Source: Pseudomonas sp. SLFW
GTDB taxonomy: Bacteria > Pseudomonadota > Gammaproteobacteria > Pseudomonadales > Pseudomonadaceae
Length of the DNA stretch: 64,000 nucleotides
Assembly: GCF_009905615.1 (NCBI RefSeq)
Contig: NZ_JAAAKW010000022.1
Coordinates: 1 to 64,000 of the forward strand
Reading direction: 5' to 3'
Below the pieces are notes generated by a model. The model searched no databases and was not told the origin of the DNA. It was given only the letters and a program-made list of their open reading frames with translations. This document shows, one piece after another, positions 1 to 64,000 of this stretch (position 1 is its first letter; each line of letters opens with the position of its first letter). The position numbers and the translations under genes were made by a program.

Positions 1-330
1 TCCAGCTATGAAGAGGCGACAACTATCCTGACATGGAGGGAGAGCCGAAAAAGTAACCAAAAAGGCCCTGCTCCTGGTTTGGCCCTCGTTCCTCGGGTGC
101 CCTCACTCCGGCGACGCTCCGTGGGCCCGCGCCGAACGGACATCCATGTCCTTGCGGCGCTCTCGCGGCATCCATGCCGCTCGACCCACTCCGCGCCGCC
201 TGCGTTCGGCCTGCACGCAAGTCGCGTTCTGCGGTGTCTGGACTGGCACGCAAAAGAGCTTTTCTGGCTGGAGCTAACGCTCTTCGCGGCTCTGGATAGC
301 AACGCGATTCCTGTTCTAACCCCAATCCCC

Positions 331-420
331 CTGTGGGAGCGAATTCATTCGCGAATGGCCGGTACACCCAACCCATCTCCATCGCCTGAACCCTTTTCGC
401 GAATGAATTCGCTCCCACAG
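331..420. repeat. REPIN 1 (inverted REP doublet)
   Basis: Two inverted arms with the core GGGAGCGAATTCATTCGCGAA enclose about 40 bases and end in CTGTGGGAGC / GCTCCCACAG. This is the REPIN architecture mobilised by RAYT transposases in Pseudomonas. No RAYT gene lies in this window. Confidence 0.9.
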
Positions 421-462
421 AGTTGGCATCTGTCCGCAGGATTATGGTACGCCTCAACACCC

Positions 463-499
463 GTGGGAGACGCCGGAGGTTACGACGGCAGCGAAGGCG
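463..499. repeat. GCCGGAGGTTACGACGGC repeat, single copy
   Basis: The motif GGAGACGCCGGAGGTTACGA followed by CGGCAGCGAAGGC recurs as inverted pairs near 26.1 kb and 50.1 kb. This is a lone copy downstream of cobM. It forms a second palindromic repeat family, distinct from the REPINs. Confidence 0.75.
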
Positions 500-541
500 G
501 ACGATCAGACAACCCCCGTTTCACAGCCCGCAGCTGAAATA

Positions 542-1288
542 TCACGGCCTGTACACATGCGCATGCCCTGCGCGGTAGAGGGATGATTCGCTGAAGGTGT
601 CGTTGCCAAGGACACGTCCCACGAGGATCAGTGCTGTGCGTCGAAAGCCTTTGGCGGCGACCTTGCCTTCGATGTTGGCGAGGGTGCCAGTGACCCAGTC
701 CTGGTCAGGCCAGCTGGCGCGGTGTACGACGGCGATGGGGCAGTCTTGGCCGTAGTGGGGGGTGAGTTCAGCGACGATTTTGCCGAGGTTGTTCACGCCC
801 AGGTGAATCGCCATGGTGGCTGTGTGTCGCGCGAGTTCGCCCAGGTCTTCGCCTTCAGGCATGGCGGTTTTGTCGCCGTAGCGAGTGAGGATGACGCTTT
901 GCGAGATGTCCGGCAGGGTCAGTTCGGTGCCGAGCAACGCGGCGCAGGCGGCGGTGGCAGTGACGCCGGGGATGATTTCGAAGGGGATGCCCAGTTCGCG
1001 CAGGTGACGAATCTGTTCACCGATGGCGCCATAAAGACTGGGGTCGCCGGAGTGGACGCGGGCCACGTCTTGGCCTTGTGCATGAGCAGATTTCATCAAG
1101 GCGATGATCTGTTCGAGGTGCAGTTCGGCGCTGTTGGTCACCTGAACGGCTTGATGACCCTCTAAAACGGCCTCGGGCACTAGCGATCCGGCGTAGATGA
1201 TGACGGGGCATGTGCGGATCAGGCGCTGGCCTTTGACCGTTATCAGGTCAGGGTCGCCGGGGCCTGCGCCGATGAAGTAAACGGTCAT
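542..1288 (-). CDS. cobM: Precorrin-4 C11-methyltransferase
   Basis: SAM-dependent methylation of precorrin-4 at C-11 in the aerobic cobalamin pathway (cytoplasm). The 248-residue protein is full length for CobM/CbiF. It starts with the tetrapyrrole-methylase glycine loop (VYFIGAGPGDPDLITVKG) and carries the SGDPSLYGAI motif at about 80-90 and a PGVTATAACAALLG segment around 108-121. It is the last gene of the minus-strand set cbtB-cbtA-cobE-cobM. A 140-base gap holding a REPIN separates it from cobE, so the REPIN may modulate transcript stability. The start ATG at 1288 is the only sensible one. Confidence 0.95.
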   Translation of the reverse strand: MTVYFIGAGPGDPDLITVKGQRLIRTCPVIIYAGSLVPEAVLEGHQAVQVTNSAELHLEQIIALMKSAHAQGQDVARVHSGDPSLYGAIGEQIRHLRELGIPFEIIPGVTATAACAALLGTELTLPDISQSVILTRYGDKTAMPEGEDLGELARHTATMAIHLGVNNLGKIVAELTPHYGQDCPIAVVHRASWPDQDWVTGTLANIEGKVAAKGFRRTALILVGRVLGNDTFSESSLYRAGHAHVYRP

Positions 1289-1319
1289 TGAATCTCCAAC
1301 GTATAGCGGGGTTGATCCT

Positions 1320-1408
1320 CTGTGGGAGCGAATTCATTCGCGAAGGGTCGGTACAGCCAATACATCTCTAGCGCCCGAACCGCTTCGCGAATGAATTCGC
1401 TCCTACAG
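1320..1408. repeat. REPIN 2
   Basis: Inverted arms with the GAATTCATTCGCGAA / TTCGCGAATGAATTC cores, sitting between cobE and cobM inside a probable operon, where it could form a stable mRNA hairpin. Confidence 0.9.
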
Positions 1409-1428
1409 AGACTGCATCGCCAAATGCG

Positions 1429-1830
1429 TCATGGGCTGGCGGCCAACGCAAACGTGGCCCGTGAGCTGTTTCGCCGTTCGATCACCAACCTCGCCGACGA
1501 CCCGCCCAACCGCGCCGCCATCGCCAGTGCTGCGCTTTCGGCCACGCCGTAGCAGCCGGTGCTGTCGAACGCGATCTGCGAATGATGACTCAGCTGCGGC
1601 TCGAACGCTGCCAGTTCTTCGGCGCTGAAGAACGCCAGCGGCAGGCCGAGCCGTTCAGCCAGTTCCAGCAACCCCGCCTCTGACGCTTTGCTGTCGATAG
1701 AGGCAAGGGCGGTGATGTCGGACAGCGACAGGCGATGTTCCAGCAGGCTGACCTCAATCAACCCTTGCAGCACCGACGCCGGGCAGTCGCGCTGGCAGCC
1801 GAGGCCGATCACACGAGTGCCCGGGTTCAT
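1429..1830 (-). CDS. cobE: Cobalamin biosynthesis protein CobE (CbiG C-terminal family)
   Basis: A small 133-residue protein matching the CobE/CbiG C-terminal domain. Visible features are the N-terminal VIGLGCQRDCPASVL strand-turn, SIDSKASEAGLLELAERLG in the middle, and the STGCYGVAESAALAMA segment near the C-terminus. CbiG opens the lactone ring of cobalt-precorrin-5A; the stand-alone CobE of aerobic producers is less well defined. Its ATG overlaps the stop codon of cbtA by one base, showing translational coupling in the cbtB-cbtA-cobE-cobM set. Confidence 0.9.
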   Translation of the reverse strand: MNPGTRVIGLGCQRDCPASVLQGLIEVSLLEHRLSLSDITALASIDSKASEAGLLELAERLGLPLAFFSAEELAAFEPQLSHHSQIAFDSTGCYGVAESAALAMAARLGGSSARLVIERRNSSRATFALAASP

Positions 1831-2555
1831 CAGGCGTGGCTCAGCTCGGTGGCGGTCAGTTGCGTGTTGTGACGACGGAACAGCCAGGCGCTGATCAGGC
1901 CCATCGCGACCCAGAACGCCGCGTTGGTCAGCAGAGAAGCGATCTTGAATTGTGCCTCCAGCGCTTCAGGGGCCAAAGCCGAATGAACCTCCGGTTGCGG
2001 CGCGCCGATCACGTGGGGCACGACGAGAATCGCTGCGCCCAGCACTTTCAGCAGCCAATGGCGGGCGAAGACAATCAGCGCCAGGCCGACGGCTGTTGAC
2101 GCTGCGGTGCTGACCCACCAGGTCTGGCGCAGGGTCAGGTCGGCGGCGGCGGTGCCCGGTAATTCAGGCGGCAGACCGAGGGTCGGCGCGAGGACAAACA
2201 CCGCGAAACCGACCAGGCCCCACAGCGCGCCTTCGCGAACGCTGTTTGGCGTGCGCAGTGTGTACAGCGCCGCGAGCATCAGGGCGAAACCGACCGCGAC
2301 CACCAGGTTGCCGCCGGTCGTCGACAGCACGCGCTGCCAGCCGTCTTCCGGTTCCCAGGCTTCTTCATCATGAACGTGAGCCGCCATGGCGCCGTCGCCA
2401 TGCGCGTGCTCATGCACTTCTGCAGCGGCGGGGGCGTGTTCGTAGGTTTCCGCTTCGAGGATCAGCGGCGCGACCCAGAAGCTTTGCAGCAAGGTCAGCA
2501 GCAGGGCGGCGAGCAGTCCGGTGAAACCGGCCGTTTGAGCGATTCGCTTGAACAT
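1830..2555 (-). CDS. cbtA: Cobalt transporter subunit CbtA
   Basis: Integral membrane protein of 241 residues, predicted to import cobalt together with CbtB. The family was originally defined by its B12-riboswitch association. The start at MFKRIAQTAG was chosen because it begins the first hydrophobic helix and follows the cbtB end closely; a longer frame adds an Arg/Pro-rich leader overlapping cbtB. About five membrane segments are visible, with a His-rich loop (VHEHAHGDG, AAHVHDEE) between the first two that fits metal capture. Its stop shares a base with the cobE start. Confidence 0.92.
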   Translation of the reverse strand: MFKRIAQTAGFTGLLAALLLTLLQSFWVAPLILEAETYEHAPAAAEVHEHAHGDGAMAAHVHDEEAWEPEDGWQRVLSTTGGNLVVAVGFALMLAALYTLRTPNSVREGALWGLVGFAVFVLAPTLGLPPELPGTAAADLTLRQTWWVSTAASTAVGLALIVFARHWLLKVLGAAILVVPHVIGAPQPEVHSALAPEALEAQFKIASLLTNAAFWVAMGLISAWLFRRHNTQLTATELSHA

Positions 2556-2566
2556 GGCGGCAGGTC

Positions 2567-2752
2567 TCAGTGGCAAGGAAAGGCGGAACTGTGACGGGTG
2601 TCGTGGGCGGCGTTGTGCACGGCGGCGATGTGCGAGAACCCGGCGAAATAGACCAGGCACGCGCCAAGGATCATCGCGCTGATGGCGGCAGTGAGGCGTT
2701 GGCTTTGGGTGCTGGCAGTGCTTGCGGATTGGGATGTGGTGCTGATCGACAT
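2567..2752 (-). CDS. cbtB: Cobalt transporter subunit CbtB
   Basis: A 61-residue protein with one transmembrane helix (LTAAISAMILGACLVYFAGF) followed by a His-rich tail (HIAAVHNAAHDTRH), the metal-binding signature of CbtB. It starts at MSISTTSQ; the in-frame upstream extension reaches into the riboswitch leader and was rejected. It is the first gene after the minus-strand cobalamin riboswitch and lies 11 bases before cbtA. It is expected to be shut off by high cobalamin. Confidence 0.92.
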   Translation of the reverse strand: MSISTTSQSASTASTQSQRLTAAISAMILGACLVYFAGFSHIAAVHNAAHDTRHSSAFPCH

Positions 2753-2859
2753 GGCGCTTCCCTCTGAGGTCTCAGCGAAGGGAAGGCGCAAAGCAAACCA
2801 CTGACCGACGTCAGTAGCCAACTCAACAGCGCCCGCCCACCGCGGGTTTGTTATGTGAA

Positions 2860-3058
2860 TGTGTCGGGCCGGTCTCCGGGCTTGCGAGGGACAGTGGACC
2901 TGCCGTCAAGAATCACCTTCCCGTGCCGCAATGGCACAGTGGATCTGATTCTTCGCTCGCTTACCGTTGCGGGGGCAGCGCCGGACTTGCACAGACAAGA
3001 GGTCTGCACGCACCGGTTTCCCGTTTCACCCTGTGAAGGGCACCCGTAACAAGGCGTG
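2860..3058 (-). promoter_or_regulatory. Cobalamin riboswitch upstream of cbtB
   Basis: Read on the minus strand, the B12 box AAGCCCGGAGACCGGCC lies at 2867-2883, preceded by the conserved GCTGCCCCCGCAACGGTAAG segment and, further 5', the GGGTGCCC...GGGAAACCGGTGC stems. This order matches the AdoCbl/B12 riboswitch class. The cbtB ATG is about 110 bases downstream, leaving room for an expression platform. Bounds are approximate. Confidence 0.93.
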
Positions 3059-3144
3059 TAGGAGACCACGGAGCCGGTTGGCAGTCAATCGCAGCGCCGT
3101 TTCATCGTTGACCTTCCCCCGGCCACTGCGTAGCCTTGCGCACT

Positions 3145-3345
3145 TGAGGTTCGCTGCTCTGCTTGACTCGGACGCGGCGCTAAGAAGGGAATGTGGTGCA
3201 AGCCACAGCTGCCCCCGCAACTGTAAACGGTCATGTTCATTGCACAGCCACTGCGCGAGCGGGAAGGCGCGATGAATGCGTCTGATCTGGCAACACTGCC
3301 AGCCATTCGCCGCCGTGAGCCAGGAGACCTGCCTCGAACACGGGC
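3145..3345 (+). promoter_or_regulatory. Cobalamin riboswitch upstream of cobW
   Basis: On the plus strand, GCTGCCCCCGCAACTGTAAA at about 3208-3227 and the B12 box AGCCAGGAGACCTGCC at 3318-3333 identify a second B12 riboswitch. It precedes cobW by roughly 140 bases. It is arranged head to head with the cbtB riboswitch, so both transcripts start in the same short region. Bounds are approximate. Confidence 0.93.
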
Positions 3346-3482
3346 CTGTTTTTCAGACAGCCCGACGCATTCTCAACACAACCGGGCGGGGTGATCCGGT
3401 GGCGAATCGAACGGCGGGCCTGTCTTCTGCGAGGGCACGCGGTTCTCGTCCTGTTTGCCCGCCGCTGCGCCTGAGGGCAACC

Positions 3483-4553
3483 ATGAAAACACTGGCCAAA
3501 CTTCCCGTCACCATCGTCACCGGCTTTCTCGGCTCGGGCAAAACCACGCTGCTGCGCCACATGCTCGACAACGCTGAAGGCCGTCGCATTGCGGTGATCG
3601 TCAACGAATTCGGCGAGCTGGGCATCGACGGTGAAATCCTCAAGCAATGCACCATCGGTTGCACCGAAGAAGAAGCCAACGGCCGCGTCTACGAACTGGC
3701 CAACGGCTGCCTGTGCTGCACCGTTCAGGAAGAATTCTTCCCGGTGATGCAGGAACTGGTTGCTCGTCGCGGCGATCTGGACCACATCCTCATCGAAACC
3801 TCGGGCCTGGCGCTGCCAAAGCCGCTGGTCCAGGCTTTCCAGTGGCCGGAAATCCGCAACGCCTGCACCGTTGACGCCGTGATCACCGTGGTCGACAGCC
3901 CGGCCGTCATCGCCGGCACCTTCGCCGCCTTCCCGGATCAGGTCGATGCCCAGCGCAAACTCGACCCGAACCTGGACCACGAATCGCCGCTGCACGAACT
4001 GTTCGCCGACCAACTGGCCAGCGCTGACCTTGTCATCCTTAATAAGGCCGACATGCTCGACGCTGCTGCCTTGGCCGCCGTGCGCGCTGAAGTCGCCGAA
4101 GAACTGCCGCCTGCGGTGAAAGTCATCGAAGCCAGTAACGGCCAGCTGCCGATCAGCGTGCTGTTGGGCTTGGGTGCCGAATCCGAGCTGCACATCGATG
4201 GCCGCAAGACCCACCATGATCATCACGACGGCGATGACCACGACGACCACGATCACGACGCTTTCGATTCGATTTCCATCTCGCTGCCCCAGGCCGACGA
4301 AGCGCTGTTGCTCGACGCGCTGACCCAGGCCGTCGTGCAGCACGGCATCCTGCGCGTCAAAGGCTTCGCGGCGATTCCGGGCAAGCCGATGCGCCTGCTG
4401 GTGCAAGGCGTCGGCACACGTTTCGACAAACACTTCGACCGCGCGTGGAAAGCTGAAGAAGAGCGCGTCAGCCACTTCGTGCTGATTGGTCAGGAACTCG
4501 ACGCTGCCGTGCTGGAAGCCCAGTTGCGCGCCGCGCTTGAGATCAAAGGCTAA
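3483..4553 (+). CDS. cobW: CobW GTPase, cobalt chaperone for cobalamin synthesis
   Basis: COG0523 G3E GTPase of 356 residues, thought to deliver cobalt to the CobN chelatase. The P-loop is GFLGSGKTTLL near the N-terminus, the metal-site motif GCLCC at about residues 78-82, and NKAD is the base-recognition motif. A His/Asp-rich stretch (HHDHHDGDDHDDHDHD) sits between the GTPase and C-terminal CobW_C domains and is a likely metal reservoir. The start MKTLAKLP was chosen over an in-frame extension that would cover the riboswitch. The stop lies two bases before cobN. Confidence 0.95.
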   Translation: MKTLAKLPVTIVTGFLGSGKTTLLRHMLDNAEGRRIAVIVNEFGELGIDGEILKQCTIGCTEEEANGRVYELANGCLCCTVQEEFFPVMQELVARRGDLDHILIETSGLALPKPLVQAFQWPEIRNACTVDAVITVVDSPAVIAGTFAAFPDQVDAQRKLDPNLDHESPLHELFADQLASADLVILNKADMLDAAALAAVRAEVAEELPPAVKVIEASNGQLPISVLLGLGAESELHIDGRKTHHDHHDGDDHDDHDHDAFDSISISLPQADEALLLDALTQAVVQHGILRVKGFAAIPGKPMRLLVQGVGTRFDKHFDRAWKAEEERVSHFVLIGQELDAAVLEAQLRAALEIKG

Positions 4554-4555
4554 CC

Positions 4556-7500
4556 ATGCACCTGCTGCGCACCCAGCCCGGCGGCTTCGTCCCCGACGAC
4601 AGCATCGCTGACCTCGGCCAGACCCCCGCCGATCTGGTGATCCTGTGCAGCGGTGACTCCCATCTGGCGTTGCTCGCGGAAACCGCGCAGCAACTGCCGG
4701 ACGATTACCCCAGCCTGCGCCTGGCCAACCCCATGCAGGTGCAAAACCACGCCTCGGTCGACCTGTACGTCGAAGAGGTGCTGCAACACGCCAAGGTGAT
4801 TCTCATCTCGCTGCACGGCGGCATCGGCTACTGGCGCTACGGTGTCGAGCGGCTGGTGGAGCTGGCCTCTCGAAAGCACGGCGGGGTGAAGCTGATTCTG
4901 GTGCCTGGCGACGATCGCCCGGACCCGGAGCTCAGCGACCTCAGCACCGAACCTGCCGCGGACCGCGACCGGCTTTGGCACTACCTGCGCCAGGGCGGAA
5001 AACACAACGCGTTACAGCTGTTCAATTGCCTGGCCAATCGCTGGCTGGATCGCGATTACGCCTGGGACGAGCCGCAGACGCTGCCCCGGGTGGCGATCTA
5101 TCACCCGCGCAAGGCCAGCGCCGACCTCGCTGACTGGCAAGCCGACTGGCACGTCGATCAACCGGTGGCGGCGGTGCTGTTCTATCGCTCGCACTTGCAG
5201 GCGGCCAACACCGGGTTCATCGATGTGTTCTGTGAGCGGCTGTTGGCCCAGGGCCTTAACCCGTTGCCCATTGCGGTGGCCAGCCTGAAGGAACCGGCGT
5301 GCCTCAGTGCTGTGCAGGACTGGCTCGACGAGACCGAGTGCGAAGTCATCCTCAACACCACCGGTTTCGCCCAATCCAGCCCGGAAGCCCCGCACCTGCG
5401 ACCGTTTCGCCGCAACATTCCGGTGATTCAGGCGATCTGCGCCCAGGACAACGAACCCGCATGGCAAGCCAGCGAACAGGGCCTCGGCGCTCGGGATCTG
5501 GCCATGCACATCGCGCTGCCAGAACTGGACGGGCGCATCATCAGTCGGCCCATCAGCTTCAAGGACCTGGCCTGGCACAGCGAGCGCAGTCAGTCCGATG
5601 TGGTCTGCTACCGCGCCCAACCCGAACGCATGGATTTTGTCGCCGAACTGGCGCGACGCTGGGTGTTGCTGGCGCGCACGGCCAACGCCGACAAGCGTGT
5701 GGCGCTGATTCTGGCCAACTACCCGACCCGCGACGGGCGCATTGGCAACGGCGTCGGCCTTGACACTCCGGCAGCAGCGCTGAACATCCTAAAGGCCCTG
5801 CAAGACGAGGGCTATCCCGTCGAAGGCTTGCCGGCATCGGGCACCGCGCTGATTCATGCCTTGCTGGGCGGTGTCACCAACGACCCGGACAGTCTCGATC
5901 AGCGCCCTTGCCACCAGAGCATGGCAATGGACGACTACCTGGCGGCCTTTGATGCGCTACCTGAGGCCAATCGCGACGCCGTGATCGAGCGCTGGGGTTC
6001 ACCGCAGAGCGACCCGATGTGTCGCAACGGCCGAATGATGATCGCCGGGCTGCGTTTCGGCCTGACCTTTGTCGGCATTCAGCCGGCTCGGGGCTACAAC
6101 GTCGATCACAGCGCGGTTTATCACGATCCGGACCTCGTTCCGCCCCACGGCTACCTGGCCTTCTATTTCTGGCTGCGCAAGGCGTATGGCGCACTCGCGG
6201 TCATTCACGTCGGCAAGCACGGCAATCTCGAATGGCTGCCGGGCAAGGGCGTCGGCCTGTCCGAACAGTGCTGGCCGGACGCGATCCTCGGGCCGATGCC
6301 GAACATTTATCCGTTCATCGTCAACGACCCGGGTGAGGGCGCCCAAGCCAAGCGTCGCACGCAGGCCGTCATCATCGACCACCTGATGCCGCCCCTGACC
6401 CGCGCCGAAACCTACGGCCCATTACGCAATCTGGAATTGCTCGCGGACGAGTATTACGAAGCGCAGATGCTCGATCCGCGCCGCGCCCGTGAGCTGCAAA
6501 AGGATATTCTCAGGCTGGTGCGCGAAACCCACATCGACCGGGAACTGGCGCTGAGCGAAGACCTCGACAGCGATGCCGATGCCGCGATCTGGTTGCCCCG
6601 GCTGGACACGTACCTGTGTGATCTGAAGGAATCGCAGATCCGCGACGGGCTGCACGTGTTTGGCGAATCCCCGAGCGGGCGACTGCGTATTGATACCTTG
6701 GTGGCGATCCTGCGGGTGCCCCGTGGCGATGGCCGGGGGGCGAATGCCAGTCTACTGCGGACCTTGAGCAACGCGCTGGCGATGGGTTTTGACCCGTTGG
6801 ACTGCGAGTTGGGTGCGCCGTGGGCGGGGCCGACACCTCAGGTTTTACATGAAGTCAGTGATGATCCGTGGCGCACGGTAGGGGATACACGGGAACGGCT
6901 GGAGCTGTATGCAGCGCGTTTGATTGAGCAGATCGCGAGCGGTATTCAAGATGTTAATTCATTTGAAAACAACGAATTAACTGAAGTTGTTAATGCAATT
7001 ACACAGGTCGTAATGCCGCGTCTCGACAGCTGTGGGCCTGCTGAACTTCAAGGCTTGCTGGATGCGCTGAGTGGCCGTTTTGTCCCGGCAGGCCCCAGTG
7101 GCGCGCCGAGTCGCGGGCGGCTGGACGTGCTGCCGACAGGGCGTAATTTCTTCTCGGTGGACGTGCGCAACCTGCCGACCATGACCGCGTGGCGCATCGG
7201 CTTTCAATCAGCAAATCTCTTGCTGGAAAGGCACTTACAAGACAATGGTGACTATTTACGTCAACTGGGCTTGTCGGTCTGGGGCACGGCGACCATGCGC
7301 ACCGGAGGCGACGACATTGCCCAGGCCATGGCGCTGATGGGCGTGCGTCCGGTGTGGGCGGCGGGGAGTCAGCGGGTTGACGATTTCGAGATTTTGCCCC
7401 TGAGTTTGCTGGACCGGCCACGGGTGGATGTCACGCTGAGGGTGTCGGGATTCTTCCGCGATGCTTTCGCCAACCTCATTCGCTTGTTTGATGCCGCCGT

Positions 7501-8329
7501 GCAAGCCGTCGCCGCGCTGGATGAGCCCGACGACATGAATCCGCTTGCCGCCCGCGTTCGTCAGGAGCGCGAGCAACTGGAGGGCGAAGGCTTGAGCGTC
7601 GAACAGGCGGCGAAACAGGCTGGCTGGCGCATCTTTGGTGCCAAACCGGGGGCCTATGGCGCGGGTGTACAGAACGCCATTGACGGCCGCCTGTGGCAAA
7701 CGCGGCAAGACTTGGCTGAGGTGTACCTGAACTGGGGCGGCTATGCCTATGGCGCCGCCGATGAAGGCACCCCCGCGCGCAACGACTTCGCCAAACGCCT
7801 GAGCCAGGTCCAAGCCGTGGTGCAGAATCAGGACAACCGCGAGCACGACCTGCTCGACTCCAACGACTATTACCAGTTTCAGGGCGGCATGCTGGCAGCG
7901 GTGGAAAGCCTCAGCGGCGACAAGGTGGCGAGCTACCACGGCGACCACAGCCAGCCAGACTTGCCGAAAATCCATACCTTGAAAGAAGAGCTGAACCGGG
8001 TGGTGCGTTCGCGGGCGGCGAATCCGAAATGGATCGAAGGCGTCAAACGGCACGGCTATAAAGGCGCGTTCGAAATGGCGGCGACCGTGGATTTCCTGTT
8101 CGCGTTCGATGCGACGACCGAGCTGATCGACGATCACCAATACGCGTTGCTGGCGGACGCCTACCTGCTCGACGCCTCGACGCGGGACTTCATCCAGCAA
8201 CACAATCCCGATACCCTGCGCGACATGACCGAGCGGATGCTGGAAGCTCAGCAGCGCGGGTTGTGGCAGGAACCGGGCGAGTACCGCGCGGCGCTGGAAA
8301 ACCTGTTGTTGGATATTGAAGAGACATGA
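4556..8329 (+). CDS. cobN: Cobaltochelatase large subunit CobN
   Basis: The ATP-dependent cobaltochelatase subunit that binds hydrogenobyrinic acid a,c-diamide and inserts cobalt. At 1257 residues it is full length for CobN/ChlH proteins. The GKHGNLEWLPGKGVGLS segment is the family signature. It follows cobW by two bases and precedes the small/medium chelatase gene after a REPIN-bearing gap. Two short stretches around 6950-7015 and 7203-7262 use AT-rich, TTA/AAT-type codons unlike the rest, although the frame is uninterrupted. Confidence 0.96.
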   Translation: MHLLRTQPGGFVPDDSIADLGQTPADLVILCSGDSHLALLAETAQQLPDDYPSLRLANPMQVQNHASVDLYVEEVLQHAKVILISLHGGIGYWRYGVERLVELASRKHGGVKLILVPGDDRPDPELSDLSTEPAADRDRLWHYLRQGGKHNALQLFNCLANRWLDRDYAWDEPQTLPRVAIYHPRKASADLADWQADWHVDQPVAAVLFYRSHLQAANTGFIDVFCERLLAQGLNPLPIAVASLKEPACLSAVQDWLDETECEVILNTTGFAQSSPEAPHLRPFRRNIPVIQAICAQDNEPAWQASEQGLGARDLAMHIALPELDGRIISRPISFKDLAWHSERSQSDVVCYRAQPERMDFVAELARRWVLLARTANADKRVALILANYPTRDGRIGNGVGLDTPAAALNILKALQDEGYPVEGLPASGTALIHALLGGVTNDPDSLDQRPCHQSMAMDDYLAAFDALPEANRDAVIERWGSPQSDPMCRNGRMMIAGLRFGLTFVGIQPARGYNVDHSAVYHDPDLVPPHGYLAFYFWLRKAYGALAVIHVGKHGNLEWLPGKGVGLSEQCWPDAILGPMPNIYPFIVNDPGEGAQAKRRTQAVIIDHLMPPLTRAETYGPLRNLELLADEYYEAQMLDPRRARELQKDILRLVRETHIDRELALSEDLDSDADAAIWLPRLDTYLCDLKESQIRDGLHVFGESPSGRLRIDTLVAILRVPRGDGRGANASLLRTLSNALAMGFDPLDCELGAPWAGPTPQVLHEVSDDPWRTVGDTRERLELYAARLIEQIASGIQDVNSFENNELTEVVNAITQVVMPRLDSCGPAELQGLLDALSGRFVPAGPSGAPSRGRLDVLPTGRNFFSVDVRNLPTMTAWRIGFQSANLLLERHLQDNGDYLRQLGLSVWGTATMRTGGDDIAQAMALMGVRPVWAAGSQRVDDFEILPLSLLDRPRVDVTLRVSGFFRDAFANLIRLFDAAVQAVAALDEPDDMNPLAARVRQEREQLEGEGLSVEQAAKQAGWRIFGAKPGAYGAGVQNAIDGRLWQTRQDLAEVYLNWGGYAYGAADEGTPARNDFAKRLSQVQAVVQNQDNREHDLLDSNDYYQFQGGMLAAVESLSGDKVASYHGDHSQPDLPKIHTLKEELNRVVRSRAANPKWIEGVKRHGYKGAFEMAATVDFLFAFDATTELIDDHQYALLADAYLLDASTRDFIQQHNPDTLRDMTERMLEAQQRGLWQEPGEYRAALENLLLDIEET

Positions 8330-8377
8330 TGTTTTCGTCTGTGCGCCGCAGCGGTCGGGGCAGGGCGCGGACAGAAA

Positions 8378-8468
8378 CTGGGGAGCGAATTCATTCGCGA
8401 GGCGTCGGTGTATTCGCCACATGTGTGTCGGTCGATCGACCGCATCGCGAATGAATTCGCTCCCACAG
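8378..8468. repeat. REPIN 3
   Basis: Inverted GGGAGCGAATTCATTCGCGA / TCGCGAATGAATTCGCTCCC arms between cobN and the chelatase ATPase gene, within the same transcription unit. Confidence 0.88.
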
Positions 8469-8515
8469 GGTATTTCTAGCGCACCGACTATTTGTAATCA
8501 GACCAGAGCCCAACC

Positions 8516-9526
8516 ATGACCGACACCCCTCATTTCCCCCTGGCCGCCGTCGTGGGCGCCGACGCGCTGAAACTGGCGCTGTGCCTGACCGCCATCGACC
8601 CGAAAATCGGCGGGGTGTTGATCGAGGGGCCGCGGGGTATGGCCAAGTCCACCCTGGCCCGTGGGCTCGCTGACCTGTTGGCCAGCGGTCAGTTCGTCAC
8701 GCTGCCGTTGGGTGCGACCGAGGAGCGGCTGGTGGGCACGCTGGACCTGGACGCGGCGCTGGGGGAAGGGCGGGCGCGGTTTTCGCCGGGGGTCTTGGCC
8801 AAGGCTGATGGCGGCGTGCTCTATGTCGATGAAGTCAACCTGTTGCCGGATCACCTGGTCGACCTGCTGCTGGACGTGGCGGCCAGCGGGGTCAATCAGG
8901 TCGAGCGCGACGGTATTTCCCATCGTCACCCGGCGCGCTTCGTGCTGATCGGCACCATGAACCCGGAAGAAGGTGAATTGCGTCCACAGCTGCTCGACCG
9001 CTTCGGCCTGAACGTCGCGTTGAGCGGCCAGACCTTGCCCGAGCAGCGTGGCCAGATCATTCGCCGTCGGCTGGACTTCGACGCGGACCCTGAAGCGTTT
9101 TGTCAGCAATGGGCAACCCAACAGCAACAGCTCAAAGACCGTTGCGAAAACGCCCGAGGCCTGTTGTCGGGCATCGAACTGGACGACGTCAGCCTCGCTG
9201 CTATCACCGAGCGCTGTTTCGCGGCGGGGGTCGATGGGCTGCGGGCGGACCTTGTCTGGCTGCGCGCTGCCCGTGCCCATGCGGCATGGCGGGGCGCTTC
9301 GGCCATTACGGACGAAGACATCGATGCCGTGGCCGAATTCGCCTTGCGCCATCGACGTCGTGAGGCTCCACCACCCCAGTCGCCAGCGGCCTCGCAACCG
9401 GACGCGCCCGCGCACGCACCCCACACGCAAAAAGAGCAGGGCGACGGCCAATGGGGTGAACTGCCCGCCCAGACTGTCGCCACCGGTGCTCGCCGGGAAG
9501 TGCCCAGCTGGCCAAAAAAGCCCTAG
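8516..9526 (+). CDS. Chelatase AAA+ ATPase subunit (ChlI/BchI-like), zero-frame product
   Basis: MoxR/ChlI-type AAA+ ATPase of 336 residues that powers cobalt insertion by CobN. Walker A is GPRGMAKST (residues 38-46) and Walker B is VLYVDEVNLL (101-110); TMNPEEGELRPQLLDRFGL is the sensor/arginine-finger region. Beyond about residue 280 the protein turns into the Pro-rich acidic-type linker that in ChlD joins the ATPase to the VWA domain. The frame ends TGG CCA AAA AAG CCC TAG inside a strong -1 frameshift signal. This short form would be the I-type subunit and the shifted form the D-type subunit. Confidence 0.93.
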   Translation: MTDTPHFPLAAVVGADALKLALCLTAIDPKIGGVLIEGPRGMAKSTLARGLADLLASGQFVTLPLGATEERLVGTLDLDAALGEGRARFSPGVLAKADGGVLYVDEVNLLPDHLVDLLLDVAASGVNQVERDGISHRHPARFVLIGTMNPEEGELRPQLLDRFGLNVALSGQTLPEQRGQIIRRRLDFDADPEAFCQQWATQQQQLKDRCENARGLLSGIELDDVSLAAITERCFAAGVDGLRADLVWLRAARAHAAWRGASAITDEDIDAVAEFALRHRRREAPPPQSPAASQPDAPAHAPHTQKEQGDGQWGELPAQTVATGARREVPSWPKKP

Positions 9527-9561
9527 GCATTCGCCCTCGCCTTAAGACGGGGGCGGATGCC
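9514..9561 (+). promoter_or_regulatory. Programmed -1 ribosomal frameshift signal
   Basis: The heptamer A AAA AAG at 9514-9520 is in the exact zero-frame phase used by dnaX. Five bases later a 14-bp stem starts: 9526-9539 pairs with 9548-9561, with only two G-U pairs and an 8-base loop. The zero-frame stop TAG (9524-9526) sits between them. A weak Shine-Dalgarno-like GGGAAG (9495-9500) lies upstream. A -1 slip continues into the VWA frame without a stop for 223 codons. Programmed frameshifting in chlD genes of cobalt-chelatase loci has been reported. Confidence 0.85.
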
Positions 9562-10191
9562 AGCCCCCGACCGGGTCGACTCAACGGCGGTAAAAGCGGT
9601 GCTGCCCGTTCCGGGACCGACGGCGCCATTGCCTGGCTGCCGACGCTGTTGAAAGGCCGCCCCCAGCGCCGCGCCGATCTGGTTCGCCAGCCGCGAACCC
9701 GGCGTGAACAGACCCTGTGGCTGGTGATCGTCGACGCCTCGGCCTCGACCCGACGCCATCAAGCGTTGAGCCTCGCCAAAGGCGTTCTCGCGCAGCTGTT
9801 CGATGACGCGTATCGCCAGCGGGCGAGGTTGGCGTTGTTGACCGCCGGCGGTGCGCAGGCGCGCTGGCAGCATCACGGCCTGAAAGCAGGCTCGGCGTTG
9901 CAGCCGTGGCTGGAAACGTTGGGGGCGGGGGGTGGGACGCCGCTGTTCGAGGCCATCGAAGAGGCAGGGCAGTGGCTGGGCAAACGCCAGCAACGTCATC
10001 CGGGCGAATCGCAACGGGTGCTGATCCTGACAGATGGCCGCGTGAAGGACATTCCGCCTCTCACGGGCTTCCACTGCCCGAGCCTGTTGATCGACATCGA
10101 GCGTGGGCCCATCCGGCTGGGAAGGGCCGTCGAACTCGCCCGTCAATTGAACGCCGAATACCGGCATATCGATGCATTGACGGACGCTTGA
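9520..10191 (+). CDS. VWA domain of the chelatase D-type subunit, -1 frame part of a ChlI-ChlD fusion
   Basis: The -1 frame is open from 9460 to 10191 and contains no ATG or GTG before the VWA domain; the first possible start is a TTG at 9649. Joined through the frameshift at 9520 it extends the ATPase to about 558 residues. The joined part reads ALGIRPRLKTGADASPRPGR, then AIAWLPTLLKGRPQRRADLV, then the MIDAS motif VIVDASAST. This is the layout of ChlD/BchD medium subunits. GGGTPLFEAI and LTDGRVKD complete the metal-ion site. I read it as the C-terminal half of one gene, not a separate gene or a pseudogene. Confidence 0.85.
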   Translation, partial: ALGIRPRLKTGADASPRPGRLNGGKSGAARSGTDGAIAWLPTLLKGRPQRRADLVRQPRTRREQTLWLVIVDASASTRRHQALSLAKGVLAQLFDDAYRQRARLALLTAGGAQARWQHHGLKAGSALQPWLETLGAGGGTPLFEAIEEAGQWLGKRQQRHPGESQRVLILTDGRVKDIPPLTGFHCPSLLIDIERGPIRLGRAVELARQLNAEYRHIDALTDA

Positions 10192-10248
10192 AGCTGCTCC
10201 CTATAAAAAGCAGCTAAAGGGCGGCCCGTATAGTGCCGCGTCCGATGA

Positions 10249-10515
10249 TCAGGCGGGCATGGTCCAGGGTTCGAGGCAGTAGCCTTCGTCGCTGATTTCT
10301 GCACGGGCCTGTTCGAGAAATTGCGCCAGTTGCTTCGGATCGGAGTAGGCGCTGCTTGGGATCTGTTTGCGGCCAATACGGGTGCTGGTGCGATCAACCA
10401 CGGTCAGGCTCAACTCGCCGTTACCGTCCTGTGGTGCCCAGGCGACGCAACGGAAAGGTTCGAAGGCGTGACCGGCGATCAAGAGAGCATCGTTAAAGCG
10501 CAAAGGGGCGTTCAT
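10249..10515 (-). CDS. Conserved hypothetical protein, 88 residues
   Basis: I do not recognise a named family. The 88-residue protein starts MNAPLRFNDALLIAGHAFEP and alternates strands and a C-terminal helix (DPKQLAQFLEQARAEISDEG); it is acidic, has no signal peptide and no membrane segment. A GAGGA ribosome binding site precedes the ATG. It is convergent with the chelatase gene and separated from it by a short AGCTGCT/AGCAGCT hairpin at 10192-10215. Codon use fits the surrounding genome, which supports a real gene. Confidence 0.7.
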   Translation of the reverse strand: MNAPLRFNDALLIAGHAFEPFRCVAWAPQDGNGELSLTVVDRTSTRIGRKQIPSSAYSDPKQLAQFLEQARAEISDEGYCLEPWTMPA

Positions 10516-10903
10516 GGAAAGTCCTCAAAGTGCCCGTATCAGTTCAATCACCGTTGGCGGGCGTCCCAAGCGGTGCGTACTTGTACTGATGACCTTCGCG
10601 GGGGGTTGAGTCACACGATGAGCCGCTTTTTTTCAAATTATTTCATAAGAACCGATTTATTTTTCGGCGCATGTCCGTGTTTCGTGGCGTTTACGGGTGT
10701 TAAAGGCCTGATTCAGTCGGCTGATACCCCTTTTAGTGCCATTTCGCCAATGCTAATCGCGTTTAGTTCTTAGGCTTATAGATAAACAATCCAAGCGAGT
10801 GTCAAATATTTGCTAATGTAACAACCAAGGTCGCCAAGACACTGTTTCTAAAACTTTTTTTATTCTGAAATGTTATTTGAATCCTGGCGCCAAGGAATCT
10901 CCC
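10516..10903. other. AT-rich intergenic region upstream of the VpsR-like regulator
   Basis: A 388-base gap between divergent genes, clearly richer in A and T than its surroundings, especially 10620-10670 and 10740-10870. No REP element and no credible gene is present. It should hold promoters for both flanking genes. The base composition would suit an H-NS/MvaT-type silencer or a regulated promoter, which is inference. Confidence 0.6.
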
Positions 10904-12223
10904 ATGCATGAAATGGCATCGATCCGCCGCCTGTTAATTGTCGAACCCTGCGAGGAATGTTTGCGTCTGATTCCCGGTTTACGTACAGCCGGCTGGGAAG
11001 TGGACAGTTGCACCCTCGCGTCCGCCGCGTCCCGCCAATGCGACGTCGGCCTGATTCGCTTGATGCCTCAGCATTTCGAGCAGCCTCAGCTCATCAAAGA
11101 CCTGATTATCCGCAGCCATACGGAATGGATCGCTGTGCTGACCGCTGATGACCTGCGGCGGGAGTTGATCGGGGATTTCGTCTGCGAATGGTTTTTTGAT
11201 TTCCATACCTTGCCGTTCGACGTCGCCCGCGTGCAGGTGACCTTGGGTCGCGCCTATGGCATGGCCCGTCTCAGGGCTCAAGGCGCCCGATACGGGAATG
11301 GGGCCGAGCACGAAATGCTCGGGGAAAGTCGGCCGATTCGCGAGCTGCGTCGCCTGCTGACCAAGTTGGCGCCGACTGAATCGCCGGTGTTGATCCGCGG
11401 CGAAACCGGCACCGGCAAGGAGTTGGTGGCGCGCACGCTGCACATGCAATCCCAGCGGCGGCTACAGCCGTTCATCTCGATCAACTGTGGCGCCGTCGCC
11501 GAGCATCAATTGCAGGCGGAGTTGTTCGGCTACGAGACCGAAGGCCCCAACGGCAACGTGCAACGCAAGCCCGGTCGGATCGAGGCCGCGAATGGGGGAA
11601 CTCTGTTTCTCGACGAGATCGGTGACCTGCCGCTGGACGTCCAGGCCAATCTGCTGCGTTTTTTGCAGGAGCGTCATGTCGAAACGGGAGGCGAGCGGAT
11701 TCCGGTGGACGTGCGGATTCTCGCCGCGACCCATGTGGACCTTGAGGCCGCCATTCGCAAGAAGCGGTTTCGTGAAGACCTGTATTACCGGCTGAATGTG
11801 CTGCAAGTCGGCACGGCGCCGCTGCGGGAGCGGCATGGCGATCTGGCGTTGCTGGCCAACCATTTTGCGCATTTCTACAGCCAGGAAACCGGTAGACGTC
11901 CGCGTAATTTCAGCCAGGACGCCTTGGTCGCCATGGGCAAGCATGATTGGCCCGGCAACGTTCGCGAGCTGGAAAACCGCGTGCGACGCGGGCTGGTACT
12001 GGCGGAAGGGCGGCAGATCGAAGCGTTCGACCTCGGGTTGCTGGGGGAAGAGGAAATCAGCTCCAGCATGGGCACGCTGGACGAATACAAATGCCGGGCG
12101 GAGCGTCAGGCGCTGTGTGACGTGCTGACACGCCACAGCGACAACCTCAGCGTCGCGGCGAAAGTCCTGGGGATTTCACGGCCGACGTTTTACCGGTTGC
12201 TGCATAAGCATCAGATTCGGTGA
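10904..12223 (+). CDS. VpsR-like AAA+ transcriptional regulator lacking GAFTGA
   Basis: A 439-residue enhancer-binding-protein homologue: degenerate receiver-like domain (1-120, no aspartate at the usual phosphorylation site, CDVGLIRL instead), AAA+ domain (about 135-370) and Fis-type HTH (about 400-439). Walker A GETGTGKE and Walker B GTLFLDEIGDL are intact, but the sigma-54 contact loop reads ELFGYETEGPNGN, so GAFTGA is missing. VpsR of Vibrio also lacks normal sigma-54 engagement, and the DFHTLPFD segment recalls its N-terminal domain. It probably acts with sigma-70 or binds a ligand such as c-di-GMP (inference). ATG 10904 follows AAGGAATC. Confidence 0.85.
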   Translation: MHEMASIRRLLIVEPCEECLRLIPGLRTAGWEVDSCTLASAASRQCDVGLIRLMPQHFEQPQLIKDLIIRSHTEWIAVLTADDLRRELIGDFVCEWFFDFHTLPFDVARVQVTLGRAYGMARLRAQGARYGNGAEHEMLGESRPIRELRRLLTKLAPTESPVLIRGETGTGKELVARTLHMQSQRRLQPFISINCGAVAEHQLQAELFGYETEGPNGNVQRKPGRIEAANGGTLFLDEIGDLPLDVQANLLRFLQERHVETGGERIPVDVRILAATHVDLEAAIRKKRFREDLYYRLNVLQVGTAPLRERHGDLALLANHFAHFYSQETGRRPRNFSQDALVAMGKHDWPGNVRELENRVRRGLVLAEGRQIEAFDLGLLGEEEISSSMGTLDEYKCRAERQALCDVLTRHSDNLSVAAKVLGISRPTFYRLLHKHQIR

Positions 12224-12252
12224 GTGGCCTGACAGTAGGGGTTGGAATCAAG

Positions 12253-12286
12253 CCCCGTTACGCCCGAAGGCCTTGGCGTGACGGGG
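12253..12286 (+). terminator. Hairpin after the VpsR-like gene
   Basis: A 12-bp stem, 12253-12264 with 12275-12286 (CCCCGTTACGCC / GGCGTGACGGGG, one G-U), starts 30 bases after the stop codon. There is no long T-run, so intrinsic termination is plausible but not certain. Confidence 0.55.
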
Positions 12287-12291
12287 ATCAT

Positions 12292-12384
12292 CTGTAGGAG
12301 CGAATTCATTCGCGAAAGCGGTGGTACGGACGACGCAACTGCATTGAATGTACGGCCGTTTCGCGAATGAATTCGCTCCCACAG
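12292..12384. repeat. REPIN 4
   Basis: Inverted GTAGGAGCGAATTCATTCGC / GCGAATGAATTCGCTCCCAC arms between the convergent VpsR-like and NadR-kinase genes. Confidence 0.9.
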
Positions 12385-12477
12385 TAGGGATCGCGTCGGG
12401 CGCGGATGTGAAGGTGATCGCGAAGTCCTGTGGGAGGGTGTTCGACTTGGTAACTCAGGTTGCTGCCACCACCGGAA

Positions 12478-13002
12478 TCAGCCGTTCAACAACCGCTCCA
12501 ACGCCGCAACCGCCCTGTCCCTGCGGTAGCTCCAACTGCCGCCGATCACTTCATAGCGTTGGCCGTGCCGGTCCAGCCATTCCCGGCTGGCGTCGAAGAA
12601 TGCCTGACGCTCGGCCAGCGAGGGCTGGCAACGCTGGCCGTCGCCGATCCATTCCACGCCTTCGGGGGAGAGCAGCAGATGCAGGTCGTAGTGCCGGTCA
12701 AGCAGGGCCTGTTCCAGCCATGGCGGGCAGTCGCCGAACAACGTGCGACTCCACAGGATGTTGCTCAGCAAATGCGTGTCGAGAATCAGCAGTTCAGGCG
12801 CACGTGCCCGGGCCGCGTCTTCCTGCGCCAGCTGTCCCCGTGCGATCGCCGGGATGTCGGCGTAACAGGTGTCACGTTGTTCCTCATCGATGAACTGGCG
12901 CACGTATTCGCCCACCAGTTCGCCGCCGAAGCGCTGTTGAAGATGATCGGCCAGCCAGCTTTTGCCGCTGGATTCGGGGCCGGCCAATACCAGAACTTTC
13001 AT
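12478..13002 (-). CDS. NadR-type nicotinamide riboside kinase (AAA family ATPase)
   Basis: A 174-residue P-loop kinase matching only the C-terminal ribosylnicotinamide kinase domain of NadR: LAGPESSGKSWLADHLQ is the Walker A region and LLILDTHLLSNILWS carries the Walker B aspartate. It would phosphorylate nicotinamide riboside to NMN after uptake. It lacks the HTH repressor and the adenylyltransferase domain of enteric NadR. It lies six bases downstream of pnuC on the same strand, forming an uptake-and-trap pair for NAD salvage. Confidence 0.9.
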   Translation of the reverse strand: MKVLVLAGPESSGKSWLADHLQQRFGGELVGEYVRQFIDEEQRDTCYADIPAIARGQLAQEDAARARAPELLILDTHLLSNILWSRTLFGDCPPWLEQALLDRHYDLHLLLSPEGVEWIGDGQRCQPSLAERQAFFDASREWLDRHGQRYEVIGGSWSYRRDRAVAALERLLNG

Positions 13003-13008
13003 GGGGGA

Positions 13009-13572
13009 TCAGCGCGCCAGGGCCGGGTCGGCTCGCCAGTCGCGCCACCCTTGCACAGCCAGCAAGGTGAACAACGCGTACAACGCTGCTGTCAGGTACA
13101 GCGCCTTATAAAGGAACAGCCCGACGAAAATGACATCCAGCACGATCCACAGCGGCCAGCATTGCACGCGCTTCTGGGCCATCCACACCTGCGCCACCAG
13201 GCTGAAGCCGGTGAGGGCGGCGTCGAGCCACGGCTGCGCCGCGTCGGTGAAGTGCGCCATCGCGGCCCCCAATGCAAGGCTGACCACCGCGCCGATGGCC
13301 AGGCTCAGGGCCAACGCGCTGCCGCCCAGTGCCGTCACCTGGCGGCCTTCGGCGACGGCGCCGCGACGGGTCCATTGCCACCAGCCATACAATTGCAACA
13401 CGGCATAGACACCCTGCAACAGCATGTCGGAATACAGCTTCACGTCGAAGAAGATCCAGACGTACAGCAGCACCATCACCAGCCCGATCGGCCAGCACCA
13501 GGGGTTTTGTTTGACTGTCAGCCAGACGGCAATGACACCGAGTGCTGCGGCGAACAGTTCAAGCCCGGACAT
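13009..13572 (-). CDS. pnuC: Nicotinamide riboside transporter PnuC
   Basis: Inner-membrane facilitator of nicotinamide riboside, 187 residues with about seven hydrophobic segments. Family features are the WLTVKQNPWCWPIGLVMVLL segment near the N-terminus and LQLYGWWQWTRRG in the middle. A clear AGGAG precedes ATG 13572. It is the first gene of the pnuC-NadR kinase pair. Its leader contains a GC-rich hairpin (13661-13678) about 90 bases before the start; no known riboswitch was recognised there. Confidence 0.93.
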   Translation of the reverse strand: MSGLELFAAALGVIAVWLTVKQNPWCWPIGLVMVLLYVWIFFDVKLYSDMLLQGVYAVLQLYGWWQWTRRGAVAEGRQVTALGGSALALSLAIGAVVSLALGAAMAHFTDAAQPWLDAALTGFSLVAQVWMAQKRVQCWPLWIVLDVIFVGLFLYKALYLTAALYALFTLLAVQGWRDWRADPALAR

Positions 13573-13905
13573 GGAGACTCCTGCGAAGGGGAAGGGGAAG
13601 AGAGAAAAAAGGCCTGCGATTGTAAGCGGTTTGAGGACCGTTGTGGCGCGCAGATTTCAAGGCGGGCAAAGACCCGCCAGCAACCGGTCAGATGCACTTT
13701 ACTGCCCCTCCACATGAAAGATTGCGCACCCGTATCCGGGCTAGAGCGTTCGTCGTGAAGGTCTGTTAGGATCGCGCCGCTCGCGTGTTCGAGCCGCGAT
13801 CTTGACTGTTCATGCTGTTTTTACATCGGACCGTTTATCGTGTCCTGAACAGTGCTGGAAACATATCAAGAGAGCCCTGCCACGAGCAGGCTCCACTCTG
13901 GGGGA
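13573..13905. other. Divergent intergenic region pnuC/uppP
   Basis: 333 bases containing promoters for both directions. The only distinct structure is the 6-bp GC hairpin GGCGGG-CAAAGA-CCCGCC at 13661-13678. No gene or REP element is seen. Confidence 0.55.
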
Positions 13906-14739
13906 ATGATGGATCTTTGGACCGCCGCACAGGCGTTAATACTGGGTGTCGTGGAAGGGTTGACGGAGTTCTTGCCGATCTCCAGCACCGGGCACCAGAT
14001 CATCGTCGCCGACCTGATCGGCTTCGGCGGCGAACGGGCAATGGCCTTCAACATCATCATCCAGCTGGGGGCGATCCTGGCGGTGATGTGGGAGTTTCGG
14101 CACAAGATTTTCCAGGTCGTCACCGGCCTGCCGACCCAGCCCCAGGCCCGCCGTTTCACCGTGAATCTGATCATCGGCGTACTGCCGGCGGTGGTACTAG
14201 GTGTGCTGTTTTCCGACCTGATCCATGAATACCTTTTCAACCCCATTACGGTGGCGGCGGCGTTGGTCATTGGTGGTTTCATCATGCTGTGGGCTGAACG
14301 CCGCCAGCACGAAGTGCACGCTGAAACCGTTGATGAAATGACATGGTCCGACGCGCTCAAGGTGGGTTTCGCACAGTGTCTGGCGATGATTCCCGGCACT
14401 TCGCGTTCCGGCTCGACGATCATCGGTGGCCTGCTGTTCGGCCTGTCGCGCAAAACGGCGACGGAGTTTTCGTTCTTCCTCGCCATGCCGACGATGATCG
14501 CCGCGTCGCTGTACTCCGGTTACAAATACCGCAACCTGTTCCAGCCCGATGACTTCGCGGTATTCGCCGTCGGATTCATCACCTCGTTCATCTTCGCGAT
14601 GATCGCGGTGCGTGCCTTGCTGAAGTTCATCGCGACCCACAGTTATGCGGTGTTTGCCTGGTACCGGATCGCGTTTGGTTTGCTGATTCTGGCGACCTGG
14701 GTATTCGGTTGGGTCGATTGGTCCAGCGTGCAGGGCTGA
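13906..14739 (+). CDS. uppP: Undecaprenyl-diphosphatase UppP (BacA)
   Basis: Membrane enzyme that dephosphorylates undecaprenyl diphosphate to recycle the cell-wall lipid carrier and confers bacitracin resistance. The 277-residue protein is full length and has both signature motifs, [17 protein letters not shown] near residue 20 and [15 protein letters not shown] near residue 165, with about eight membrane segments. ATG 13906 (or 13909) follows GGGGGA; an upstream GTG start adds an unconserved leader. The next gene starts four bases after its stop. Confidence 0.95.
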
Positions 14740-14743
14740 TGCG

Positions 14744-15178
14744 GTGAACCAACGCGTCAAACCCGACGTCTCCCGTCGCAACGACAACGGCCCGGTTCGC
14801 GGGCTGAAATTCAAGCTGCTGGCTCTGGCGGTGCTGTGCGCCTTGCCGCTGTACGGCCTGATCGTGTCGGGCGTGCGCGGCGGATCGTGGTGGCCGCTGG
14901 CGGTCTATCCGCTCATGAGCCTGCCGGCGGTTGCGTTGTACGGCTATGACAAGAAACAGGCCCGCACTCAAGGCCAGCGGACACCGGAGAAAGTCCTGCA
15001 CGGCGTCGAGCTGCTGGGCGGTTGGCCGGGCGCATTGATCGCACAGCAACTGTTCCGCCACAAGACACGCAAAGTGTCCTATCAGGCGGTGTTCTGGCTG
15101 ATCGTGCTGCTGCACGAATTGTTCTGGGTCGACCGGGTGCTGATGGGCGGGCGTTTTTTGGTCCGGCACCTGTACTGA
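14744..15178 (+). CDS. DUF1294 membrane protein
   Basis: A 144-residue protein with three hydrophobic segments and the DUF1294 core YGYDKKQA...RTPEKVLHGVELLGGWPGALIAQQLFRHKTRKVSYQ, of unknown function. In other bacteria this domain is often fused to a cold-shock domain; here only a short basic N-terminus precedes the first helix. GTG 14744 lies four bases after uppP, so the two are probably co-transcribed. Confidence 0.85.
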   Translation: MNQRVKPDVSRRNDNGPVRGLKFKLLALAVLCALPLYGLIVSGVRGGSWWPLAVYPLMSLPAVALYGYDKKQARTQGQRTPEKVLHGVELLGGWPGALIAQQLFRHKTRKVSYQAVFWLIVLLHELFWVDRVLMGGRFLVRHLY

Positions 15179-15196
15179 CAACGCGGTCGAGGGCGT

Positions 15197-15541
15197 TCAG
15201 AGCTTGAGCGCGACCTGCCGCCGTTTCGGCAATTTGCTCACCACCCATTGGTGAGAGCGGGTCAATAATTCCCGCAATTCTTCATCACCCATGGGGTAGG
15301 GATGCGACAGGGTGATCCAGTGCGCGCGTGCGAGGTAGGGCGCAGGGCGCACGCCGGGTCGGTCGACGTAACCCAGAAACAGGTCCGGCCCGACCTTGAA
15401 CGCCAGATCGTTCCCCGCCAGCCCCATGACCGCGAACATCTTGGTCTCGGCGATGGAGAACACCCGCACGCCACCCCATTTGTAGTCCTCCCTTGCGCCG
15501 GGCAATGCCAGGCAAAAGGCGGCAACGTCTTCGATATCCAT
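15197..15541 (-). CDS. MmcQ/YjbR family protein
   Basis: A 114-residue protein of the MmcQ/YjbR fold. The family pattern is visible in LPGAREDYKWGGVRVFSIAETKMFAVM and the later ARAHWITLSHPYPMGDEELRELLTRSHQWVVSKLPKR. Members bind DNA or act as accessory proteins; the substrate is unknown. The start MDIEDVAAFC was chosen because it aligns with the family; an upstream in-frame codon adds 11 residues. It is convergent with the DUF1294 gene, with 18 bases between the stops. Confidence 0.85.
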   Translation of the reverse strand: MDIEDVAAFCLALPGAREDYKWGGVRVFSIAETKMFAVMGLAGNDLAFKVGPDLFLGYVDRPGVRPAPYLARAHWITLSHPYPMGDEELRELLTRSHQWVVSKLPKRRQVALKL

Positions 15542-15612
15542 AGGCTTCCTGTAGAAAAACTTCTGCCGGTGCACGTTTTAACAGAATCAGTGTGAATTTG
15601 GGGGATACCGCA

Positions 15613-16698
15613 ATGCCTCTTACACGTCGTGGGTTTCTGATGGGTGGCGCAGCGCTGTGCCTGCCGGGCGCGGCCAGTGCCGCAGTGGGTTTTAACTGGA
15701 CGACATGGCCGGAGCTGCTGGCGGGGGGCGACGGCCACGCTCAAGCTGCCGGGCTGCCGGATGCGGCCATCGAACACATTCTCGAACGAGGGGGCTGGTC
15801 GCCGTCCGCGGACGACAACATTCAGGGGGAAACCCTGGACGTCGGGTTCGTCAAAACGCTGATGCTCGATTATCGCAACAACCCTCAGAATTCCACGGCG
15901 CAACAAGGATTGGGGCTGATTGCCTTGACTCTTGGCGTCGCGCAATGGGGCATCGACGATCCCTCGGGCCTGCCCCCCGACCCGGTGCAGAATGACTGGA
16001 AGTCACAGACCAGCGCCAACACCGGCAAGCACCTCATGAGCTATGGCGTAGGTGGGGTGGGCATTGCTCACATGGATCAGGGCGATCTGTTGGAGTTCAT
16101 CACCTACGTCGCCCAGTCCGGGCTGGTGCCCGCCGAACACAAGGTCGCGCTCCTGCGCCTTGCGGACCCCGCGCTGTACCCGGCCGAAGGGGTCGGCGTT
16201 TATGGTCAGCTTCGAGCGGCGGGTTTATGTGCGCCGGTGCAGATCGAGGCGGACCTGGAAGGCGCCGCGTTCAAGCACTTTTCAAACCCCCATTACCCCA
16301 GCTACTGCGACAAGTACCGCAATCCTTCGCTGACGTCCCTGGACTGGCAAACGTTCCGGACCTTCATCCGCGCGGCGCTGCGCACCAAGGCCGGGCAACG
16401 CTGGCTGTTTCAGAGCTGGCTGGAAAAGTACTGGACCAGAAGCCTTGCTGCCGTGCCTGCGGGCGAGGGCGCTGCGGAAGAGCTGTTGGTCAACGTGCGC
16501 CTGCGCAACTCCCTGCCGGCCTGCGCCGATCGTGCCGTGAAAACCCCGGCCTCTGACGTCGAAGGTCGGGTGCGGCGTGAGCTGGAGGAATACGCCAAGT
16601 GCGCGCCCAGTGCCTATGAGCGCCGGGCGACGGTGATGCTCCGTTCTGTCGTGCTGTACCGACATTTCACCGGCGCCGCACCGCTGAATCTGACGTGA
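15613..16698 (+). CDS. Hypothetical Tat-exported protein
   Basis: No family is recognised. The 361-residue protein begins MPLTRRGFLMGGAALCLPG, a twin-arginine signal (TRRGFL) with an AASAA-type cleavage region. Cysteines near the C-terminal half (LCAPV, SYCDKY, PACADR, YAKCAPS) could form disulfides after export. Trp- and Tyr-rich stretches (FNWTTWPELL, WLFQSWLEKYWTRS) suggest a globular periplasmic protein. It stands alone between convergent and divergent neighbours, so the context gives no function. Confidence 0.75.
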   Translation: MPLTRRGFLMGGAALCLPGAASAAVGFNWTTWPELLAGGDGHAQAAGLPDAAIEHILERGGWSPSADDNIQGETLDVGFVKTLMLDYRNNPQNSTAQQGLGLIALTLGVAQWGIDDPSGLPPDPVQNDWKSQTSANTGKHLMSYGVGGVGIAHMDQGDLLEFITYVAQSGLVPAEHKVALLRLADPALYPAEGVGVYGQLRAAGLCAPVQIEADLEGAAFKHFSNPHYPSYCDKYRNPSLTSLDWQTFRTFIRAALRTKAGQRWLFQSWLEKYWTRSLAAVPAGEGAAEELLVNVRLRNSLPACADRAVKTPASDVEGRVRRELEEYAKCAPSAYERRATVMLRSVVLYRHFTGAAPLNLT

Positions 16699-16722
16699 CC
16701 CGCCAGAAACGTCAGGATTGGC

Positions 16723-17631
16723 TCATGGGCACGCCGAGGCGAACTGGCTGAAACCCTCTGTCACGTGGTCGAGCCATGCGCGCACGGCGGGCAACGCGCC
16801 CCGTCGCTGGGTGTAGGCGGCCTGCAGGTTGCCGGTGGACATGGACCAGTCCGGCAGCAACTGCACCAGCGTCCCGTCGGCCAGGGCGTCCTTGCAATTC
16901 ATCATCGGCAGCATGGTCATGCCCAGCCCTGCCAGTGCGCCCGCCTTGCGGATGTTGAAATCATCCACGGCCAGTCGCGCGTCGAGCACCACTTCCTGGC
17001 GACGGCCGTCTTCGTGAATCAGCAGGAAGTGCACCTTGCGGTCGGCCTCGATGGCGCCCAGCACAGGCAGGGCGCTCAAGTCGTCGGGGGTGCGGATGTC
17101 CATTCCAGCAATCAGCGAAGGAGAGGCGACCAGCGCTGCGAACGCCGGCACCAATTGGCGGACGATGAGGTTCGGGTCTTCATCACCGATGTCGCGCACG
17201 CGCAGGGCCACGTCGATGCCTTCATTGACCAGATCGACCCTACGGTTCACCAGCAGCAGCTCCAGCTGGACCTGGGGGTAGCGCGCCAAAAACGCCGTGA
17301 CCACGTTGCTCAGGTTCCAGTGGGTCATGCCGACCGGGCAGGACACCCGCAGGCGCCCCCTCGGTTCGGCCGACAGCGACGCCACCGCCTCATCGGCCAT
17401 TTCAGCCTCCAGCAGCATCGCCTGGCAGTGTTGCAGGTAACGTTCGCCCACCGCCGTGAGCGCCAGTTTGCGGGTGGTGCGCTGCAGCAGGCTGGCGTTG
17501 AGGCGCATTTCCAGCTCGGCAATCCGCCGTGACAAGCGCGACTTGGGAATACCCAGCGCACGCCCGGCTGCCGCGAAACCGCCGCATTCGACCACCTTGG
17601 CGAAGTAATAAAGGTCGTTGAGATCTTGCAT
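16723..17631 (-). CDS. LysR-family transcriptional regulator (azoR neighbour)
   Basis: A 302-residue LysR regulator: N-terminal winged HTH (LYYFAKVVECGGFAAAGRALGIPKSRLSRRIAELE), then a two-subdomain effector-binding region beginning at about residue 90 (RGRLRVSCPVGMT). It diverges from azoR across 129 bases, the usual arrangement for a LysR protein regulating its neighbour. AzoR control by a quinone or electrophile is therefore inferred. LysR proteins of this subtype (CrgA/DsdC-like RRIAELE helix) commonly repress quinone or azo reductases. Confidence 0.92.
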   Translation of the reverse strand: MQDLNDLYYFAKVVECGGFAAAGRALGIPKSRLSRRIAELEMRLNASLLQRTTRKLALTAVGERYLQHCQAMLLEAEMADEAVASLSAEPRGRLRVSCPVGMTHWNLSNVVTAFLARYPQVQLELLLVNRRVDLVNEGIDVALRVRDIGDEDPNLIVRQLVPAFAALVASPSLIAGMDIRTPDDLSALPVLGAIEADRKVHFLLIHEDGRRQEVVLDARLAVDDFNIRKAGALAGLGMTMLPMMNCKDALADGTLVQLLPDWSMSTGNLQAAYTQRRGALPAVRAWLDHVTEGFSQFASACP

Positions 17632-17760
17632 GATGAACTCGATTGTCCTGTGAGTGGGACGAACTATCGCATTTTTGCCGACTAATCAGCCATTGGCTTA
17701 CCGGGTAGGATTATCGTCACTTGATCGCCAAGCGGCGATTCCCACTCAGGAAGCACATTC

Positions 17761-18366
17761 ATGACTCTTTTGCACATCGATTCCAGCATCCTCGGCGATC
17801 ACTCCGCTTCGCGCCAATTGAGCCGCAGCGTCGTTCAATCCTACGTCGCCGCTCACCCTGGCACCGACGTGGTCTATCGCGATCTGGCCAGCGAAGCACT
17901 GGGTCACTTCTCCGGCGCGGCGCTGGCCGCTGCGGGCACACCGGCTGAGGGCCGCGACGCCGCTCAGAACCTGGAAGTGGACACCAACGAAGCGACCCTG
18001 CAGCAATTCCTGGCGGCTGACGTCGTGGTCATCGGCGCGCCGATGTACAACTTCACCATCCCAAGCCAACTGAAAGCCTGGATCGACCGTATCACTGTCG
18101 CCGGCCGCACGTTCCGTTACACCGAAGCCGGTCCCGAAGGTCTGTGCAAAGGCAAGAAAGTCATCATCGTTTCCACGTCGGGCGGCCTGCACGTGGGTCA
18201 ACCTACCGGTGTAGGCCATGACGCGCTGCTCAAGGTGCTGTTCGGCTTCCTGGGCGTTGCTGACCTGGAATTCGTCACCGCTCACGGCCTGGCCTATGGC
18301 GACGAGCCTCGTGCCGCCGCACTGACTGCCGCCCAAAAGCACATCGAAGAAACGCTGTTCGCGTAA
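17761..18366 (+). CDS. azoR: FMN-dependent NADH:quinone/azo reductase
   Basis: Flavodoxin-fold oxidoreductase of 201 residues that reduces quinones and azo compounds with NADH. The FMN-phosphate loop [14 protein letters not shown] is at residues 9-22, the [18 protein letters not shown] flavin motif at about 93-110, and STSGGLH around 139. Full length for AzoR. ATG 17761 follows AGGAAG. It diverges from a LysR gene and is followed by an intrinsic terminator, so it is monocistronic. Confidence 0.94.
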
Positions 18367-18411
18367 GTCCTCGATCGCGGACGCCGCTTGTCCGCTGCCA
18401 CAACGCTGTCG

Positions 18412-18450
18412 AAAGCCCCGTCATCCCATCGATGCCGGGGCTTTTGTCGT
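18412..18450 (+). terminator. Intrinsic terminator after azoR
   Basis: Stem AAAGCCCCG (18412-18420) with CGGGGCTTT (18436-18444), followed by a T-rich stretch, 45 bases after the azoR stop. Confidence 0.85.
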
Positions 18451-18746
18451 TTCAGGCCTGGTGGAATCACGCGCGTTCAGCCGGGCGACAGACTTTGCGA
18501 TTTCTTTGCGGGTAAGCTTCTCCGGATAGCGCTAAAATTGCCGTAACCGGCCGCTTATTGATTACAAATGGCCAGCTTTTCTCATATTTCCGAGCTTGGC
18601 CCGCCTTGTGCAATATCGATCTAAGCACCGCACCGAATGTTATCGATCTTTACCGGTCAGATAGCGACAGGCTGCGGTTTACAAGGAGTTCAGGCCCATC
18701 GGGTCTGATTCGACGGCCACGGATTGAGAAGGTGAGGGGCATTGCG

Positions 18747-19784
18747 ATGATGCGTCTTTGTGCAGTGATGGTGATTAGCCTGTTCAGCGGCCTGATTTCA
18801 GTGCAGGCCAGTGAATCGGAAAACTGGAGCGTCGGCTTTCATGAGCTGACGTTTCTCGATCCGCTGGATTCCCAGCCGATGCACGCCTACGCCTTTTATC
18901 CGTCCACCGACCCGGACAGCGTAACCCGGGTTCAGGGCTATCCGATCCGGGCCACCGAGGACGCGACCATCGCCATGGGCCGGTTCCCGATGCTTATGCT
19001 GTCACACGGCAACACCGGCACTCCACTCGCTCAACACGACCTGGCCACGTCTTTGGCCCGTAAAGGCTTCGTGGTGGTGGCGGTCTTTCACCCCGGCGAT
19101 AACTACCTCGATCACAGCCGCCTCGGCAGTTTGAGCAATCTGTATGGGCGACCGTTGCAGATCTCGGAAGCGATCAGCGCGGCGTTGCTTGACCCGATGC
19201 TGTCGCCTTACATCAGTGCCCGTCGCGTGGGCGTCATCGGCTATTCCGCCGGGGGCGAGACCGCGTTGATTCTCGCGGGGGCCAAACCTGACCTCAAACG
19301 CCTTCGCCAGTACTGTGTCGAGCGTCCGCAAGACATTGACGCCTGCAAGACTCAAGGCGAATTGCTGGTCGATCGTGAGGACTTGCATGCCCAGGCGGAC
19401 CCTCGCGTCGGCGCGCTGATGTTGATGGCACCCCTGGGCATCATGTTCGGGCGTCAGACATTGGCGGATGTGCACGTGCCGGTGTTGCTGTATAGCGGCG
19501 ATGGTGATGAGCTGCTGGCCATCGACAAAAATGCCGAAGCGCTGGCGCGCAAGCTGCCGGACGTGTCGAACTTCAAGCTGTTGGCCGGGGCAGGGCACTT
19601 CGTGTTCATGGCGCCGTGTGACGACATGCAGCGCGCCACCCAACCGGGGCTGTGCACCGACGCCGTGGGCGTGGACCGCGAAGACATTCATCGCAATTTG
19701 AGCAGTGAGGCGGTGGAGTTCTTCGGTTCGACTCTGGGTACGCCGTTGAGCACGGCAGGCATGCAGCAGGCGGCGGTGCATTAA
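18747..19784 (+). CDS. Secreted alpha/beta hydrolase (dienelactone-hydrolase-like)
   Basis: A 345-residue predicted serine hydrolase. A signal peptide (MMRLCAVMVISLFSGLISVQA) starts it; MLMLSHGNTGTP gives the oxyanion HG turn, GYSAGGET is the nucleophile elbow (GxSxG), and GAGHFVFMAP holds the catalytic histidine. The start pair ATG ATG at 18747/18750 follows GGTGAGGGG; the longer frame upstream lacks signal-peptide character. The substrate is unknown. The roughly 300-base leader between the azoR terminator and this gene shows no further gene. Confidence 0.88.
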   Translation: MMRLCAVMVISLFSGLISVQASESENWSVGFHELTFLDPLDSQPMHAYAFYPSTDPDSVTRVQGYPIRATEDATIAMGRFPMLMLSHGNTGTPLAQHDLATSLARKGFVVVAVFHPGDNYLDHSRLGSLSNLYGRPLQISEAISAALLDPMLSPYISARRVGVIGYSAGGETALILAGAKPDLKRLRQYCVERPQDIDACKTQGELLVDREDLHAQADPRVGALMLMAPLGIMFGRQTLADVHVPVLLYSGDGDELLAIDKNAEALARKLPDVSNFKLLAGAGHFVFMAPCDDMQRATQPGLCTDAVGVDREDIHRNLSSEAVEFFGSTLGTPLSTAGMQQAAVH

Positions 19785-19809
19785 CGCCCACTTGCGCGTT
19801 CAAGGGCCC

Positions 19810-19900
19810 CTGCGGAAGCGAATTCATTCGCGAAAGATTGACCAGACGCTGGAGATGCATCGTCTGTGAGGGCCATTCGCGAATAAATTCGCTCCCACAG
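19810..19900. repeat. REPIN 5 (first of a tandem pair)
   Basis: Inverted arms around an inner spacer containing CCAGACGCTGGAGATGC. The spacer is almost identical to that of REPIN 6, only 44 bases away, indicating local duplication. Confidence 0.9.
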
Positions 19901-19943
19901 ATGTATCCCTGCGCCGCGAAATGCGAGCAGACGCGGACTCTAC

Positions 19944-20033
19944 CGTGGGAGCGAATTCATTCGCGAAACATTGACCAGACGCTGGAGATGCGTCGTCTGT
20001 GAGGGCCATTCGCGAATAAATTCGCTCCTACAG
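19944..20033. repeat. REPIN 6 (second of a tandem pair)
   Basis: Same arms and nearly the same inner sequence as REPIN 5; both right arms share the GAATAAATTCGCTCC variant. The two fill the space between a hydrolase gene and the convergent TIGR03915 gene. Confidence 0.9.
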
Positions 20034-20051
20034 TTGGATCGCATCCAGCGC

Positions 20052-20918
20052 CTATCTCGCTCTGATCACTTTCCCCTGACGCTCCCCAATCTTCCTCGCT
20101 TGACCGTCCCGCTGCTTCCCCGTACGTGCCTCGCTGATCAATGCGGGGATCAACGGGCCTTCGGGCAGGTTTTTCCAGAAGCGGGCAGGGAGGTGGCCCT
20201 GCATGACCTTGGGGTTGAGCCGCGCGGGGTTGAAGATGTGGCTGTAATAGGTCAACCACAGCTCGCCGTGGGGATCGTCGGCGTTGCGCGCCAACGCTTG
20301 CCAGGCTTCGGGGCATTGGCGCTTATGGATCAGTTGCTGACCGTCGTAGAACACGCCGTCCTGAGGCGTCGCGATCATCCAGCGATGACGGCCCAGACGG
20401 CCGATGAAATGCTCGCTGGCGGTGCGCAAAATGTCGTGTGCGGGTTCATGCCACGCCACGTATTCCGGCAATGACCGGGTTTCCAGCAGTGCTGCCTTGA
20501 CGGCCAGGTCCTTCGGGTTCGGATCGACGGGCAAGGCGATAAAGCGCAGAAACGCATGCAGGTGATGGGCTTCGCGGCTGACCTGCTTCAGTCTCCGGTG
20601 AAGCTCGCTGCCCAGCTTGTCGCCTGCGAGCATCGCCGTGCGGTCGCCATGAACGACGCGCCACAACACCTCATACAACACACTCCAGCGCTGTTCGCCG
20701 CGATATTGCGCTGCGTTTTGCAGCAGTTCAATCAGCTCCAAAGGCACCCGCGCCTGAAACGGGCCGGGGTGATCAGGGTAGTCGTGTTCGCTGGCAAACA
20801 GGTCCGCGTCATCGCGTACGGTCCAACTGACCTGATCCGGATTGATCTGATGACTGAGCAGCCAGCGGGCTTGCTGTCGCCAGGTCTCGAACAGGTCGTC
20901 GCAATCGAGAATGATCAT
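20052..20918 (-). CDS. TIGR03915-type putative DNA repair protein
   Basis: A 288-residue protein of the TIGR03915 family, which is nearly always paired with the TIGR03916 radical SAM protein. Many members carry a uracil-DNA-glycosylase-like C-terminal domain; this one ends after the N-terminal DUF4130 part (HLHAFLRFI, HFIGRLG, WMIATPQDGVFYDGQ, ENLPEGP-like KNLPEGPLIPALI). The start MIILDCDDLF at 20918 forms an ATGA overlap with the upstream gene's stop, showing coupling. The LexA box ahead of the operon fits a damage-induced function. Confidence 0.87.
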   Translation of the reverse strand: MIILDCDDLFETWRQQARWLLSHQINPDQVSWTVRDDADLFASEHDYPDHPGPFQARVPLELIELLQNAAQYRGEQRWSVLYEVLWRVVHGDRTAMLAGDKLGSELHRRLKQVSREAHHLHAFLRFIALPVDPNPKDLAVKAALLETRSLPEYVAWHEPAHDILRTASEHFIGRLGRHRWMIATPQDGVFYDGQQLIHKRQCPEAWQALARNADDPHGELWLTYYSHIFNPARLNPKVMQGHLPARFWKNLPEGPLIPALISEARTGKQRDGQARKIGERQGKVIRAR

Positions 20919-22135
20919 GCCCACAGCGCCATCTGTTGAGGCTGCGGGCGGTCGCGCAATTGCTCGCGCAGCATGACGCTGGAGCTTTCTGCCTGTCGGG
21001 GGTGGTAATCGCTGGTGATGATGAAAGGCTTGGCTTTGGCCAGCACGCAGCGCAGGCGGGTCAAGTCTTCATAGCGAATCCGCCGTTGGCGACGCAGTTC
21101 GACAAGGCGCTTGGTGGTGCGGATACCGATGCCGGGAATGCGCGCGATCATCGCCGGTTCTGCGCGGTTGAGGTCCAGCGGAAAAATATCGCGGTGTTCC
21201 AGGGCCCAGGCCAGCTTCGGATCGATATCGAGCGCCAGGTCCCCCGGTCCGCTCAGCAGCTCGTTGGCGCTGTAGCCGTAACCCCGCAGCAGAAAATCCG
21301 CCTGATACAGCCGGTGTTCGCGCATCAGCGGCGGGGCCGCCAGAGGCACGCTTTTCGGGCTGTTGGGGATGGGGCTGAAGGCCGAGTAATAGACGCGCTT
21401 GAGCCGGTAATCGCCATACAAGGATTCAGCAGTGTGCAGCAGGGTGCTGTCGTCAGTGTCATCGGCGCCGACAATCATCTGTGTGCTTTGCCCGGCCGGG
21501 GTGAAACGCGGGGCCTTGGGCTCGTTCAGGATGGTCTGCTGGCCGGTATAAATGGTCTGCATGGCCTGCTTGATCGAGCCCATTTCCTTCTCGGGGGCCA
21601 GTGTTTGCAAGCCGAGTTGGGTGGGCAGCTCAATGTTCACGCTCAAGCGGTCGGCATAACGCCCGGCTTCCTCGATCAGGGCCGGGTCGGCTTCGGGAAT
21701 GGTCTTGAGGTGGATGTAACCGCGAAACTCGTGTTCCTCGCGCAGCAGTTTGGCGACGCGCACCAGTTGCTCCATCGTGTAGTCCGCCGAGCGAATGATC
21801 CCGGAGCTGAGGAACAGCCCGCTGACGCAGTTGCGGCGGTAAAAATCCAGGGTGAGGGTCACGACCTCTTCCGGGCTGAACCGCGCGCGGGGCACGTCAC
21901 TGGAGCGGCGATTGACGCAATACTGGCAGTCGTAGAGGCAGAAGTTGGTCAGGAGGATTTTCAGCAGCGAGACGCAGCGCCCGTCAGGCGTGTAGCTGTG
22001 GCAAATGCCCATGCCGGTGCTGGAACCGATCCCGGATTTGCCCTCGGAACTGCGCTTGGGCGCGGCACTGCTGGCGCAGGAAGCATCGTATTTGGCGGCG
22101 TCAGCGAGGATGCTGAGCTTGTCGATCAGCTGCAT
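20915..22135 (-). CDS. TIGR03916-type radical SAM protein, putative DNA repair/modification
   Basis: A 406-residue radical SAM protein. The cluster motif CLYDCQYC (CxxxCxxC) is near residue 70, followed by SSGIIRSADYTMEQLVRV and, at the C-terminus, a helix-hairpin-helix-like DNA-binding segment (EPAMIARIPGIGIRTTKRLVEL). This matches the putative DNA modification/repair family. The start MQLIDKLSILADAAK at 22135 was preferred to an upstream frame that would overlap the LexA box. Translationally coupled to the TIGR03915 gene. Confidence 0.9.
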   Translation of the reverse strand: MQLIDKLSILADAAKYDASCASSAAPKRSSEGKSGIGSSTGMGICHSYTPDGRCVSLLKILLTNFCLYDCQYCVNRRSSDVPRARFSPEEVVTLTLDFYRRNCVSGLFLSSGIIRSADYTMEQLVRVAKLLREEHEFRGYIHLKTIPEADPALIEEAGRYADRLSVNIELPTQLGLQTLAPEKEMGSIKQAMQTIYTGQQTILNEPKAPRFTPAGQSTQMIVGADDTDDSTLLHTAESLYGDYRLKRVYYSAFSPIPNSPKSVPLAAPPLMREHRLYQADFLLRGYGYSANELLSGPGDLALDIDPKLAWALEHRDIFPLDLNRAEPAMIARIPGIGIRTTKRLVELRRQRRIRYEDLTRLRCVLAKAKPFIITSDYHPRQAESSSVMLREQLRDRPQPQQMALWA

Positions 22136-22146
22136 GGGATTTCTCG

Positions 22147-22168
22147 ATACTGGTTTTATGTACAGTAT
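22147..22168 (-). promoter_or_regulatory. LexA (SOS) operator
   Basis: CTG-N10-CAG occupies 22150-22165 and is embedded in a perfect 7-base inverted repeat (GATACTG...CAGTATC). It matches the gammaproteobacterial LexA consensus and lies 12 bases upstream of the radical SAM start codon, a typical repressor position. SOS control of the pair is inferred from this. Confidence 0.82.
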
Positions 22169-22277
22169 CGAGTTCCGCGACAATCAACAAGGGCCGATTG
22201 AAGGGATGAGGGGGTGCTGACGCATCCGGGTGACCGAAAAGGCCGGACCGCGATCGTTCTCTCAGGTGCAGATGTAT

Positions 22278-22369
22278 CTGTAGGAGCGAATTCATTCGCG
22301 AGAGGGCGGTATAGCCGTAGCGTTTCTATCGCCTGAACCACCGCTTCGCGAATGAGTTCGCTCCCACAG
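22278..22369. repeat. REPIN 7
   Basis: Inverted TAGGAGCGAATTCATTCGCG / CGCGAATGAGTTCGCTCCCA arms; the right arm has one substitution (GAGTTC). Lies between the SOS operon promoter and the HAD hydrolase gene end. Confidence 0.88.
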
Positions 22370-22398
22370 AAGATATTTGCATAGCACTTCGGAAGTGC

Positions 22399-23064
22399 TT
22401 AGCTGATCCGCTGCACCAATTCCCGCAGCTCACCGAAGTTTTTCACCGGGTGAAAATTGACGTGGTCTTCGAAGTCCGAAAAATCCGTGTCGCCATACCC
22501 GGCCACTTGAGCCCCCGCGCCGAGCCCTGCCATGACGCCGGGGATGCTGTCTTCCACCAACAGGCATTCCTCCGGTTTCAGGCCCAGCAAATCGGCCGCA
22601 TGCTCGATAAGAATGGGCGACGGTTTCCACGCATCCACTTCGTACGCGCTGACGATCAGGCCATGAAACACGTCCAGCAGGCCGACCGTGCTCAGGCAGG
22701 TTTCGATCTTGCTGCGCGGGCCGTTCGATGCCACGCATTTGGGCAGGGACAGGCTGCGCACGAAGTCCACCGCACCGGGCATTTCTTCGAGTTCAGACTG
22801 CAACAGCGGGAGGGTGCGCGCCCGGAAACTGTTGACGATTTCGAGGTTGGGCAGCCACGGGTAATCGCGGCACAGGCCTTCCATGCACAGCGCGAATTGC
22901 ACGCCACGGAAGCGTTCCAGCACTTCATCAAGGGTCAGGGTGACCCGGTGTTCCTGCAATATGTCGCGCAAAAGCCCCGCAGCCAGCCGTTCGCTGTCCA
23001 CCAGGGTTCCGTCACAGTCGAAAATGACGCCTGCAATGTTCAAACAGGATTCTCCCGTGTTCAT
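22399..23064 (-). CDS. HAD-superfamily phosphatase (HAD-IA)
   Basis: A 221-residue Rossmann-fold phosphatase. Motif I is FDCDGTLVDSE (residues 15-25), motif II is in CVASNGPRSKIE, the motif III lysine is in DAWKPSP, and motif IV is LLVEDSIPG. The cap lies between motifs I and II, as in phosphoglycolate or beta-phosphoglucomutase-like enzymes (YieH group). The exact substrate cannot be told. It stands alone, with a REPIN downstream. Confidence 0.9.
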   Translation of the reverse strand: MNTGESCLNIAGVIFDCDGTLVDSERLAAGLLRDILQEHRVTLTLDEVLERFRGVQFALCMEGLCRDYPWLPNLEIVNSFRARTLPLLQSELEEMPGAVDFVRSLSLPKCVASNGPRSKIETCLSTVGLLDVFHGLIVSAYEVDAWKPSPILIEHAADLLGLKPEECLLVEDSIPGVMAGLGAGAQVAGYGDTDFSDFEDHVNFHPVKNFGELRELVQRIS

Positions 23065-23209
23065 GTTCGGGGCGATTGGACCGGCATTATCCAGAAAAGT
23101 TGGCGGGGAGGGGGGAACACTGACCTACGGTCATAAAGGCATCGGCCTACAGACCCAGACGAATATGATCACGCACTGGGCTGTAGGCCTTGTAGCAACA
23201 GCGGCCGGT

Positions 23210-24163
23210 TTACACAGAAACCGGGGTCACTAGCTTACCTTCGTCGAAGAAACCGCTGACGTTGGCGAAAACCAGATCGGCCATGGCTTGACGGGTTTCG
23301 TGTGTGCCGCTGCCGATGTGCGGCGTCAGGACCACGTTGTCGAGGGTCAGCAGCTCGGCTGGAACATTGGGCTCGTCTTCGAACACGTCGAGACCTGCGC
23401 CCGCGATGCCCGACTCCAGCAACGACGCGACCAGCGCCTTCTCATCGACCACAGAACCACGGGCAACGTTGATCAGGAAGGATTTCGGCCCCAGGGCTTT
23501 CAAGACGTCGGCGTTGACCATGTGCTGCGTGTCAGCCCCGCCCGGCACAATCAGGATCAGATAATCCGACGCCTTGGCCAGCTCGATGAGATTGCCGTAG
23601 TGGGTGTAGGAAACATCCGGATAGGCCTGACCACGACGGTAATAGGCGATGTCCATGTCGAACGCAGCGGCGCGTTTGGCAATCGTCTTACCGATCTTGC
23701 CGAGGCCGACAATGCCGCAGGTCTTGCCATTGAGGCTGTTGCCCAGCGGCAGTTTGGCGTTTAGCCATTTGCCGGCCCGCACGAAGCGCTCGGCTTCACC
23801 GATACGACGGGACACGGCCAGCATCAGGGCCAAGGCGGTTTCGGCCACGGCATTGTTCAGGACATCGGGGGTATTACTCAGTGGGATGCCGCGTTTCGCC
23901 AAGTAGGCGGTGTCGATGGGGTCGTACCCCACGCCAAAACTGTTGACCACTTGCAGGTTTGGCAGCTTGTCGAGCAACGCGTTGTCGGTGCCGTAGACGC
24001 CGCTGGTGACCACGCCGCGAATCTTGGCGCCATGCTCGGCGGCCCAGGCGTCGATGTCCTTGATCTCCCAGCGGTTGTGCACGGTGAAGTCACGTTCCAG
24101 GTTTTGCGTCAGTGCGGCATGCACCGGACCCCAGACCAGCACATCGGCTTTCTTGTCGCTCAT
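23210..24163 (-). CDS. D-2-hydroxyacid dehydrogenase, NAD(P)-dependent
   Basis: A 317-residue member of the glyoxylate/hydroxypyruvate reductase group. The nucleotide-binding motif is GIVGLGKIGKTIAKR (GxGxxG), and the catalytic triad is visible as NVARGSVVDE (Arg), FEDEPNVP (Glu) and TPHIGSGTHE (His). It probably interconverts a 2-keto acid and a D-2-hydroxy acid. It lies 64 bases downstream of an SSS-family symporter on the same strand, suggesting uptake and oxidation of a hydroxy or keto acid. Confidence 0.9.
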   Translation of the reverse strand: MSDKKADVLVWGPVHAALTQNLERDFTVHNRWEIKDIDAWAAEHGAKIRGVVTSGVYGTDNALLDKLPNLQVVNSFGVGYDPIDTAYLAKRGIPLSNTPDVLNNAVAETALALMLAVSRRIGEAERFVRAGKWLNAKLPLGNSLNGKTCGIVGLGKIGKTIAKRAAAFDMDIAYYRRGQAYPDVSYTHYGNLIELAKASDYLILIVPGGADTQHMVNADVLKALGPKSFLINVARGSVVDEKALVASLLESGIAGAGLDVFEDEPNVPAELLTLDNVVLTPHIGSGTHETRQAMADLVFANVSGFFDEGKLVTPVSV

Positions 24164-24227
24164 TGTTTCCTCCTTGCGGCGCGCCCTCTGACCGAGGCGC
24201 GCCTGGGTGACAGCATCGAAAAACGTT

Positions 24228-25631
24228 TTAGCCGTTCTTGTTTAACACAGGTTGCGGTTCGGAACGCCCGGTTTTGAGCAGTTCGGCGATGGCCATGGTC
24301 AGCAGCGGGGCGAAAAGCGCGAAGTATGAACTGTCGATGCCGTATGGATTGCCCGCCAGAAACCAGCCGATGGTCGAGAACACCGACAGGATCACGCCTG
24401 CCAGTGCGCCGCGACCGCTGCCGAATTTTGGCGCGTAGAAGCACATCAGCACGATCACCGCGAGCGTGGCCCGCAGGGCTTTGCCGAGGAAGGCGATCAG
24501 CAGAATCTTGTCGGCGAACAGCGCCAGGATCAACGGCAGAAAGCCGATGACGATGATTGCCAGACGAATGAACACCACCGATTTACGGTCATTTTTCTCT
24601 TTGTTGAAGAACGGGTCGTAGAAGTCCTTCATCGCCAGTGTTGCGGAGGCGAGGGTGTTGGCCGAGATACCACCGAACAGCGCGCCCGCCAGACCGATCA
24701 CCACCAGGCTCGCGGAGAAGGTCGGCATGTGGGCGATGAGCGCGGGGAAGGCGTCGATGGATTTGATGCCGGGGTACAAGTAGGCGCTGCACATGCCGAT
24801 GAGCGCCGCCATCAGGCCGAAAGGAATCATCAGCGAAGACACATAGAAGCAGGCGCGCTTGGCGGTCTTTTCGTCCTTGGTGCTGACCAGCGCTTGAATC
24901 ACGTATTGGGTGGCGAAGATCGAGCCAACGCCGCCGATCATCCACGCGAAGATCTGGCCCCAGCCCACGCCGGTGAAATCGAACATGGTCGCAGGCAGCT
25001 TGGCTTGCAGCGCGCCGATGCCACCGCTTGCGCTCAGCGCGAACGCCAGGGCGAGGGCGATGCCGATGTATTTGATCACGGCGTGCACGAAGTTGGTGTA
25101 GACCACCGAGCGCATGCCGCCGACGCTGACATAGAACACGGTGATCACGCCCACCAACAGGATCGCGAGGGTCTTGTCGATGTTCAGCACCGCCGCCAAC
25201 ACCGCGCCGCCGCTGGCGTAAAGCGCCACGGAAACGATGCTCAGCGCACAGATGGTCAGCACCGAAGCGGCGTAGCGTGTGCCTTGGCCGTAGTTCTGCG
25301 CGAGGATGCCGGAGATCGTGTTCAGGCCGGTCTCGCGGTATTTCTTCGCCAGTACCAAGGCCAGCAATAGAAAGCCGAGGGACAGCGCGACCAGGTTCCA
25401 GGCCGCGGAAATCCCGGCTTCAAAACCCTTTTGTGCTGTACCGATGCTCACTGAACTGCCGATGAACTCGGAGAGCAGAAGGGCACCGATCAAAAAGGGT
25501 GGAAAGCTGCGGCCGCCACCGGTGAAACCGTCGCTGCTTTTCGCGTGTTTGCGCACGCTGTAGCCGATGTAGGACATGACCACGAAGTAGCCGGCGGTCA
25601 AGCACAGGATGATTGTTATTCTTGGGTCCAT
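24228..25631 (-). CDS. Sodium:solute symporter (SSS family)
   Basis: A 467-residue inner-membrane symporter with about 13 hydrophobic segments (LeuT-fold SSS family). The N-terminus MDPRITIILCLTAGYFVVMSY opens the first helix; SSDGFTGGGRSFPPFL and LLLSEFIGSSVSIGTAQKG are family signatures. The start at 25631 was chosen over an extension of 33 non-membrane residues. It is the first gene of a two-gene unit with a 2-hydroxyacid dehydrogenase, so a carboxylic acid is the likely substrate (inference). Confidence 0.92.
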   Translation of the reverse strand: MDPRITIILCLTAGYFVVMSYIGYSVRKHAKSSDGFTGGGRSFPPFLIGALLLSEFIGSSVSIGTAQKGFEAGISAAWNLVALSLGFLLLALVLAKKYRETGLNTISGILAQNYGQGTRYAASVLTICALSIVSVALYASGGAVLAAVLNIDKTLAILLVGVITVFYVSVGGMRSVVYTNFVHAVIKYIGIALALAFALSASGGIGALQAKLPATMFDFTGVGWGQIFAWMIGGVGSIFATQYVIQALVSTKDEKTAKRACFYVSSLMIPFGLMAALIGMCSAYLYPGIKSIDAFPALIAHMPTFSASLVVIGLAGALFGGISANTLASATLAMKDFYDPFFNKEKNDRKSVVFIRLAIIVIGFLPLILALFADKILLIAFLGKALRATLAVIVLMCFYAPKFGSGRGALAGVILSVFSTIGWFLAGNPYGIDSSYFALFAPLLTMAIAELLKTGRSEPQPVLNKNG

Positions 25632-25916
25632 GTTCGCTCCGTTCCCCTTTTTCAGGGCGCGTGGAAGGTAATGCGGGCGTGAGTGGGCTGCACAGTCACA
25701 GGTCGTTGTAGGACGACAGGGCTGATTCAAAGCCGAATGTAGAAAAGGCAGATTTAACCTGCCCAGGGCTATGCTGTGCCGGGAGACTGATTGGGAGAAG
25801 AGCGGTCGGGCGTAAAGGCCCAGCCAACGTGGGATGCAAGGCGGAAAATCGTGTGTGTGTTCATTTTTATTAGAGGCTCGTGATTTACGTTGGAAAGCAA
25901 CTCAATACGAAGCGTT

Positions 25917-25938
25917 CGTTATACGTCATCGTACAACG
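25917..25938. promoter_or_regulatory. Possible operator palindrome
   Basis: CGTTATACG-TCAT-CGTACAACG is an inverted repeat with one mismatch per half. The form resembles operators of GntR (FCD) regulators, but no regulator gene is adjacent. It is about 285 bases upstream of the symporter start. Confidence 0.35.
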
Positions 25939-26020
25939 TCCTGCAATCGTACCGTTGTGCTCCGGTGAATCAAGGGCCGTTTGTCGCTGGCCAGGTGGTA
26001 GAGAAGGTCTGCGCGACCAG

Positions 26021-26177
26021 CTTCGCTGCCGTCGTGACCTCCGGCGTCTCCCACCGGTTCTGCGTCGAATTTGCATGTTCGGCCTGATGCTGTTTTGCCA
26101 TTCAGCGTCGATCACACATCTTGAGTTCGACACTGATCTCGTAGGAGACGCCGGAGGTTACGACGGCAGCGAGAAGG
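26021..26177. repeat. Inverted pair of the GCCGGAGGTTACGACGGC repeat
   Basis: Left copy 26021-26054 (CTTCGCTGCCGTCGTGACCT...) and right copy 26141-26177 (GTAGGAGACGCCGGAGGTTA...) are reverse complements with few changes, enclosing 86 bases. It is a doublet like the one at 50071-50178. Confidence 0.85.
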
Positions 26178-26186
26178 CCTACCGCC

Positions 26187-26732
26187 TCAGCCTAAAAACG
26201 CCTCAGTCGAAATGACCTCCGCATAGGCAAACCCCAACGCCGACATGAACGCTGCATGCACCTGTGGGGCGGGAACAGTCGTGCCGTTGAATTCCAGGTC
26301 CCGGGTCGCGCAGGCGTCATGGATGACGTTGACCTTGTAACCCAGATCCGCTGCTGCACGAACCGTGGCGTCGATGCACATGTGGCTCATCGAGCCGATC
26401 ACCACCAAGTCCTCGATCCCCTGTTCGTCCAGCAGCGCCTTCAGGCCGGTCTCGCGAAAGGCATTGGGAAAATGCTTGAGCACCACTGACTCCTGCCCCT
26501 GATTCGCCACTTTGGGGTGCAACTGCGCGCCCTCCGAGCCCGGCACGAAAAACGGGGCGTCGGTGCTGGTGAATTCGTGGCGCACGAAGATCACCGGGTG
26601 GCCTGCATCACGGCTCGCCTGAACGACACGGGCGGCGTTGTCGGCGGCGGCGTCGGCACCCGTCAGCGGCCATTTGCCGCCGGGGAAATAATCGTTCTGG
26701 ATGTCGACGACGATGAGTGCGGTGTGGGACAT
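26187..26732 (-). CDS. Cysteine hydrolase, isochorismatase family
   Basis: A 181-residue cysteine hydrolase. The catalytic aspartate is in VVDIQNDYFPGGKWPL, the lysine region follows in the VVLKHFPNAFRETGL strand, and the nucleophile is in VIGSMSHMCIDATVRAA. It could hydrolyse nicotinamide, a carbamoyl or a similar amide; the exact substrate is not visible. It diverges from a GlxA-type regulator across 103 bases, the common layout for such a regulated pair. Confidence 0.9.
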   Translation of the reverse strand: MSHTALIVVDIQNDYFPGGKWPLTGADAAADNAARVVQASRDAGHPVIFVRHEFTSTDAPFFVPGSEGAQLHPKVANQGQESVVLKHFPNAFRETGLKALLDEQGIEDLVVIGSMSHMCIDATVRAAADLGYKVNVIHDACATRDLEFNGTTVPAPQVHAAFMSALGFAYAEVISTEAFLG

Positions 26733-26835
26733 GTCTGTTTCCTTGGTGGGATGTGTGTGGTGTGGCGTTCAGTATTGACCTCTCTGTCGCGCAGGAGGAT
26801 TGTCAGCACCGACATATGGCGAGGGAAAACTGACA

Positions 26836-27837
26836 ATGAGCGTTGAACGGGCGGTGGCCGACATCGGGGTGCTGATTTACCCCGGCGCGCAAATGGCGGC
26901 GGTGCATTGGCTGACCGACCTGTTCGAAGTCGCCAACCGCATGGCGGACGAACAGCAGTCTTCGCAACTGCCACGGCTGCGGGTCAGTCACTGGCAGGTT
27001 GATGCGCAATGCGAACCGCAGCGGGTGTTCGAGACGTTTGCCTCGGACGGGCAGGGACCGTTGGCCGCCGTGCTGATTCCGCCCTCGTTGATTGGGCTAC
27101 CGGGAACGGAGGCCATGGACGGCCTTTCGCGCTGGGTGCTGGCCCAGCATGGGGCCGGAGCGACCATCGGCACGGTGTGCCTGGGCGCTTTTGTCCTTGC
27201 GCAGACGGGGCTGCTCGACGGTCGTGCCGCGACCACCCACTGGAGTCAGGCGAGTCCTTTGAGTGAACGCTTTCCCAACATCAAGGTGAATGTCGACAAG
27301 CCCATCATCGACGACGGCGACATCATCACCACGGCGGGGCTGATGGCCTGGTCCGACCTGGGGTTGCGTCTGGTGAGCCGATTGCTCGGCCCCGGGATCG
27401 CCTCCCGGACGGCACGTTTTCTGGTGATCGAACACAGCGAAAGCGAGCAGGAATACGGCAGCAACTTTGCGCCGATTCTGAACCACGGCGATGCCCCGGT
27501 GTTGAAGGTCCAGCATTGGCTGCAAAGCGTCGGTGCGGTGGACGTGTCGGTCGATGAGATGGCGCGGCGCGCCGGGCTGGAGGAGCGCACCTTTCTGCGA
27601 CGCTTTCGGGCCGCAACGGGCCTGAGACCCACCGAGTATTGCCAGCATCTGCGAGTGGGCAAGGCACGGGAGATGCTGGAATTCACCACCTCCACGGTCG
27701 ACCACATCGCCTGGACCGTGGGCTATCAGGACCCTGCGGCTTTCCGCTCGACCTTCAGAAAAATTACAGGACTGGCCCCCAGCGAATACCGCACCAAATA
27801 CGGCGTTGGCTCGCAGGGGGTGTCATCCCGTGGTTGA
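26836..27837 (+). CDS. GlxA-family AraC-type regulator with DJ-1/PfpI domain
   Basis: A 333-residue regulator: N-terminal class I glutamine-amidotransferase-like/DJ-1 domain (IGVLIYPGAQMAAVHWL, then TVCLGAFVLAQTGLLDGRAATTHW with the nucleophile-type cysteine), and a C-terminal AraC HTH pair (LEERTFLRRFRAATG and TVGYQDPAAFRSTFRKITG). ATG 26836 follows GAGGGAAA and aligns with the family better than an upstream GTG. It probably controls the divergent cysteine hydrolase (inference). Confidence 0.93.
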   Translation: MSVERAVADIGVLIYPGAQMAAVHWLTDLFEVANRMADEQQSSQLPRLRVSHWQVDAQCEPQRVFETFASDGQGPLAAVLIPPSLIGLPGTEAMDGLSRWVLAQHGAGATIGTVCLGAFVLAQTGLLDGRAATTHWSQASPLSERFPNIKVNVDKPIIDDGDIITTAGLMAWSDLGLRLVSRLLGPGIASRTARFLVIEHSESEQEYGSNFAPILNHGDAPVLKVQHWLQSVGAVDVSVDEMARRAGLEERTFLRRFRAATGLRPTEYCQHLRVGKAREMLEFTTSTVDHIAWTVGYQDPAAFRSTFRKITGLAPSEYRTKYGVGSQGVSSRG

Positions 27838-27903
27838 ATCATGAGTCACTCGACGCCCCGCGCTGTCCAACGCGACAGCTCTCTTCTGGAAGACCGACAT
27901 TTC

Positions 27904-29025
27904 ATGCTCATGAACGGACTCACTCGCCACGCCCATGCCCTTGCCGCCGCGCTGCTGCTGGCGTTGCTGGCCGGGTGCGGCTCGCAGCGGACTCAGGCGC
28001 CGCCACCCCCGCCCGACGTGGTGCGCAGCGAAATCGTGCGGCTGTTGCCTGCCAGCGTGCCGGACCGCAAAGGCTGGGCGACCGACATCTATACCGCGTT
28101 CGATGCGCAGAAAATCGACCCCACTGTCGAAAACCTCTGTTCGGTGCTGGCGGTGGCGGAGCAAGAATCCAACTATCAGGTCGACCCGGCCGTGCCCGGC
28201 ATGGGCAAGATCGCCCAAGACGAGATTGACCGTCGCGCCAGCAAGGCCCACATCCCCAATCTGCTGGTGCGCAGTGCGCTGGACATCCGCTCGCCCACCG
28301 GCAAGACCTACAACGAACGCCTGAGCGCGGCCCGCACCGAAAAAGACCTCAGCGCGATTTTCGACGACTTCATCGGCATGGTGCCTTTGGGCCGCACGTT
28401 GTTCGGCAACTTCAACCCGGTGCACACGGCCGGGCCGATGCAGGTCAGCATCGAGTTCGCCGAACAGCAGGCGCGGGGCTACCCGTACCCCGTGGAGGAT
28501 TCAATTCGCCATGAAGTGTTCAGCCGTCGCGGCGGGGTGTATTTCGGCATCGCCCATTTGCTCGGCTACCCGGTCAGCTACGACAAGCCGATCTACCGCT
28601 TCGCCGACTTCAACGCCGGTTGGTATGCCAGCCGCAACGCTGCGTTTCAGAGTGCGGTTGCGCGCTTGACCGGCAAACGGCTGGCGCTGGATGGCGACCT
28701 GATCAGCTACGGTTTCGGCCCTTCGCTGGGGCAGACCGAACTGGCCGTGCGCAGCCTGCACACGCAATTGGGCATGCGCAATCCGACCATTCGCAGCGCG
28801 CTGGAAAAAGGCGAGACGCTTGAGTTCGAAGACACCGATCTCTACAAACAGGTGTTCGCCCTGGCGGACAAGGCGGCAGGCAAGTCGCTGCCTCGGGCGA
28901 TTTTGCCGGGCATTGTGCTGGAAAGCCCGAAGATCACCCGCAAGCTGACCACCGCTTGGTTCGCCCAACGGGTCGAAGAGCGTCGCGTGCGCTGCATGGC
29001 GCGGGCGTCGGGCGCGTTGAAATGA
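27904..29025 (+). CDS. DUF1615 lipoprotein
   Basis: A 373-residue predicted lipoprotein: the signal ends in the lipobox LLALLAGC, followed by a Pro-rich linker. The body matches DUF1615 (CSVLAVAEQESNYQVDPAVPGMGKIA, HTAGPMQVSIEFAEQQARGYPYP, YGFGPSLGQTELAV). The QESNYQ...GPMQVS pattern looks like a lysozyme/transglycosylase-type fold, so a periplasmic cell-wall role is possible (inference). ATG 27904 or 27910 starts the signal; an upstream ATG adds 21 polar residues. Confidence 0.87.
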   Translation: MLMNGLTRHAHALAAALLLALLAGCGSQRTQAPPPPPDVVRSEIVRLLPASVPDRKGWATDIYTAFDAQKIDPTVENLCSVLAVAEQESNYQVDPAVPGMGKIAQDEIDRRASKAHIPNLLVRSALDIRSPTGKTYNERLSAARTEKDLSAIFDDFIGMVPLGRTLFGNFNPVHTAGPMQVSIEFAEQQARGYPYPVEDSIRHEVFSRRGGVYFGIAHLLGYPVSYDKPIYRFADFNAGWYASRNAAFQSAVARLTGKRLALDGDLISYGFGPSLGQTELAVRSLHTQLGMRNPTIRSALEKGETLEFEDTDLYKQVFALADKAAGKSLPRAILPGIVLESPKITRKLTTAWFAQRVEERRVRCMARASGALK

Positions 29026-29119
29026 AGGCGACCGCTGGTCATATTCGTGGCACCTCTGGGCGTCGACTGCTTCGAACCTGAGACAGCCCGATCGTTGGGC
29101 TCAGCAGAGAGAGGTGCTT

Positions 29120-29365
29120 ATGTCAGTCGATCCCACCACGCCGATCACCCGCCCCGAAGAGCTGCCGACCGCGGATCAGGACCTCGATCCCGATGCCAAG
29201 GATGACGAAGACTTCGAGGAGGACAAAAAGGAAAGCGCTGAAGCGCGACCCGAGGATTGGCAAAAGCCCGACGCGCCGCGTCCCCCGGACTGGAATGAGC
29301 CGCCGGCCGCCACTCCAGTGCCTCCGCCCGACGAGCCGACGCCGCTGTCCGATGATCTGCGTTAA
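29120..29365 (+). CDS. Small acidic Pro/Asp-rich hypothetical protein
   Basis: An 81-residue protein of low complexity: an Asp/Glu-rich first half (DPDAKDDEDFEEDKKESAE) and a Pro-rich second half. It is likely disordered, with no signal or membrane segment. ATG 29120 follows GAGAGAGG at good spacing and an intrinsic terminator follows, which supports a real gene. Function unknown. Confidence 0.68.
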   Translation: MSVDPTTPITRPEELPTADQDLDPDAKDDEDFEEDKKESAEARPEDWQKPDAPRPPDWNEPPAATPVPPPDEPTPLSDDLR

Positions 29366-29380
29366 CAAACCTGTATCTGC

Positions 29381-29415
29381 GCCGGAGCGAACACGATGTC
29401 CACTCCGGCCTTTTA
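29381..29415 (+). terminator. Intrinsic terminator
   Basis: Stem GCCGGAG (29381-29387) with CTCCGGC (29403-29409), then CTTTTAT, 16 bases after the acidic protein gene. Confidence 0.8.
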
Positions 29416-29442
29416 TCGTTGTGAATCAGGGAGCTTTTGGCT

Positions 29443-29997
29443 GTGAAGCGTGAAACCGTGTCACCCGGCATTATCACCAGCAGCGTGCCGATTTCCGACG
29501 TCGAAACCGCCGAGACGATGCTGTTCGGCACCCCCAAGGAACGGCTGGATTTCTACCGAAAGGAAATCCAGTACGAGACCGCCATCCTGTCCAACCGCAC
29601 CAACGCCTATTTGTCGGCCCAGTCATTTCTGGTGATCGCGTTTGCCTCGTCGATGGCGAACTTGAATCCGGAGTGGGGCAAGCTGTTCACCCTGGTCGTG
29701 CCGCCGTTCCTGACGCTCCTGGGGCTGATCAGCTCGATGCACGCCTGGCCGGGGATTCGCGCGGCCTACGAGATCATCGATCATTGGCACTTCAAGCAAA
29801 GTCAGCTGCTGCACAGCCAGCCCGCCATGGGCTTGGCCTATGACGATTCGCCGTTGTTCAGTGAGCACGAGTCGAGCGAGAAGGGCTATCGGAAGTCGCT
29901 GATGTTCTCGATGCGCACGCCGTGGCTGTTCAGTGGGTTCTGGTTTTTGCTGGGCGCGTTTTCGATTTATGCGCAGACGACGGATATGGCGTTTTGA
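29443..29997 (+). CDS. Hypothetical membrane protein, 184 residues
   Basis: No family named. The protein has two or three membrane helices: FLVIAFASSMAN/LFTLVVPPFLTLLGLISSM as a hairpin and PWLFSGFWFLLGAFSIYA near the C-terminus, joined by a soluble stretch. The amphipathic helix DFYRKEIQYETAILSNRTNAYLSAQ precedes the hairpin, a pattern seen in small membrane-associated signalling or SLATT-like proteins. GTG 29443 is nine bases after GGGAG; an upstream TTG is less likely. Confidence 0.75.
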   Translation: MKRETVSPGIITSSVPISDVETAETMLFGTPKERLDFYRKEIQYETAILSNRTNAYLSAQSFLVIAFASSMANLNPEWGKLFTLVVPPFLTLLGLISSMHAWPGIRAAYEIIDHWHFKQSQLLHSQPAMGLAYDDSPLFSEHESSEKGYRKSLMFSMRTPWLFSGFWFLLGAFSIYAQTTDMAF

Positions 29998-30292
29998 GAG
30001 AAGCCGTACAGTTGGCCAAACTGTGGGAGCGAATTCATTCGCGAAGCGGTGGTGTGATTGATGGGGATGTGTCGGCTGTACCGGCCCCCTCGCGAATGAA
30101 TTCGCTCCTACAGTCTTGAGGGGGTCATGCTGCTGGGTGTGCTGCCTCATAAAGCGCCAGCATGAATCTGTGATCAAGCCCGCAATTTCCGCTGGGCGAG
30201 CCGGGCCCTCGTCAATCCCGACCTACACTCCATCATCGGCCCGGAAAGGCAGGCACACCGGTGCCCGGCCTGATCAACATGGAGGTGGTGTG
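29998..30292. other. Intergenic region with REPIN upstream of the DUF1652 gene
   Basis: 295 bases: REPIN 8 at 30021-30113, then a leader without recognisable genes. Confidence 0.6.
30021..30113. repeat. REPIN 8
   Basis: Inverted TGGGAGCGAATTCATTCGCG / CGCGAATGAATTCGCTCCTA arms between two plus-strand genes. Confidence 0.9.
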
Positions 30293-30571
30293 ATGCTGTT
30301 TACCCCGGAACTGCGCAGGACCCTGGAAAGCGCGTTTCTGCCCTTGGCCTGTGAATGCACCCTCATGCCCGGCGGCGGCCTGCTGGTGAAAATCTACGAC
30401 GCCACCACCGGTACCGTCGCCATGCAGGTCGAGAACGTGTCCATTTCCAATATCACCACCATGCGCGCCGTGGCCGAACTGGTTGCCGAATTGCGCTACG
30501 ACTTGCGCACCACCCGCACGCCCTTCGGCTCGACCCCGACACGCTTCGCCGCTGCCAGCGGGGGGCTCTGA
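30293..30571 (+). CDS. DUF1652 protein
   Basis: A 92-residue protein of DUF1652, a family almost restricted to Pseudomonas. The pattern ELRRTLESAFLPLACECTL...VKIYDATTGTVAMQV...MRAVAELVAELRYDL is clear. Function unknown; several paralogues per genome are usual. ATG 30293 follows GGAGGTGG, a strong ribosome binding site. Confidence 0.88.
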   Translation: MLFTPELRRTLESAFLPLACECTLMPGGGLLVKIYDATTGTVAMQVENVSISNITTMRAVAELVAELRYDLRTTRTPFGSTPTRFAAASGGL

Positions 30572-30825
30572 AAAGCGCCATCCGCCGCGTGGTCTATTAT
30601 CTTCACCGGCTACGGAACCTTTCGTGTACGGTGATGTTACCTTGACACCAAGCGGGCGGCGGGTTATTCGTCGCACCCGCTCGCCGTAGTAAAAGCGCTT
30701 TATATTGAACCAGTTAGGCCCCGATTCGGTTGCCGAATCCGCGCCTGACTCATTTTCGTGTGTTCGCCCGTCGTCGTGTCCTCCCTCTATCGGACCCGAC
30801 GAGCGCACCTTCAGGAGCCAACCTC
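30572..30825. other. Leader of the stressosome cluster
   Basis: 254 bases that should hold the promoter of the long signalling cluster. No terminator hairpin with T-run, REP element or certain sigma motif was found. Confidence 0.5.
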
Positions 30826-31677
30826 ATGGCAGTACTGCAGCAAACCACCGTGGAATCCCTAAAACGCGCCGAAGCCGAGCTGGCTTCCAGCTGGCGCGCC
30901 GATCTGGAGACGAGCGGCGCTACGCGCAATCTGAAAGCGGACGATGTCGACCAGCAGACCAAAGAGTTTTTGCGCCTTCTCATCGCCGTGCTGGAAAAGG
31001 GCGGCTCGCAGAACATCACCACGGCTGATTGGGACGAAGCCCGTCAGTTCCTCGAAAAACTGTCCCACCAGCGCGCGTTGGCCGGGCAGGATTCCCAGCA
31101 GACGGCCAGTTTTATTTTTGCTCTCAAAGGCCCCGTGTTCACGCTGCTGCAAAAGCAATACGCCGACAGCCCGATCGCGCTGGCCGAACAACTCTGGGAA
31201 ATCTCGCAACTGCTGGACGTGCTGGGCATGCACACCATTCGCACCTATCAGAAATCCCGCGAGTCGGTGATCAAGCGTCAGCAGGAAGAACTGCTGGAAC
31301 TGTCCACCCCCGTGGTCAAACTGTGGGACGGCGTGCTCGCCCTGCCAATGATCGGCACCCTGGATTCCCAGCGCACCCAAGTGGTCATGGAGTCCCTGCT
31401 GCAACGCATCGTCGACACCGGTTCCGAAATCGCGATCATCGACATCACTGGCGTGCCGACCGTCGACACCCTGGTCGCCCAGCACCTGCTGAAAACCGTA
31501 ACCGCGATTCGCTTGATGGGCGCTGATTGCATCATCAGCGGCGTGCGTCCGCAGATCGCCCAGACCATCGTCCATCTGGGTCTGGACCTGCAAGGCGTGG
31601 TCACCAAGGCCAACCTTGCCGACGCGCTGGCGCTGGCCCTGCGCCGTCTGGGCCTGACCGTCACCAAGGCGGTATAA
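30826..31677 (+). CDS. rsbR: RsbR-type stressosome scaffold (RsbRD_N plus STAS)
   Basis: A 283-residue RsbT co-antagonist. The helical N-terminal sensor (about 1-150, RsbRD_N-like, no haem or flavin motif seen) is followed by a STAS domain (160-283). The STAS phosphorylation positions are present: GVPTVDT gives T212/T215, and IISGVRP gives S238 where B. subtilis RsbRA has a threonine. It would assemble with RsbS into a stressosome. First gene of a co-directional cluster; rsbS starts four bases later. ATG 30826 follows CAGGAGCC. Confidence 0.92.
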   Translation: MAVLQQTTVESLKRAEAELASSWRADLETSGATRNLKADDVDQQTKEFLRLLIAVLEKGGSQNITTADWDEARQFLEKLSHQRALAGQDSQQTASFIFALKGPVFTLLQKQYADSPIALAEQLWEISQLLDVLGMHTIRTYQKSRESVIKRQQEELLELSTPVVKLWDGVLALPMIGTLDSQRTQVVMESLLQRIVDTGSEIAIIDITGVPTVDTLVAQHLLKTVTAIRLMGADCIISGVRPQIAQTIVHLGLDLQGVVTKANLADALALALRRLGLTVTKAV

Positions 31678-31681
31678 GCCC

Positions 31682-32044
31682 ATGGAGCGGATTCCGATTC
31701 TGCAAATGGGTGACTTCCTGCTGGTCACCATTCAAGTGGACATGCACGACCAATTGGCGCTGACGCTCCAGGACGACCTGTCCGAGCGCATCAGCAAGAC
31801 CTCTGCCCGAGGCGTGCTCATCGACATCTCGGCGCTGGACATGGTCGATTCGTTCATCGGCCGCATGATCGGCATGATTTCCGGCCTGTCCCGCATCATG
31901 GACGCCGAAACCGTGCTGGTCGGCATGCAGCCTGCGGTGGCGATCACGCTGGTGGAACTGGGCATGACCTTGCCGGGTGTGAGCACGGCGCTCAACGTCG
32001 AGCGCGGCATGACGCTGTTGCGCGAGCGGGCTTATTCCCAATGA
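31682..32044 (+). CDS. rsbS: RsbS stressosome STAS protein
   Basis: A single-domain STAS antagonist of 120 residues. The conserved phospho-serine lies in IDISALDMVDSFIG (S57, equivalent to S59 of B. subtilis RsbS). In stress RsbT phosphorylates this site and is released. ATGA overlap with rsbT (stop 32044, start 32041) shows translational coupling and fixed stoichiometry. Confidence 0.93.
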   Translation: MERIPILQMGDFLLVTIQVDMHDQLALTLQDDLSERISKTSARGVLIDISALDMVDSFIGRMIGMISGLSRIMDAETVLVGMQPAVAITLVELGMTLPGVSTALNVERGMTLLRERAYSQ

Positions 32045-32445
32045 GCGTGCGCAGCAGCGGCACCCAAGGCATTCAGATCGAACAGGATGTGGTGCTGGCG
32101 CGGCAACTGGCGCGCAAGCTGGCGCAGGAATGCGGCATGCGCCTGATCGACCTGACCAAACTGGTGACGGCGGTCAGCGAGCTGGCGCGCAACACCATGG
32201 TCTACGGCGGTGGCGGCGACATGGACTGGGAGATCGTCGAAGACGGTGCCCGCACCGGCCTGAGGTTGACCTTTCGCGACGAAGGCCCCGGCATTCCCGA
32301 CCTGAAACTGGCGATGACCGACGGCTGGACGTCGGGCGGTGGCCTTGGCCTCGGGCTGACCGGCGCCAAACGGTTGGTGGACGATTTCGAGCTGGACACG
32401 GCGCCCGGCGCGGGCACTCGGGTGATGATCTGTAAATGGACCTGA
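32041..32445 (+). CDS. rsbT: RsbT serine/threonine kinase
   Basis: A 134-residue GHKL-type kinase. The N-box is VTAVSELARNTMVYG, the G1 box is DEGPGIPDL and the G2 region is SGGGLGLGLTGAKRL. It phosphorylates RsbR and RsbS, then when free activates a downstream phosphatase. It overlaps the next gene by 10 bases. No RsbU is adjacent, so the partner may be the fused phosphatase encoded next or another protein. Confidence 0.93.
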   Translation: MSVRSSGTQGIQIEQDVVLARQLARKLAQECGMRLIDLTKLVTAVSELARNTMVYGGGGDMDWEIVEDGARTGLRLTFRDEGPGIPDLKLAMTDGWTSGGGLGLGLTGAKRLVDDFELDTAPGAGTRVMICKWT

Positions 32446-33449
32446 GACTGCACAGCAGCCTGACCCGCGTGTTGGCGATCGAAGACACGAGTCAGGTGGG
32501 GCACGCGCGGCGCATCGCGCAAAAACTCGCCGAACAGCTGGGCTTCGACGCCACGGATTCCGGTCGCGTGGCGCTGGTCGTCACGGAAGTTGCCAGCAAT
32601 ATCCTAAAGCACGCCAGCAACGGCGAGCTGCACCTGCGTGCGCTGCCGGGTGCTGTGCCGGGTGTCGAAGTCATCGCCATCGACCGAGGGCAAGGCTTCG
32701 ACCTGGACGATTGCATGGCCGACGGCTTTTCCACCCGGGGCACCCAAGGCATCGGCCTCGGCGCCATGCTGCGTCAGGCTCAGGTGTTCGATGTGCATTC
32801 GGATAACCGGGGCACAGTGGTGCTTACCCGGTTCTACCCGCGTCAGGCGACCGTCAAGGACGTGCGGCTCGGCGTCTCCCAACATTCGCTGCACGACGAC
32901 CCGGCCTGTGGCGATGCCTGGGAAGTGGCGATCACAGGGCAGCAGCTCAGCATTCTGGTGATCGATGGCCTTGGCCACGGCCCGGAGGCTGAAAGCGCGG
33001 CGAAGGCGGGTACCCTCGCATTTGGCCGCGAACCGTTTGCCGATCCGACCCTGCTGCTTGAGGAGATTCACCACGAGATGCGCGGAACCCGTGGCGGGGC
33101 CGTTGCGATCGCGCAATTCGATGGAGCACAGGACCGTCTGCGCTTCATTGGCATCGGCAACATCGGCGCGACGCTGATTGGCGAGGACAAACCGCGAGGG
33201 CTGGCGTCGCACCCCGGCATCGTCGGGCTGCAATACCGGAAGGTGCCGCCGGTGGGCTACCCTCAAAGCGCCGGACAGCTTTTGATCATGTACAGCGACG
33301 GCCTGCAATCGCGTTGGAATCTTCGCGATTATCCGGGTCTGATGTATCGACACCCGGCCATTATCGCGGCGGTGCTGCACCGCGATTTCTGCCGCGGCAG
33401 GGATGACGTAACGGTATTGGTGATGGCTCTGGAGACGCTCGATGATTGA
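32436..33449 (+). CDS. ATPase-SpoIIE phosphatase fusion (RsbT-like plus RsbX-like)
   Basis: A 337-residue two-domain protein. Residues 1-135 form a GHKL ATPase of the anti-sigma/RsbT type (LVVTEVASNILKHA N-box, IDRGQGFDL, GTQGIGLGA). Residues about 150-337 form a short SpoIIE/PP2C phosphatase (ILVIDGLGHGPEAESAAK, GGAVAIAQFD, LIMYSDGL, GRDDVTVLVMA) with metal-binding aspartates. RsbX dephosphorylates RsbR and RsbS to reset the stressosome; the attached ATPase-like domain could bind RsbS-like STAS proteins. It overlaps rsbT and the next kinase gene. Confidence 0.9.
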   Translation: MDLRLHSSLTRVLAIEDTSQVGHARRIAQKLAEQLGFDATDSGRVALVVTEVASNILKHASNGELHLRALPGAVPGVEVIAIDRGQGFDLDDCMADGFSTRGTQGIGLGAMLRQAQVFDVHSDNRGTVVLTRFYPRQATVKDVRLGVSQHSLHDDPACGDAWEVAITGQQLSILVIDGLGHGPEAESAAKAGTLAFGREPFADPTLLLEEIHHEMRGTRGGAVAIAQFDGAQDRLRFIGIGNIGATLIGEDKPRGLASHPGIVGLQYRKVPPVGYPQSAGQLLIMYSDGLQSRWNLRDYPGLMYRHPAIIAAVLHRDFCRGRDDVTVLVMALETLDD

Positions 33450-34317
33450 CAACCCTGCCCACGGCGCTCCTGAAGAGTCAGCGGAACTGAAGCAAGTGCG
33501 CAACGAGGCCGCCGCGTTGCGTGCTGAACTGGATGAGACCAATCAGGGCGTGCTCGCCCTGTACGCCGAACTGGACACCCAGGCCGAGCAATTGCGTCAG
33601 GCCTCTGATCTCAAGAGCCGCTTTCTGTCGTACATGAGCCACGAGTTCCGCACGCCGCTGGGCTCGATCCTGAGCATCGCGAGCCTGCTGAGCGACGAAC
33701 TCGACGGTCCGCTCAGCCCGGAACAGCACAAGCAAGTGACTTTCGTCAGCACGGCCGCCCGCGAGTTGAGCGACATGGTCGACGACTTGCTCGACCTGGC
33801 GAAGATCGAGGCGGGACGGATCAGTATTTCGCCCGCCTGGTTCGACATGTTCGACCTGTTTTCAGCGCTGCGTGGCATGTTCCGGCCCATCGTCGACACC
33901 TCGGCGGTGGACCTGATTTTCGAGGAGCCGGTAGGTCTGCCAAGGCTGTACACCGACGACAAGAAGCTCGCGCAGATCCTGCGCAATTTCATTTCCAATT
34001 CATTGAAGTTCACTCAGCGTGGTGAAGTGCGTGTGTCTGCCCGCCTCGAAAGCGAGCGGGAAGTGCGCTTCGCCGTGACCGACACCGGTATCGGCATTCC
34101 GTCGGAGCTGCACGGCGCGTTGTTCGAAGATTTCGCCCAGGTCGATTCACCGTTGCAAAAACGCTTGCGTGGCACCGGCCTGGGGTTGTCGCTGTGCAAA
34201 CGGTTTGCCGAGCTGTTGGGCGGCCGCGTGGGGCTGGAAAGCCAGCCGGGCGTGGGTTCGACGTTCTATGTGGTGATCCCGTTGGCGCTGGCGCAGGAGC
34301 ACGGCGATGAAAGCTGA
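33442..34317 (+). CDS. Cytoplasmic histidine kinase without sensor domain
   Basis: A 291-residue kinase. An N-terminal coiled coil (about 10-58, LKQVRNEAAALRAELDETN...) leads into HisKA with the H-box SHEFRTPLGS (H67) and HATPase_c (NFISNSLKFT N-box, TDTGIGIP, GTGLGLSLCKR). It has no membrane segment and no sensory domain, so input probably comes by protein contact with the upstream partner-switching proteins. Overlaps its neighbours at both ends (8 and 11 bases). Confidence 0.92.
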   Translation: MIDNPAHGAPEESAELKQVRNEAAALRAELDETNQGVLALYAELDTQAEQLRQASDLKSRFLSYMSHEFRTPLGSILSIASLLSDELDGPLSPEQHKQVTFVSTAARELSDMVDDLLDLAKIEAGRISISPAWFDMFDLFSALRGMFRPIVDTSAVDLIFEEPVGLPRLYTDDKKLAQILRNFISNSLKFTQRGEVRVSARLESEREVRFAVTDTGIGIPSELHGALFEDFAQVDSPLQKRLRGTGLGLSLCKRFAELLGGRVGLESQPGVGSTFYVVIPLALAQEHGDES

Positions 34318-36247
34318 CACCCGGCTGTTGATCGTCGACGACAACGCCGCGACCCGCTACGCCTTGCGCCGACGCATGGAGCGACAAGGTTTTATCGTGG
34401 CGGAGGCGGGCACCGGCACCGAAGGCCTGGCGCTGATCGCCGCCCAGGTGCCGGACGCGCTGATCCTCGACGTCAACCTGCCGGACATGAGCGGCTTCGA
34501 CATCGTGCGACAGTTGCGCAGCGAGGCGCGCACCGCGTTGCTGCCGGTGGTGCACGTGTCCGCAGCGTCGATCCAGACCGGCGACATCGTCACCGGGCTG
34601 GAAGCCGGGGCAGACGCCTATCTCGTCCACCCGGTGGACCCGGACGTGCTGCTGGCGACCCTGCGCACGCTATTGCGGGTGCGCGACACCGAATTTGCCC
34701 TGCGTGACAGCGAAGACCGTTTTCGCGAGATTTTTGTCAACGTCTCGGCCCCCATTGCGGTCATGGATGGCGAGCTGAAGGTCCACGAATGCAACCACGC
34801 ATTCGCCCGTTTGATCGCCACCGGCTCGGCGCAAAACGCCGTGCTGAGCTGCTTCGCCGACGATCAGGATCAGGCCATCGCCGGCCTTCGAGACGCGCTG
34901 AATGCCGATGAGCGCTGGAAAGGCGTGCTGAGCATGCGCGTGCAGGGCGATGTGCGCGAGACCGAGTGGCAAGTGTCGCCGTACCGCTTCGAAGGCTTGA
35001 GCCTGGTGTTCATTGAAGACGTGACCGAACACCGGCGTCGCGAGCAGTCGCACCTGCAAAAACTCGATACGGTCAGCACGCAATTGGCCCACGAAGTGGC
35101 CGAGCGCGCCCGCACCGAAGCGCAACTGCTGCAAGCACAGAAAATGGATGCCATCGGCAAGCTCACCGGCGGCATTGCCCACGACTTCAATAACTTGCTG
35201 ACGGGCATCGTCACCGGCCTTGAACTGATCAAGAAGCGCACCGAAGACCAGCGTCCCGAAAAAGTCCTGACCTATGCCGACGCCGCGCTGGCTTCGGCAA
35301 AAAGCGCGGCGAGCCTGACCCATCGGCTGTTGGCCTTCGCTCGCCAGCAACCTCTCGACACGCGCCCGACGGACGTCAATCAGTACGTTCGCTCCCTCGA
35401 AGACTTGCTCAGCCGGACCATCGGCAAGCGCATCGGCCTGACCCTTGAACTGACGTCACGCGGTGCCGTCGCGATGGTCGATGCCGGGCAGCTCGAAAGC
35501 GCGGTGCTGAACTTGGTGATCAACGCCCGGGATGCACTGCCGGAAGGCGGCAACGTCTGGATCAGTACCTACGAGGCCTATTCCCAAGGCAATTCGCGCC
35601 TGGCGGATGGGCCCTACATCGCGCTGACCGTGCGCGATGACGGCGTGGGTATCGAACACCACCTGGTCGACAAGGTGTTCGATCCGTTCTTCACCACTAA
35701 ACCCATCGGCGAGGGCACCGGGTTGGGGCTGTCCACTATTTACGGTTTTGCCCGGCAATCCGGCGGCGACGTCAATATTCGCAGCGTGGTCGGCCACGGA
35801 ACCGAAGTGACGCTCATGTTGCCCGCTGCGATGAATCAGACCGTGGAGCCGGCGGCGGTCGTCGAGAACGCCGAACTCGGCGCAGGGGAGCATGTCCTTA
35901 TCGTCGAGGACACGGCGTCGGTGCGCATGTTCGTCAACGAAATCCTCAGCGACGCCGGGTATCGCTGTACCCAAGCGGCAGACGTCGCCACGGCGCTGGA
36001 ATTGCTTGAACACGACCCGTCCATCGACCTGCTGCTGACTGACGTCGGCATGCCACAAATGAACGGCCGTGAACTGGCTCAACGGCTGCGCAGTTGGAGG
36101 CCGAATGTGCCGGTGCTGTTCATGACGGGGTATGCGGAGAATGCGCTGAACCGGCAGCATTTCCTGGGAGACGGCATGGACATGATCACCAAGCCGTTTC
36201 AGTTGGTGGACTTCCTCGGCAAAGTGAGGTCGATGCTGGACGGGTGA
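34307..36247 (+). CDS. Hybrid histidine kinase REC-PAS-HisKA-HATPase-REC
   Basis: A 646-residue cytoplasmic hybrid kinase. The N-terminal receiver (6-120) has acidic pocket DD11-12 and phospho-acceptor D55 (LILDVNLPDMSG); a PAS domain follows (about 135-245), then HisKA with GGIAHDFNNLLTG, HATPase_c (NLVINARDALPEGG, DDGVGI, GEGTGLGLSTIYGF), and a C-terminal receiver with LLLTDVGMPQMNG. With receivers at both ends it can join a multistep phosphorelay. It overlaps the preceding kinase by 11 bases. Confidence 0.94.
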   Translation: MKADTRLLIVDDNAATRYALRRRMERQGFIVAEAGTGTEGLALIAAQVPDALILDVNLPDMSGFDIVRQLRSEARTALLPVVHVSAASIQTGDIVTGLEAGADAYLVHPVDPDVLLATLRTLLRVRDTEFALRDSEDRFREIFVNVSAPIAVMDGELKVHECNHAFARLIATGSAQNAVLSCFADDQDQAIAGLRDALNADERWKGVLSMRVQGDVRETEWQVSPYRFEGLSLVFIEDVTEHRRREQSHLQKLDTVSTQLAHEVAERARTEAQLLQAQKMDAIGKLTGGIAHDFNNLLTGIVTGLELIKKRTEDQRPEKVLTYADAALASAKSAASLTHRLLAFARQQPLDTRPTDVNQYVRSLEDLLSRTIGKRIGLTLELTSRGAVAMVDAGQLESAVLNLVINARDALPEGGNVWISTYEAYSQGNSRLADGPYIALTVRDDGVGIEHHLVDKVFDPFFTTKPIGEGTGLGLSTIYGFARQSGGDVNIRSVVGHGTEVTLMLPAAMNQTVEPAAVVENAELGAGEHVLIVEDTASVRMFVNEILSDAGYRCTQAADVATALELLEHDPSIDLLLTDVGMPQMNGRELAQRLRSWRPNVPVLFMTGYAENALNRQHFLGDGMDMITKPFQLVDFLGKVRSMLDG

Positions 36248-36398
36248 AGCGTTGTTTTTTCACCGTTTTTCGCAACAACCGCCCAACGCGATTGAGATTT
36301 TTGTTACTGTTTACGCCAATTCATTTGAGTGTCAGACGCTATCCGTTTGGCGCCCACCTTCGTCGAGCATCTGTGCGGAAGGTGAAGGAGAACCTGTT

Positions 36399-38654
36399 TT
36401 GACCCTTAGTCCGGAACTTCACCAGAGCGCAATCGACAACTGCGCCCGTGAACCCATCCAGATTCCTGGCAGCATTCAGCCCCAGGGCTTTCTGCTGGTG
36501 ATCGACGAAGCGGCGCTGACCATCGTTCAGGTCAGCGCCAACGTCAGCACGTGGCTGGGCATGGCGCCTGAATCCCTGATTGGCATGGCGTTGCCCCGCG
36601 TCTTCGATGATTGCCCGAGCCTGCTGGACCGGTTGGCCGCACTGCCTGAAGACGACCAGAACCCGTTCCATGTCGGTGATGTGTCCTTCCTTGAAGGCTC
36701 CCGTGCCGGCAAGCCGACGGCCATGATGGTGCACCGCCACGACCGGGTGCTGATCGCCGAATTCGAACCTGCGAGCGACATGGGCTCGGCCTACGGCAAC
36801 GTCTATCCGCTGATGCGCACGTTCATCAGCCAGATGGAAGAGACCGAGACCATCGAAGCGCTGAGCCTGCGTTCGGTATCAGAGGTCAAGCGCATCACCG
36901 GTTTTGGTCGGGTCAAGGTCTACCGATTCGATGCCGACGGTAACGGGCTGGTCAATGCCGAAGTCGCCGATGAAGGCTACCCGAGCTACCTCGGGCTGAG
37001 CTTTCCGGGCACTGACATTCCCGCTCAGGCGCGGGCGTTGTACCTGGCCAACCGCATTCGCGTGATCGAAGACGCCGACTATCAAGCGTCGCCGCTCGTG
37101 CCGGTCAACAACCCCGTCACCGGTGCGCCGCTGGATTTGAGTTTTGCCACGTTGCGCAGCGTCTCGCCAGTGCATTTGCAGTACATGCGCAACATGCAGA
37201 CACTGGCGTCGATGTCGATTTCCATCGTGGTGCGAGGCCAGTTGTGGGGCCTGATTTCCTGTCACCATTCGACTCCTCGCGCCGTGAGTTTCCAGACCCG
37301 CACCGCCTGCGAATTGCTCGGCAGCGTGCTGTCCCTGCAGATCGAAACCAAGGAAGCGCAGGCCAAGAACCAACGCATGCTCATTCTGCGTCGGCAGATC
37401 GTGCAGATGCTGGCCGCCATGGCCGATCTGGACAGCGTCATCGGCGGCTTGCGCGCCATGCCCGATGTGCTGCTGGCGTTCGTTGAGGCGAGCGGGGCGG
37501 CGGTGATTTCCGAATCGACGCTGGACGTCTACGGCGAAACCCCGAAACGCGAACAGATCCAGGCCCTGACCCAATGGCTGAGCAAGCGCGGCATCCACGA
37601 CGTGTTCCAGTCGGACAATGTCGGACGTGACATTCCAGAGCTGCCGAAACTCGCCGAGTCGGTGAGCGGCGTGCTGGCCATGGCGATTTCCGAGCTGCAT
37701 TCGAACTACATTATCTGGTTCCGCCCTGAACAGACCCGCGTGGTGAACTGGGCGGGCAAACCGGAAAAATCCGTCAGCGACAGCGGCTCCTTGAGCCCTC
37801 GTCACAGCTTTGCGCTCTGGCAGGAAACCGTGCGCGGCTTCTCCCGACCATGGGATGAGCTGGACACCGAAGGCGTCGTCGAACTGCGGGCCGCCGTGCT
37901 CGGCATCGTGCTGCGGAAAGCCGAAGAAATGGCGGCACTTGCGGACGAACTGAAAAAGTCCAACAAGGAACTCGAAGCCTTTTCATACAGCGTTTCCCAT
38001 GACCTGCGGGCACCGCTTCGGCATATCGCCGGGTACGCCGAGCTGCTGGGCGACATCGAAGGCAGCAAGCTGTCCGAGCGGGGCGTGCGTTTTCTGGAAA
38101 ACATCGGTGAGTCCGCGCGGTTTGCCGGGACGCTGGTGGACAACCTGCTGAGCTTCTCGCAGATGGGCCGTTCGGCGATGCGCTATTCGGAAGTCGATCT
38201 GAACGCAATGGTCGACGCGATCCGCCGCGAGATGCTGCCGGATTACCAGGACCGTGACCTGCAATGGCACGTTCCCGAGCCCTTGCCGGTGGTGATCGCC
38301 GACGCGGCGTTCCTGCATCTCGCGATGCGCAACCTGCTGTCCAACGCCATCAAGTACACCCGCAATCAGAGTGCGGCGGTGATCGAGATCGGCAGCTACG
38401 AAGAAGACGACAAAGTCGTGGTGTACATCCGCGATAACGGTGTGGGCTTCGACATGCAATACGCCAGCAAACTGTTCGGCGTGTTCCAGCGGCTGCACCG
38501 GATGGAAGAATTCGAAGGCACGGGGATCGGCCTGGCGAGCGTGCGGCGTATCATCGAACGGCATGACGGTTCGGTGTGGGCGCACGGCGAGCTCCGGCAG
38601 GGCGCCACATTCTATTTTGCGCTACCCAAGCGCAGCCTCTCTGTAACCCTTTGA
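36399..38654 (+). CDS. bphP: Bacteriophytochrome histidine kinase (PAS-GAF-PHY-HisKA-HATPase)
   Basis: A 751-residue red/far-red photoreceptor kinase. C15 in NCAREPIQIPGSIQPQG is the biliverdin attachment site. The GAF domain has FPGTDIPAQARALY (usually PASDIP) and SVSPVHLQYMRNM; the PHY tongue has PRHSF; the H-box is VSHDLRAPL (H534), followed by NLLSNAIKYT. The start is TTG 36399, eight bases after AAGGAG. The longer ATG frame upstream adds a non-conserved leader before the PAS knot. No heme oxygenase gene is adjacent, so biliverdin must come from elsewhere. Confidence 0.94.
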   Translation: MTLSPELHQSAIDNCAREPIQIPGSIQPQGFLLVIDEAALTIVQVSANVSTWLGMAPESLIGMALPRVFDDCPSLLDRLAALPEDDQNPFHVGDVSFLEGSRAGKPTAMMVHRHDRVLIAEFEPASDMGSAYGNVYPLMRTFISQMEETETIEALSLRSVSEVKRITGFGRVKVYRFDADGNGLVNAEVADEGYPSYLGLSFPGTDIPAQARALYLANRIRVIEDADYQASPLVPVNNPVTGAPLDLSFATLRSVSPVHLQYMRNMQTLASMSISIVVRGQLWGLISCHHSTPRAVSFQTRTACELLGSVLSLQIETKEAQAKNQRMLILRRQIVQMLAAMADLDSVIGGLRAMPDVLLAFVEASGAAVISESTLDVYGETPKREQIQALTQWLSKRGIHDVFQSDNVGRDIPELPKLAESVSGVLAMAISELHSNYIIWFRPEQTRVVNWAGKPEKSVSDSGSLSPRHSFALWQETVRGFSRPWDELDTEGVVELRAAVLGIVLRKAEEMAALADELKKSNKELEAFSYSVSHDLRAPLRHIAGYAELLGDIEGSKLSERGVRFLENIGESARFAGTLVDNLLSFSQMGRSAMRYSEVDLNAMVDAIRREMLPDYQDRDLQWHVPEPLPVVIADAAFLHLAMRNLLSNAIKYTRNQSAAVIEIGSYEEDDKVVVYIRDNGVGFDMQYASKLFGVFQRLHRMEEFEGTGIGLASVRRIIERHDGSVWAHGELRQGATFYFALPKRSLSVTL

Positions 38655-38673
38655 GTGTCCGAGGAGACGCCCA

Positions 38674-39135
38674 ATGTTGAAACCCATTCTTCTGGTAGAA
38701 GACAACCCCAACGATCTGGAGTTGACCCTCGTCGCGCTGGAGCGCAGCCAGTTGGCCAACGAAGTGATCGTCCTGCGCGATGGCGCCGAGGCACTGGACT
38801 ATCTCTTCCGCCGCAATGCCTACAGTGATCGCGTCGCCGGCAATCCTGCTGTGCTGCTGCTGGACCTGAAGCTGCCGAAACTCGACGGTCTTGAAGTGCT
38901 CAAGGCCATCCGTGAGAGCGAGGATTTGCGCAGCATTCCCGTGGTGATGCTGACCTCGTCCCGCGAAGAACCCGATCTGCAACGCGCCTACGCGTTGGGA
39001 GTGAACGCTTACGTGGTCAAACCGGTCGAATTCAAGGAATTCGTCTCAGCCATCTCTGATCTCGGGATTTTCTGGGCCGTTCTCAACGAGCCGCCGCCCG
39101 GCTCACTGCGACTGACACGCCGTCCGGGGTCTTGA
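38674..39135 (+). CDS. Stand-alone response regulator (Rcp1/BphR type)
   Basis: A 153-residue receiver-only regulator. Acidic pocket EDN at 9-11, phospho-acceptor in LLLDLKLPKLDG, conserved threonine/serine in MLTSSREE and lysine in YVVKPVEF. The long beta4-alpha4 insert (RRNAYSDRVAGNPA) is typical of Rcp1-like partners of phytochromes. It lies 19 bases after the bphP stop, so it is the likely cognate regulator. No DNA-binding domain is present. Confidence 0.93.
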   Translation: MLKPILLVEDNPNDLELTLVALERSQLANEVIVLRDGAEALDYLFRRNAYSDRVAGNPAVLLLDLKLPKLDGLEVLKAIRESEDLRSIPVVMLTSSREEPDLQRAYALGVNAYVVKPVEFKEFVSAISDLGIFWAVLNEPPPGSLRLTRRPGS

Positions 39136-39214
39136 TTCACCCGTTCCCATGGCCTGATCTGTCCCGCGAAATGCTGGCGGCGATGGTTTTTTGCGCAATA
39201 CACGACGACTATTC

Positions 39215-41608
39215 ATGCCGCTATCGCTTCTCAAACTGCTGCTGGTTGAAGACAGTCCGCACGACGCCGAACTGACCCTGCTCACGCTGGAAAGCAGTGG
39301 GCTGAAAATCGACGCCACCCTGGTCTACAACCACCAGGAGGTGGAGCGGGAACTGTTGGTCCGGCGTTTCGACCTGATCCTGAGCGATTACCTGCTGCCT
39401 GGCTCCTCCGGGCCCGAAGTGCTCAATAGCGCGTTGCGTCTTGCGCCGCAGACGCCCTTCATTTTTCTTTCCGGCATTTTTGGTGAACAGCACGCGGTCG
39501 AGATGATGCGCATGGGCGCCATCGATTACGTGCTCAAGCAAAACCTGAAAATGCTGCCCAAGGCCGTGATTCGTGCGGTCTCCGAGGTCCACGAACGGGA
39601 AAAACGCCAGCGCGCCGAGGCGACGTTGCAGGATGCCGAGGTCCGCGCTCATCTGGCCATTGAAGCGGCGGAAATGGGCGTCTGGACCTACGACCCGCGT
39701 ACCGAGACCCTCCTGTGGGACGAGCGCTGCAAGGCGCTTTACGACGTGCCGGCCGACGCGCCGGTGAGCATGGCGTTCATGTTTTCCCGTTGCCACCCCG
39801 ATGACCGCGACCTGCTGCAAAGCAAGGTCATGGCAGCCCTTGCCGCCGATACCGGCTTCCAGATCGAACACCGCCTGCTGGTCGAGGGAGACACCGAGCG
39901 TTGGGTGTTTTCCAACGGTCGCTCGCTGTTCGAAGACGGTAAATGCGTGCGTTTCACCGGGGTGATGCAGGACATTAGCGAACGCAAGCAGGCGACGCAG
40001 GCGCTGCATCAGCTTAATGAAATTCTCGGTGAGCGCGTGGTCCAGCGCACCCGCGAACGCGACCGCACCTGGGAGCTGTCCCGAGAGCTGCTCGGCGTGC
40101 TGCGCTTCGACATGACGCCCATCGCGCTCAATCCTGCCTGGGAAGCGACGCTGGGCTGGACCCGCGCTGATTTTCACGCGCAATCGCTGGGCGAGCTGAT
40201 TCATCTCGACGACCTCGAAGCGACCTTGCGCGAGACCGCGAGCGTTGCCCAAGGCAATGTCACCACCCGTTTCGTCAATCGCATGCGCCACGCCGACGGC
40301 AGTTTCCGCTGGCTGTCCTGGACCATCGTGCCTGACGAGGGCCTGATGTATGCCGCCGTGCGGGACATCACCAGCGAACGGGCGGTGGTCGATGAACTGG
40401 CGGCCACCAACAAACGTTTGAGAGACCAGATTCGTGAGCGCGAACGGGTCGAAGCGGCGTTGCAGCAGATGCAGCGTCTGGAGGTGGTGGGCCAGTTGAC
40501 GGCGGGCGTGGCCCACGACTTCAACAACTTGCTTACCGTGATCCTCACCAGCGCCAATTTCCTCGCACGCGACCTGGAAAAAGGCGTGTTCACCAAATCG
40601 CCTCAGCGCCTGCAAAACATCCGCTCGGCAGGCGAGCGCGGCGCCAAGCTCACCAGCCAGTTGCTGTCGTTCTCGCGCCGTCAGCGGCTGGAGCCGGTGG
40701 CGCTGAACCTCAATGACACCATTGGCGGCATGCGCGAGTTGTTGGCCCGGGCCTTGGGCGGCAGTGTCTGGGTGGAGACCGAACTGGCAGATGACCTGTG
40801 GAGTGCGCTGGTGGACCCGACGCAGACGGAGATGATCATCCTCAACCTCGCGATCAACGCCCGGGACGCCATGGCTCAGGGCGGGCAATTGCGCCTGAGC
40901 ACCTGGAACGAGATCGTCTACCGCTTGCCGCAACGCCCCGAAGACCCGGACCCCGGCGCTTACGTGGTGCTGTCGGTCAGCGATTCCGGCTGTGGCATGA
41001 GTGAAGAGGTGCTGGCCAAGGCCTTCGAGCCGTTCTTCACCACCAAGGCGGTGGGCAAAGGCTCCGGTTTGGGGTTGGCGCAGGTGTTCGGTTTCGCCAA
41101 GCAGTCCGGAGGTGGCGTGAGCATCGACACCGCCGAAAACGCCGGGACCACGATCAAAGTGTTCTTGCCGAGCATCGCTCGTACCGCGATACCGATGGTC
41201 AGCGTGTCCGACATGCCGGGCCACGCCGACGCCGACGACCTGCATCGCACGATCCTGCTGGTGGACGATGATCCCGAAGTGCGTTCGGTGACCGCCATGA
41301 TGCTCAGTTCGCTGGGGTATTCGGTCGTCGAAGCGGAAAATGGCGATGAAGCGCTGAAGAAAATCGACAGCGGCATCGAGCTGGTGCTGACCGACTTCGC
41401 CATGCCCAACATGACCGGCGCCGAACTGGCCGAGATCGTGAGGCGCGACCATCCGGGGCTGCCGATCATGTTCATCACCGGGTTCGCCGACATCGACATC
41501 CTTGACGTCGATCAGCAGCTGATCGTGCAGAAGCCCTACAAGGAAGAAGAACTGGCGCGCAAGTTGGCGAATGTGTTGACGAAGAACGGGGCGGGCGTGG
41601 CGTCTTAG
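39215..41608 (+). CDS. Hybrid histidine kinase REC-PAS-PAS-HisKA-HATPase-REC
   Basis: A 797-residue cytoplasmic hybrid kinase. The N-terminal receiver has LILSDYLLPGSSG; two PAS domains follow (the first with EAAEMGVWTYDPRTETLLWDERC, the second starting near WELSRELLGVLRFD); then HisKA with TAGVAHDFNNLLTV, HATPase_c (NLAINARDAMAQGG, SDSGCGM, GSGLGLAQVFGFA) and a C-terminal receiver with LVLTDFAMPNMTG. It starts at ATG 39215; a TTG eight codons upstream is less likely. Last gene of the light/stress signalling cluster. Confidence 0.94.
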   Translation: MPLSLLKLLLVEDSPHDAELTLLTLESSGLKIDATLVYNHQEVERELLVRRFDLILSDYLLPGSSGPEVLNSALRLAPQTPFIFLSGIFGEQHAVEMMRMGAIDYVLKQNLKMLPKAVIRAVSEVHEREKRQRAEATLQDAEVRAHLAIEAAEMGVWTYDPRTETLLWDERCKALYDVPADAPVSMAFMFSRCHPDDRDLLQSKVMAALAADTGFQIEHRLLVEGDTERWVFSNGRSLFEDGKCVRFTGVMQDISERKQATQALHQLNEILGERVVQRTRERDRTWELSRELLGVLRFDMTPIALNPAWEATLGWTRADFHAQSLGELIHLDDLEATLRETASVAQGNVTTRFVNRMRHADGSFRWLSWTIVPDEGLMYAAVRDITSERAVVDELAATNKRLRDQIRERERVEAALQQMQRLEVVGQLTAGVAHDFNNLLTVILTSANFLARDLEKGVFTKSPQRLQNIRSAGERGAKLTSQLLSFSRRQRLEPVALNLNDTIGGMRELLARALGGSVWVETELADDLWSALVDPTQTEMIILNLAINARDAMAQGGQLRLSTWNEIVYRLPQRPEDPDPGAYVVLSVSDSGCGMSEEVLAKAFEPFFTTKAVGKGSGLGLAQVFGFAKQSGGGVSIDTAENAGTTIKVFLPSIARTAIPMVSVSDMPGHADADDLHRTILLVDDDPEVRSVTAMMLSSLGYSVVEAENGDEALKKIDSGIELVLTDFAMPNMTGAELAEIVRRDHPGLPIMFITGFADIDILDVDQQLIVQKPYKEEELARKLANVLTKNGAGVAS

Positions 41609-41675
41609 CCCCCACCGCACATTGGTGTCTGGCTCATCGGCAGGGCTGAATCTGGGGCACGAAACCCGCACGATT

Positions 41676-41840
41676 CGCTTCTGGCCGCAGGCCGTGGGAG
41701 CTGGCTTGCCTGCGATCTGCTGCGAAGCAGCAGCAAAACCTCGCGACTCTTTTTACCTGACACAACGCATGATCAGATTTTGCTGCCGCTGCGCGCCAGA
41801 TCGCAGGCAAGCCAGCTCCCACGGCCTGCGGCCAGAAGCG
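41676..41840. repeat. Perfect 43-bp inverted repeat between convergent genes
   Basis: Left arm 41676-41718 and right arm 41798-41840 are exact reverse complements (core GTGGGAGCTGGCTTGCCTGC). The 79-base loop contains smaller matches (GCTGCGAAGCAGC). It lies between the hybrid kinase and FKBP genes, both ending into it. It resembles a third Pseudomonas palindromic repeat class and may act as a bidirectional terminator. Confidence 0.9.
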
Positions 41841-41852
41841 ACCGGTGCCGGG

Positions 41853-42194
41853 TCAGTCCTCCCGTGTCAGCACTTCCAGCAACTCAATCTCGAAAATCAG
41901 ATTCGAATGCGGCGTGATGTGCGCTCCCATGCTGCGTTCGCCGTAACCCAAACGGGACGGCACCCGCAACTTGCGCTTGCCGCCGACTTTCATCCCCATG
42001 ATTCCGATGTCCCAGCCCTTGATGACTCGACCTGTGCCGATCACGCACTGAAACGGCTTGCCCCGTTCCCAGGAGGAATCGAACACGGTGCCGTCTTCCA
42101 GCGTGCCGGTGTATTGCGTGGTGATCAGCGCCCCCTTGACCGCCACTTTGCCGGTGCCTTCTTGCAGGTCGATGATCTGGAGTTCGTCGTTCAT
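41853..42194 (-). CDS. FKBP-type peptidyl-prolyl isomerase
   Basis: A 113-residue single-domain FKBP that catalyses cis-trans isomerisation at prolines. The core YTGTLEDGTVFDSSWERGKPF, VIKGWDIGIMGMKVGGKRKLRVPS and HSNLIFEIELLEV strands match the family. No signal peptide, so it is cytoplasmic. It stands alone, facing the 43-bp inverted repeat at its 3' end, with a REPIN upstream. Confidence 0.93.
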   Translation of the reverse strand: MNDELQIIDLQEGTGKVAVKGALITTQYTGTLEDGTVFDSSWERGKPFQCVIGTGRVIKGWDIGIMGMKVGGKRKLRVPSRLGYGERSMGAHITPHSNLIFEIELLEVLTRED

Positions 42195-42282
42195 GGTGTC
42201 GTTCTCGTGGAAACCGAAGCAGGCGGGGGATGCTAATGGCGTGGTGCATCGCTGGCAATATTCATCAGCGCGACGGGGTTCA

Positions 42283-42373
42283 CTGTGGGAGCGAATTCAT
42301 TCGCGAGAGGGCGGTACATCCGACACCTGTCTATCGTCTGGGAGATTATTCGCGAATAAATTCGCTCCCACAG
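42283..42373. repeat. REPIN 9
   Basis: Inverted GGGAGCGAATTCATTCGCGA / TCGCGAATAAATTCGCTCCC arms; the right arm has the GAATAAATTC variant. Lies between the FKBP gene start and the ALDH terminator. Confidence 0.9.
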
Positions 42374-42431
42374 AGGACGGATTTGCGGACACGCGTTCAA
42401 CTCCCCACGGATAACCCTTTGGGGGGCATAA

Positions 42432-42465
42432 AAAACGGCGCGTCCTGCGAGAGGCGCGCCGTTTT
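42432..42465 (-). terminator. Intrinsic terminator of the aldehyde dehydrogenase gene
   Basis: Stem AAAACGGCGCG (42432-42442) with CGCGCCGTTTT (42455-42465); the minus-strand transcript ends in a T-run after the stem. It is near-symmetric, so it could work in both directions. Confidence 0.87.
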
Positions 42466-42487
42466 CGTTTAGCGGATCAAGCCATCA

Positions 42488-44071
42488 TCATGCGATGACG
42501 TCGCTGCTCCACTCGCCATTCACCAGGCGCTTGAGGCCCAGCGGGTTGGCGTTTTGCAGCGCGGCCGGGAGCAGGCTGTCCGGGTAGTTCTGGTAGCAGA
42601 CCGGACGCAGGAAACGGTCGATGGCCAGGGTGCCGACGGAGGTGCCCCGCGCGTCGGAAGTAGCCGGGAAGGGGCCACCGTGGACCATCGCGTCAGACAC
42701 TTCCACACCGGTCGGGTAGCCGTTGACCAGGATGCGGCCGACTTTCTCTTCCAGCACCGGCACCAGCCATTGGTATTTCTGCAGGTCAGCGGTTTCACCG
42801 ATCAGCGTGGCGGTCAGTTGGCCGCGCAACGCTTGCAGCGCCGCTTTCAGTTCGGCGTCGTCCGCCACTTCGATCAGCAGCGTCGTCGGGCCGAAAACTT
42901 CTTCCTGCAGCAGTTCGTCACCGTTCAGCAGCATGCTCACGTCCGCCTTGAACAGCTGCGGCTGCGCCTGACGACCTTCCTGCGGTTTGCCCGCCAAGTG
43001 CGTGACGCTCGGGTGCGCCAGCAGTTTCTGCACGCCCTTGCCGTAACTGCGCAGGCCGCCTTCGTTGAGCATGGTCTGTGGCGCTTGCCCGCCCATGTGC
43101 TCTTTCAGCTGCTCAGTGAACGCGGTCAGGGCAGGGGAGCGAATGCCGATGACCACGCCCGGGTTGGTGCAGAACTGGCCTGCGCCCAGCACAACGGACG
43201 CCGCCAGCTCACCGGCAATGGTCGCGCCACGGGCTGTCAGAGCGCCAGGCAACAACACCACCGGGTTGATGCTCGACATTTCGGCAAACACCGGAATCGG
43301 CTGTGGACGCTCGGCGGCCAGTTTGCACAGGGCGGTGCCACCGTGCAGCGAACCGGTGAAACCCACGCCCTGAATCGCCGGATGCTTGACCAGACCTTCG
43401 CCGACGCCGCTGCCGAAGATCATGTTGAACACACCTTTCGGCATGCCGGTTTTGTCGGCGGCACGCACGATGGCCTGGCCGACCAGGTCAGCGGTTGCCA
43501 TATGGCCGCTGTGGGCCTTGACCACCACTGGGCAACCGGCCGCCAATGCGGAAGCGGTGTCGCCCCCGGCAGTGGAGAAGGCCAACGGGAAGTTGCTGGC
43601 ACCGAAGACAGCAATCGGGCCGACGCCGATGCGCAGCTGGCGCAGGTCGACGCGAGGCAGCGGTTTGCGATCCGGCAGGGCCTGGTCAATACGTGCGCCG
43701 AGGAAGTCGCCGCGACGCAGGACTTTGGCAAACAGACGCATCTGGCCGCTGGTACGACCGCGCTCGCCCTGGATACGACCCGCAGGCAATGCGGTTTCCT
43801 GGCAGACCAGTGCGACGAAGTCATCGCCCAATGCATCCAGCTCGTCGGCAATAGCGTCGAGGAACTCAGCGCGGCGAGCCGGGCTCAACTGGCGGTAGTC
43901 GAGAAAAGCGTCTTTGGCAGCGAGGGCGGCAGCGTCGATTTCGCCGTCCGTGGCCTGATGGAAAGCGTAAGGCAGGGCTTCGCCAGTAGTGGCATCCAGA
44001 CTCTTGTGGCGTGCTTCGCCGAGGCCGCTGCGGGCGCCGCCGATGAAGTTCTGGCCGAGAACATTAGGCAT
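42488..44071 (-). CDS. Alpha-ketoglutaric semialdehyde dehydrogenase (NADP+-type ALDH)
   Basis: A 527-residue aldehyde dehydrogenase of the 2,5-dioxopentanoate dehydrogenase group, the last step of non-phosphorylative sugar acid and hydroxyproline breakdown to 2-oxoglutarate. Markers are FGASNFPLAFSTAGGDTASALAAGCPVVVKAH (cofactor), FTGSLHGG, PVFAEMSSINPV (general base region) and GAGQFCTNPG with the catalytic cysteine. Monocistronic, ending in an intrinsic terminator; no sugar-acid dehydratase is adjacent, so the exact pathway is open. Confidence 0.92.
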   Translation of the reverse strand: MPNVLGQNFIGGARSGLGEARHKSLDATTGEALPYAFHQATDGEIDAAALAAKDAFLDYRQLSPARRAEFLDAIADELDALGDDFVALVCQETALPAGRIQGERGRTSGQMRLFAKVLRRGDFLGARIDQALPDRKPLPRVDLRQLRIGVGPIAVFGASNFPLAFSTAGGDTASALAAGCPVVVKAHSGHMATADLVGQAIVRAADKTGMPKGVFNMIFGSGVGEGLVKHPAIQGVGFTGSLHGGTALCKLAAERPQPIPVFAEMSSINPVVLLPGALTARGATIAGELAASVVLGAGQFCTNPGVVIGIRSPALTAFTEQLKEHMGGQAPQTMLNEGGLRSYGKGVQKLLAHPSVTHLAGKPQEGRQAQPQLFKADVSMLLNGDELLQEEVFGPTTLLIEVADDAELKAALQALRGQLTATLIGETADLQKYQWLVPVLEEKVGRILVNGYPTGVEVSDAMVHGGPFPATSDARGTSVGTLAIDRFLRPVCYQNYPDSLLPAALQNANPLGLKRLVNGEWSSDVIA

Positions 44072-44594
44072 CTGCTTCTCCTGTTATTGTTGGGTCGAAA
44101 CGGTCGGACAAGGTGTCTGACGAGGAATCGGTAAAAGTGCGTGAAGCGTGCCGCCGATAACGCCGGGCGGGTCATCGCAGTTGACAGTCATCATACAACT
44201 GCATTTTTGTGGCCGCAAGGGAAGGGGCGATTCCGGTTGGATGCCGACACTCAAGGGTAGCGGCACGGGTTGTGTCGTTCGCAGCATGGCAGCACGCCGC
44301 AAACCTCTGTGGAAGCGGATTTATTCTGGGCTGCATTCCGACAAAGGGGGGACAGGCGGTGGAGATGTAGCGGCTGAACCGGCCCTTTCGCGAATGAATT
44401 CGCTCCCACAGAAGATCGAGGCCAGACGCGAGATCCCGGCGCGCCGTCGTGCCCTGTAGCAGGCGGGCTTGCCGAACGCGGCGATCCTGCGGGCGCCCCC
44501 GACAATGGCCCCCTGAGCTTTCACCAAATTGGCCGTTTTACCCGCAGCGTCCAACGCATAACCTCGCCATCTGCCCACGATTCCGAGCATCGAC
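44072..44594. other. Intergenic region with hybrid REPIN
   Basis: 523 bases: promoter area of the dehydrogenase gene, hybrid REPIN 10 at 44307-44411, and a leader for the CMD gene. No credible gene is seen. Confidence 0.6.
44307..44411. repeat. REPIN 10, hybrid form
   Basis: The right arm is canonical (TTTCGCGAATGAATTCGCTC), but the left arm departs after GAAGCGGATTTATTCTGGGC and continues CTGCATTCCGACAAAG. The same replacement (ATTCTGGGC...CCGAC) occurs in REPIN 12, so it is a shared variant, not random decay. Confidence 0.8.
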
Positions 44595-45020
44595 ATGCCG
44601 TCCCGAACCGATATTCATCAGGCATCACCCACGGCCATGAAGGCGATGCAAGCCGTGGAGCAGGCTGTGAGTCATTTGCCCCTGGAAGCGTCGCTGGTGG
44701 CGTTGGTGAAACTGCGGGTCTCGCAGCTCAACGGGTGCGCGGCATCGGTGGATCGCTACGCCCATGAGGCGAGTCTGCAAGGAGAGTCCGAGCGCAGGCT
44801 CTATACCGTGGCGGTGTGGCGTGAATCTCCCTTGTTCAGCGACCGCGAACAGGCGGCGTTGAACTGGGCCGAGTGCATCACCCGAATCGCTGCGAGCCAC
44901 GCCCCCGACGCCGATTATGACCAACTGTCGCAGCGCTTCAGCGAAGCCGAACGGGTGGACCTGACGTTGTTGATTGCCACCGTAAACAGTTGGAACCGGC
45001 TGACAGTGTGTTTCCGCTGA
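44595..45020 (+). CDS. CMD/AhpD-like protein lacking the second cysteine
   Basis: A 141-residue carboxymuconolactone-decarboxylase-fold protein. The AhpD-type site reads LNGCAASVDRYAHEA, so the usual CxxC is CxxS and the resolving cysteine is missing; the downstream histidine is kept. A peroxidase reaction through a CxxC disulfide is therefore unlikely without another thiol. It is convergent with a MocR gene whose other side carries a paralogue with intact CxxC. Confidence 0.88.
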   Translation: MPSRTDIHQASPTAMKAMQAVEQAVSHLPLEASLVALVKLRVSQLNGCAASVDRYAHEASLQGESERRLYTVAVWRESPLFSDREQAALNWAECITRIAASHAPDADYDQLSQRFSEAERVDLTLLIATVNSWNRLTVCFR

Positions 45021-45032
45021 CGGCCGGGCGTC

Positions 45033-46466
45033 CTACGCAATCTGTCCCAGCACATCCCGCAACCGGTCCAGCGCCGGGTCGATGTCGAGGGTTTCGATGG
45101 CACCGAACCCCAGCATCAGGCCATCCCGGGTTGGGGCGCTGTGATAGAAACCGGTCAGCGGGTACAGCCCGATCTCGACCTTGCGCGCCAACTCCACCAA
45201 CAGCCGCAGGTTGATCGGCACCTTGAACATCACTGCCATGTGAAAGCCCGCCGTGCACGGAATCGCTTCCAGCCAGGGCGACAGGTCGCCCGCCAGACGC
45301 GCCAGTATCCGCTCGCGACGCCCGGCATAGATCCCGTGACAGCGGCGGATGTGCTTGTTCAGCAACCCCTCGCTGATGAATTTCGCCAAGGCCCATTGGG
45401 GCAGGGTGCTGGTGTGCCAGTCGGTCAGCTGTTTAGCCTTGATCACGGCCTCCAGAATGGCGCTCGGCAGCACCGCATAGCCCAACCGCAGCTCTGGCAA
45501 TAGGGTTTTGGAAAAGGTCCCGACGTACGCCACGACGCCGAACCGATCCATGCTCTGCAACGAATCCGTGGGGCGCCCTTCGTAGCGAAATTCGCTGTCG
45601 TAATCGTCCTCGATGATGATCGCGCCGATACGGCTGGCCTTCTCCAGCAAGGCTTCCCGACGCGCCGCACTCATGGGCATGCCCAGCGGCATCTGGTGAG
45701 ACGGGGTGACGTAGATCACGTGGGCGTCCTCGGGAATGCCGTCGACGATGATGCCTTCTTCGTCCACCGGCACGCTGACCACATTCGCGCCCTGAGCCGC
45801 GAACAGCAGCCGCGCCGGGGTGTAGCCGGGGTCTTCCATGGCCACGGTGCAACCGGGCTCGAGCAAGACGCGGGCAATCAGGTCGAGCGCCTGCTGCGCG
45901 CCGTTGCACACCACCACGTCGTCGGCGCTGCATTTCACGCCACGGGCAAACGCGATGTGTCCGGCGATGGCGTGACGCAGCGGCGCGACGCCTTCTGGCT
46001 GGCTGTAGAAACCCCGGGCCTGAGACATCTGCCGCAAGGCGTACTGGGTGCAGCGTCGCCAGTCGTCATGGGGGAATTGGGTCTTGGCCGTGGCGCCACC
46101 AATGAAGTCGCACCGCAGCGTGCCCTCCAGCGTGGGGTGTCTCAGGGGCAGCGAGATGTCCTGCCACTTTCTCACCACCTTTTGACTGGCGAGGTCCGAG
46201 CGAGTCGAGCTGCGTTGGGGTTGAGCGCTCAGGGTGTTGACGAATGTCCCGCTGCCAATCTTACCCACCAGAAAGTTTTCGTAGGTCAGCCGGCTATAAG
46301 TGTCGGAAATGGTCTTGCGGGACAATCCCAATTGCGCCGCGAGCAGGCGGCTCGGAGGCAGTTGAACCCCGGCGGCCAGGCGCCCGGATTCGATGCTGTC
46401 GCGCAGTTGCTGGTACAGCTGATTCGCCAGGTCCTTGCGGCCTTGAATGACGATGTGAAGTTCCAC
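45033..46466 (-). CDS. MocR/PdxR-family regulator (GntR HTH plus aminotransferase domain)
   Basis: A 477-residue PLP-binding regulator: winged GntR HTH at about 10-75 (LANQLYQQLRDSIESGRLAAG, LAAQLGLSRKTISDTYSRL), linker, then a fold type I aminotransferase domain (VVCNGAQQALDLIARVLLEPG, EDDYDSEFRY) with the Schiff-base lysine in GTFSKTLLPELRLGY. MocR members sense amino acids or PLP. It lies between two CMD genes and diverges from the second, which is its likely target (inference). Confidence 0.93.
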   Translation of the reverse strand: MELHIVIQGRKDLANQLYQQLRDSIESGRLAAGVQLPPSRLLAAQLGLSRKTISDTYSRLTYENFLVGKIGSGTFVNTLSAQPQRSSTRSDLASQKVVRKWQDISLPLRHPTLEGTLRCDFIGGATAKTQFPHDDWRRCTQYALRQMSQARGFYSQPEGVAPLRHAIAGHIAFARGVKCSADDVVVCNGAQQALDLIARVLLEPGCTVAMEDPGYTPARLLFAAQGANVVSVPVDEEGIIVDGIPEDAHVIYVTPSHQMPLGMPMSAARREALLEKASRIGAIIIEDDYDSEFRYEGRPTDSLQSMDRFGVVAYVGTFSKTLLPELRLGYAVLPSAILEAVIKAKQLTDWHTSTLPQWALAKFISEGLLNKHIRRCHGIYAGRRERILARLAGDLSPWLEAIPCTAGFHMAVMFKVPINLRLLVELARKVEIGLYPLTGFYHSAPTRDGLMLGFGAIETLDIDPALDRLRDVLGQIA

Positions 46467-46670
46467 GCACAGCTCCCAGGCTCAGCGTCCACGATCCGGA
46501 ATTCTAGTCAGTGGGCGAGGAAGCGGTATAGCTGCGCAGCGAAAAAACCGGCAATTGGTCTCCTGACCGATGCGCAATGGTGCGGTGAAAACCTTCGGGA
46601 TTGGACGTCGCGTCCGTCCGCGCCGCCCCTTAGGCTGGGGGCCGTGATCATTGAGAAACCGTGAGCTCCC

Positions 46671-47111
46671 ATGGCGCTTCGTCTGGACTACTACACCGCA
46701 TCCCCGGCAGCGCTCAAAGCGCTCATCCTGCTGGAAGCGGCCAATTTCGACCTCTGCATTGAAAGACCGCTGATGGAGCTGATCAAGCTACGCGTCTCGC
46801 AGCTCAACGACTGTGCATTCTGCGCCGACATGCACGCCACCGACGCCCGTCTGAACGGTGAAAGCCCGCAGCGTCTGCATGCGCTGACGGTTTGGCGCAC
46901 GTCGGACCTGTTCACGCCGCGAGAGCGGGCGGCGCTGGCGTGGTGTGAGGCGGTAACGTTGTTGTCACCGGAGGGGCCACCGGCGGCGTTGTACGAAGCA
47001 TTGTGCGCCTATTTCTCCGAGCGGGAACGGGTGGACCTGACGGTGGGGATCGCCACCATCAACTGCTGGAATCGCATGGCCGTGGGGTTTCGCAAGGGGC
47101 CTGCGGTTTGA
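46671..47111 (+). CDS. Carboxymuconolactone decarboxylase/AhpD-like protein
   Basis: A 146-residue alkylhydroperoxidase-like protein with an intact redox site: QLNDCAFCADMHATDAR (CxxC-x3-H). The N-terminus RLDYYTASPAALKAL aligns with the paralogue at 44595, of which this is the complete version. It diverges from the MocR gene, with about 200 bases between starts. It may reduce peroxides or act on a small substrate; unknown. Confidence 0.9.
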   Translation: MALRLDYYTASPAALKALILLEAANFDLCIERPLMELIKLRVSQLNDCAFCADMHATDARLNGESPQRLHALTVWRTSDLFTPRERAALAWCEAVTLLSPEGPPAALYEALCAYFSERERVDLTVGIATINCWNRMAVGFRKGPAV

Positions 47112-47180
47112 GGGCAAACCCGCTATCCTGCCCGCTGCTTTTTTTACCCCCTTTCAAATGCAGCCGGACGGATATCACAC

Positions 47181-47828
47181 ATGGAGTTCACCAGCGGCTT
47201 TTTGCTGAGCCTTTCGTTGTGCCTGGACATTGGCGTGGCCAACATCGCGATGATCACGCTGGCGATGCAACGGGGCTATCTGCAAGGGTTCTGGCTGGGG
47301 CTGGGCACCTGTTTCGGTGATCTGTTCTACGCCATTCTGGCGCTGGCGGGCATGACCGTGCTGTTGCAATACGAATGGGTGCGCTGGGGGTTATGGCTCG
47401 GGGGTTCGGTGCTGTTGATCGGCTTCGCGGTGAAGATGGTGATTGCCGCGTTGTCCAGCCACGGTGGCCTGGCCGTGGCCGGGGAGGCGGACAATCGCTC
47501 TGGGTTGAGGGAGTTTTCGCGAGGGGTGTTTCTTGCGGTGTCGTCGCCCACGGCCATCCTCTGGTTCGCGGCAGTGGGCGGGACGCTGATCTCGCGGGCG
47601 GGCGGACACGGCTCCCTCAGCACCGCGTTTTTTCTGTCCGGTTTCTTCAGCGCGGGCGTGGCCTGGTGCGTGTTCATCTGCTTCGCGGCCAGCCATGGCG
47701 GGCGATTGTTGGGGGATCGGCTGCTGAAATACTCGTACTGGGTGTCGGCAGCGATCTTCTGTTACTTCGCTGTGTTCGTGATCGTGTCCGGGTATCACGA
47801 ATTCATCGTCAACGCGACGCGGGGGTAA
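47181..47828 (+). CDS. LysE-family amino acid exporter
   Basis: A 215-residue LysE/RhtB-type inner-membrane exporter with about six hydrophobic segments; LSLCLDIGVANIAMITLAMQRGYLQGFWLGLG and AVSSPTAILWFAAVGGTL are family features. It starts 70 bases after the CMD gene on the same strand, so the MocR-CMD-LysE group could respond to and export an amino acid (inference). ATG 47181 was kept. Confidence 0.92.
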   Translation: MEFTSGFLLSLSLCLDIGVANIAMITLAMQRGYLQGFWLGLGTCFGDLFYAILALAGMTVLLQYEWVRWGLWLGGSVLLIGFAVKMVIAALSSHGGLAVAGEADNRSGLREFSRGVFLAVSSPTAILWFAAVGGTLISRAGGHGSLSTAFFLSGFFSAGVAWCVFICFAASHGGRLLGDRLLKYSYWVSAAIFCYFAVFVIVSGYHEFIVNATRG

Positions 47829-47987
47829 GCCGAACCGAGGCGCCATCTGTTCTTCAAACACCGAACGTTTACGTCCATGGGCGCTCATAGACATAAGCAA
47901 CGGCGTAGACAGGATCGTCCCCAGCCGCGCGTTTGAGCGTGTGGGACGACCTCTCCAAATCCCTTTGAAGACGGAACCCTGGACCCT

Positions 47988-50057
47988 ATGACCACACCGG
48001 ACAAGCAGTACGTGGAATGGCTGGTTGAGCAATCGATGCTCAACGCCGCACAACAACGCGCCAAGCTCTATGGCGGCCAGGGGCGGCTCTGGCAACGGCC
48101 TTACGCGCAGGCCCGCCCTCGGGACGCTTCAGCGATTGCGTCGGTGTGGTTCACCGCCTACCCGGCGTCGATCATCACCCGTGAAGGCGGCTCGGTGCTG
48201 GAAGCACTGGGGGATGAAAAGCTCTGGCACGCCTTGTCCGAGATTGGCATTCAAGGCATCCACAACGGCCCGCTCAAAGCCTCCGGTGGCCTCAAGGGGC
48301 GGCAGAAAACCCCAAGCATCGACGGCAATTTCGACCGCATCAGCTTCGAGGTCGATGCCGAACTGGGCACTGACGCGCAGTTTCTCAGCCTCAGCCGCAT
48401 CGCCGCCGCGCACAACGCGGTGATCGTCGATGACGTGATCCCGTCCCATACCGGCAAAGGCGCGGATTTCCGTCTGGCCGAGCTGGCCTACGAGGAATAT
48501 CCCGGCCTGTACCACATGGTCGAGATCAAAGAAGAAGACTGGTCGCTGCTGCCCGACGTCCCCGCTGGGCGCGACGCCATCAACCTGCCGCCCGCGACCG
48601 TGGATGCCTTGCGCGACAAGCATTACATCGTCGGTCAGCTGCAGCGGGTGATCTTTTTCGAACCGGGGGTCAAGGAAACCGACTGGAGCACCACACCTGT
48701 CATCACCGGCGTGGACGGCAAAGACCGGCGCTGGGTGTACCTGCATTACTTCAAGGAAGGCCAACCGTCGCTGAACTGGCTGGACCCGAGCTTCGCCGCG
48801 CAACAGATGATCATCGGCGACGCGCTGCACGCCATCGACGTGATGGGCGCGCGGGTGTTGCGTCTCGACGCCAACGGCTTCCTTGGCGTCGAGCGCAAGG
48901 CCGATGGCACCGCGTGGTCGGAAAGCCATCCGCTGGCGATTACCGGCAACCAGTTGCTGGCGGGCGCGATCCGCAAGGCCGGGGGCTTCAGTTTTCAGGA
49001 GCTGAACCTGACCATCGACGACATCGCTGCCATGTCCCACGGCGGCGCCGACCTGTCCTATGACTTCATCACCCGTCCGGCCTACCAGCACGCGCTGCTG
49101 ACCGGCCGCACCGAGTTTTTGCGGCTCATGCTGCGCCAGGTCCATGACTTCGGGATCGATCCCGCGTCGCTGATCCACGCTTTGCAGAACCACGACGAGC
49201 TGACCCTGGAGCTGGTGCATTTCTGGACGCTGCACGCCCATGATCAATACCTGTACATGGGCCAGACCTTTCCCGGCAATATCCTGCGCGAGCACATTCG
49301 CGAAGAGATGTATGAACGCCTCGCTGGCGAACATGCGCCTTACAACCTCAAGTTCGTGACCAATGGGGTGTCGTGCACCACCGCCAGCATTATCACAGCG
49401 GCGCTGGGCATTCGTGAGTTGGACACCATCACCGCCGACGACGTGAACAAGATTCAGCACATCCACCTGTTGCTGGTGATGTTCAACGCCATGCAGCCGG
49501 GGGTGTTCGCACTGTCGGGCTGGGATTTGGTGGGGGCGCTGCCGCTGCCCGCCGAGCAGGTCGCGCACCTGATGGGCGATGGCGACACCCGCTGGATTCA
49601 TCGCGGCGCCTACGATCTGGTGGACCTGGACCCCAGCGCTGAAACCTCAGCGGGCGGCATGCCGCGTCCGACCGCGCTATACGGCAGCCTGGTCGAACAG
49701 CTGCAACGGCCGGACTCGTTCGCCTCGCAGTTGAAGAAAATCCTCGCCGTGCGCCGCGCCTACGACATCGCCGCCAGTCGCCAGATTATGATCCCTGACG
49801 TCGAGCATCCGGGCCTGCTGATCATGGTCCACGAACTGCCGGCCGGGAAAGGCACGCAGATCACCGCGCTCAACTTCAGCGCCGAATCCATCGTCGAAAC
49901 CCTGCACCTGCCGGGCATCGCACCGGGGCCGGTGGTGGATATCATCAACGAGCGGGTCGAGGGCGATCTGACGGAAGAGGGTGAGTTCACCATTACGCTG
50001 GATGCCTACGAAGGCTTGGCGTTGCGGGTCGTGAGCATGGTGGCGCCGATGATGTAA
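47988..50057 (+). CDS. treS: TreS-like GH13 enzyme (trehalose synthase family)
   Basis: A 689-residue GH13 protein resembling the short Pseudomonas trehalose synthase-like enzyme, without a fused maltokinase. Catalytic residues are visible: D294 (RLDANGF), E338 (FQELNL) and D403 (QNHDEL). The (beta/alpha)8 barrel begins near residue 70 and a beta-domain ends the protein. Family members interconvert maltose and trehalose. It is alone, not with glgE, glgB or treYZ, so the physiological role is uncertain. Confidence 0.8.
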
Positions 50058-50070
50058 AGGCTGCGAACCC

Positions 50071-50178
50071 TGTGGGGGGCGCCGGAGGTTACGACGGCGG
50101 CCAAGCGGACTGTCAGGCAGTTTGTCTGTGACTGATCCACCGCTTTCGCTGCCGTCGTAACCTCCGGCGTTTCCCACA
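50071..50178. repeat. Inverted pair of the GCCGGAGGTTACGACGGC repeat
   Basis: Left copy TGTGGGGGGCGCCGGAGGTT... and right copy CGCTTTCGCTGCCGTCGTAA... are inverted around about 50 bases. Same family as 463-499 and 26021-26177. Confidence 0.85.
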
Positions 50179-50212
50179 ATGTGAACTGCCCTCAATATTC
50201 TGGAAACTTCCC

Positions 50213-51361
50213 TTGTCCATCGCCCAACCCGCTCACAGACCGACCCTCATTCACCTCTGGAGCTACCGCCTGACGTTCCTGCTGTCCGGCATGGCGCTCG
50301 GGGCGTGGGCGCCGTTGGTGCCGTTTGCCCGGGACCGTGCGGGGCTGGAAGAGGCCGAATTGGGGTTGCTGTTGCTGTGCTTCGGCGTAGGTTCGATGCT
50401 GGCGATGCCACTGGCTGGCGCCTTGACCACGCGCAAGGGCTGCCGCTTCGTGGCGCTGATCGGCGGGGCCTTGATTTGCAGCATGTTGCCGCTGCTTGCC
50501 ACGCTGTCGTCGTTCACTGCGCTCGCCCTGGCCCTGGCGGTTTTCGGGGCGGGGTTGGGCAGCATCGACGTGGCGATGAACGTGCAAGGACTGATGGTGG
50601 AACAGGATCATCGGCGCCCGCTGATGTCAGGGTTTCACGGGCTGTTCAGTCTGGGCGGGATCGTCAGTGCGGGCGCCATGGGGTTGATGCTGTGGAGTGG
50701 CGCGTCGCCGTTATTCGCCGTGTCGGTGATGGTGGTAATTGTCGCGGGCACGTTGCTGAGCCAGGCCCGATACTTGCTGCCATTCAGCGCGGACGACCCT
50801 TCGACGCCTTTCTCATGGCCGACGGTGAAGGTGCTGATCATCGGCCTGCTGTGCTTCATTGCGTTGCTGGTGGAAGGCGCGATTCTTGACTGGAGCGCAG
50901 TGTTTCTCAACCGTGCTCATCAGATTGACCTGTCGGTCGCGGGGGGCGCTTACGCAGTGTTTTCGCTTGCCATGGCAGCGGGCCGGTTTTCCGGCGATGC
51001 CTTGAGGAAGCGCTTCGGTGCGGTGAAACTGCTGATCGGCGGCGGCCTGCTGGTCATGCTCGGTTTTGCCATGGCGGTGCTGTTACAACCGTGGCCGCTG
51101 TTCTTGCTCGGCTTTGCGTTGATCGGTCTGGGTTTGTCCAACACGTTCCCGGTTTACTGTTCCATCGTCGGTGCGCAAACAGCGATGCCCGCCGGGTTGG
51201 GCATCGCGGTCATCACCGGAATCGGTTATTGCGGGATTCTGCTGGGGCCGGCGCTGATCGGCTTTGCCGCACACTTCGTCGGCTTGCGCGACGCACTGTT
51301 GTGCGTCGGCACCTTGCTGTTGGCGCAGGTGCTCAGCGCGCGGGCATTGGCCAAGGGCTGA
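50213..51361 (+). CDS. MFS transporter
   Basis: A 382-residue major facilitator with about 12 hydrophobic segments. The loop 2-3 signature region reads GALTTRKGCR and the middle loop separates two six-helix halves; SGFHGLFSLGGIV is typical of the FucP/YbjJ-like subgroup. The start is a TTG at 50213; no ATG precedes the first helix (LIHLWSYRLTFLLSGM), so TTG is likely but weakly supported by a GGAAAC site. Substrate unknown. Confidence 0.87.
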   Translation: MSIAQPAHRPTLIHLWSYRLTFLLSGMALGAWAPLVPFARDRAGLEEAELGLLLLCFGVGSMLAMPLAGALTTRKGCRFVALIGGALICSMLPLLATLSSFTALALALAVFGAGLGSIDVAMNVQGLMVEQDHRRPLMSGFHGLFSLGGIVSAGAMGLMLWSGASPLFAVSVMVVIVAGTLLSQARYLLPFSADDPSTPFSWPTVKVLIIGLLCFIALLVEGAILDWSAVFLNRAHQIDLSVAGGAYAVFSLAMAAGRFSGDALRKRFGAVKLLIGGGLLVMLGFAMAVLLQPWPLFLLGFALIGLGLSNTFPVYCSIVGAQTAMPAGLGIAVITGIGYCGILLGPALIGFAAHFVGLRDALLCVGTLLLAQVLSARALAKG

Positions 51362-51367
51362 GCCGGT

Positions 51368-52213
51368 TCAATGCGCGATGAGCCGCTGCGCCAGTTCGGG
51401 CAGTAGCACTTCGCAGGACGCTTCGATCTTCAGGTCCAGCACGTCGTCCGCCCGGGTCTTGCCGAGGTTGATGGCGATCAGCGGTTTGCCTTGTTCGACG
51501 ATGCGCCGACACAGGCGAAACGCCGAAAATGCCATCAGCGACGACCCCACCACCAGTAAACCGTCCGAGGTTTCCACCCGGTCCATGGCCTTGGCCGCCG
51601 TGGGCGGCGCAACGTTCTCGCCGAAAAACACCACGTCCGGCTTCATGCGTTCGCCGCCGCAATGAGGGCAGTGGGGCACCTGAAAGCGTTCTTCAAAGGC
51701 GGGGTCGAGCAAGGTGTCGCCATCCGGGGCCTGAACCGCATCGACACCGGCCAGGTAGGGGTTCTGCTCCAGTAACGTCAGCTGGATCACGTCGCGCTCG
51801 GTGCGCTGACGGCAATCCAGACACAGCACCCAGTGCAGGCTGCCGTGCAGTTCGATCACGTCATGACTGCCCGCTCGGTCATGGAGCGTGTCTACGTTCT
51901 GGGTGATCACGCCCCGGATCAGTTCGTGTTGTTGCAACGCGGCCAATGCTCCGTGAGCCGCGTTCGGGTGTGCAGCGCGAACACGTGGCCACCCGAGCAT
52001 GGCCCGCGCCCAATACCGGCGGCGCGCTTCGGGGGCGTTGAGGAATTCCTGAAACATCATCGGCTGCCGACCCCGTCGCACGCCTTCGCTGTCACGGTAA
52101 TCGGGGATTCCGGACGAGGTGCTGATGCCTGCGCCCGTCAACACCGTGAACGAGCGTCTGCTCATCCAGTGCAGGAGGGATTCGAGGTGGGAAAGGGCAG
52201 GCGTATCGAACAT
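51368..52213 (-). CDS. NAD-dependent protein deacylase (Sir2 family)
   Basis: A 281-residue sirtuin. The NAD site is GAGISTSSGIPDYRD (residues 22-36); TQNVDTLHDRAG and the catalytic histidine in ELHGSLHW follow, and zinc is held by CLDC and CPHC pairs. The class is that of bacterial NAD-dependent deacetylases. It faces the MFS gene with six bases between the stops, and its upstream region carries two different palindromic repeats. Confidence 0.93.
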   Translation of the reverse strand: MFDTPALSHLESLLHWMSRRSFTVLTGAGISTSSGIPDYRDSEGVRRGRQPMMFQEFLNAPEARRRYWARAMLGWPRVRAAHPNAAHGALAALQQHELIRGVITQNVDTLHDRAGSHDVIELHGSLHWVLCLDCRQRTERDVIQLTLLEQNPYLAGVDAVQAPDGDTLLDPAFEERFQVPHCPHCGGERMKPDVVFFGENVAPPTAAKAMDRVETSDGLLVVGSSLMAFSAFRLCRRIVEQGKPLIAINLGKTRADDVLDLKIEASCEVLLPELAQRLIAH

Positions 52214-52311
52214 GCGCGGGGCCTCGTGATCGTGGCGGGTGGGCTGATACTAAACGAGGTGGAGGATTTGTGCAGAGCAGGTATTGCCTTGAAATCGATG
52301 CTATGGCTCTT

Positions 52312-52401
52312 TGTACAAGTGAGCTTGCTCGCGATTGCAGTGGGCCAGATATCACCCATCTGGCTGACCCTCCGTAATCGCGAGCAAGCTCACTCCTACA
52401 G
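52312..52401. repeat. REP-type palindrome (GAGCAAGCTCACTCC family)
   Basis: Left GTGAGCTTGCTCGCGATTGC and right TAATCGCGAGCAAGCTCAC are inverted; the ends read TGTACAAGTGAG and CTCACTCCTACA. This is the classic fluorescent-Pseudomonas REP core and is different from the REPIN core in this window. Confidence 0.85.
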
Positions 52402-52442
52402 GTTCAGCGGCGCGCCCGTTTTCGAGACGAACATTGGGCTTT

Positions 52443-52534
52443 CTGAGGGAGCGAATTCATTCGCGAAAGGCCCGTACAGGCGCAACCTCTCCGTCGTCTG
52501 TACTGCCGATTCGCGAATGAATTCGCTCCCACAG
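52443..52534. repeat. REPIN 11
   Basis: Inverted GGGAGCGAATTCATTCGCGA / TCGCGAATGAATTCGCTCCC arms, only about 40 bases from a different REP type. Confidence 0.9.
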
Positions 52535-52561
52535 GTCATTCGTCAGACCTGAGAGGGGGAA

Positions 52562-53386
52562 TCAGCTCAGCAACTCCGCAAAGGCTTTGTCCGCCTCCAG
52601 TACCGCAGGCAATGCCGTGAACAGCGCATCCAGATCAACGCCTTCAAACAGCGGCCCTTCGATGGACTGCTGCGCCTGCGGTGTCGCGCCGCCGTTGCTT
52701 TCGAGCGCATCGGACACGGTCAGCGCCTGGGCGACGATCCGGGCTTGGGTCGCGTCGCCGGGGGCCTGCATCGGGCGGGCTTGATAGGCAATCGCCTGCT
52801 GGATCACCGGCGGCAACTGCCAGCGACGGGCCAGCTCCGCACCCACTTCCGGGTAACCGAAGCCCAGTTGCAGGGTCTCGATGGCGGCCCGGCTGGTGGT
52901 GCCGGTCCTGGTGGCGCTATTGATGCGCTCGGCCACTTGCGGCGCGCCGGTCTGGATCAGCAGCTCGCCAATGTCATGCATCACGCCGCACGTGAAAGCG
53001 ATTTCCGCGTCGGCGCCCGACTGCTTGGCCAGCAGGCGACAAATCCCCGCCACTTGAAAGCTTTTCAGCCAGAAGCCCTTGAGGTCGAAGCTTGGCCCCG
53101 CCTTGAATGCCCCGGTCACCGCCGACGCCAGCACCAGCGTGCGCAGGGTATTGAAGCCCAGGCGCATGGCCGCGTCGTCGATGCTTGAAGACTCCCGCGC
53201 CCCGCGAAACCGCGCCGAGTTGGCCAGCCGCAGAATCTTGGCGGAAATCACCGGGTCCTTCTGGATGTTGCGAGCGATGCTCTCAATGTTCGACGACGGG
53301 TTGTCGAACTGTTGAATCAGGTCTTGAGCCACTTTGGGAATGCTCGGAAGACTGCCCAAATCCGCGAAGAGTTGCTCGATACCCAT
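52562..53386 (-). CDS. HDOD domain signalling protein
   Basis: A 274-residue single HDOD-domain protein. The start LGSLPSIPKVAQDLIQQFDNPSSNIESIARNIQKDPVISAKILRLANSARF is the domain signature; the HD-like motif region reads TCGVMHDIGELLI. HDOD proteins act in signalling, motility and c-di-GMP-linked pathways without clear phosphohydrolase activity. No partner domain is present and no signalling gene is adjacent. ATG 53386 follows a GGAGCAC-type site. Confidence 0.92.
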   Translation of the reverse strand: MGIEQLFADLGSLPSIPKVAQDLIQQFDNPSSNIESIARNIQKDPVISAKILRLANSARFRGARESSSIDDAAMRLGFNTLRTLVLASAVTGAFKAGPSFDLKGFWLKSFQVAGICRLLAKQSGADAEIAFTCGVMHDIGELLIQTGAPQVAERINSATRTGTTSRAAIETLQLGFGYPEVGAELARRWQLPPVIQQAIAYQARPMQAPGDATQARIVAQALTVSDALESNGGATPQAQQSIEGPLFEGVDLDALFTALPAVLEADKAFAELLS

Positions 53387-53690
53387 GGACGTGCTCCTGT
53401 TTCATATGAATTACCAACGATAGGCAAAAATGGCGAATCTGCACGGCGGTTGAGAAGCTTTTGATACAGGCGGCACGAAATCTCGGGTGCATCCACAGAA
53501 CCCTGTGACACCCCGAGACCTGCAGGAACGTCAAATGACGCACTGCATGGCGACGCCCAGTCCCTGCGGGAGCGAATTCATTCTGGGCGGCATACCGACG
53601 AAAGATGTATCAGACGATGTAGATCTATCGGCCGCATCGGCCGCTCGCGAATGAATTCGCGCCTGCAGATGTCCATCCATTTACTGACAA
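53387..53690. other. Intergenic region with hybrid REPIN 12
   Basis: 304 bases with the HDOD gene promoter and REPIN 12; no gene is seen. Confidence 0.6.
53564..53668. repeat. REPIN 12, hybrid form
   Basis: Left arm starts canonically (GGGAGCGAATTCATTC) then switches to TGGGCGGCATACCGACGAAAG; right arm is TCGCGAATGAATTCGCGCCT. It has the same left-arm switch as REPIN 10. Confidence 0.8.
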
Positions 53691-54083
53691 TCACGGCGCC
53701 GGTTCGCGAAACTGTACGACATTGCCCTCCGGGTCGAACCCGTCACAGGCGGTGAAGCCGCGGGCGGTGAACTGCCCGGCCGGCGCGTCCACCTGCCCAC
53801 CCAACGCGACCGCCGCTGCGCGGGCGTCTGCCAGGTTTTTCACGGGAAACACCAGCTTGATGGGCAGGTCCACGCGCCGCTGCGGCGGAGAACTGATGAT
53901 GACCCGGTCGGAAACCGCTTTCGGAATGCCATGAATCACCAGTTGGTAGGTCGGCGACTCCAGCACGATCAACCGTTTTTCAGTGACGGTCTGCGTCATG
54001 TCCAGCAGTTCGCGATAAAACGCGGCGACACGGGGCAAGTCTTTGGCGAACAGGACGGCGCCGTGTTTGGGCAGATCGGTCAT
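53691..54083 (-). CDS. VOC-family (glyoxalase/dioxygenase superfamily) protein
   Basis: A 130-residue protein with the two beta-alpha-beta-beta-beta modules of the vicinal oxygen chelate fold (GAVLFAKDLPRVAAFYRELLDM, then KLVFPVKNLADARAAAVALGGQVDAPAG ending FDPEGNVVQFREP). It could be a glyoxalase-like or resistance-type enzyme; substrate not visible. Start ATG 54083. Its neighbours give no hint. Confidence 0.88.
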   Translation of the reverse strand: MTDLPKHGAVLFAKDLPRVAAFYRELLDMTQTVTEKRLIVLESPTYQLVIHGIPKAVSDRVIISSPPQRRVDLPIKLVFPVKNLADARAAAVALGGQVDAPAGQFTARGFTACDGFDPEGNVVQFREPAP

Positions 54084-54388
54084 GGGCTTTCCTTGCTGAA
54101 CGAGGCTCTGTGGAATCGATTGCGTGTTCCGCCACCGCCTCGAACTGCCGGCGGACCAACGGCAACAGGCGTCAGGTTCGCAGCTTGGCGGCGGTTTTTG
54201 AAGAGGGCCTAAAGGCGGTTGGGTGCTCTTTTTTGCTTGTTAAGCGTTGAAGGCAGTTTGTCCGGCAAAAAATCAGTAATATGGCGCAACATCGGTGGGG
54301 GCCGTTCCCTCGGCCGAGCCTTCACGACCATATTGATGAAACGCCAGCCCCCACCTGCGGGCGCGCTGGCCAGGAAATAGAGGGTGTC

Positions 54389-55408
54389 ATGGGTAACGAA
54401 AGCATTAATTGGGACAAGCTGGGTTTCGACTACATCAAGACCGACAAGCGCTACCTGGCTCACTGGCGCGACGGTGAGTGGGACACAGGCACCCTGACCG
54501 AAGACAACGTGCTGCACATCAGCGAAGGCTCGACCGCGCTGCATTACGGCCAGCAATGTTTCGAAGGCCTGAAGGCCTACCGTGCCAAGGACGGGTCGAT
54601 CAACCTGTTCCGCCCGGACCAGAACGCCGCGCGCATGCAACGCAGCTGCTCGCGTCTGCTGATGCCTCACGTTCCGACCGAACAGTTCATCGAAGCGTGT
54701 AAAGAAGTGGTCCGCGCCAACGAACGTTTCATCCCGCCTTACGGCACGGGCGGCGCGCTGTACCTGCGTCCATTCGTGATCGGCGTGGGTGACAACATCG
54801 GCGTGCGTGCAGCGCCCGAGTTCATCTTCTCGGTGTTCTGCATCCCGGTCGGCCCTTACTTCAAGGGCGGCATGAAGCCACACAACTTCGTGATCTCCAG
54901 CTACGACCGCGCCGCGCCACAAGGCACCGGCGCTGCGAAAGTCGGCGGCAACTACGCGGCGAGCATGATGCCGGGCAGCGAAGCCAAGAAAAACGGCTTC
55001 GCCGACGCGATCTACCTGGACCCGCTGACGCACTCGAAAATCGAGGAAGTCGGTTCGGCCAACTTCTTCGGCATCACCCACGATGACCAGTTCATCACGC
55101 CTAAATCGCCTTCCGTGCTGCCGGGCATCACCCGTCTGTCGCTGATCGAGCTGGCTGAAAGCCGTCTGGGCCTGAAAGTGACCGAAGGCGAAGTCTTCAT
55201 CGACAAGCTGGATCAGTTCAAGGAAGCCGGTGCCTGCGGGACCGCTGCGGTGATCACGCCGATCGGTGGCATCAGCTACAAAGACAAGCTGCACGTGTTC
55301 CACAGCGAGACCGAAGTGGGTCCGGTGACACAGCGTCTGTATAAAGAGCTGACCGGCATTCAGTTTGGTGAGATCGAAGGCCCGGCGGGCTGGGTCGTCA
55401 AGGTCTGA
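54389..55408 (+). CDS. ilvE: Branched-chain amino acid aminotransferase
   Basis: A 339-residue PLP enzyme (fold type IV, BCAT group II) for transamination of Leu, Ile and Val. LHYGQQCFEGLKAYR and the lysine in KVGGNYAASM (Schiff base) are present; FNLGEVNF-like NFFGITHDDQF and TKSPSVLPGITR follow. The start MGNESINWDKL at 54389 was chosen; the in-frame extension is not conserved. It is monocistronic with a strong terminator after it. Confidence 0.95.
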   Translation: MGNESINWDKLGFDYIKTDKRYLAHWRDGEWDTGTLTEDNVLHISEGSTALHYGQQCFEGLKAYRAKDGSINLFRPDQNAARMQRSCSRLLMPHVPTEQFIEACKEVVRANERFIPPYGTGGALYLRPFVIGVGDNIGVRAAPEFIFSVFCIPVGPYFKGGMKPHNFVISSYDRAAPQGTGAAKVGGNYAASMMPGSEAKKNGFADAIYLDPLTHSKIEEVGSANFFGITHDDQFITPKSPSVLPGITRLSLIELAESRLGLKVTEGEVFIDKLDQFKEAGACGTAAVITPIGGISYKDKLHVFHSETEVGPVTQRLYKELTGIQFGEIEGPAGWVVKV

Positions 55409-55438
55409 GCCTGATCTGATCCACGCTCGATAAAGAAG

Positions 55439-55466
55439 CCACCGCCCTCGCGCGGTGGTTTTTTTT
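55439..55466 (+). terminator. Intrinsic terminator after ilvE
   Basis: Stem CCACCGC (55439-55445) with GCGGTGG (55452-55458) followed by eight T residues. Confidence 0.95.
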
Positions 55467-55563
55467 GCGCCTGATTTTGAATCCTGTCATCGAACCGTGG
55501 TAAACCGCACCTTCGATTCAGTGGCCAATCGGTCCGATTTCAACGCAAAAGCAAGGATGTTTT

Positions 55564-56817
55564 ATGCTGTCACGAGCGGTTTCCCGTCCTTTTCTGCGCT
55601 TGCAGCCATTCACCGTTTCCCTTGGCCTGTTCGCCCTCGGCGCTGTGCCCGATGCCTGGGCCAAAGACGATTACGAGTACCCCCACGCCCACGAACCCAT
55701 CGGCACCGTCGAGCAGATTTACGAAGGCACGATGCTGCCTGACCTCGCGGTCAGCACTTACCGCAACATCGATCGACTATTTCCCACGCGCACGATCGAC
55801 GGCAGTGACCATCCTTACGCCCTGCCGAAAGCGCCTCGACAGCTGGACAACGTCCACTTCACCTACGAAGGCAAGAAGTACGACCTGTTCGACTACGTCG
55901 CGGTGGACAGCATTACCGCGATGCTGGTGATCAAGGACGGCAAAGTCGCCTACGAGACCTACCAGCGCGGCAACACCGACAGGACCCGCTGGATGTCGAT
56001 GTCCATGGCCAAGTCCGTCACCTCTACGCTGGCGGCTGTGGCGCTGCATGATGGCGCGATCAAAAGCCTCGACGATGCGGTGGTCGACTATGTGCCGCGC
56101 CTCAAGGGCAGCGCTTACGAGGGTGTGACGATTCGCAACGTGCTGACGATGACGTCCGGGGTGAAATGGAGCGAAGCGTTTACCGACCCTTCATCCGACC
56201 GCCGCGCGTTGTTGCGGGCGCAGATTGCCCAGACCCCGGGGGCGGCGATGACGCTGATGGCGAGTTTGCCGAAAGCGGCCGAACCGGGCACGGTCAACAA
56301 CTACAGCACGGGCGAGACGCAAGTGCTGGAAGAAGTCATTCGCAGCGCCGTAAAGATGCCGCTGTCCGACTATCTGGAGCAGAAAATCTGGCGACCGTTC
56401 GGCATGGAACACGACGCCAAGTGGTGGCTGGATTCGCCCAATGGCCAGGAAATCGGCGGCAGTGGCATCAGCGCGACGCTGCGGGACTTCGGGCGTTTCG
56501 GGCTGTTTTTCATGAACGGCGGGAAGATCGCCGGCCAGTCGATTCTGCCGCAAGGCTGGGTTCAGGAAGCCACCGCTCCCACGGTGCTCAAGGACGGCAG
56601 CCCGTTGAATTACGGCTACATGTGGTGGCCGGGCCGGACCGAAGCCTCGATCAAGGACGGCGCCTACTCGGCCATCGGCATGCAGGGCCAGAACATCTAC
56701 ATCAACCCGACGCACAACGTGGTGATCGTCACCTTTGGCGATCAACCCAAGCCGCTGCGCCGCAATCTCATCGCGCCGCTGGCGTTTTTTGATGCGGTGG
56801 TGGCAGCGCTCGACTAG
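55564..56817 (+). CDS. Serine hydrolase (class C beta-lactamase-like)
   Basis: A 417-residue exported serine hydrolase. A signal peptide ends near AVPDAWA; the nucleophile motif is SMAK (SxxK) in WMSMSMAKSVTS, the second motif is the Tyr of NNYSTGETQVLEE, and the C-terminal GxG-like motif lies in AIGMQGQNIYI. Such proteins include esterases and carboxypeptidases as well as AmpC; the weak third motif argues against a true beta-lactamase. Starts ATG 55564 after AAGGATG. Confidence 0.9.
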   Translation: MLSRAVSRPFLRLQPFTVSLGLFALGAVPDAWAKDDYEYPHAHEPIGTVEQIYEGTMLPDLAVSTYRNIDRLFPTRTIDGSDHPYALPKAPRQLDNVHFTYEGKKYDLFDYVAVDSITAMLVIKDGKVAYETYQRGNTDRTRWMSMSMAKSVTSTLAAVALHDGAIKSLDDAVVDYVPRLKGSAYEGVTIRNVLTMTSGVKWSEAFTDPSSDRRALLRAQIAQTPGAAMTLMASLPKAAEPGTVNNYSTGETQVLEEVIRSAVKMPLSDYLEQKIWRPFGMEHDAKWWLDSPNGQEIGGSGISATLRDFGRFGLFFMNGGKIAGQSILPQGWVQEATAPTVLKDGSPLNYGYMWWPGRTEASIKDGAYSAIGMQGQNIYINPTHNVVIVTFGDQPKPLRRNLIAPLAFFDAVVAALD

Positions 56818-56853
56818 CCACGTCGTCGATGAAGTCGTCCGGAAAATGGCGGC

Positions 56854-57381
56854 TTACTGCCCCAGATTGCCCAACAGGTCCGCCTGCACGATTTCGACCC
56901 AGTACTCGTCCGGATCGCTGATGAAGGCAACGTGTTTCATGCCTTTGTCCAACCGTTTAACGAAGGGTACGCCCAAGGATTCGAAGCGGGCGCACGCCGC
57001 CTCAATATCAGGCACTGAAAAGCAGATGTGCCCGAAACCTCGCGGGTCCTTGTTGCCGTTGTGGTACTGCGAGTCGTCGCTTTCAGTGCCCCAGTTGTGG
57101 GTCAGCTCTAGCACCGATTCTCGGCTAAAGGTATGGCTCATGCGTGCCGACGCATCCTCCGGCACTGCCTCGCCTTTGGTCATCGCCAGAAACAGCAGCG
57201 AAAACTTCCCCTCGGGAAAATCCACTTGGCGCAGCAGCCGCATCCCCAGCACCCGCGTGTAAAAGTCCAGCGAACGCTCGGGGTCCTTCACCCGCAACAT
57301 CGTGTGGTTGAACACGTAATCCTGAGTGACGGCGTCCGGCGTAAGGCACACACCGGGTTGGGTTTCGCTGACGAAAGACAT
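56854..57381 (-). CDS. gloA: Lactoylglutathione lyase (glyoxalase I)
   Basis: A 175-residue glyoxalase I that detoxifies methylglyoxal as its glutathione adduct. The start FNHTMLRVKDPERSLDFYTRVLGM gives the first metal ligand histidine, ELTHNWGTE a glutamate site and FGHICFSVPD the second histidine. The slightly long N-terminus (SETQPGVCLTPDAVTQDYV) matches the Pseudomonas GloA type that uses Zn or Ni. It is convergent with the serine hydrolase. Confidence 0.94.
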   Translation of the reverse strand: MSFVSETQPGVCLTPDAVTQDYVFNHTMLRVKDPERSLDFYTRVLGMRLLRQVDFPEGKFSLLFLAMTKGEAVPEDASARMSHTFSRESVLELTHNWGTESDDSQYHNGNKDPRGFGHICFSVPDIEAACARFESLGVPFVKRLDKGMKHVAFISDPDEYWVEIVQADLLGNLGQ

Positions 57382-57594
57382 GGCAGGCTGCTCGTGATGA
57401 GTGAAGCCGACAGTCTAGAAAGGCCGCGGGCGGGGCGGGTAATACCGGATTACTACCGGGTTGTCGTTTGCCGCCACGCACCCTGTCCAGGCTTATAACC
57501 ACGTAGTAGACCGCTATTACCTTTCCCCCCACGGCGCTACTACTATCAATTCAGCTTGATTGCACCGACAAAAAAAATAACAAGGACAAAAGCC

Positions 57595-58155
57595 ATGAGT
57601 GACCTGATACTCGATCGTCGCCGCTTTTTGCAAGGAAGCGGCGGGCTGTTGCTGGGAACGCTGGTGTTCGGTTCCGGCCCTGTTGCACTGCTTGCTCCAA
57701 GCCGGACCTGGGCATTGGAGATGAACACACTGGACAGCGCCACCGGCAGCAAGCTCTTGCTGGTTATCCGGCGCATCTTCCCCCACGACACCATGGAAGA
57801 CGCGGTCTATGCGTTTTCCGTCAAAGCCCTTGATGAAAAAGCCTCCGCGGACCCCAGCGTCGCCGACACCCTGAAGCAGGGTCTGGCCGATCTGGACCAG
57901 CGCGCCGGCGGCGACTGGGCTTCGCTTGCTGAAGACAAGCAAGTGGGCATTCTCAAGGACGTGCAGACCGGGCCGTTTTTCGCGCTGGTGCGCGGTGTGT
58001 CGGTGAACAGCCTTTACAGCAACGAGCTGGCGTACAAGCACTTCGGCTATGAAGGCGCGTCCTTCCCCAAAGGCGGTTACATCCATCGCGGGTTCAACGA
58101 CCTGAAATGGCTGCCCAACCCGCCTGTCGATGCCAGCCCGACTGTCCCTGCCTGA
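57595..58155 (+). CDS. Tat-exported small subunit of a GMC dehydrogenase
   Basis: A 186-residue protein starting with a twin-arginine signal (LDRRRFLQGSGGLLLGTLVFG). The mature part resembles the gluconate 2-dehydrogenase subunit 3/sugar dehydrogenase small subunit group. It starts at ATG 57595 and ends 11 bases before the GMC gene, so the pair should be co-translated, and the Tat signal would carry the folded FAD subunit to the periplasm. No cytochrome c gene follows. Confidence 0.85.
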   Translation: MSDLILDRRRFLQGSGGLLLGTLVFGSGPVALLAPSRTWALEMNTLDSATGSKLLLVIRRIFPHDTMEDAVYAFSVKALDEKASADPSVADTLKQGLADLDQRAGGDWASLAEDKQVGILKDVQTGPFFALVRGVSVNSLYSNELAYKHFGYEGASFPKGGYIHRGFNDLKWLPNPPVDASPTVPA

Positions 58156-58166
58156 GGAGCGCAATC

Positions 58167-59735
58167 ATGACAACGTACAACCTGGATGACGATTCGGTCG
58201 TGGTGATCATTGGCTCGGGCGCGGGCGGCGGGACGCTGGCCAACGAACTGTGCCAAAAGGGCGTGTCGGTGGTGTTGCTGGAAGCCGGGGCGCGGCAGTC
58301 CACGGGCACGTTCATCAACGACGAGTGGCCTTCTTTTTCGCAACTGTCCTGGGGTGACATGCGCACCACTTCAGGCTCATGGCGGGTGGCCAAGGACTTC
58401 CCCAATCTGCCCGCCTGGATCTGTAAAACCGTTGGCGGCACCACCACCCACTGGGCGGGCGCGAGCCTGCGTTTTCAGGAGCACGAATTCCGCGCACTGG
58501 ACACCTACGGCCAGGTGCAGGGCGCCAATCTCTTGAACTGGCCCATCACTCTGGCCGAGATGGAACCGTATTACGCCCGCGCCGAGGACAAAATGGGCGT
58601 GACCCGCACCCATAACATCGAGGGATTGCCGGGTAACAACAACTTCAAGGTGCTGTACAACGGCGCGCAGAAGATGGGCTACAAGGAATGCTCCACAGGA
58701 CACATGGCGATCAACAGCAAACCCCGTGGCGATCGGGCCGGGTGCCAGCAGCTGGGCTTCTGCTTCCAGGGCTGCAAGATGGGGGCTAAGTGGTCGACGC
58801 TGTACACCGAAATCCCCGCCGCTGAAGCCACGGGCAAGCTGGAACTGCGCACTCAATGCCATGTGGCGAAAATCGAGCACGACGACAAGGGCCGGGTCAA
58901 CGCGGTGGTGTATTTCGACGGGCTCGGCAAGGAACAGCGGCAAAAGGCGCGGGTGGTGGCGGTCGCCGGTAACTCCATCGAAACCCCACGGTTATTGCTC
59001 AATTCGGCCAGCAGTCAGTTCCCTCACGGTCTGGCGAATGGCTCGGGGATGGTCGGCAAACATTACATGCGCCACACCACCGGTACTGTTTTCGCGTCGT
59101 TTCCCGAGGACGTGCACTTCTACCGCGGCACCATCATGGCCGGGATTGTCAGCGACGAGATTCACCACAAGCCGGATCGCGGCTTCGTCGGCGGTTATGA
59201 GATGGAAACGATCTCCCTTGGGCCATCGTTCCTCGCGGCGTTTTTCAATCCGGGGGCGTGGGGCCGGGATTTCACCGATGTGATGGAGCAGTACAGCAAG
59301 CTCGCAGGGATGTGGATCGTCGGCGAAGACATGCCTCAGGAAAGCAACCGGATTACCCTCAACGACAGCATCAAGGACAAGTACGGCCTGCCGGTGCCCA
59401 ACGTGCATTACGACGATCACCCGAATGACCTGGCGATGCGCGAACACGCATTCAAGCAAGGTGAAGCGCTGTATTCATCGGTCGGCGCTGTGAAGACGTT
59501 CCGCGTTCCGCCGTACCCTTCGACACACAACCTGGGCACCTGCCGCATGAGCGAAAAGCCGCAGGATGGGGTGTGCAACCAGCATGGGCAGAGCCATGAG
59601 ATTCCGAACCTGTTTATTTCGGATGGCAGCCAGTTCACCACCAGTGCGGGGGAGAATCCGACGTTGACCATCGTGACGTTGGCGATTCGGCAGGCGGAGT
59701 TTATAGCGCAGGCGATGAATACGCGGGCGGTTTGA
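58167..59735 (+). CDS. GMC-family FAD oxidoreductase (membrane dehydrogenase large subunit)
   Basis: A 522-residue flavoprotein. The FAD motif is IIGSGAGGGTLANELC, the GMC motif region reads GGTTTHWAGASLRF, and the C-terminal catalytic part has HNLGTCRM and SAGENPTLTI. It resembles the large subunit of gluconate or 2-ketogluconate dehydrogenases. It has no signal itself, fitting export with the Tat-bearing small subunit. It lacks an adjacent cytochrome c subunit. Confidence 0.93.
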   Translation: MTTYNLDDDSVVVIIGSGAGGGTLANELCQKGVSVVLLEAGARQSTGTFINDEWPSFSQLSWGDMRTTSGSWRVAKDFPNLPAWICKTVGGTTTHWAGASLRFQEHEFRALDTYGQVQGANLLNWPITLAEMEPYYARAEDKMGVTRTHNIEGLPGNNNFKVLYNGAQKMGYKECSTGHMAINSKPRGDRAGCQQLGFCFQGCKMGAKWSTLYTEIPAAEATGKLELRTQCHVAKIEHDDKGRVNAVVYFDGLGKEQRQKARVVAVAGNSIETPRLLLNSASSQFPHGLANGSGMVGKHYMRHTTGTVFASFPEDVHFYRGTIMAGIVSDEIHHKPDRGFVGGYEMETISLGPSFLAAFFNPGAWGRDFTDVMEQYSKLAGMWIVGEDMPQESNRITLNDSIKDKYGLPVPNVHYDDHPNDLAMREHAFKQGEALYSSVGAVKTFRVPPYPSTHNLGTCRMSEKPQDGVCNQHGQSHEIPNLFISDGSQFTTSAGENPTLTIVTLAIRQAEFIAQAMNTRAV

Positions 59736-59786
59736 CATGAACGGACGCCTCTCGGCCGGTAGGCCGAAGCGTTCAGTCGTAGCAGC

Positions 59787-59838
59787 ACGGCTCGCCAGCG
59801 GTGGTGATTTTTCAGGCACCATCGCCAGCGAGCCGTGT
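59787..59838. repeat. Palindrome between convergent genes
   Basis: CACGGCTCGCCAGCGGTGGT and ACCATCGCCAGCGAGCCGTG are inverted with three mismatches around about 10 bases. Positioned between the GMC gene and the DoxX gene, it may serve as a terminator for both; it is also a REP-like form. Confidence 0.7.
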
Positions 59839-59849
59839 GCGCTATGGCA

Positions 59850-60320
59850 TCACCGAATCCCGAATGTCCGATCCAGCGACAGCGGCCCCGCGCCTTTGCC
59901 GATGATGATCAGCAGCAACCCAGCCCAGCTCAGGTGGGTAACCCACGCATCCGGGTAGACGAAGATTTCGATCACCAGCGTCATGCCTAACAAGGCGAAT
60001 GCCGACAGTCGTGAGAACAGGCCAAGAATCAGCAACAGCGGAAACAGGTGCTCGGCATACGCCGACAAGTGCGCGGCAATTTCCGGAGGAATCAGCGGCA
60101 GTTTGTACTCACTGCGAAACAGTTCGTAGGTACTGTCGGTAATGGTCAGAAACCCCTCGACTTTGGTTCGCCCCGACATCAGAAAAATGCCTGCGATGGC
60201 GACGCGCGCCACCAGCGACAACACCGAGTCGGTGATCATCAGCGAGAGGCGATCAGCGAAGCGATTCCAGCCGCCGCGCAGAGTTTGGGATTGCGAGGTG
60301 TCAGTGTGCAGCGTGTCCAT
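59850..60320 (-). CDS. DoxX-family membrane protein of the bufferin operon
   Basis: A 156-residue DoxX-type inner membrane protein with about four hydrophobic segments ([58 protein letters not shown]). It is the last gene of the set 62238 to 59850. DoxX genes commonly close bufferin/HvfABCD operons, where they are thought to handle redox or membrane steps. The start [10 protein letters not shown] was chosen over a 15-residue extension. Confidence 0.88.
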
Positions 60321-60336
60321 GGCGTCCTCCAATGGA

Positions 60337-61086
60337 TCAATGTGGGTCAGTGGCGGCGAAAACATCGGCGCTGACCAGTCGTGTCAGCAGTTCAAGAATG
60401 TCGAGCGAAGGTTGCAGGGCGCTGGCGTGTTCAGCGGCTTGCGCCAGCGTCTGTCCGGCGGCGCAGGCGTCGAGAAAACCACAGCCGCCCACGTCCAGCG
60501 ATTGCCAGCCGACCGCGCCTTCGCTGCGCACCAGCAACGCGCCTTCACCTCGCCAGTCCAGTTGTTCCGGCATTGCCAGCCCCTCGCGGTTATGGCGCCA
60601 GATGCTGAAAACAGGTTGGTCCGCAAACCAGGTCCAACGCGCGGCCGCCCTGGGTTTCAGCAACAATGAAGCGAGCTGTTCCGGCGCAAGGCGGGCGATG
60701 TGATTCATGTCCAGACCGGGTTCGTCGAGGGCGGTGTGGCAGTGGGTCCAGAGCAAATCCAGTCGGGCGACATTGCCCAGATACGGTAAGTCGCGGGCGT
60801 GTTCGAATTGATCGAGAAACTCAGGGAATGCGCGGCCGTGATGGATCAATCGCGCATCCGACGGGGGCGTTTGTTGCGCATGAATCGACGCTGCTGCCGT
60901 CAACCAGTCACTGCCCACGAGGCGCTCGACCGTGGGGAAGTTGGCAATCAGCGCATCGACCGCGCCTTTCATCACGGTGTTGCGGTAGACCGTGAAACCC
61001 GGTTGCTCCGTCAACATCGACAGTGCTACGGCGTTGGGGTCATAGAGGGCTTCAACGAACGCGTCCTGGAACGCTTGCAGTTTCAT
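60337..61086 (-). CDS. DUF2063 protein (BufC/HvfC-type RiPP partner)
   Basis: A 249-residue DUF2063 protein, the partner that docks the precursor peptide for the DUF692 enzyme. The N-terminal [47 protein letters not shown] and FPEFLDQF segments match the domain. ATG 61086 overlaps the stop of the DUF692 gene by four bases (ATGA), so the two are translationally coupled, which fits a binary complex. Confidence 0.92.
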
Positions 61087-61913
61087 GACACGGCCTCCAG
61101 CAGCGCTTGTGCCCGGTCCCGCTCCAGCAACAGTTCAGTGAACGATGGCAGATTATCGTCCCGCTCGATCAGGGTCGGGCGAGGGCCGATGCGTCGAATC
61201 AGCCGTTCATACAAGGCCCAGACCGGTTCGGCCACCAGCGCATCGTGAGAGTCGACCAGCAGCGCCGCGCCGCCGGGATCGACACTGTGTCCTGCCAGGT
61301 GAATTTCCAGAATGGCCTCCCCGGGAAAGGCATCCACGTAGGCATTGGCGTCGTAGCCCATGTTATGGGCACTCAGGAAAACGTTGTTGATGTCCAGCAG
61401 CAGGCCGCAGCCGGTGCGTTGGCTCAGTTCGGTGAGGAAGTCGATTTCGCTGAAGTCATGGCCGTCCAGCGCGAGGTAATGGCTGGGGTTTTCGATGGCC
61501 AGCCGCCGCCCGAGGAAAGCCTGGGTGCGGTGCACGTTGTCGGCGATGCGCTGCAAAGCTTCCTCGGTGCGAGGGAAGGGCAGCAGATCGGGGTGATACT
61601 GACCCCGCCAGGTGGACCAGGCGAGGTGCTCGGAAATAAGGGCTGGCTGAACGCGGTCGGCAAGGGCCTTGAGGCGTTTCAGGTGTTCGATGTCTGGCAC
61701 GCAATCGGCTGCCAGCGACAGTGAAACACCGTGCAACGAAAGCGGGTGGCGACTGCCGATTGCTTCCAGCCATGCCAGGCGAGGGCCGCCGTCGATCATG
61801 TAGTTTTCCGGGTGGACTTCAAACCACAAACCGGTGGCCGCGCAGTCGTGTGCGGCCTCGTAGTGGTCGGCCTTGAGGCCCAGTCCCGCGCCCAGTGTAG
61901 AAGGGGTGTTCAT
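61083..61913 (-). CDS. DUF692/MNIO enzyme (BufB-type)
   Basis: A 276-residue multinuclear non-haem iron oxidative enzyme. TIM-barrel metal-binding residues are visible in EVHPENYM, ISEHLAW, IENPSHY, LLDINNVFLSAHN, EIHLAGHS and ERDDNLPSF. In bufferin systems it converts cysteines of the precursor into thiooxazole-type groups that bind copper. It lies between the DUF2282 precursor and the DUF2063 partner on the same strand. Confidence 0.94.
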   Translation of the reverse strand: MNTPSTLGAGLGLKADHYEAAHDCAATGLWFEVHPENYMIDGGPRLAWLEAIGSRHPLSLHGVSLSLAADCVPDIEHLKRLKALADRVQPALISEHLAWSTWRGQYHPDLLPFPRTEEALQRIADNVHRTQAFLGRRLAIENPSHYLALDGHDFSEIDFLTELSQRTGCGLLLDINNVFLSAHNMGYDANAYVDAFPGEAILEIHLAGHSVDPGGAALLVDSHDALVAEPVWALYERLIRRIGPRPTLIERDDNLPSFTELLLERDRAQALLEAVS

Positions 61914-61968
61914 GATCGACGTCTGCCCTTGCGATGGTTCAAGCGTTCAGCTTTTCAGGTCTGACGAA

Positions 61969-62238
61969 TTACATCGGGGTCAGCGAACCGGTGCCGTGTG
62001 GGGTCTTGATGGAGGTGCATGTGCCAGCGGGTACGTTTTTCCAGGCGTTGGTCTGGTAGTCGGTTTTGGAGGTGCCTGCGCAGGTGGTACCGGCGCCAGC
62101 CTTGCAATCGTTTTTGCCAGCCATCGATACGCCGTAGCATTTTTCCATGGCAGGCGCGGAGCCTGTTTCAGCAGCGCTGACGCCAGTAGCGATGGAAGCG
62201 AAAGCCAGAGCGACAGCAGCGAGGGAAAGAGTTTTCAT
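61969..62238 (-). CDS. bufA1: DUF2282 bufferin precursor peptide
   Basis: An 89-residue precursor with a cleavable signal ([22 protein letters not shown]). The mature part keeps four cysteines, C34 (EKCYG), C45 (NDCKAG), C53 (TTCAGTS) and C74 (GTCTS), and the DUF2282 core [22 protein letters not shown]2282 proteins are bufferins: the DUF692 enzyme modifies core cysteines and the exported peptide chelates copper. First gene of the operon; the leader 62239-62390 should carry a copper-responsive promoter (inference). Confidence 0.92.
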
Positions 62239-62390
62239 CAGGGGTATCTCCAGGTTTTTGAATGAGAGAATCGCGGCACCGGCATGACAGCCATGCTGTG
62301 CATCAGATTCGAGGGGTAGTTCGCTGGAGATTCGAAATCGGTTACGGCCCTCTGCAGATTTTTTTAAAAAAACTTCTGGTCACCTTGAAA

Positions 62391-63296
62391 TCAGCCCACC
62401 ACACCGTATTCGAGCAACAGGTTCGACAACCAGTCCATGAACACCCGACAGCGTTGCGGCAGGTGCCGCCGGTGGGCGTAGAGCAGCGAGACAGGCATCG
62501 GGGCGGGCAGGTAATCCGGCAGGACTTCCACCAATTCGCCGCGTTCGAACTGGTACTCGTGCGCCAGTCGCGGTACCTGCACGATGCCCAGCCCACCGAG
62601 GCATGCGGCTTCGTAGGCTTCGATGTAATTGACCGTGACGCTGCTGGGCATCGGCACGTGATGGTCCTTGCCGTCCCGGTGGTATTCGAACGTGGCCGTG
62701 CTGGCCCCGAACGCTGACACGTAGTTGATCAACTGATGCTGCTGCAGGTCGTCGAGGGTCTGGGGAATGCCGAACCGCTCGGCGTATTCGACGCTGACGC
62801 AATTAACCATCTGAAAGTGGCCGATCTTGCGCGCCACCAACGTGGTGTCAGGCAGCTCACCCACCCGCATCACGCAATCGAACCCTTCGCGTATCAGGTC
62901 GACGCGGCGGTCGGTGCTGCTGATCTCCAGTTCGATCAAGGGATGCCGATCAATGAATTCGCGAACGCGCGGCATGACCAGCCGACGAGCGACGGCGGTG
63001 GGCATGTCTACCCGCAAACGACCGCTGAGCACGGCGTTGTCCTGACGAAACAGGCCTTCCAGTTCGTCCATCTGTGCGAGCAAATCCTTGCTGCGTTCGT
63101 ACAGCGCCTGGCCATCCGGTGTGGTCTGGACTTTGCGCGTGGTGCGCTGAAGCAGCCGGGTGTCGAGCAACTGTTCGAGGGCACGAATCTGTTCCGACAC
63201 GCTGGAGCGCGGCAGCCCCAGTGCATCGCTGGCCAAGGTGAAACTGGACAGTTCCGCGACCCGGACGAAAGTCTTGAGCAGGTCGAGTTTGTTCAT
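62391..63296 (-). CDS. LysR-family transcriptional regulator (SDR neighbour)
   Basis: A 301-residue LysR protein: HTH at KTFVRVAELSSFTLASDALGLPRSSVSEQIRALE, effector domain from about residue 92 (GRLRVDMPTAVAR). It diverges from an SDR gene across 123 bases and probably regulates it (inference). The stop at 62391 is 150 bases upstream of the bufferin precursor start on the same strand; whether it shares any transcript with bufA1 is unclear. Confidence 0.92.
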   Translation of the reverse strand: MNKLDLLKTFVRVAELSSFTLASDALGLPRSSVSEQIRALEQLLDTRLLQRTTRKVQTTPDGQALYERSKDLLAQMDELEGLFRQDNAVLSGRLRVDMPTAVARRLVMPRVREFIDRHPLIELEISSTDRRVDLIREGFDCVMRVGELPDTTLVARKIGHFQMVNCVSVEYAERFGIPQTLDDLQQHQLINYVSAFGASTATFEYHRDGKDHHVPMPSSVTVNYIEAYEAACLGGLGIVQVPRLAHEYQFERGELVEVLPDYLPAPMPVSLLYAHRRHLPQRCRVFMDWLSNLLLEYGVVG

Positions 63297-63419
63297 CGTG
63301 GGAGGCCTATTGTTCGTGGTGGTCGATCAGTCATGTCGATCAATGCGGGTTTATCTGGTGGTACGCCGAACAATACAGTGGTCGCCACTGACTGAATACA
63401 GCCAATTGAGGGCATCACC

Positions 63420-64000
63420 ATGAGTCAAAAGATCGCGATCATCACCGGCGCCAGCCGCGGCCTGGGCAAAAGCGCAGCGCTTCATCTGGCTCGGGAAGGC
63501 GTGGCCATCATAGGCACTTATCACAGCCGTGAAGACGAGGCGCAGCGTGTAGTCGCTGAGATCGAAAACCTCGGTGGCAAGGTCAAGATGCTGCAACTGG
63601 ACGTGGGCGACAGCAGCCGTTTCGAGACATTTGCCACGCAGGTGTCGGCGCTGCTGAGTGCTTATTTCAAGGCGGAGCGCTTTGATTTTCTGGTCAACAA
63701 TGCGGGTATCGGCATGTACGCCAGCTGCGCGGAGACCACCGAGGCGCAGTTCGACCAGTTGATGAACGTGCATTTCAAGGGGCCGTTTTTCCTGACCCAG
63801 AAACTCTTGCCGCTGATCGCCGACGGTGGGCGGATCGTCAACATCTCATCCGGCCTGGCGCGGTTCTCACCGGTGGGCTACGCGGCGTATGCGTCGATGA
63901 AGGGCGGTATCGAAGTCTGGACCCGCTACCTGGCCAACGAACTGGGGCCTCGGGGCATCACCGTGAACGCCTTGGCCCCTGGCGCCATCGAGACAGACTT
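63420..64000 (+). CDS. SDR-family oxidoreductase, 3' end outside the window
   Basis: A short-chain dehydrogenase cut by the window edge after about 193 codons. The cofactor motif is TGASRGLGKSAALHL (TGxxxGxG), NNAGIGM is the NNAG motif, and the catalytic Ser-Tyr-Lys run is SSGLARFSPVGYAAYASMKGG (YxxMK), followed by GPRGITVNALAPGAIETD. It diverges from a LysR gene. ATG 63420. Confidence 0.9.
   Translation, partial: MSQKIAIITGASRGLGKSAALHLAREGVAIIGTYHSREDEAQRVVAEIENLGGKVKMLQLDVGDSSRFETFATQVSALLSAYFKAERFDFLVNNAGIGMYASCAETTEAQFDQLMNVHFKGPFFLTQKLLPLIADGGRIVNISSGLARFSPVGYAAYASMKGGIEVWTRYLANELGPRGITVNALAPGAIETD

Follow-up and report, generated by a model that had tools for sequence, protein, structure and literature searches.

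A Pseudomonas chlD gene with a conserved signal for programmed -1 frameshifting, predicted to encode two cobalt chelatase subunits

The sequence comparisons presented here strongly suggested that the chlD gene in a 64,000-nucleotide stretch of Pseudomonas DNA (the whole stretch that was analysed, hereafter the window) is a Pseudomonas fs-chlD gene, in which programmed -1 frameshifting very probably yields a ChlI-like and a ChlD-like cobalt chelatase subunit. The comparative tests supported this reading, aside from the exceptions listed below. The phenomenon is not new, because Antonov 2013, Atkins 2016, and Kuznetsov 2022 report it for Pseudomonas, and the chlD frameshift signal of this genus is thus already known and in print. 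For that reason, the locus is chiefly useful as a model for the questions of what determines the I:D ratio and why fused relatives seem to manage without a separate small subunit. It offers a clean and testable case, in which one gene would give two chelatase subunits and its second half lacks an ATG or GTG start. There were two side results: a purine-rich hairpin arm was not a general feature, and fused relatives were often without a recognizable small-subunit gene.

The chlD junction, its products, and its operon

The features of the window that bear on the argument are as follows.

3130 to 3350, plus strand: cobalamin riboswitch upstream of cobW-cobN-chlD (Rfam RF00174, 102.3 bits)
3483 to 4553, plus strand: cobW (TIGR02475, 527.9 bits), with ATG 3483 as the likely start
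4556 to 8329, plus strand: cobN, aerobic cobalt chelatase large subunit (TIGR02257, 1744 bits, over the cut-off)
8516 to 9526, plus strand: zero-frame ORF for the 336-aa ChlI-like short product (AAA ATPase plus lid), ending in TAG 9524-9526
9514 to 9520, plus strand: slippery heptamer A_AAA_AAG, its phase taken from the reading frame
9520 to 10191, plus strand: -1 frame extension, a linker plus a VWA domain with a DASAS motif (VWA_2, BchD chain, and TIGR02442 matches)
9526 to 9561, plus strand: putative stimulatory hairpin of 14 bp with an 8-nt loop (arms 9526-9539 and 9548-9561; fold z of -3.5, pair counts)

A preliminary description of the window had claimed an in-phase heptamer, a 5-base spacer and a 14-bp stem near the zero-frame stop, and a -1 frame that runs into a VWA domain without an ATG or GTG of its own; all of these claims, including the stem coordinates, held. 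The heptamer was in phase because the codons read CCA(9512) AAA(9515) AAG(9518), followed by CCC(9521) and TAG(9524). An A-rich heptamer in zero-frame phase therefore lay just ahead of the zero-frame stop, as in fs-chlD genes. The hairpin started 5 nt past the heptamer and had two G-U pairs among its 14, and G9526 doubled as the final base of TAG and the opening base of the stem. The -1 frame opened 54 nt before the slip and, by ORF reading, ended with its stop at 10191. No ATG or GTG was found in this frame between its opening and 150 nt past the slip, and its earliest start-like codon was TTG 9649, 135 nt past the slip.

The fold behind the heptamer stood out from its surroundings. The 64-kb window held six A6G sites on the two strands, and the 40 nt behind the site at 9514-9520 folded with -28.4 kcal/mol, compared to -3 to -13 at the other five. 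The 55-nt segment 9521-9575 folded with -31 kcal/mol, relative to a shuffled mean of -20.8 (z of -3.5), and one of 200 shuffles did as well.

The two products were also as first described: a short ChlI-like product of 336 aa and a shifted ChlD-like product of about 558 aa. The zero-frame product carried the Pfam AAA_5 and AAA_lid_2 domains and matched solved ChlI/BchI chains with E-values from 3e-87 to 6e-81. The -1 part matched VWA_2 (33.8 bits) and the BchD chain 2x31 (E of 1.5e-6), and its DASAS motif is one that we take to be MIDAS-like. Thus, the gene had the fs-chlD layout of a ChlI-like N-terminal part and a D-subunit VWA domain in the -1 frame. The joined product of 558 aa scored 487.5 bits against TIGR02442 (putative cobaltochelatase), a model that covers both parts and gave the first part alone 418.5 bits. 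Because 487.5 bits is below the curated cut-off of 779, the joined product is a relative and not a member by that model. Similarly, the short product scored 347.7 bits against the BchI-ChlI equivalog TIGR02030 (cut-off, 467), so it is ChlI-like and not a magnesium chelatase I subunit by that model. The TIGR02030 cut-off was reached by none of 14 control genomes and by four of 13 class relatives; given the result for the controls, E-values were used for the ChlI calls.

The genomic context pointed to a cobalt chelatase. The claim that chlD lies beside cobN and downstream of a B12 riboswitch agreed with the RF00174 match at 3130-3350 and the TIGR02257 match just upstream of chlD. The window's genome has 6.49 Mb in 55 contigs and a listed completeness of 100%; in it, CobS and CobT gave no match at E of 1e-3. 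With cobN present and cobS and cobT not found, the genome had the make-up of an aerobic cobalt chelatase in which chlD/chlI replaces cobT/cobS. Besides the chlD gene, the genome contained no second ChlI better than E of 1e-5; the three weak ChlI matches ranged from 1.3e-5 to 7.4e-5, and there were five further TIGR02442 matches (E of 2e-8 to 4e-4).

Several other elements were seen around the operon. The longest cobW ORF begins at 3276, within the riboswitch. A second cobalamin riboswitch (2850-3062, minus strand) lies back to back with the one at 3130-3350 (plus strand), the two pointing apart, and it faces a minus-strand ORF at 1830-2660. An inverted pair at 8383-8467, between cobN and chlD, is presumably REP-like; its 105-nt fold had -58.8 kcal/mol, and its core occurred at 18 sites in the window, counting both strands and its own pair.

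The signal suggests the following scheme. Part of the ribosomes would halt at TAG 9524 and free the ChlI-like AAA+ ATPase. Other ribosomes, delayed by the hairpin 5 nt downstream while their P-site and A-site lysine tRNAs are on A_AAA_AAG, would slip to AAA_AAA and continue in the -1 frame, so that the shifted product would gain the medium (D/CobT-like) subunit's VWA domain. The two products would then join CobN for cobalt insertion in aerobic B12 synthesis. We infer the slippage at this locus and its efficiency, as well as the chelatase membership of both products.

Conservation of the heptamer, the stop, and the hairpin

The preliminary description had proposed an alignment of homologous loci as a check on the heptamer and the stem, and both proved to be conserved. 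The homologue set comprised the best 80 of at least 584 loci encoding a relative, plus the window (81 sequences). The nearest loci among these 80 had 88% protein identity, and they assigned the window to a Pseudomonas. Sixty-nine sequences were split, nine were single ORFs of 548 to 632 aa, and three (L062, L067, and L069) ended ahead of the stop codon, which left 78 of 81 readable to the stop. The split sequences carried A_AAA_AAG in 64 of 69 cases, window included, and A_AAA_AAA in the other five, always in phase. The gap from heptamer to stop was 3 nt in 68 of the 69 and 0 nt in one. Past the slip, the -1 frame was open for at least 200 codons in 68 of 69, compared to 26 codons in L070. In addition, cobN was located immediately upstream in 71 of the best 80 loci, the other nine being L070 and all but one of the fused loci. 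In L041 (3990-3999) and in L154 of genome G302, the stop directly abuts the AAG (AAAAAAG TAA) and the hairpin is kept; this placement is a natural variant for stop spacing.

The genus gave a similar picture. The gene was present in 113 of 119 genomes drawn evenly from the genus, the window's own included. The pattern GGNCAAAAAAGNNNTRRGC occurred in 99 of the 113, each time also where the gene match ended when coordinates were compared by eye, and 10 further genomes had A_AAA_AAG in phase with different flanks or stop spacing. Since the junction of G304 was cut at a contig edge, 112 junctions were readable, and A_AAA_AAG was in phase at 109 of them. In G234 and G298, TAG was now CAG and the zero frame stopped 7 codons past AAG. 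G280 had C_AAA_AAG instead, and its VWA part matched in two frames. G262 and G308 had no heptamer, and the gene was broken elsewhere, too.

For the hairpin, pairs were counted in 57 of the 69 split sequences (54 distinct; 756 cells). Twelve were omitted due to indels or a different hairpin (L045, L051, L052, L065, L068, L070, L078, L079, L083, L084, L085, and L088). In the 54 distinct sequences, 92.2% of the cells were paired, compared to 33 to 53% in slid registers. Cells changed on both sides numbered 21, versus 5.0 in shuffles (none of 500 reached 21) and at most 12 when slid, and the covariation score was 0.137, versus 0.104 in shuffles (none of 500 reached it) and at most 0.116 when slid. 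As in fs-chlD genes, a downstream RNA structure was thus indicated, although two of the five pair measures were not clear of the controls: the pairs with changes on both sides numbered four (mean in shuffles, 1.2; 7 of 500 shuffles and two of six slid registers reached this number), and the 11 further pair types were reached in 37 of 500 shuffles and surpassed in one slid register. The shuffle figures are weakened because the rows are related.

In the outer stem, six neighboring pairs were intact in all 54 distinct sequences. At one of these, pair 18/43, C-G occurred 25 times, U-A 18 times, and U-G 11 times, and C-A did not occur. The 12 TGA rows in the count kept the outer stem save for its first pair, and their upper stem was irregular. 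Of the 69 split sequences, 61 had a predicted fold whose longest 5' arm started 5 or 6 nt past the heptamer.

Two candidate additions to the signal were rejected. An SD-like upstream stimulator was at best slight: 19 nt ahead of the heptamer, the mean anti-SD energy was -2.2 kcal/mol, compared to a background of -1.5, and 18 of 69 sequences reached -5 kcal/mol or lower somewhere between offsets -22 and -9 (the window had -4.5). A triplex with a long purine arm was also considered. Read in 62 of the 69 sequences, the loop and 3' arm had a longest purine run of 5 in 37 of 44 TAG loci and of 3 in 12 of 17 TGA loci; therefore, a long purine arm was not a general feature.

Other explanations for the split gene

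The principal alternative is that chlD is two separate genes and that the VWA ORF is translated by re-initiation, for example at the available TTG 9649, without a frameshift. Start-like codons did recur among the 69 split sequences (at +132 in 31, +135 in 7, and -63 in 26). However, in 23 of the 69, the window among them, neither ATG nor GTG occurred between the point where the -1 frame opens and +150 nt, and four lacked even a TTG there. Re-initiation also gives no reason for the kept heptamer phase, spacing, and hairpin. We consider independent translation of the VWA part unlikely, and the two-gene explanation as a whole very unlikely.

A shift that arises during transcription, by slippage on the A6 run, and not on the ribosome seemed more improbable still. 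Runs of A do serve transcriptional slippage in some genes, and published fs-chlD cassettes had 7, 9, and 11 A in the part of that paper used here (PMC3711429). The run at the window locus has only six A, and an in-phase heptamer with a hairpin at fixed spacing is a ribosomal design.

A sequencing error or gene decay is scarcely credible: although the gene was also broken elsewhere in 2 of the 113 genomes that have it (G262 and G308), the conservation of A_AAA_AAG at the genus junctions already refutes this explanation, and in 61 loci compared to the window the third codon positions varied most both before (0.48 versus 0.17 and 0.11) and after the break (0.55 versus 0.33 and 0.22). Programmed -1 frameshifting therefore remained the preferred reading, and conservation of the signal, the domains of the products, and the operon context supported the original proposal that the I and D subunits come from one gene.

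That the frameshift ratio is regulated, for instance through an effect of divalent cobalt or a corrin on the GC-rich hairpin, is a long shot. If true, the I:D ratio would tune the chelatase on top of the operon's B12 riboswitch.

Fused relatives and known systems

To place the split gene among more distant relatives, 229 genomes of the class were sampled, and 14, including the window's own, had matches at E of 1e-30. The other 13 comprised three split genes with an A-rich heptamer (G145, G157, and G191), six fused genes (G018, G026, G028, G051, G056, and G193; loci L104, L105, L108, L109, L110, and L115), and four ChlI genes of a separate I/D pair. G157 and G191 had their VWA match in the -1 frame, and the VWA part of G145 had no BLAST match at 1e-3. 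The split locus of G191 (L103) had a longer A run. CobN was over the cut-off in nine of the 13, namely, those with split and fused genes.

No second full-length ChlI was found in the six fused relatives (G026 had one 49-residue piece), and CobS was over the cut-off in G051 (L108) only. Thus, G018, G026, G028, G056, and G193 had CobN over the cut-off but neither CobS over its cut-off nor a separate ChlI of full length. Because five of the six had no recognizable small-subunit gene, the need for the short product may not be universal. Although small in number, the fused relatives tell against a distinct small subunit always being needed.

A reverse signal of the dnaX type in fused genes was rejected, since the nine fused loci of the homologue set shared no heptamer. 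The A6 heptamer was absent beyond residue 250 in all nine. Other heptamers occurred in four of them; in L074 and L077 they lay near residue 304, followed by a -1 stop after 10 codons, and the remaining loci did not share them. When eight heptamer types were scanned in the six fused class relatives, five had none; the fused gene of G018, whose genome measures 0.4 Mb, has many A runs and had many heptamers, which are of little meaning.

Antonov 2020 (Mol Biol Evol) is reportedly the main paper on the fs-chlD idea. The preliminary description had noted that frameshifting in chlD genes was known, and this is true of Pseudomonas, including a nearly identical hairpin (PMC3711429, PMC5009743, and PMC9227772, each as far as the parts drawn on here go). 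Antonov 2013 described a 'magnesium chelatase' cluster with 23 fs-genes in six genera including Pseudomonas, and in E. coli three fs-chlD cassettes shifted with efficiencies of 63, 40, and 10% (PMC3711429). The sections of that paper used here give none of the tested cassettes, with their 7, 9, and 11 A, as Pseudomonas, and the window heptamer differs from them in having six. Archaeal cases are repeated in a section of PMC8211752. For P. aeruginosa, both Co-chelatase subunits are assigned to fs-chlD in Table 1, stage 8, of Kuznetsov 2022 (PMC9227772). The fs-chlD of these reports and the window gene thus share the gene, the genus, and the -1 shift, and the Co-chelatase role was proposed in 2022; in the parts drawn on here, the locus of the window's species is not mentioned by name.

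The closest published structure is the P. protegens chlD hairpin in Atkins 2016 (PMC5009743), which, in the portion drawn on here, places A_AAA_AAR in chlD under strong purifying selection and describes the hairpin sequence as not strongly conserved. The P. protegens and window loci have the shift site, the stop position and, save for one base (C-G in P. protegens, U-G in the window), the outer stem in common; the loop and a few stem bases differ. The same source suggests a triplex and cation binding, so a regulatory, cation-linked role has already been raised for the chlD structure. That triplex would need a purine run, which is shorter in the TGA loci of our homologue set.

Finally, the window locus resembles E. 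coli dnaX, as far as the source material covers it, in A_AAA_AAG, a downstream hairpin, and two proteins that share an N-terminus. The SD-like stimulator present in dnaX is at best slight at chlD here. The two systems also differ in the outcome of the shift, since the shifted product of dnaX is the short one.
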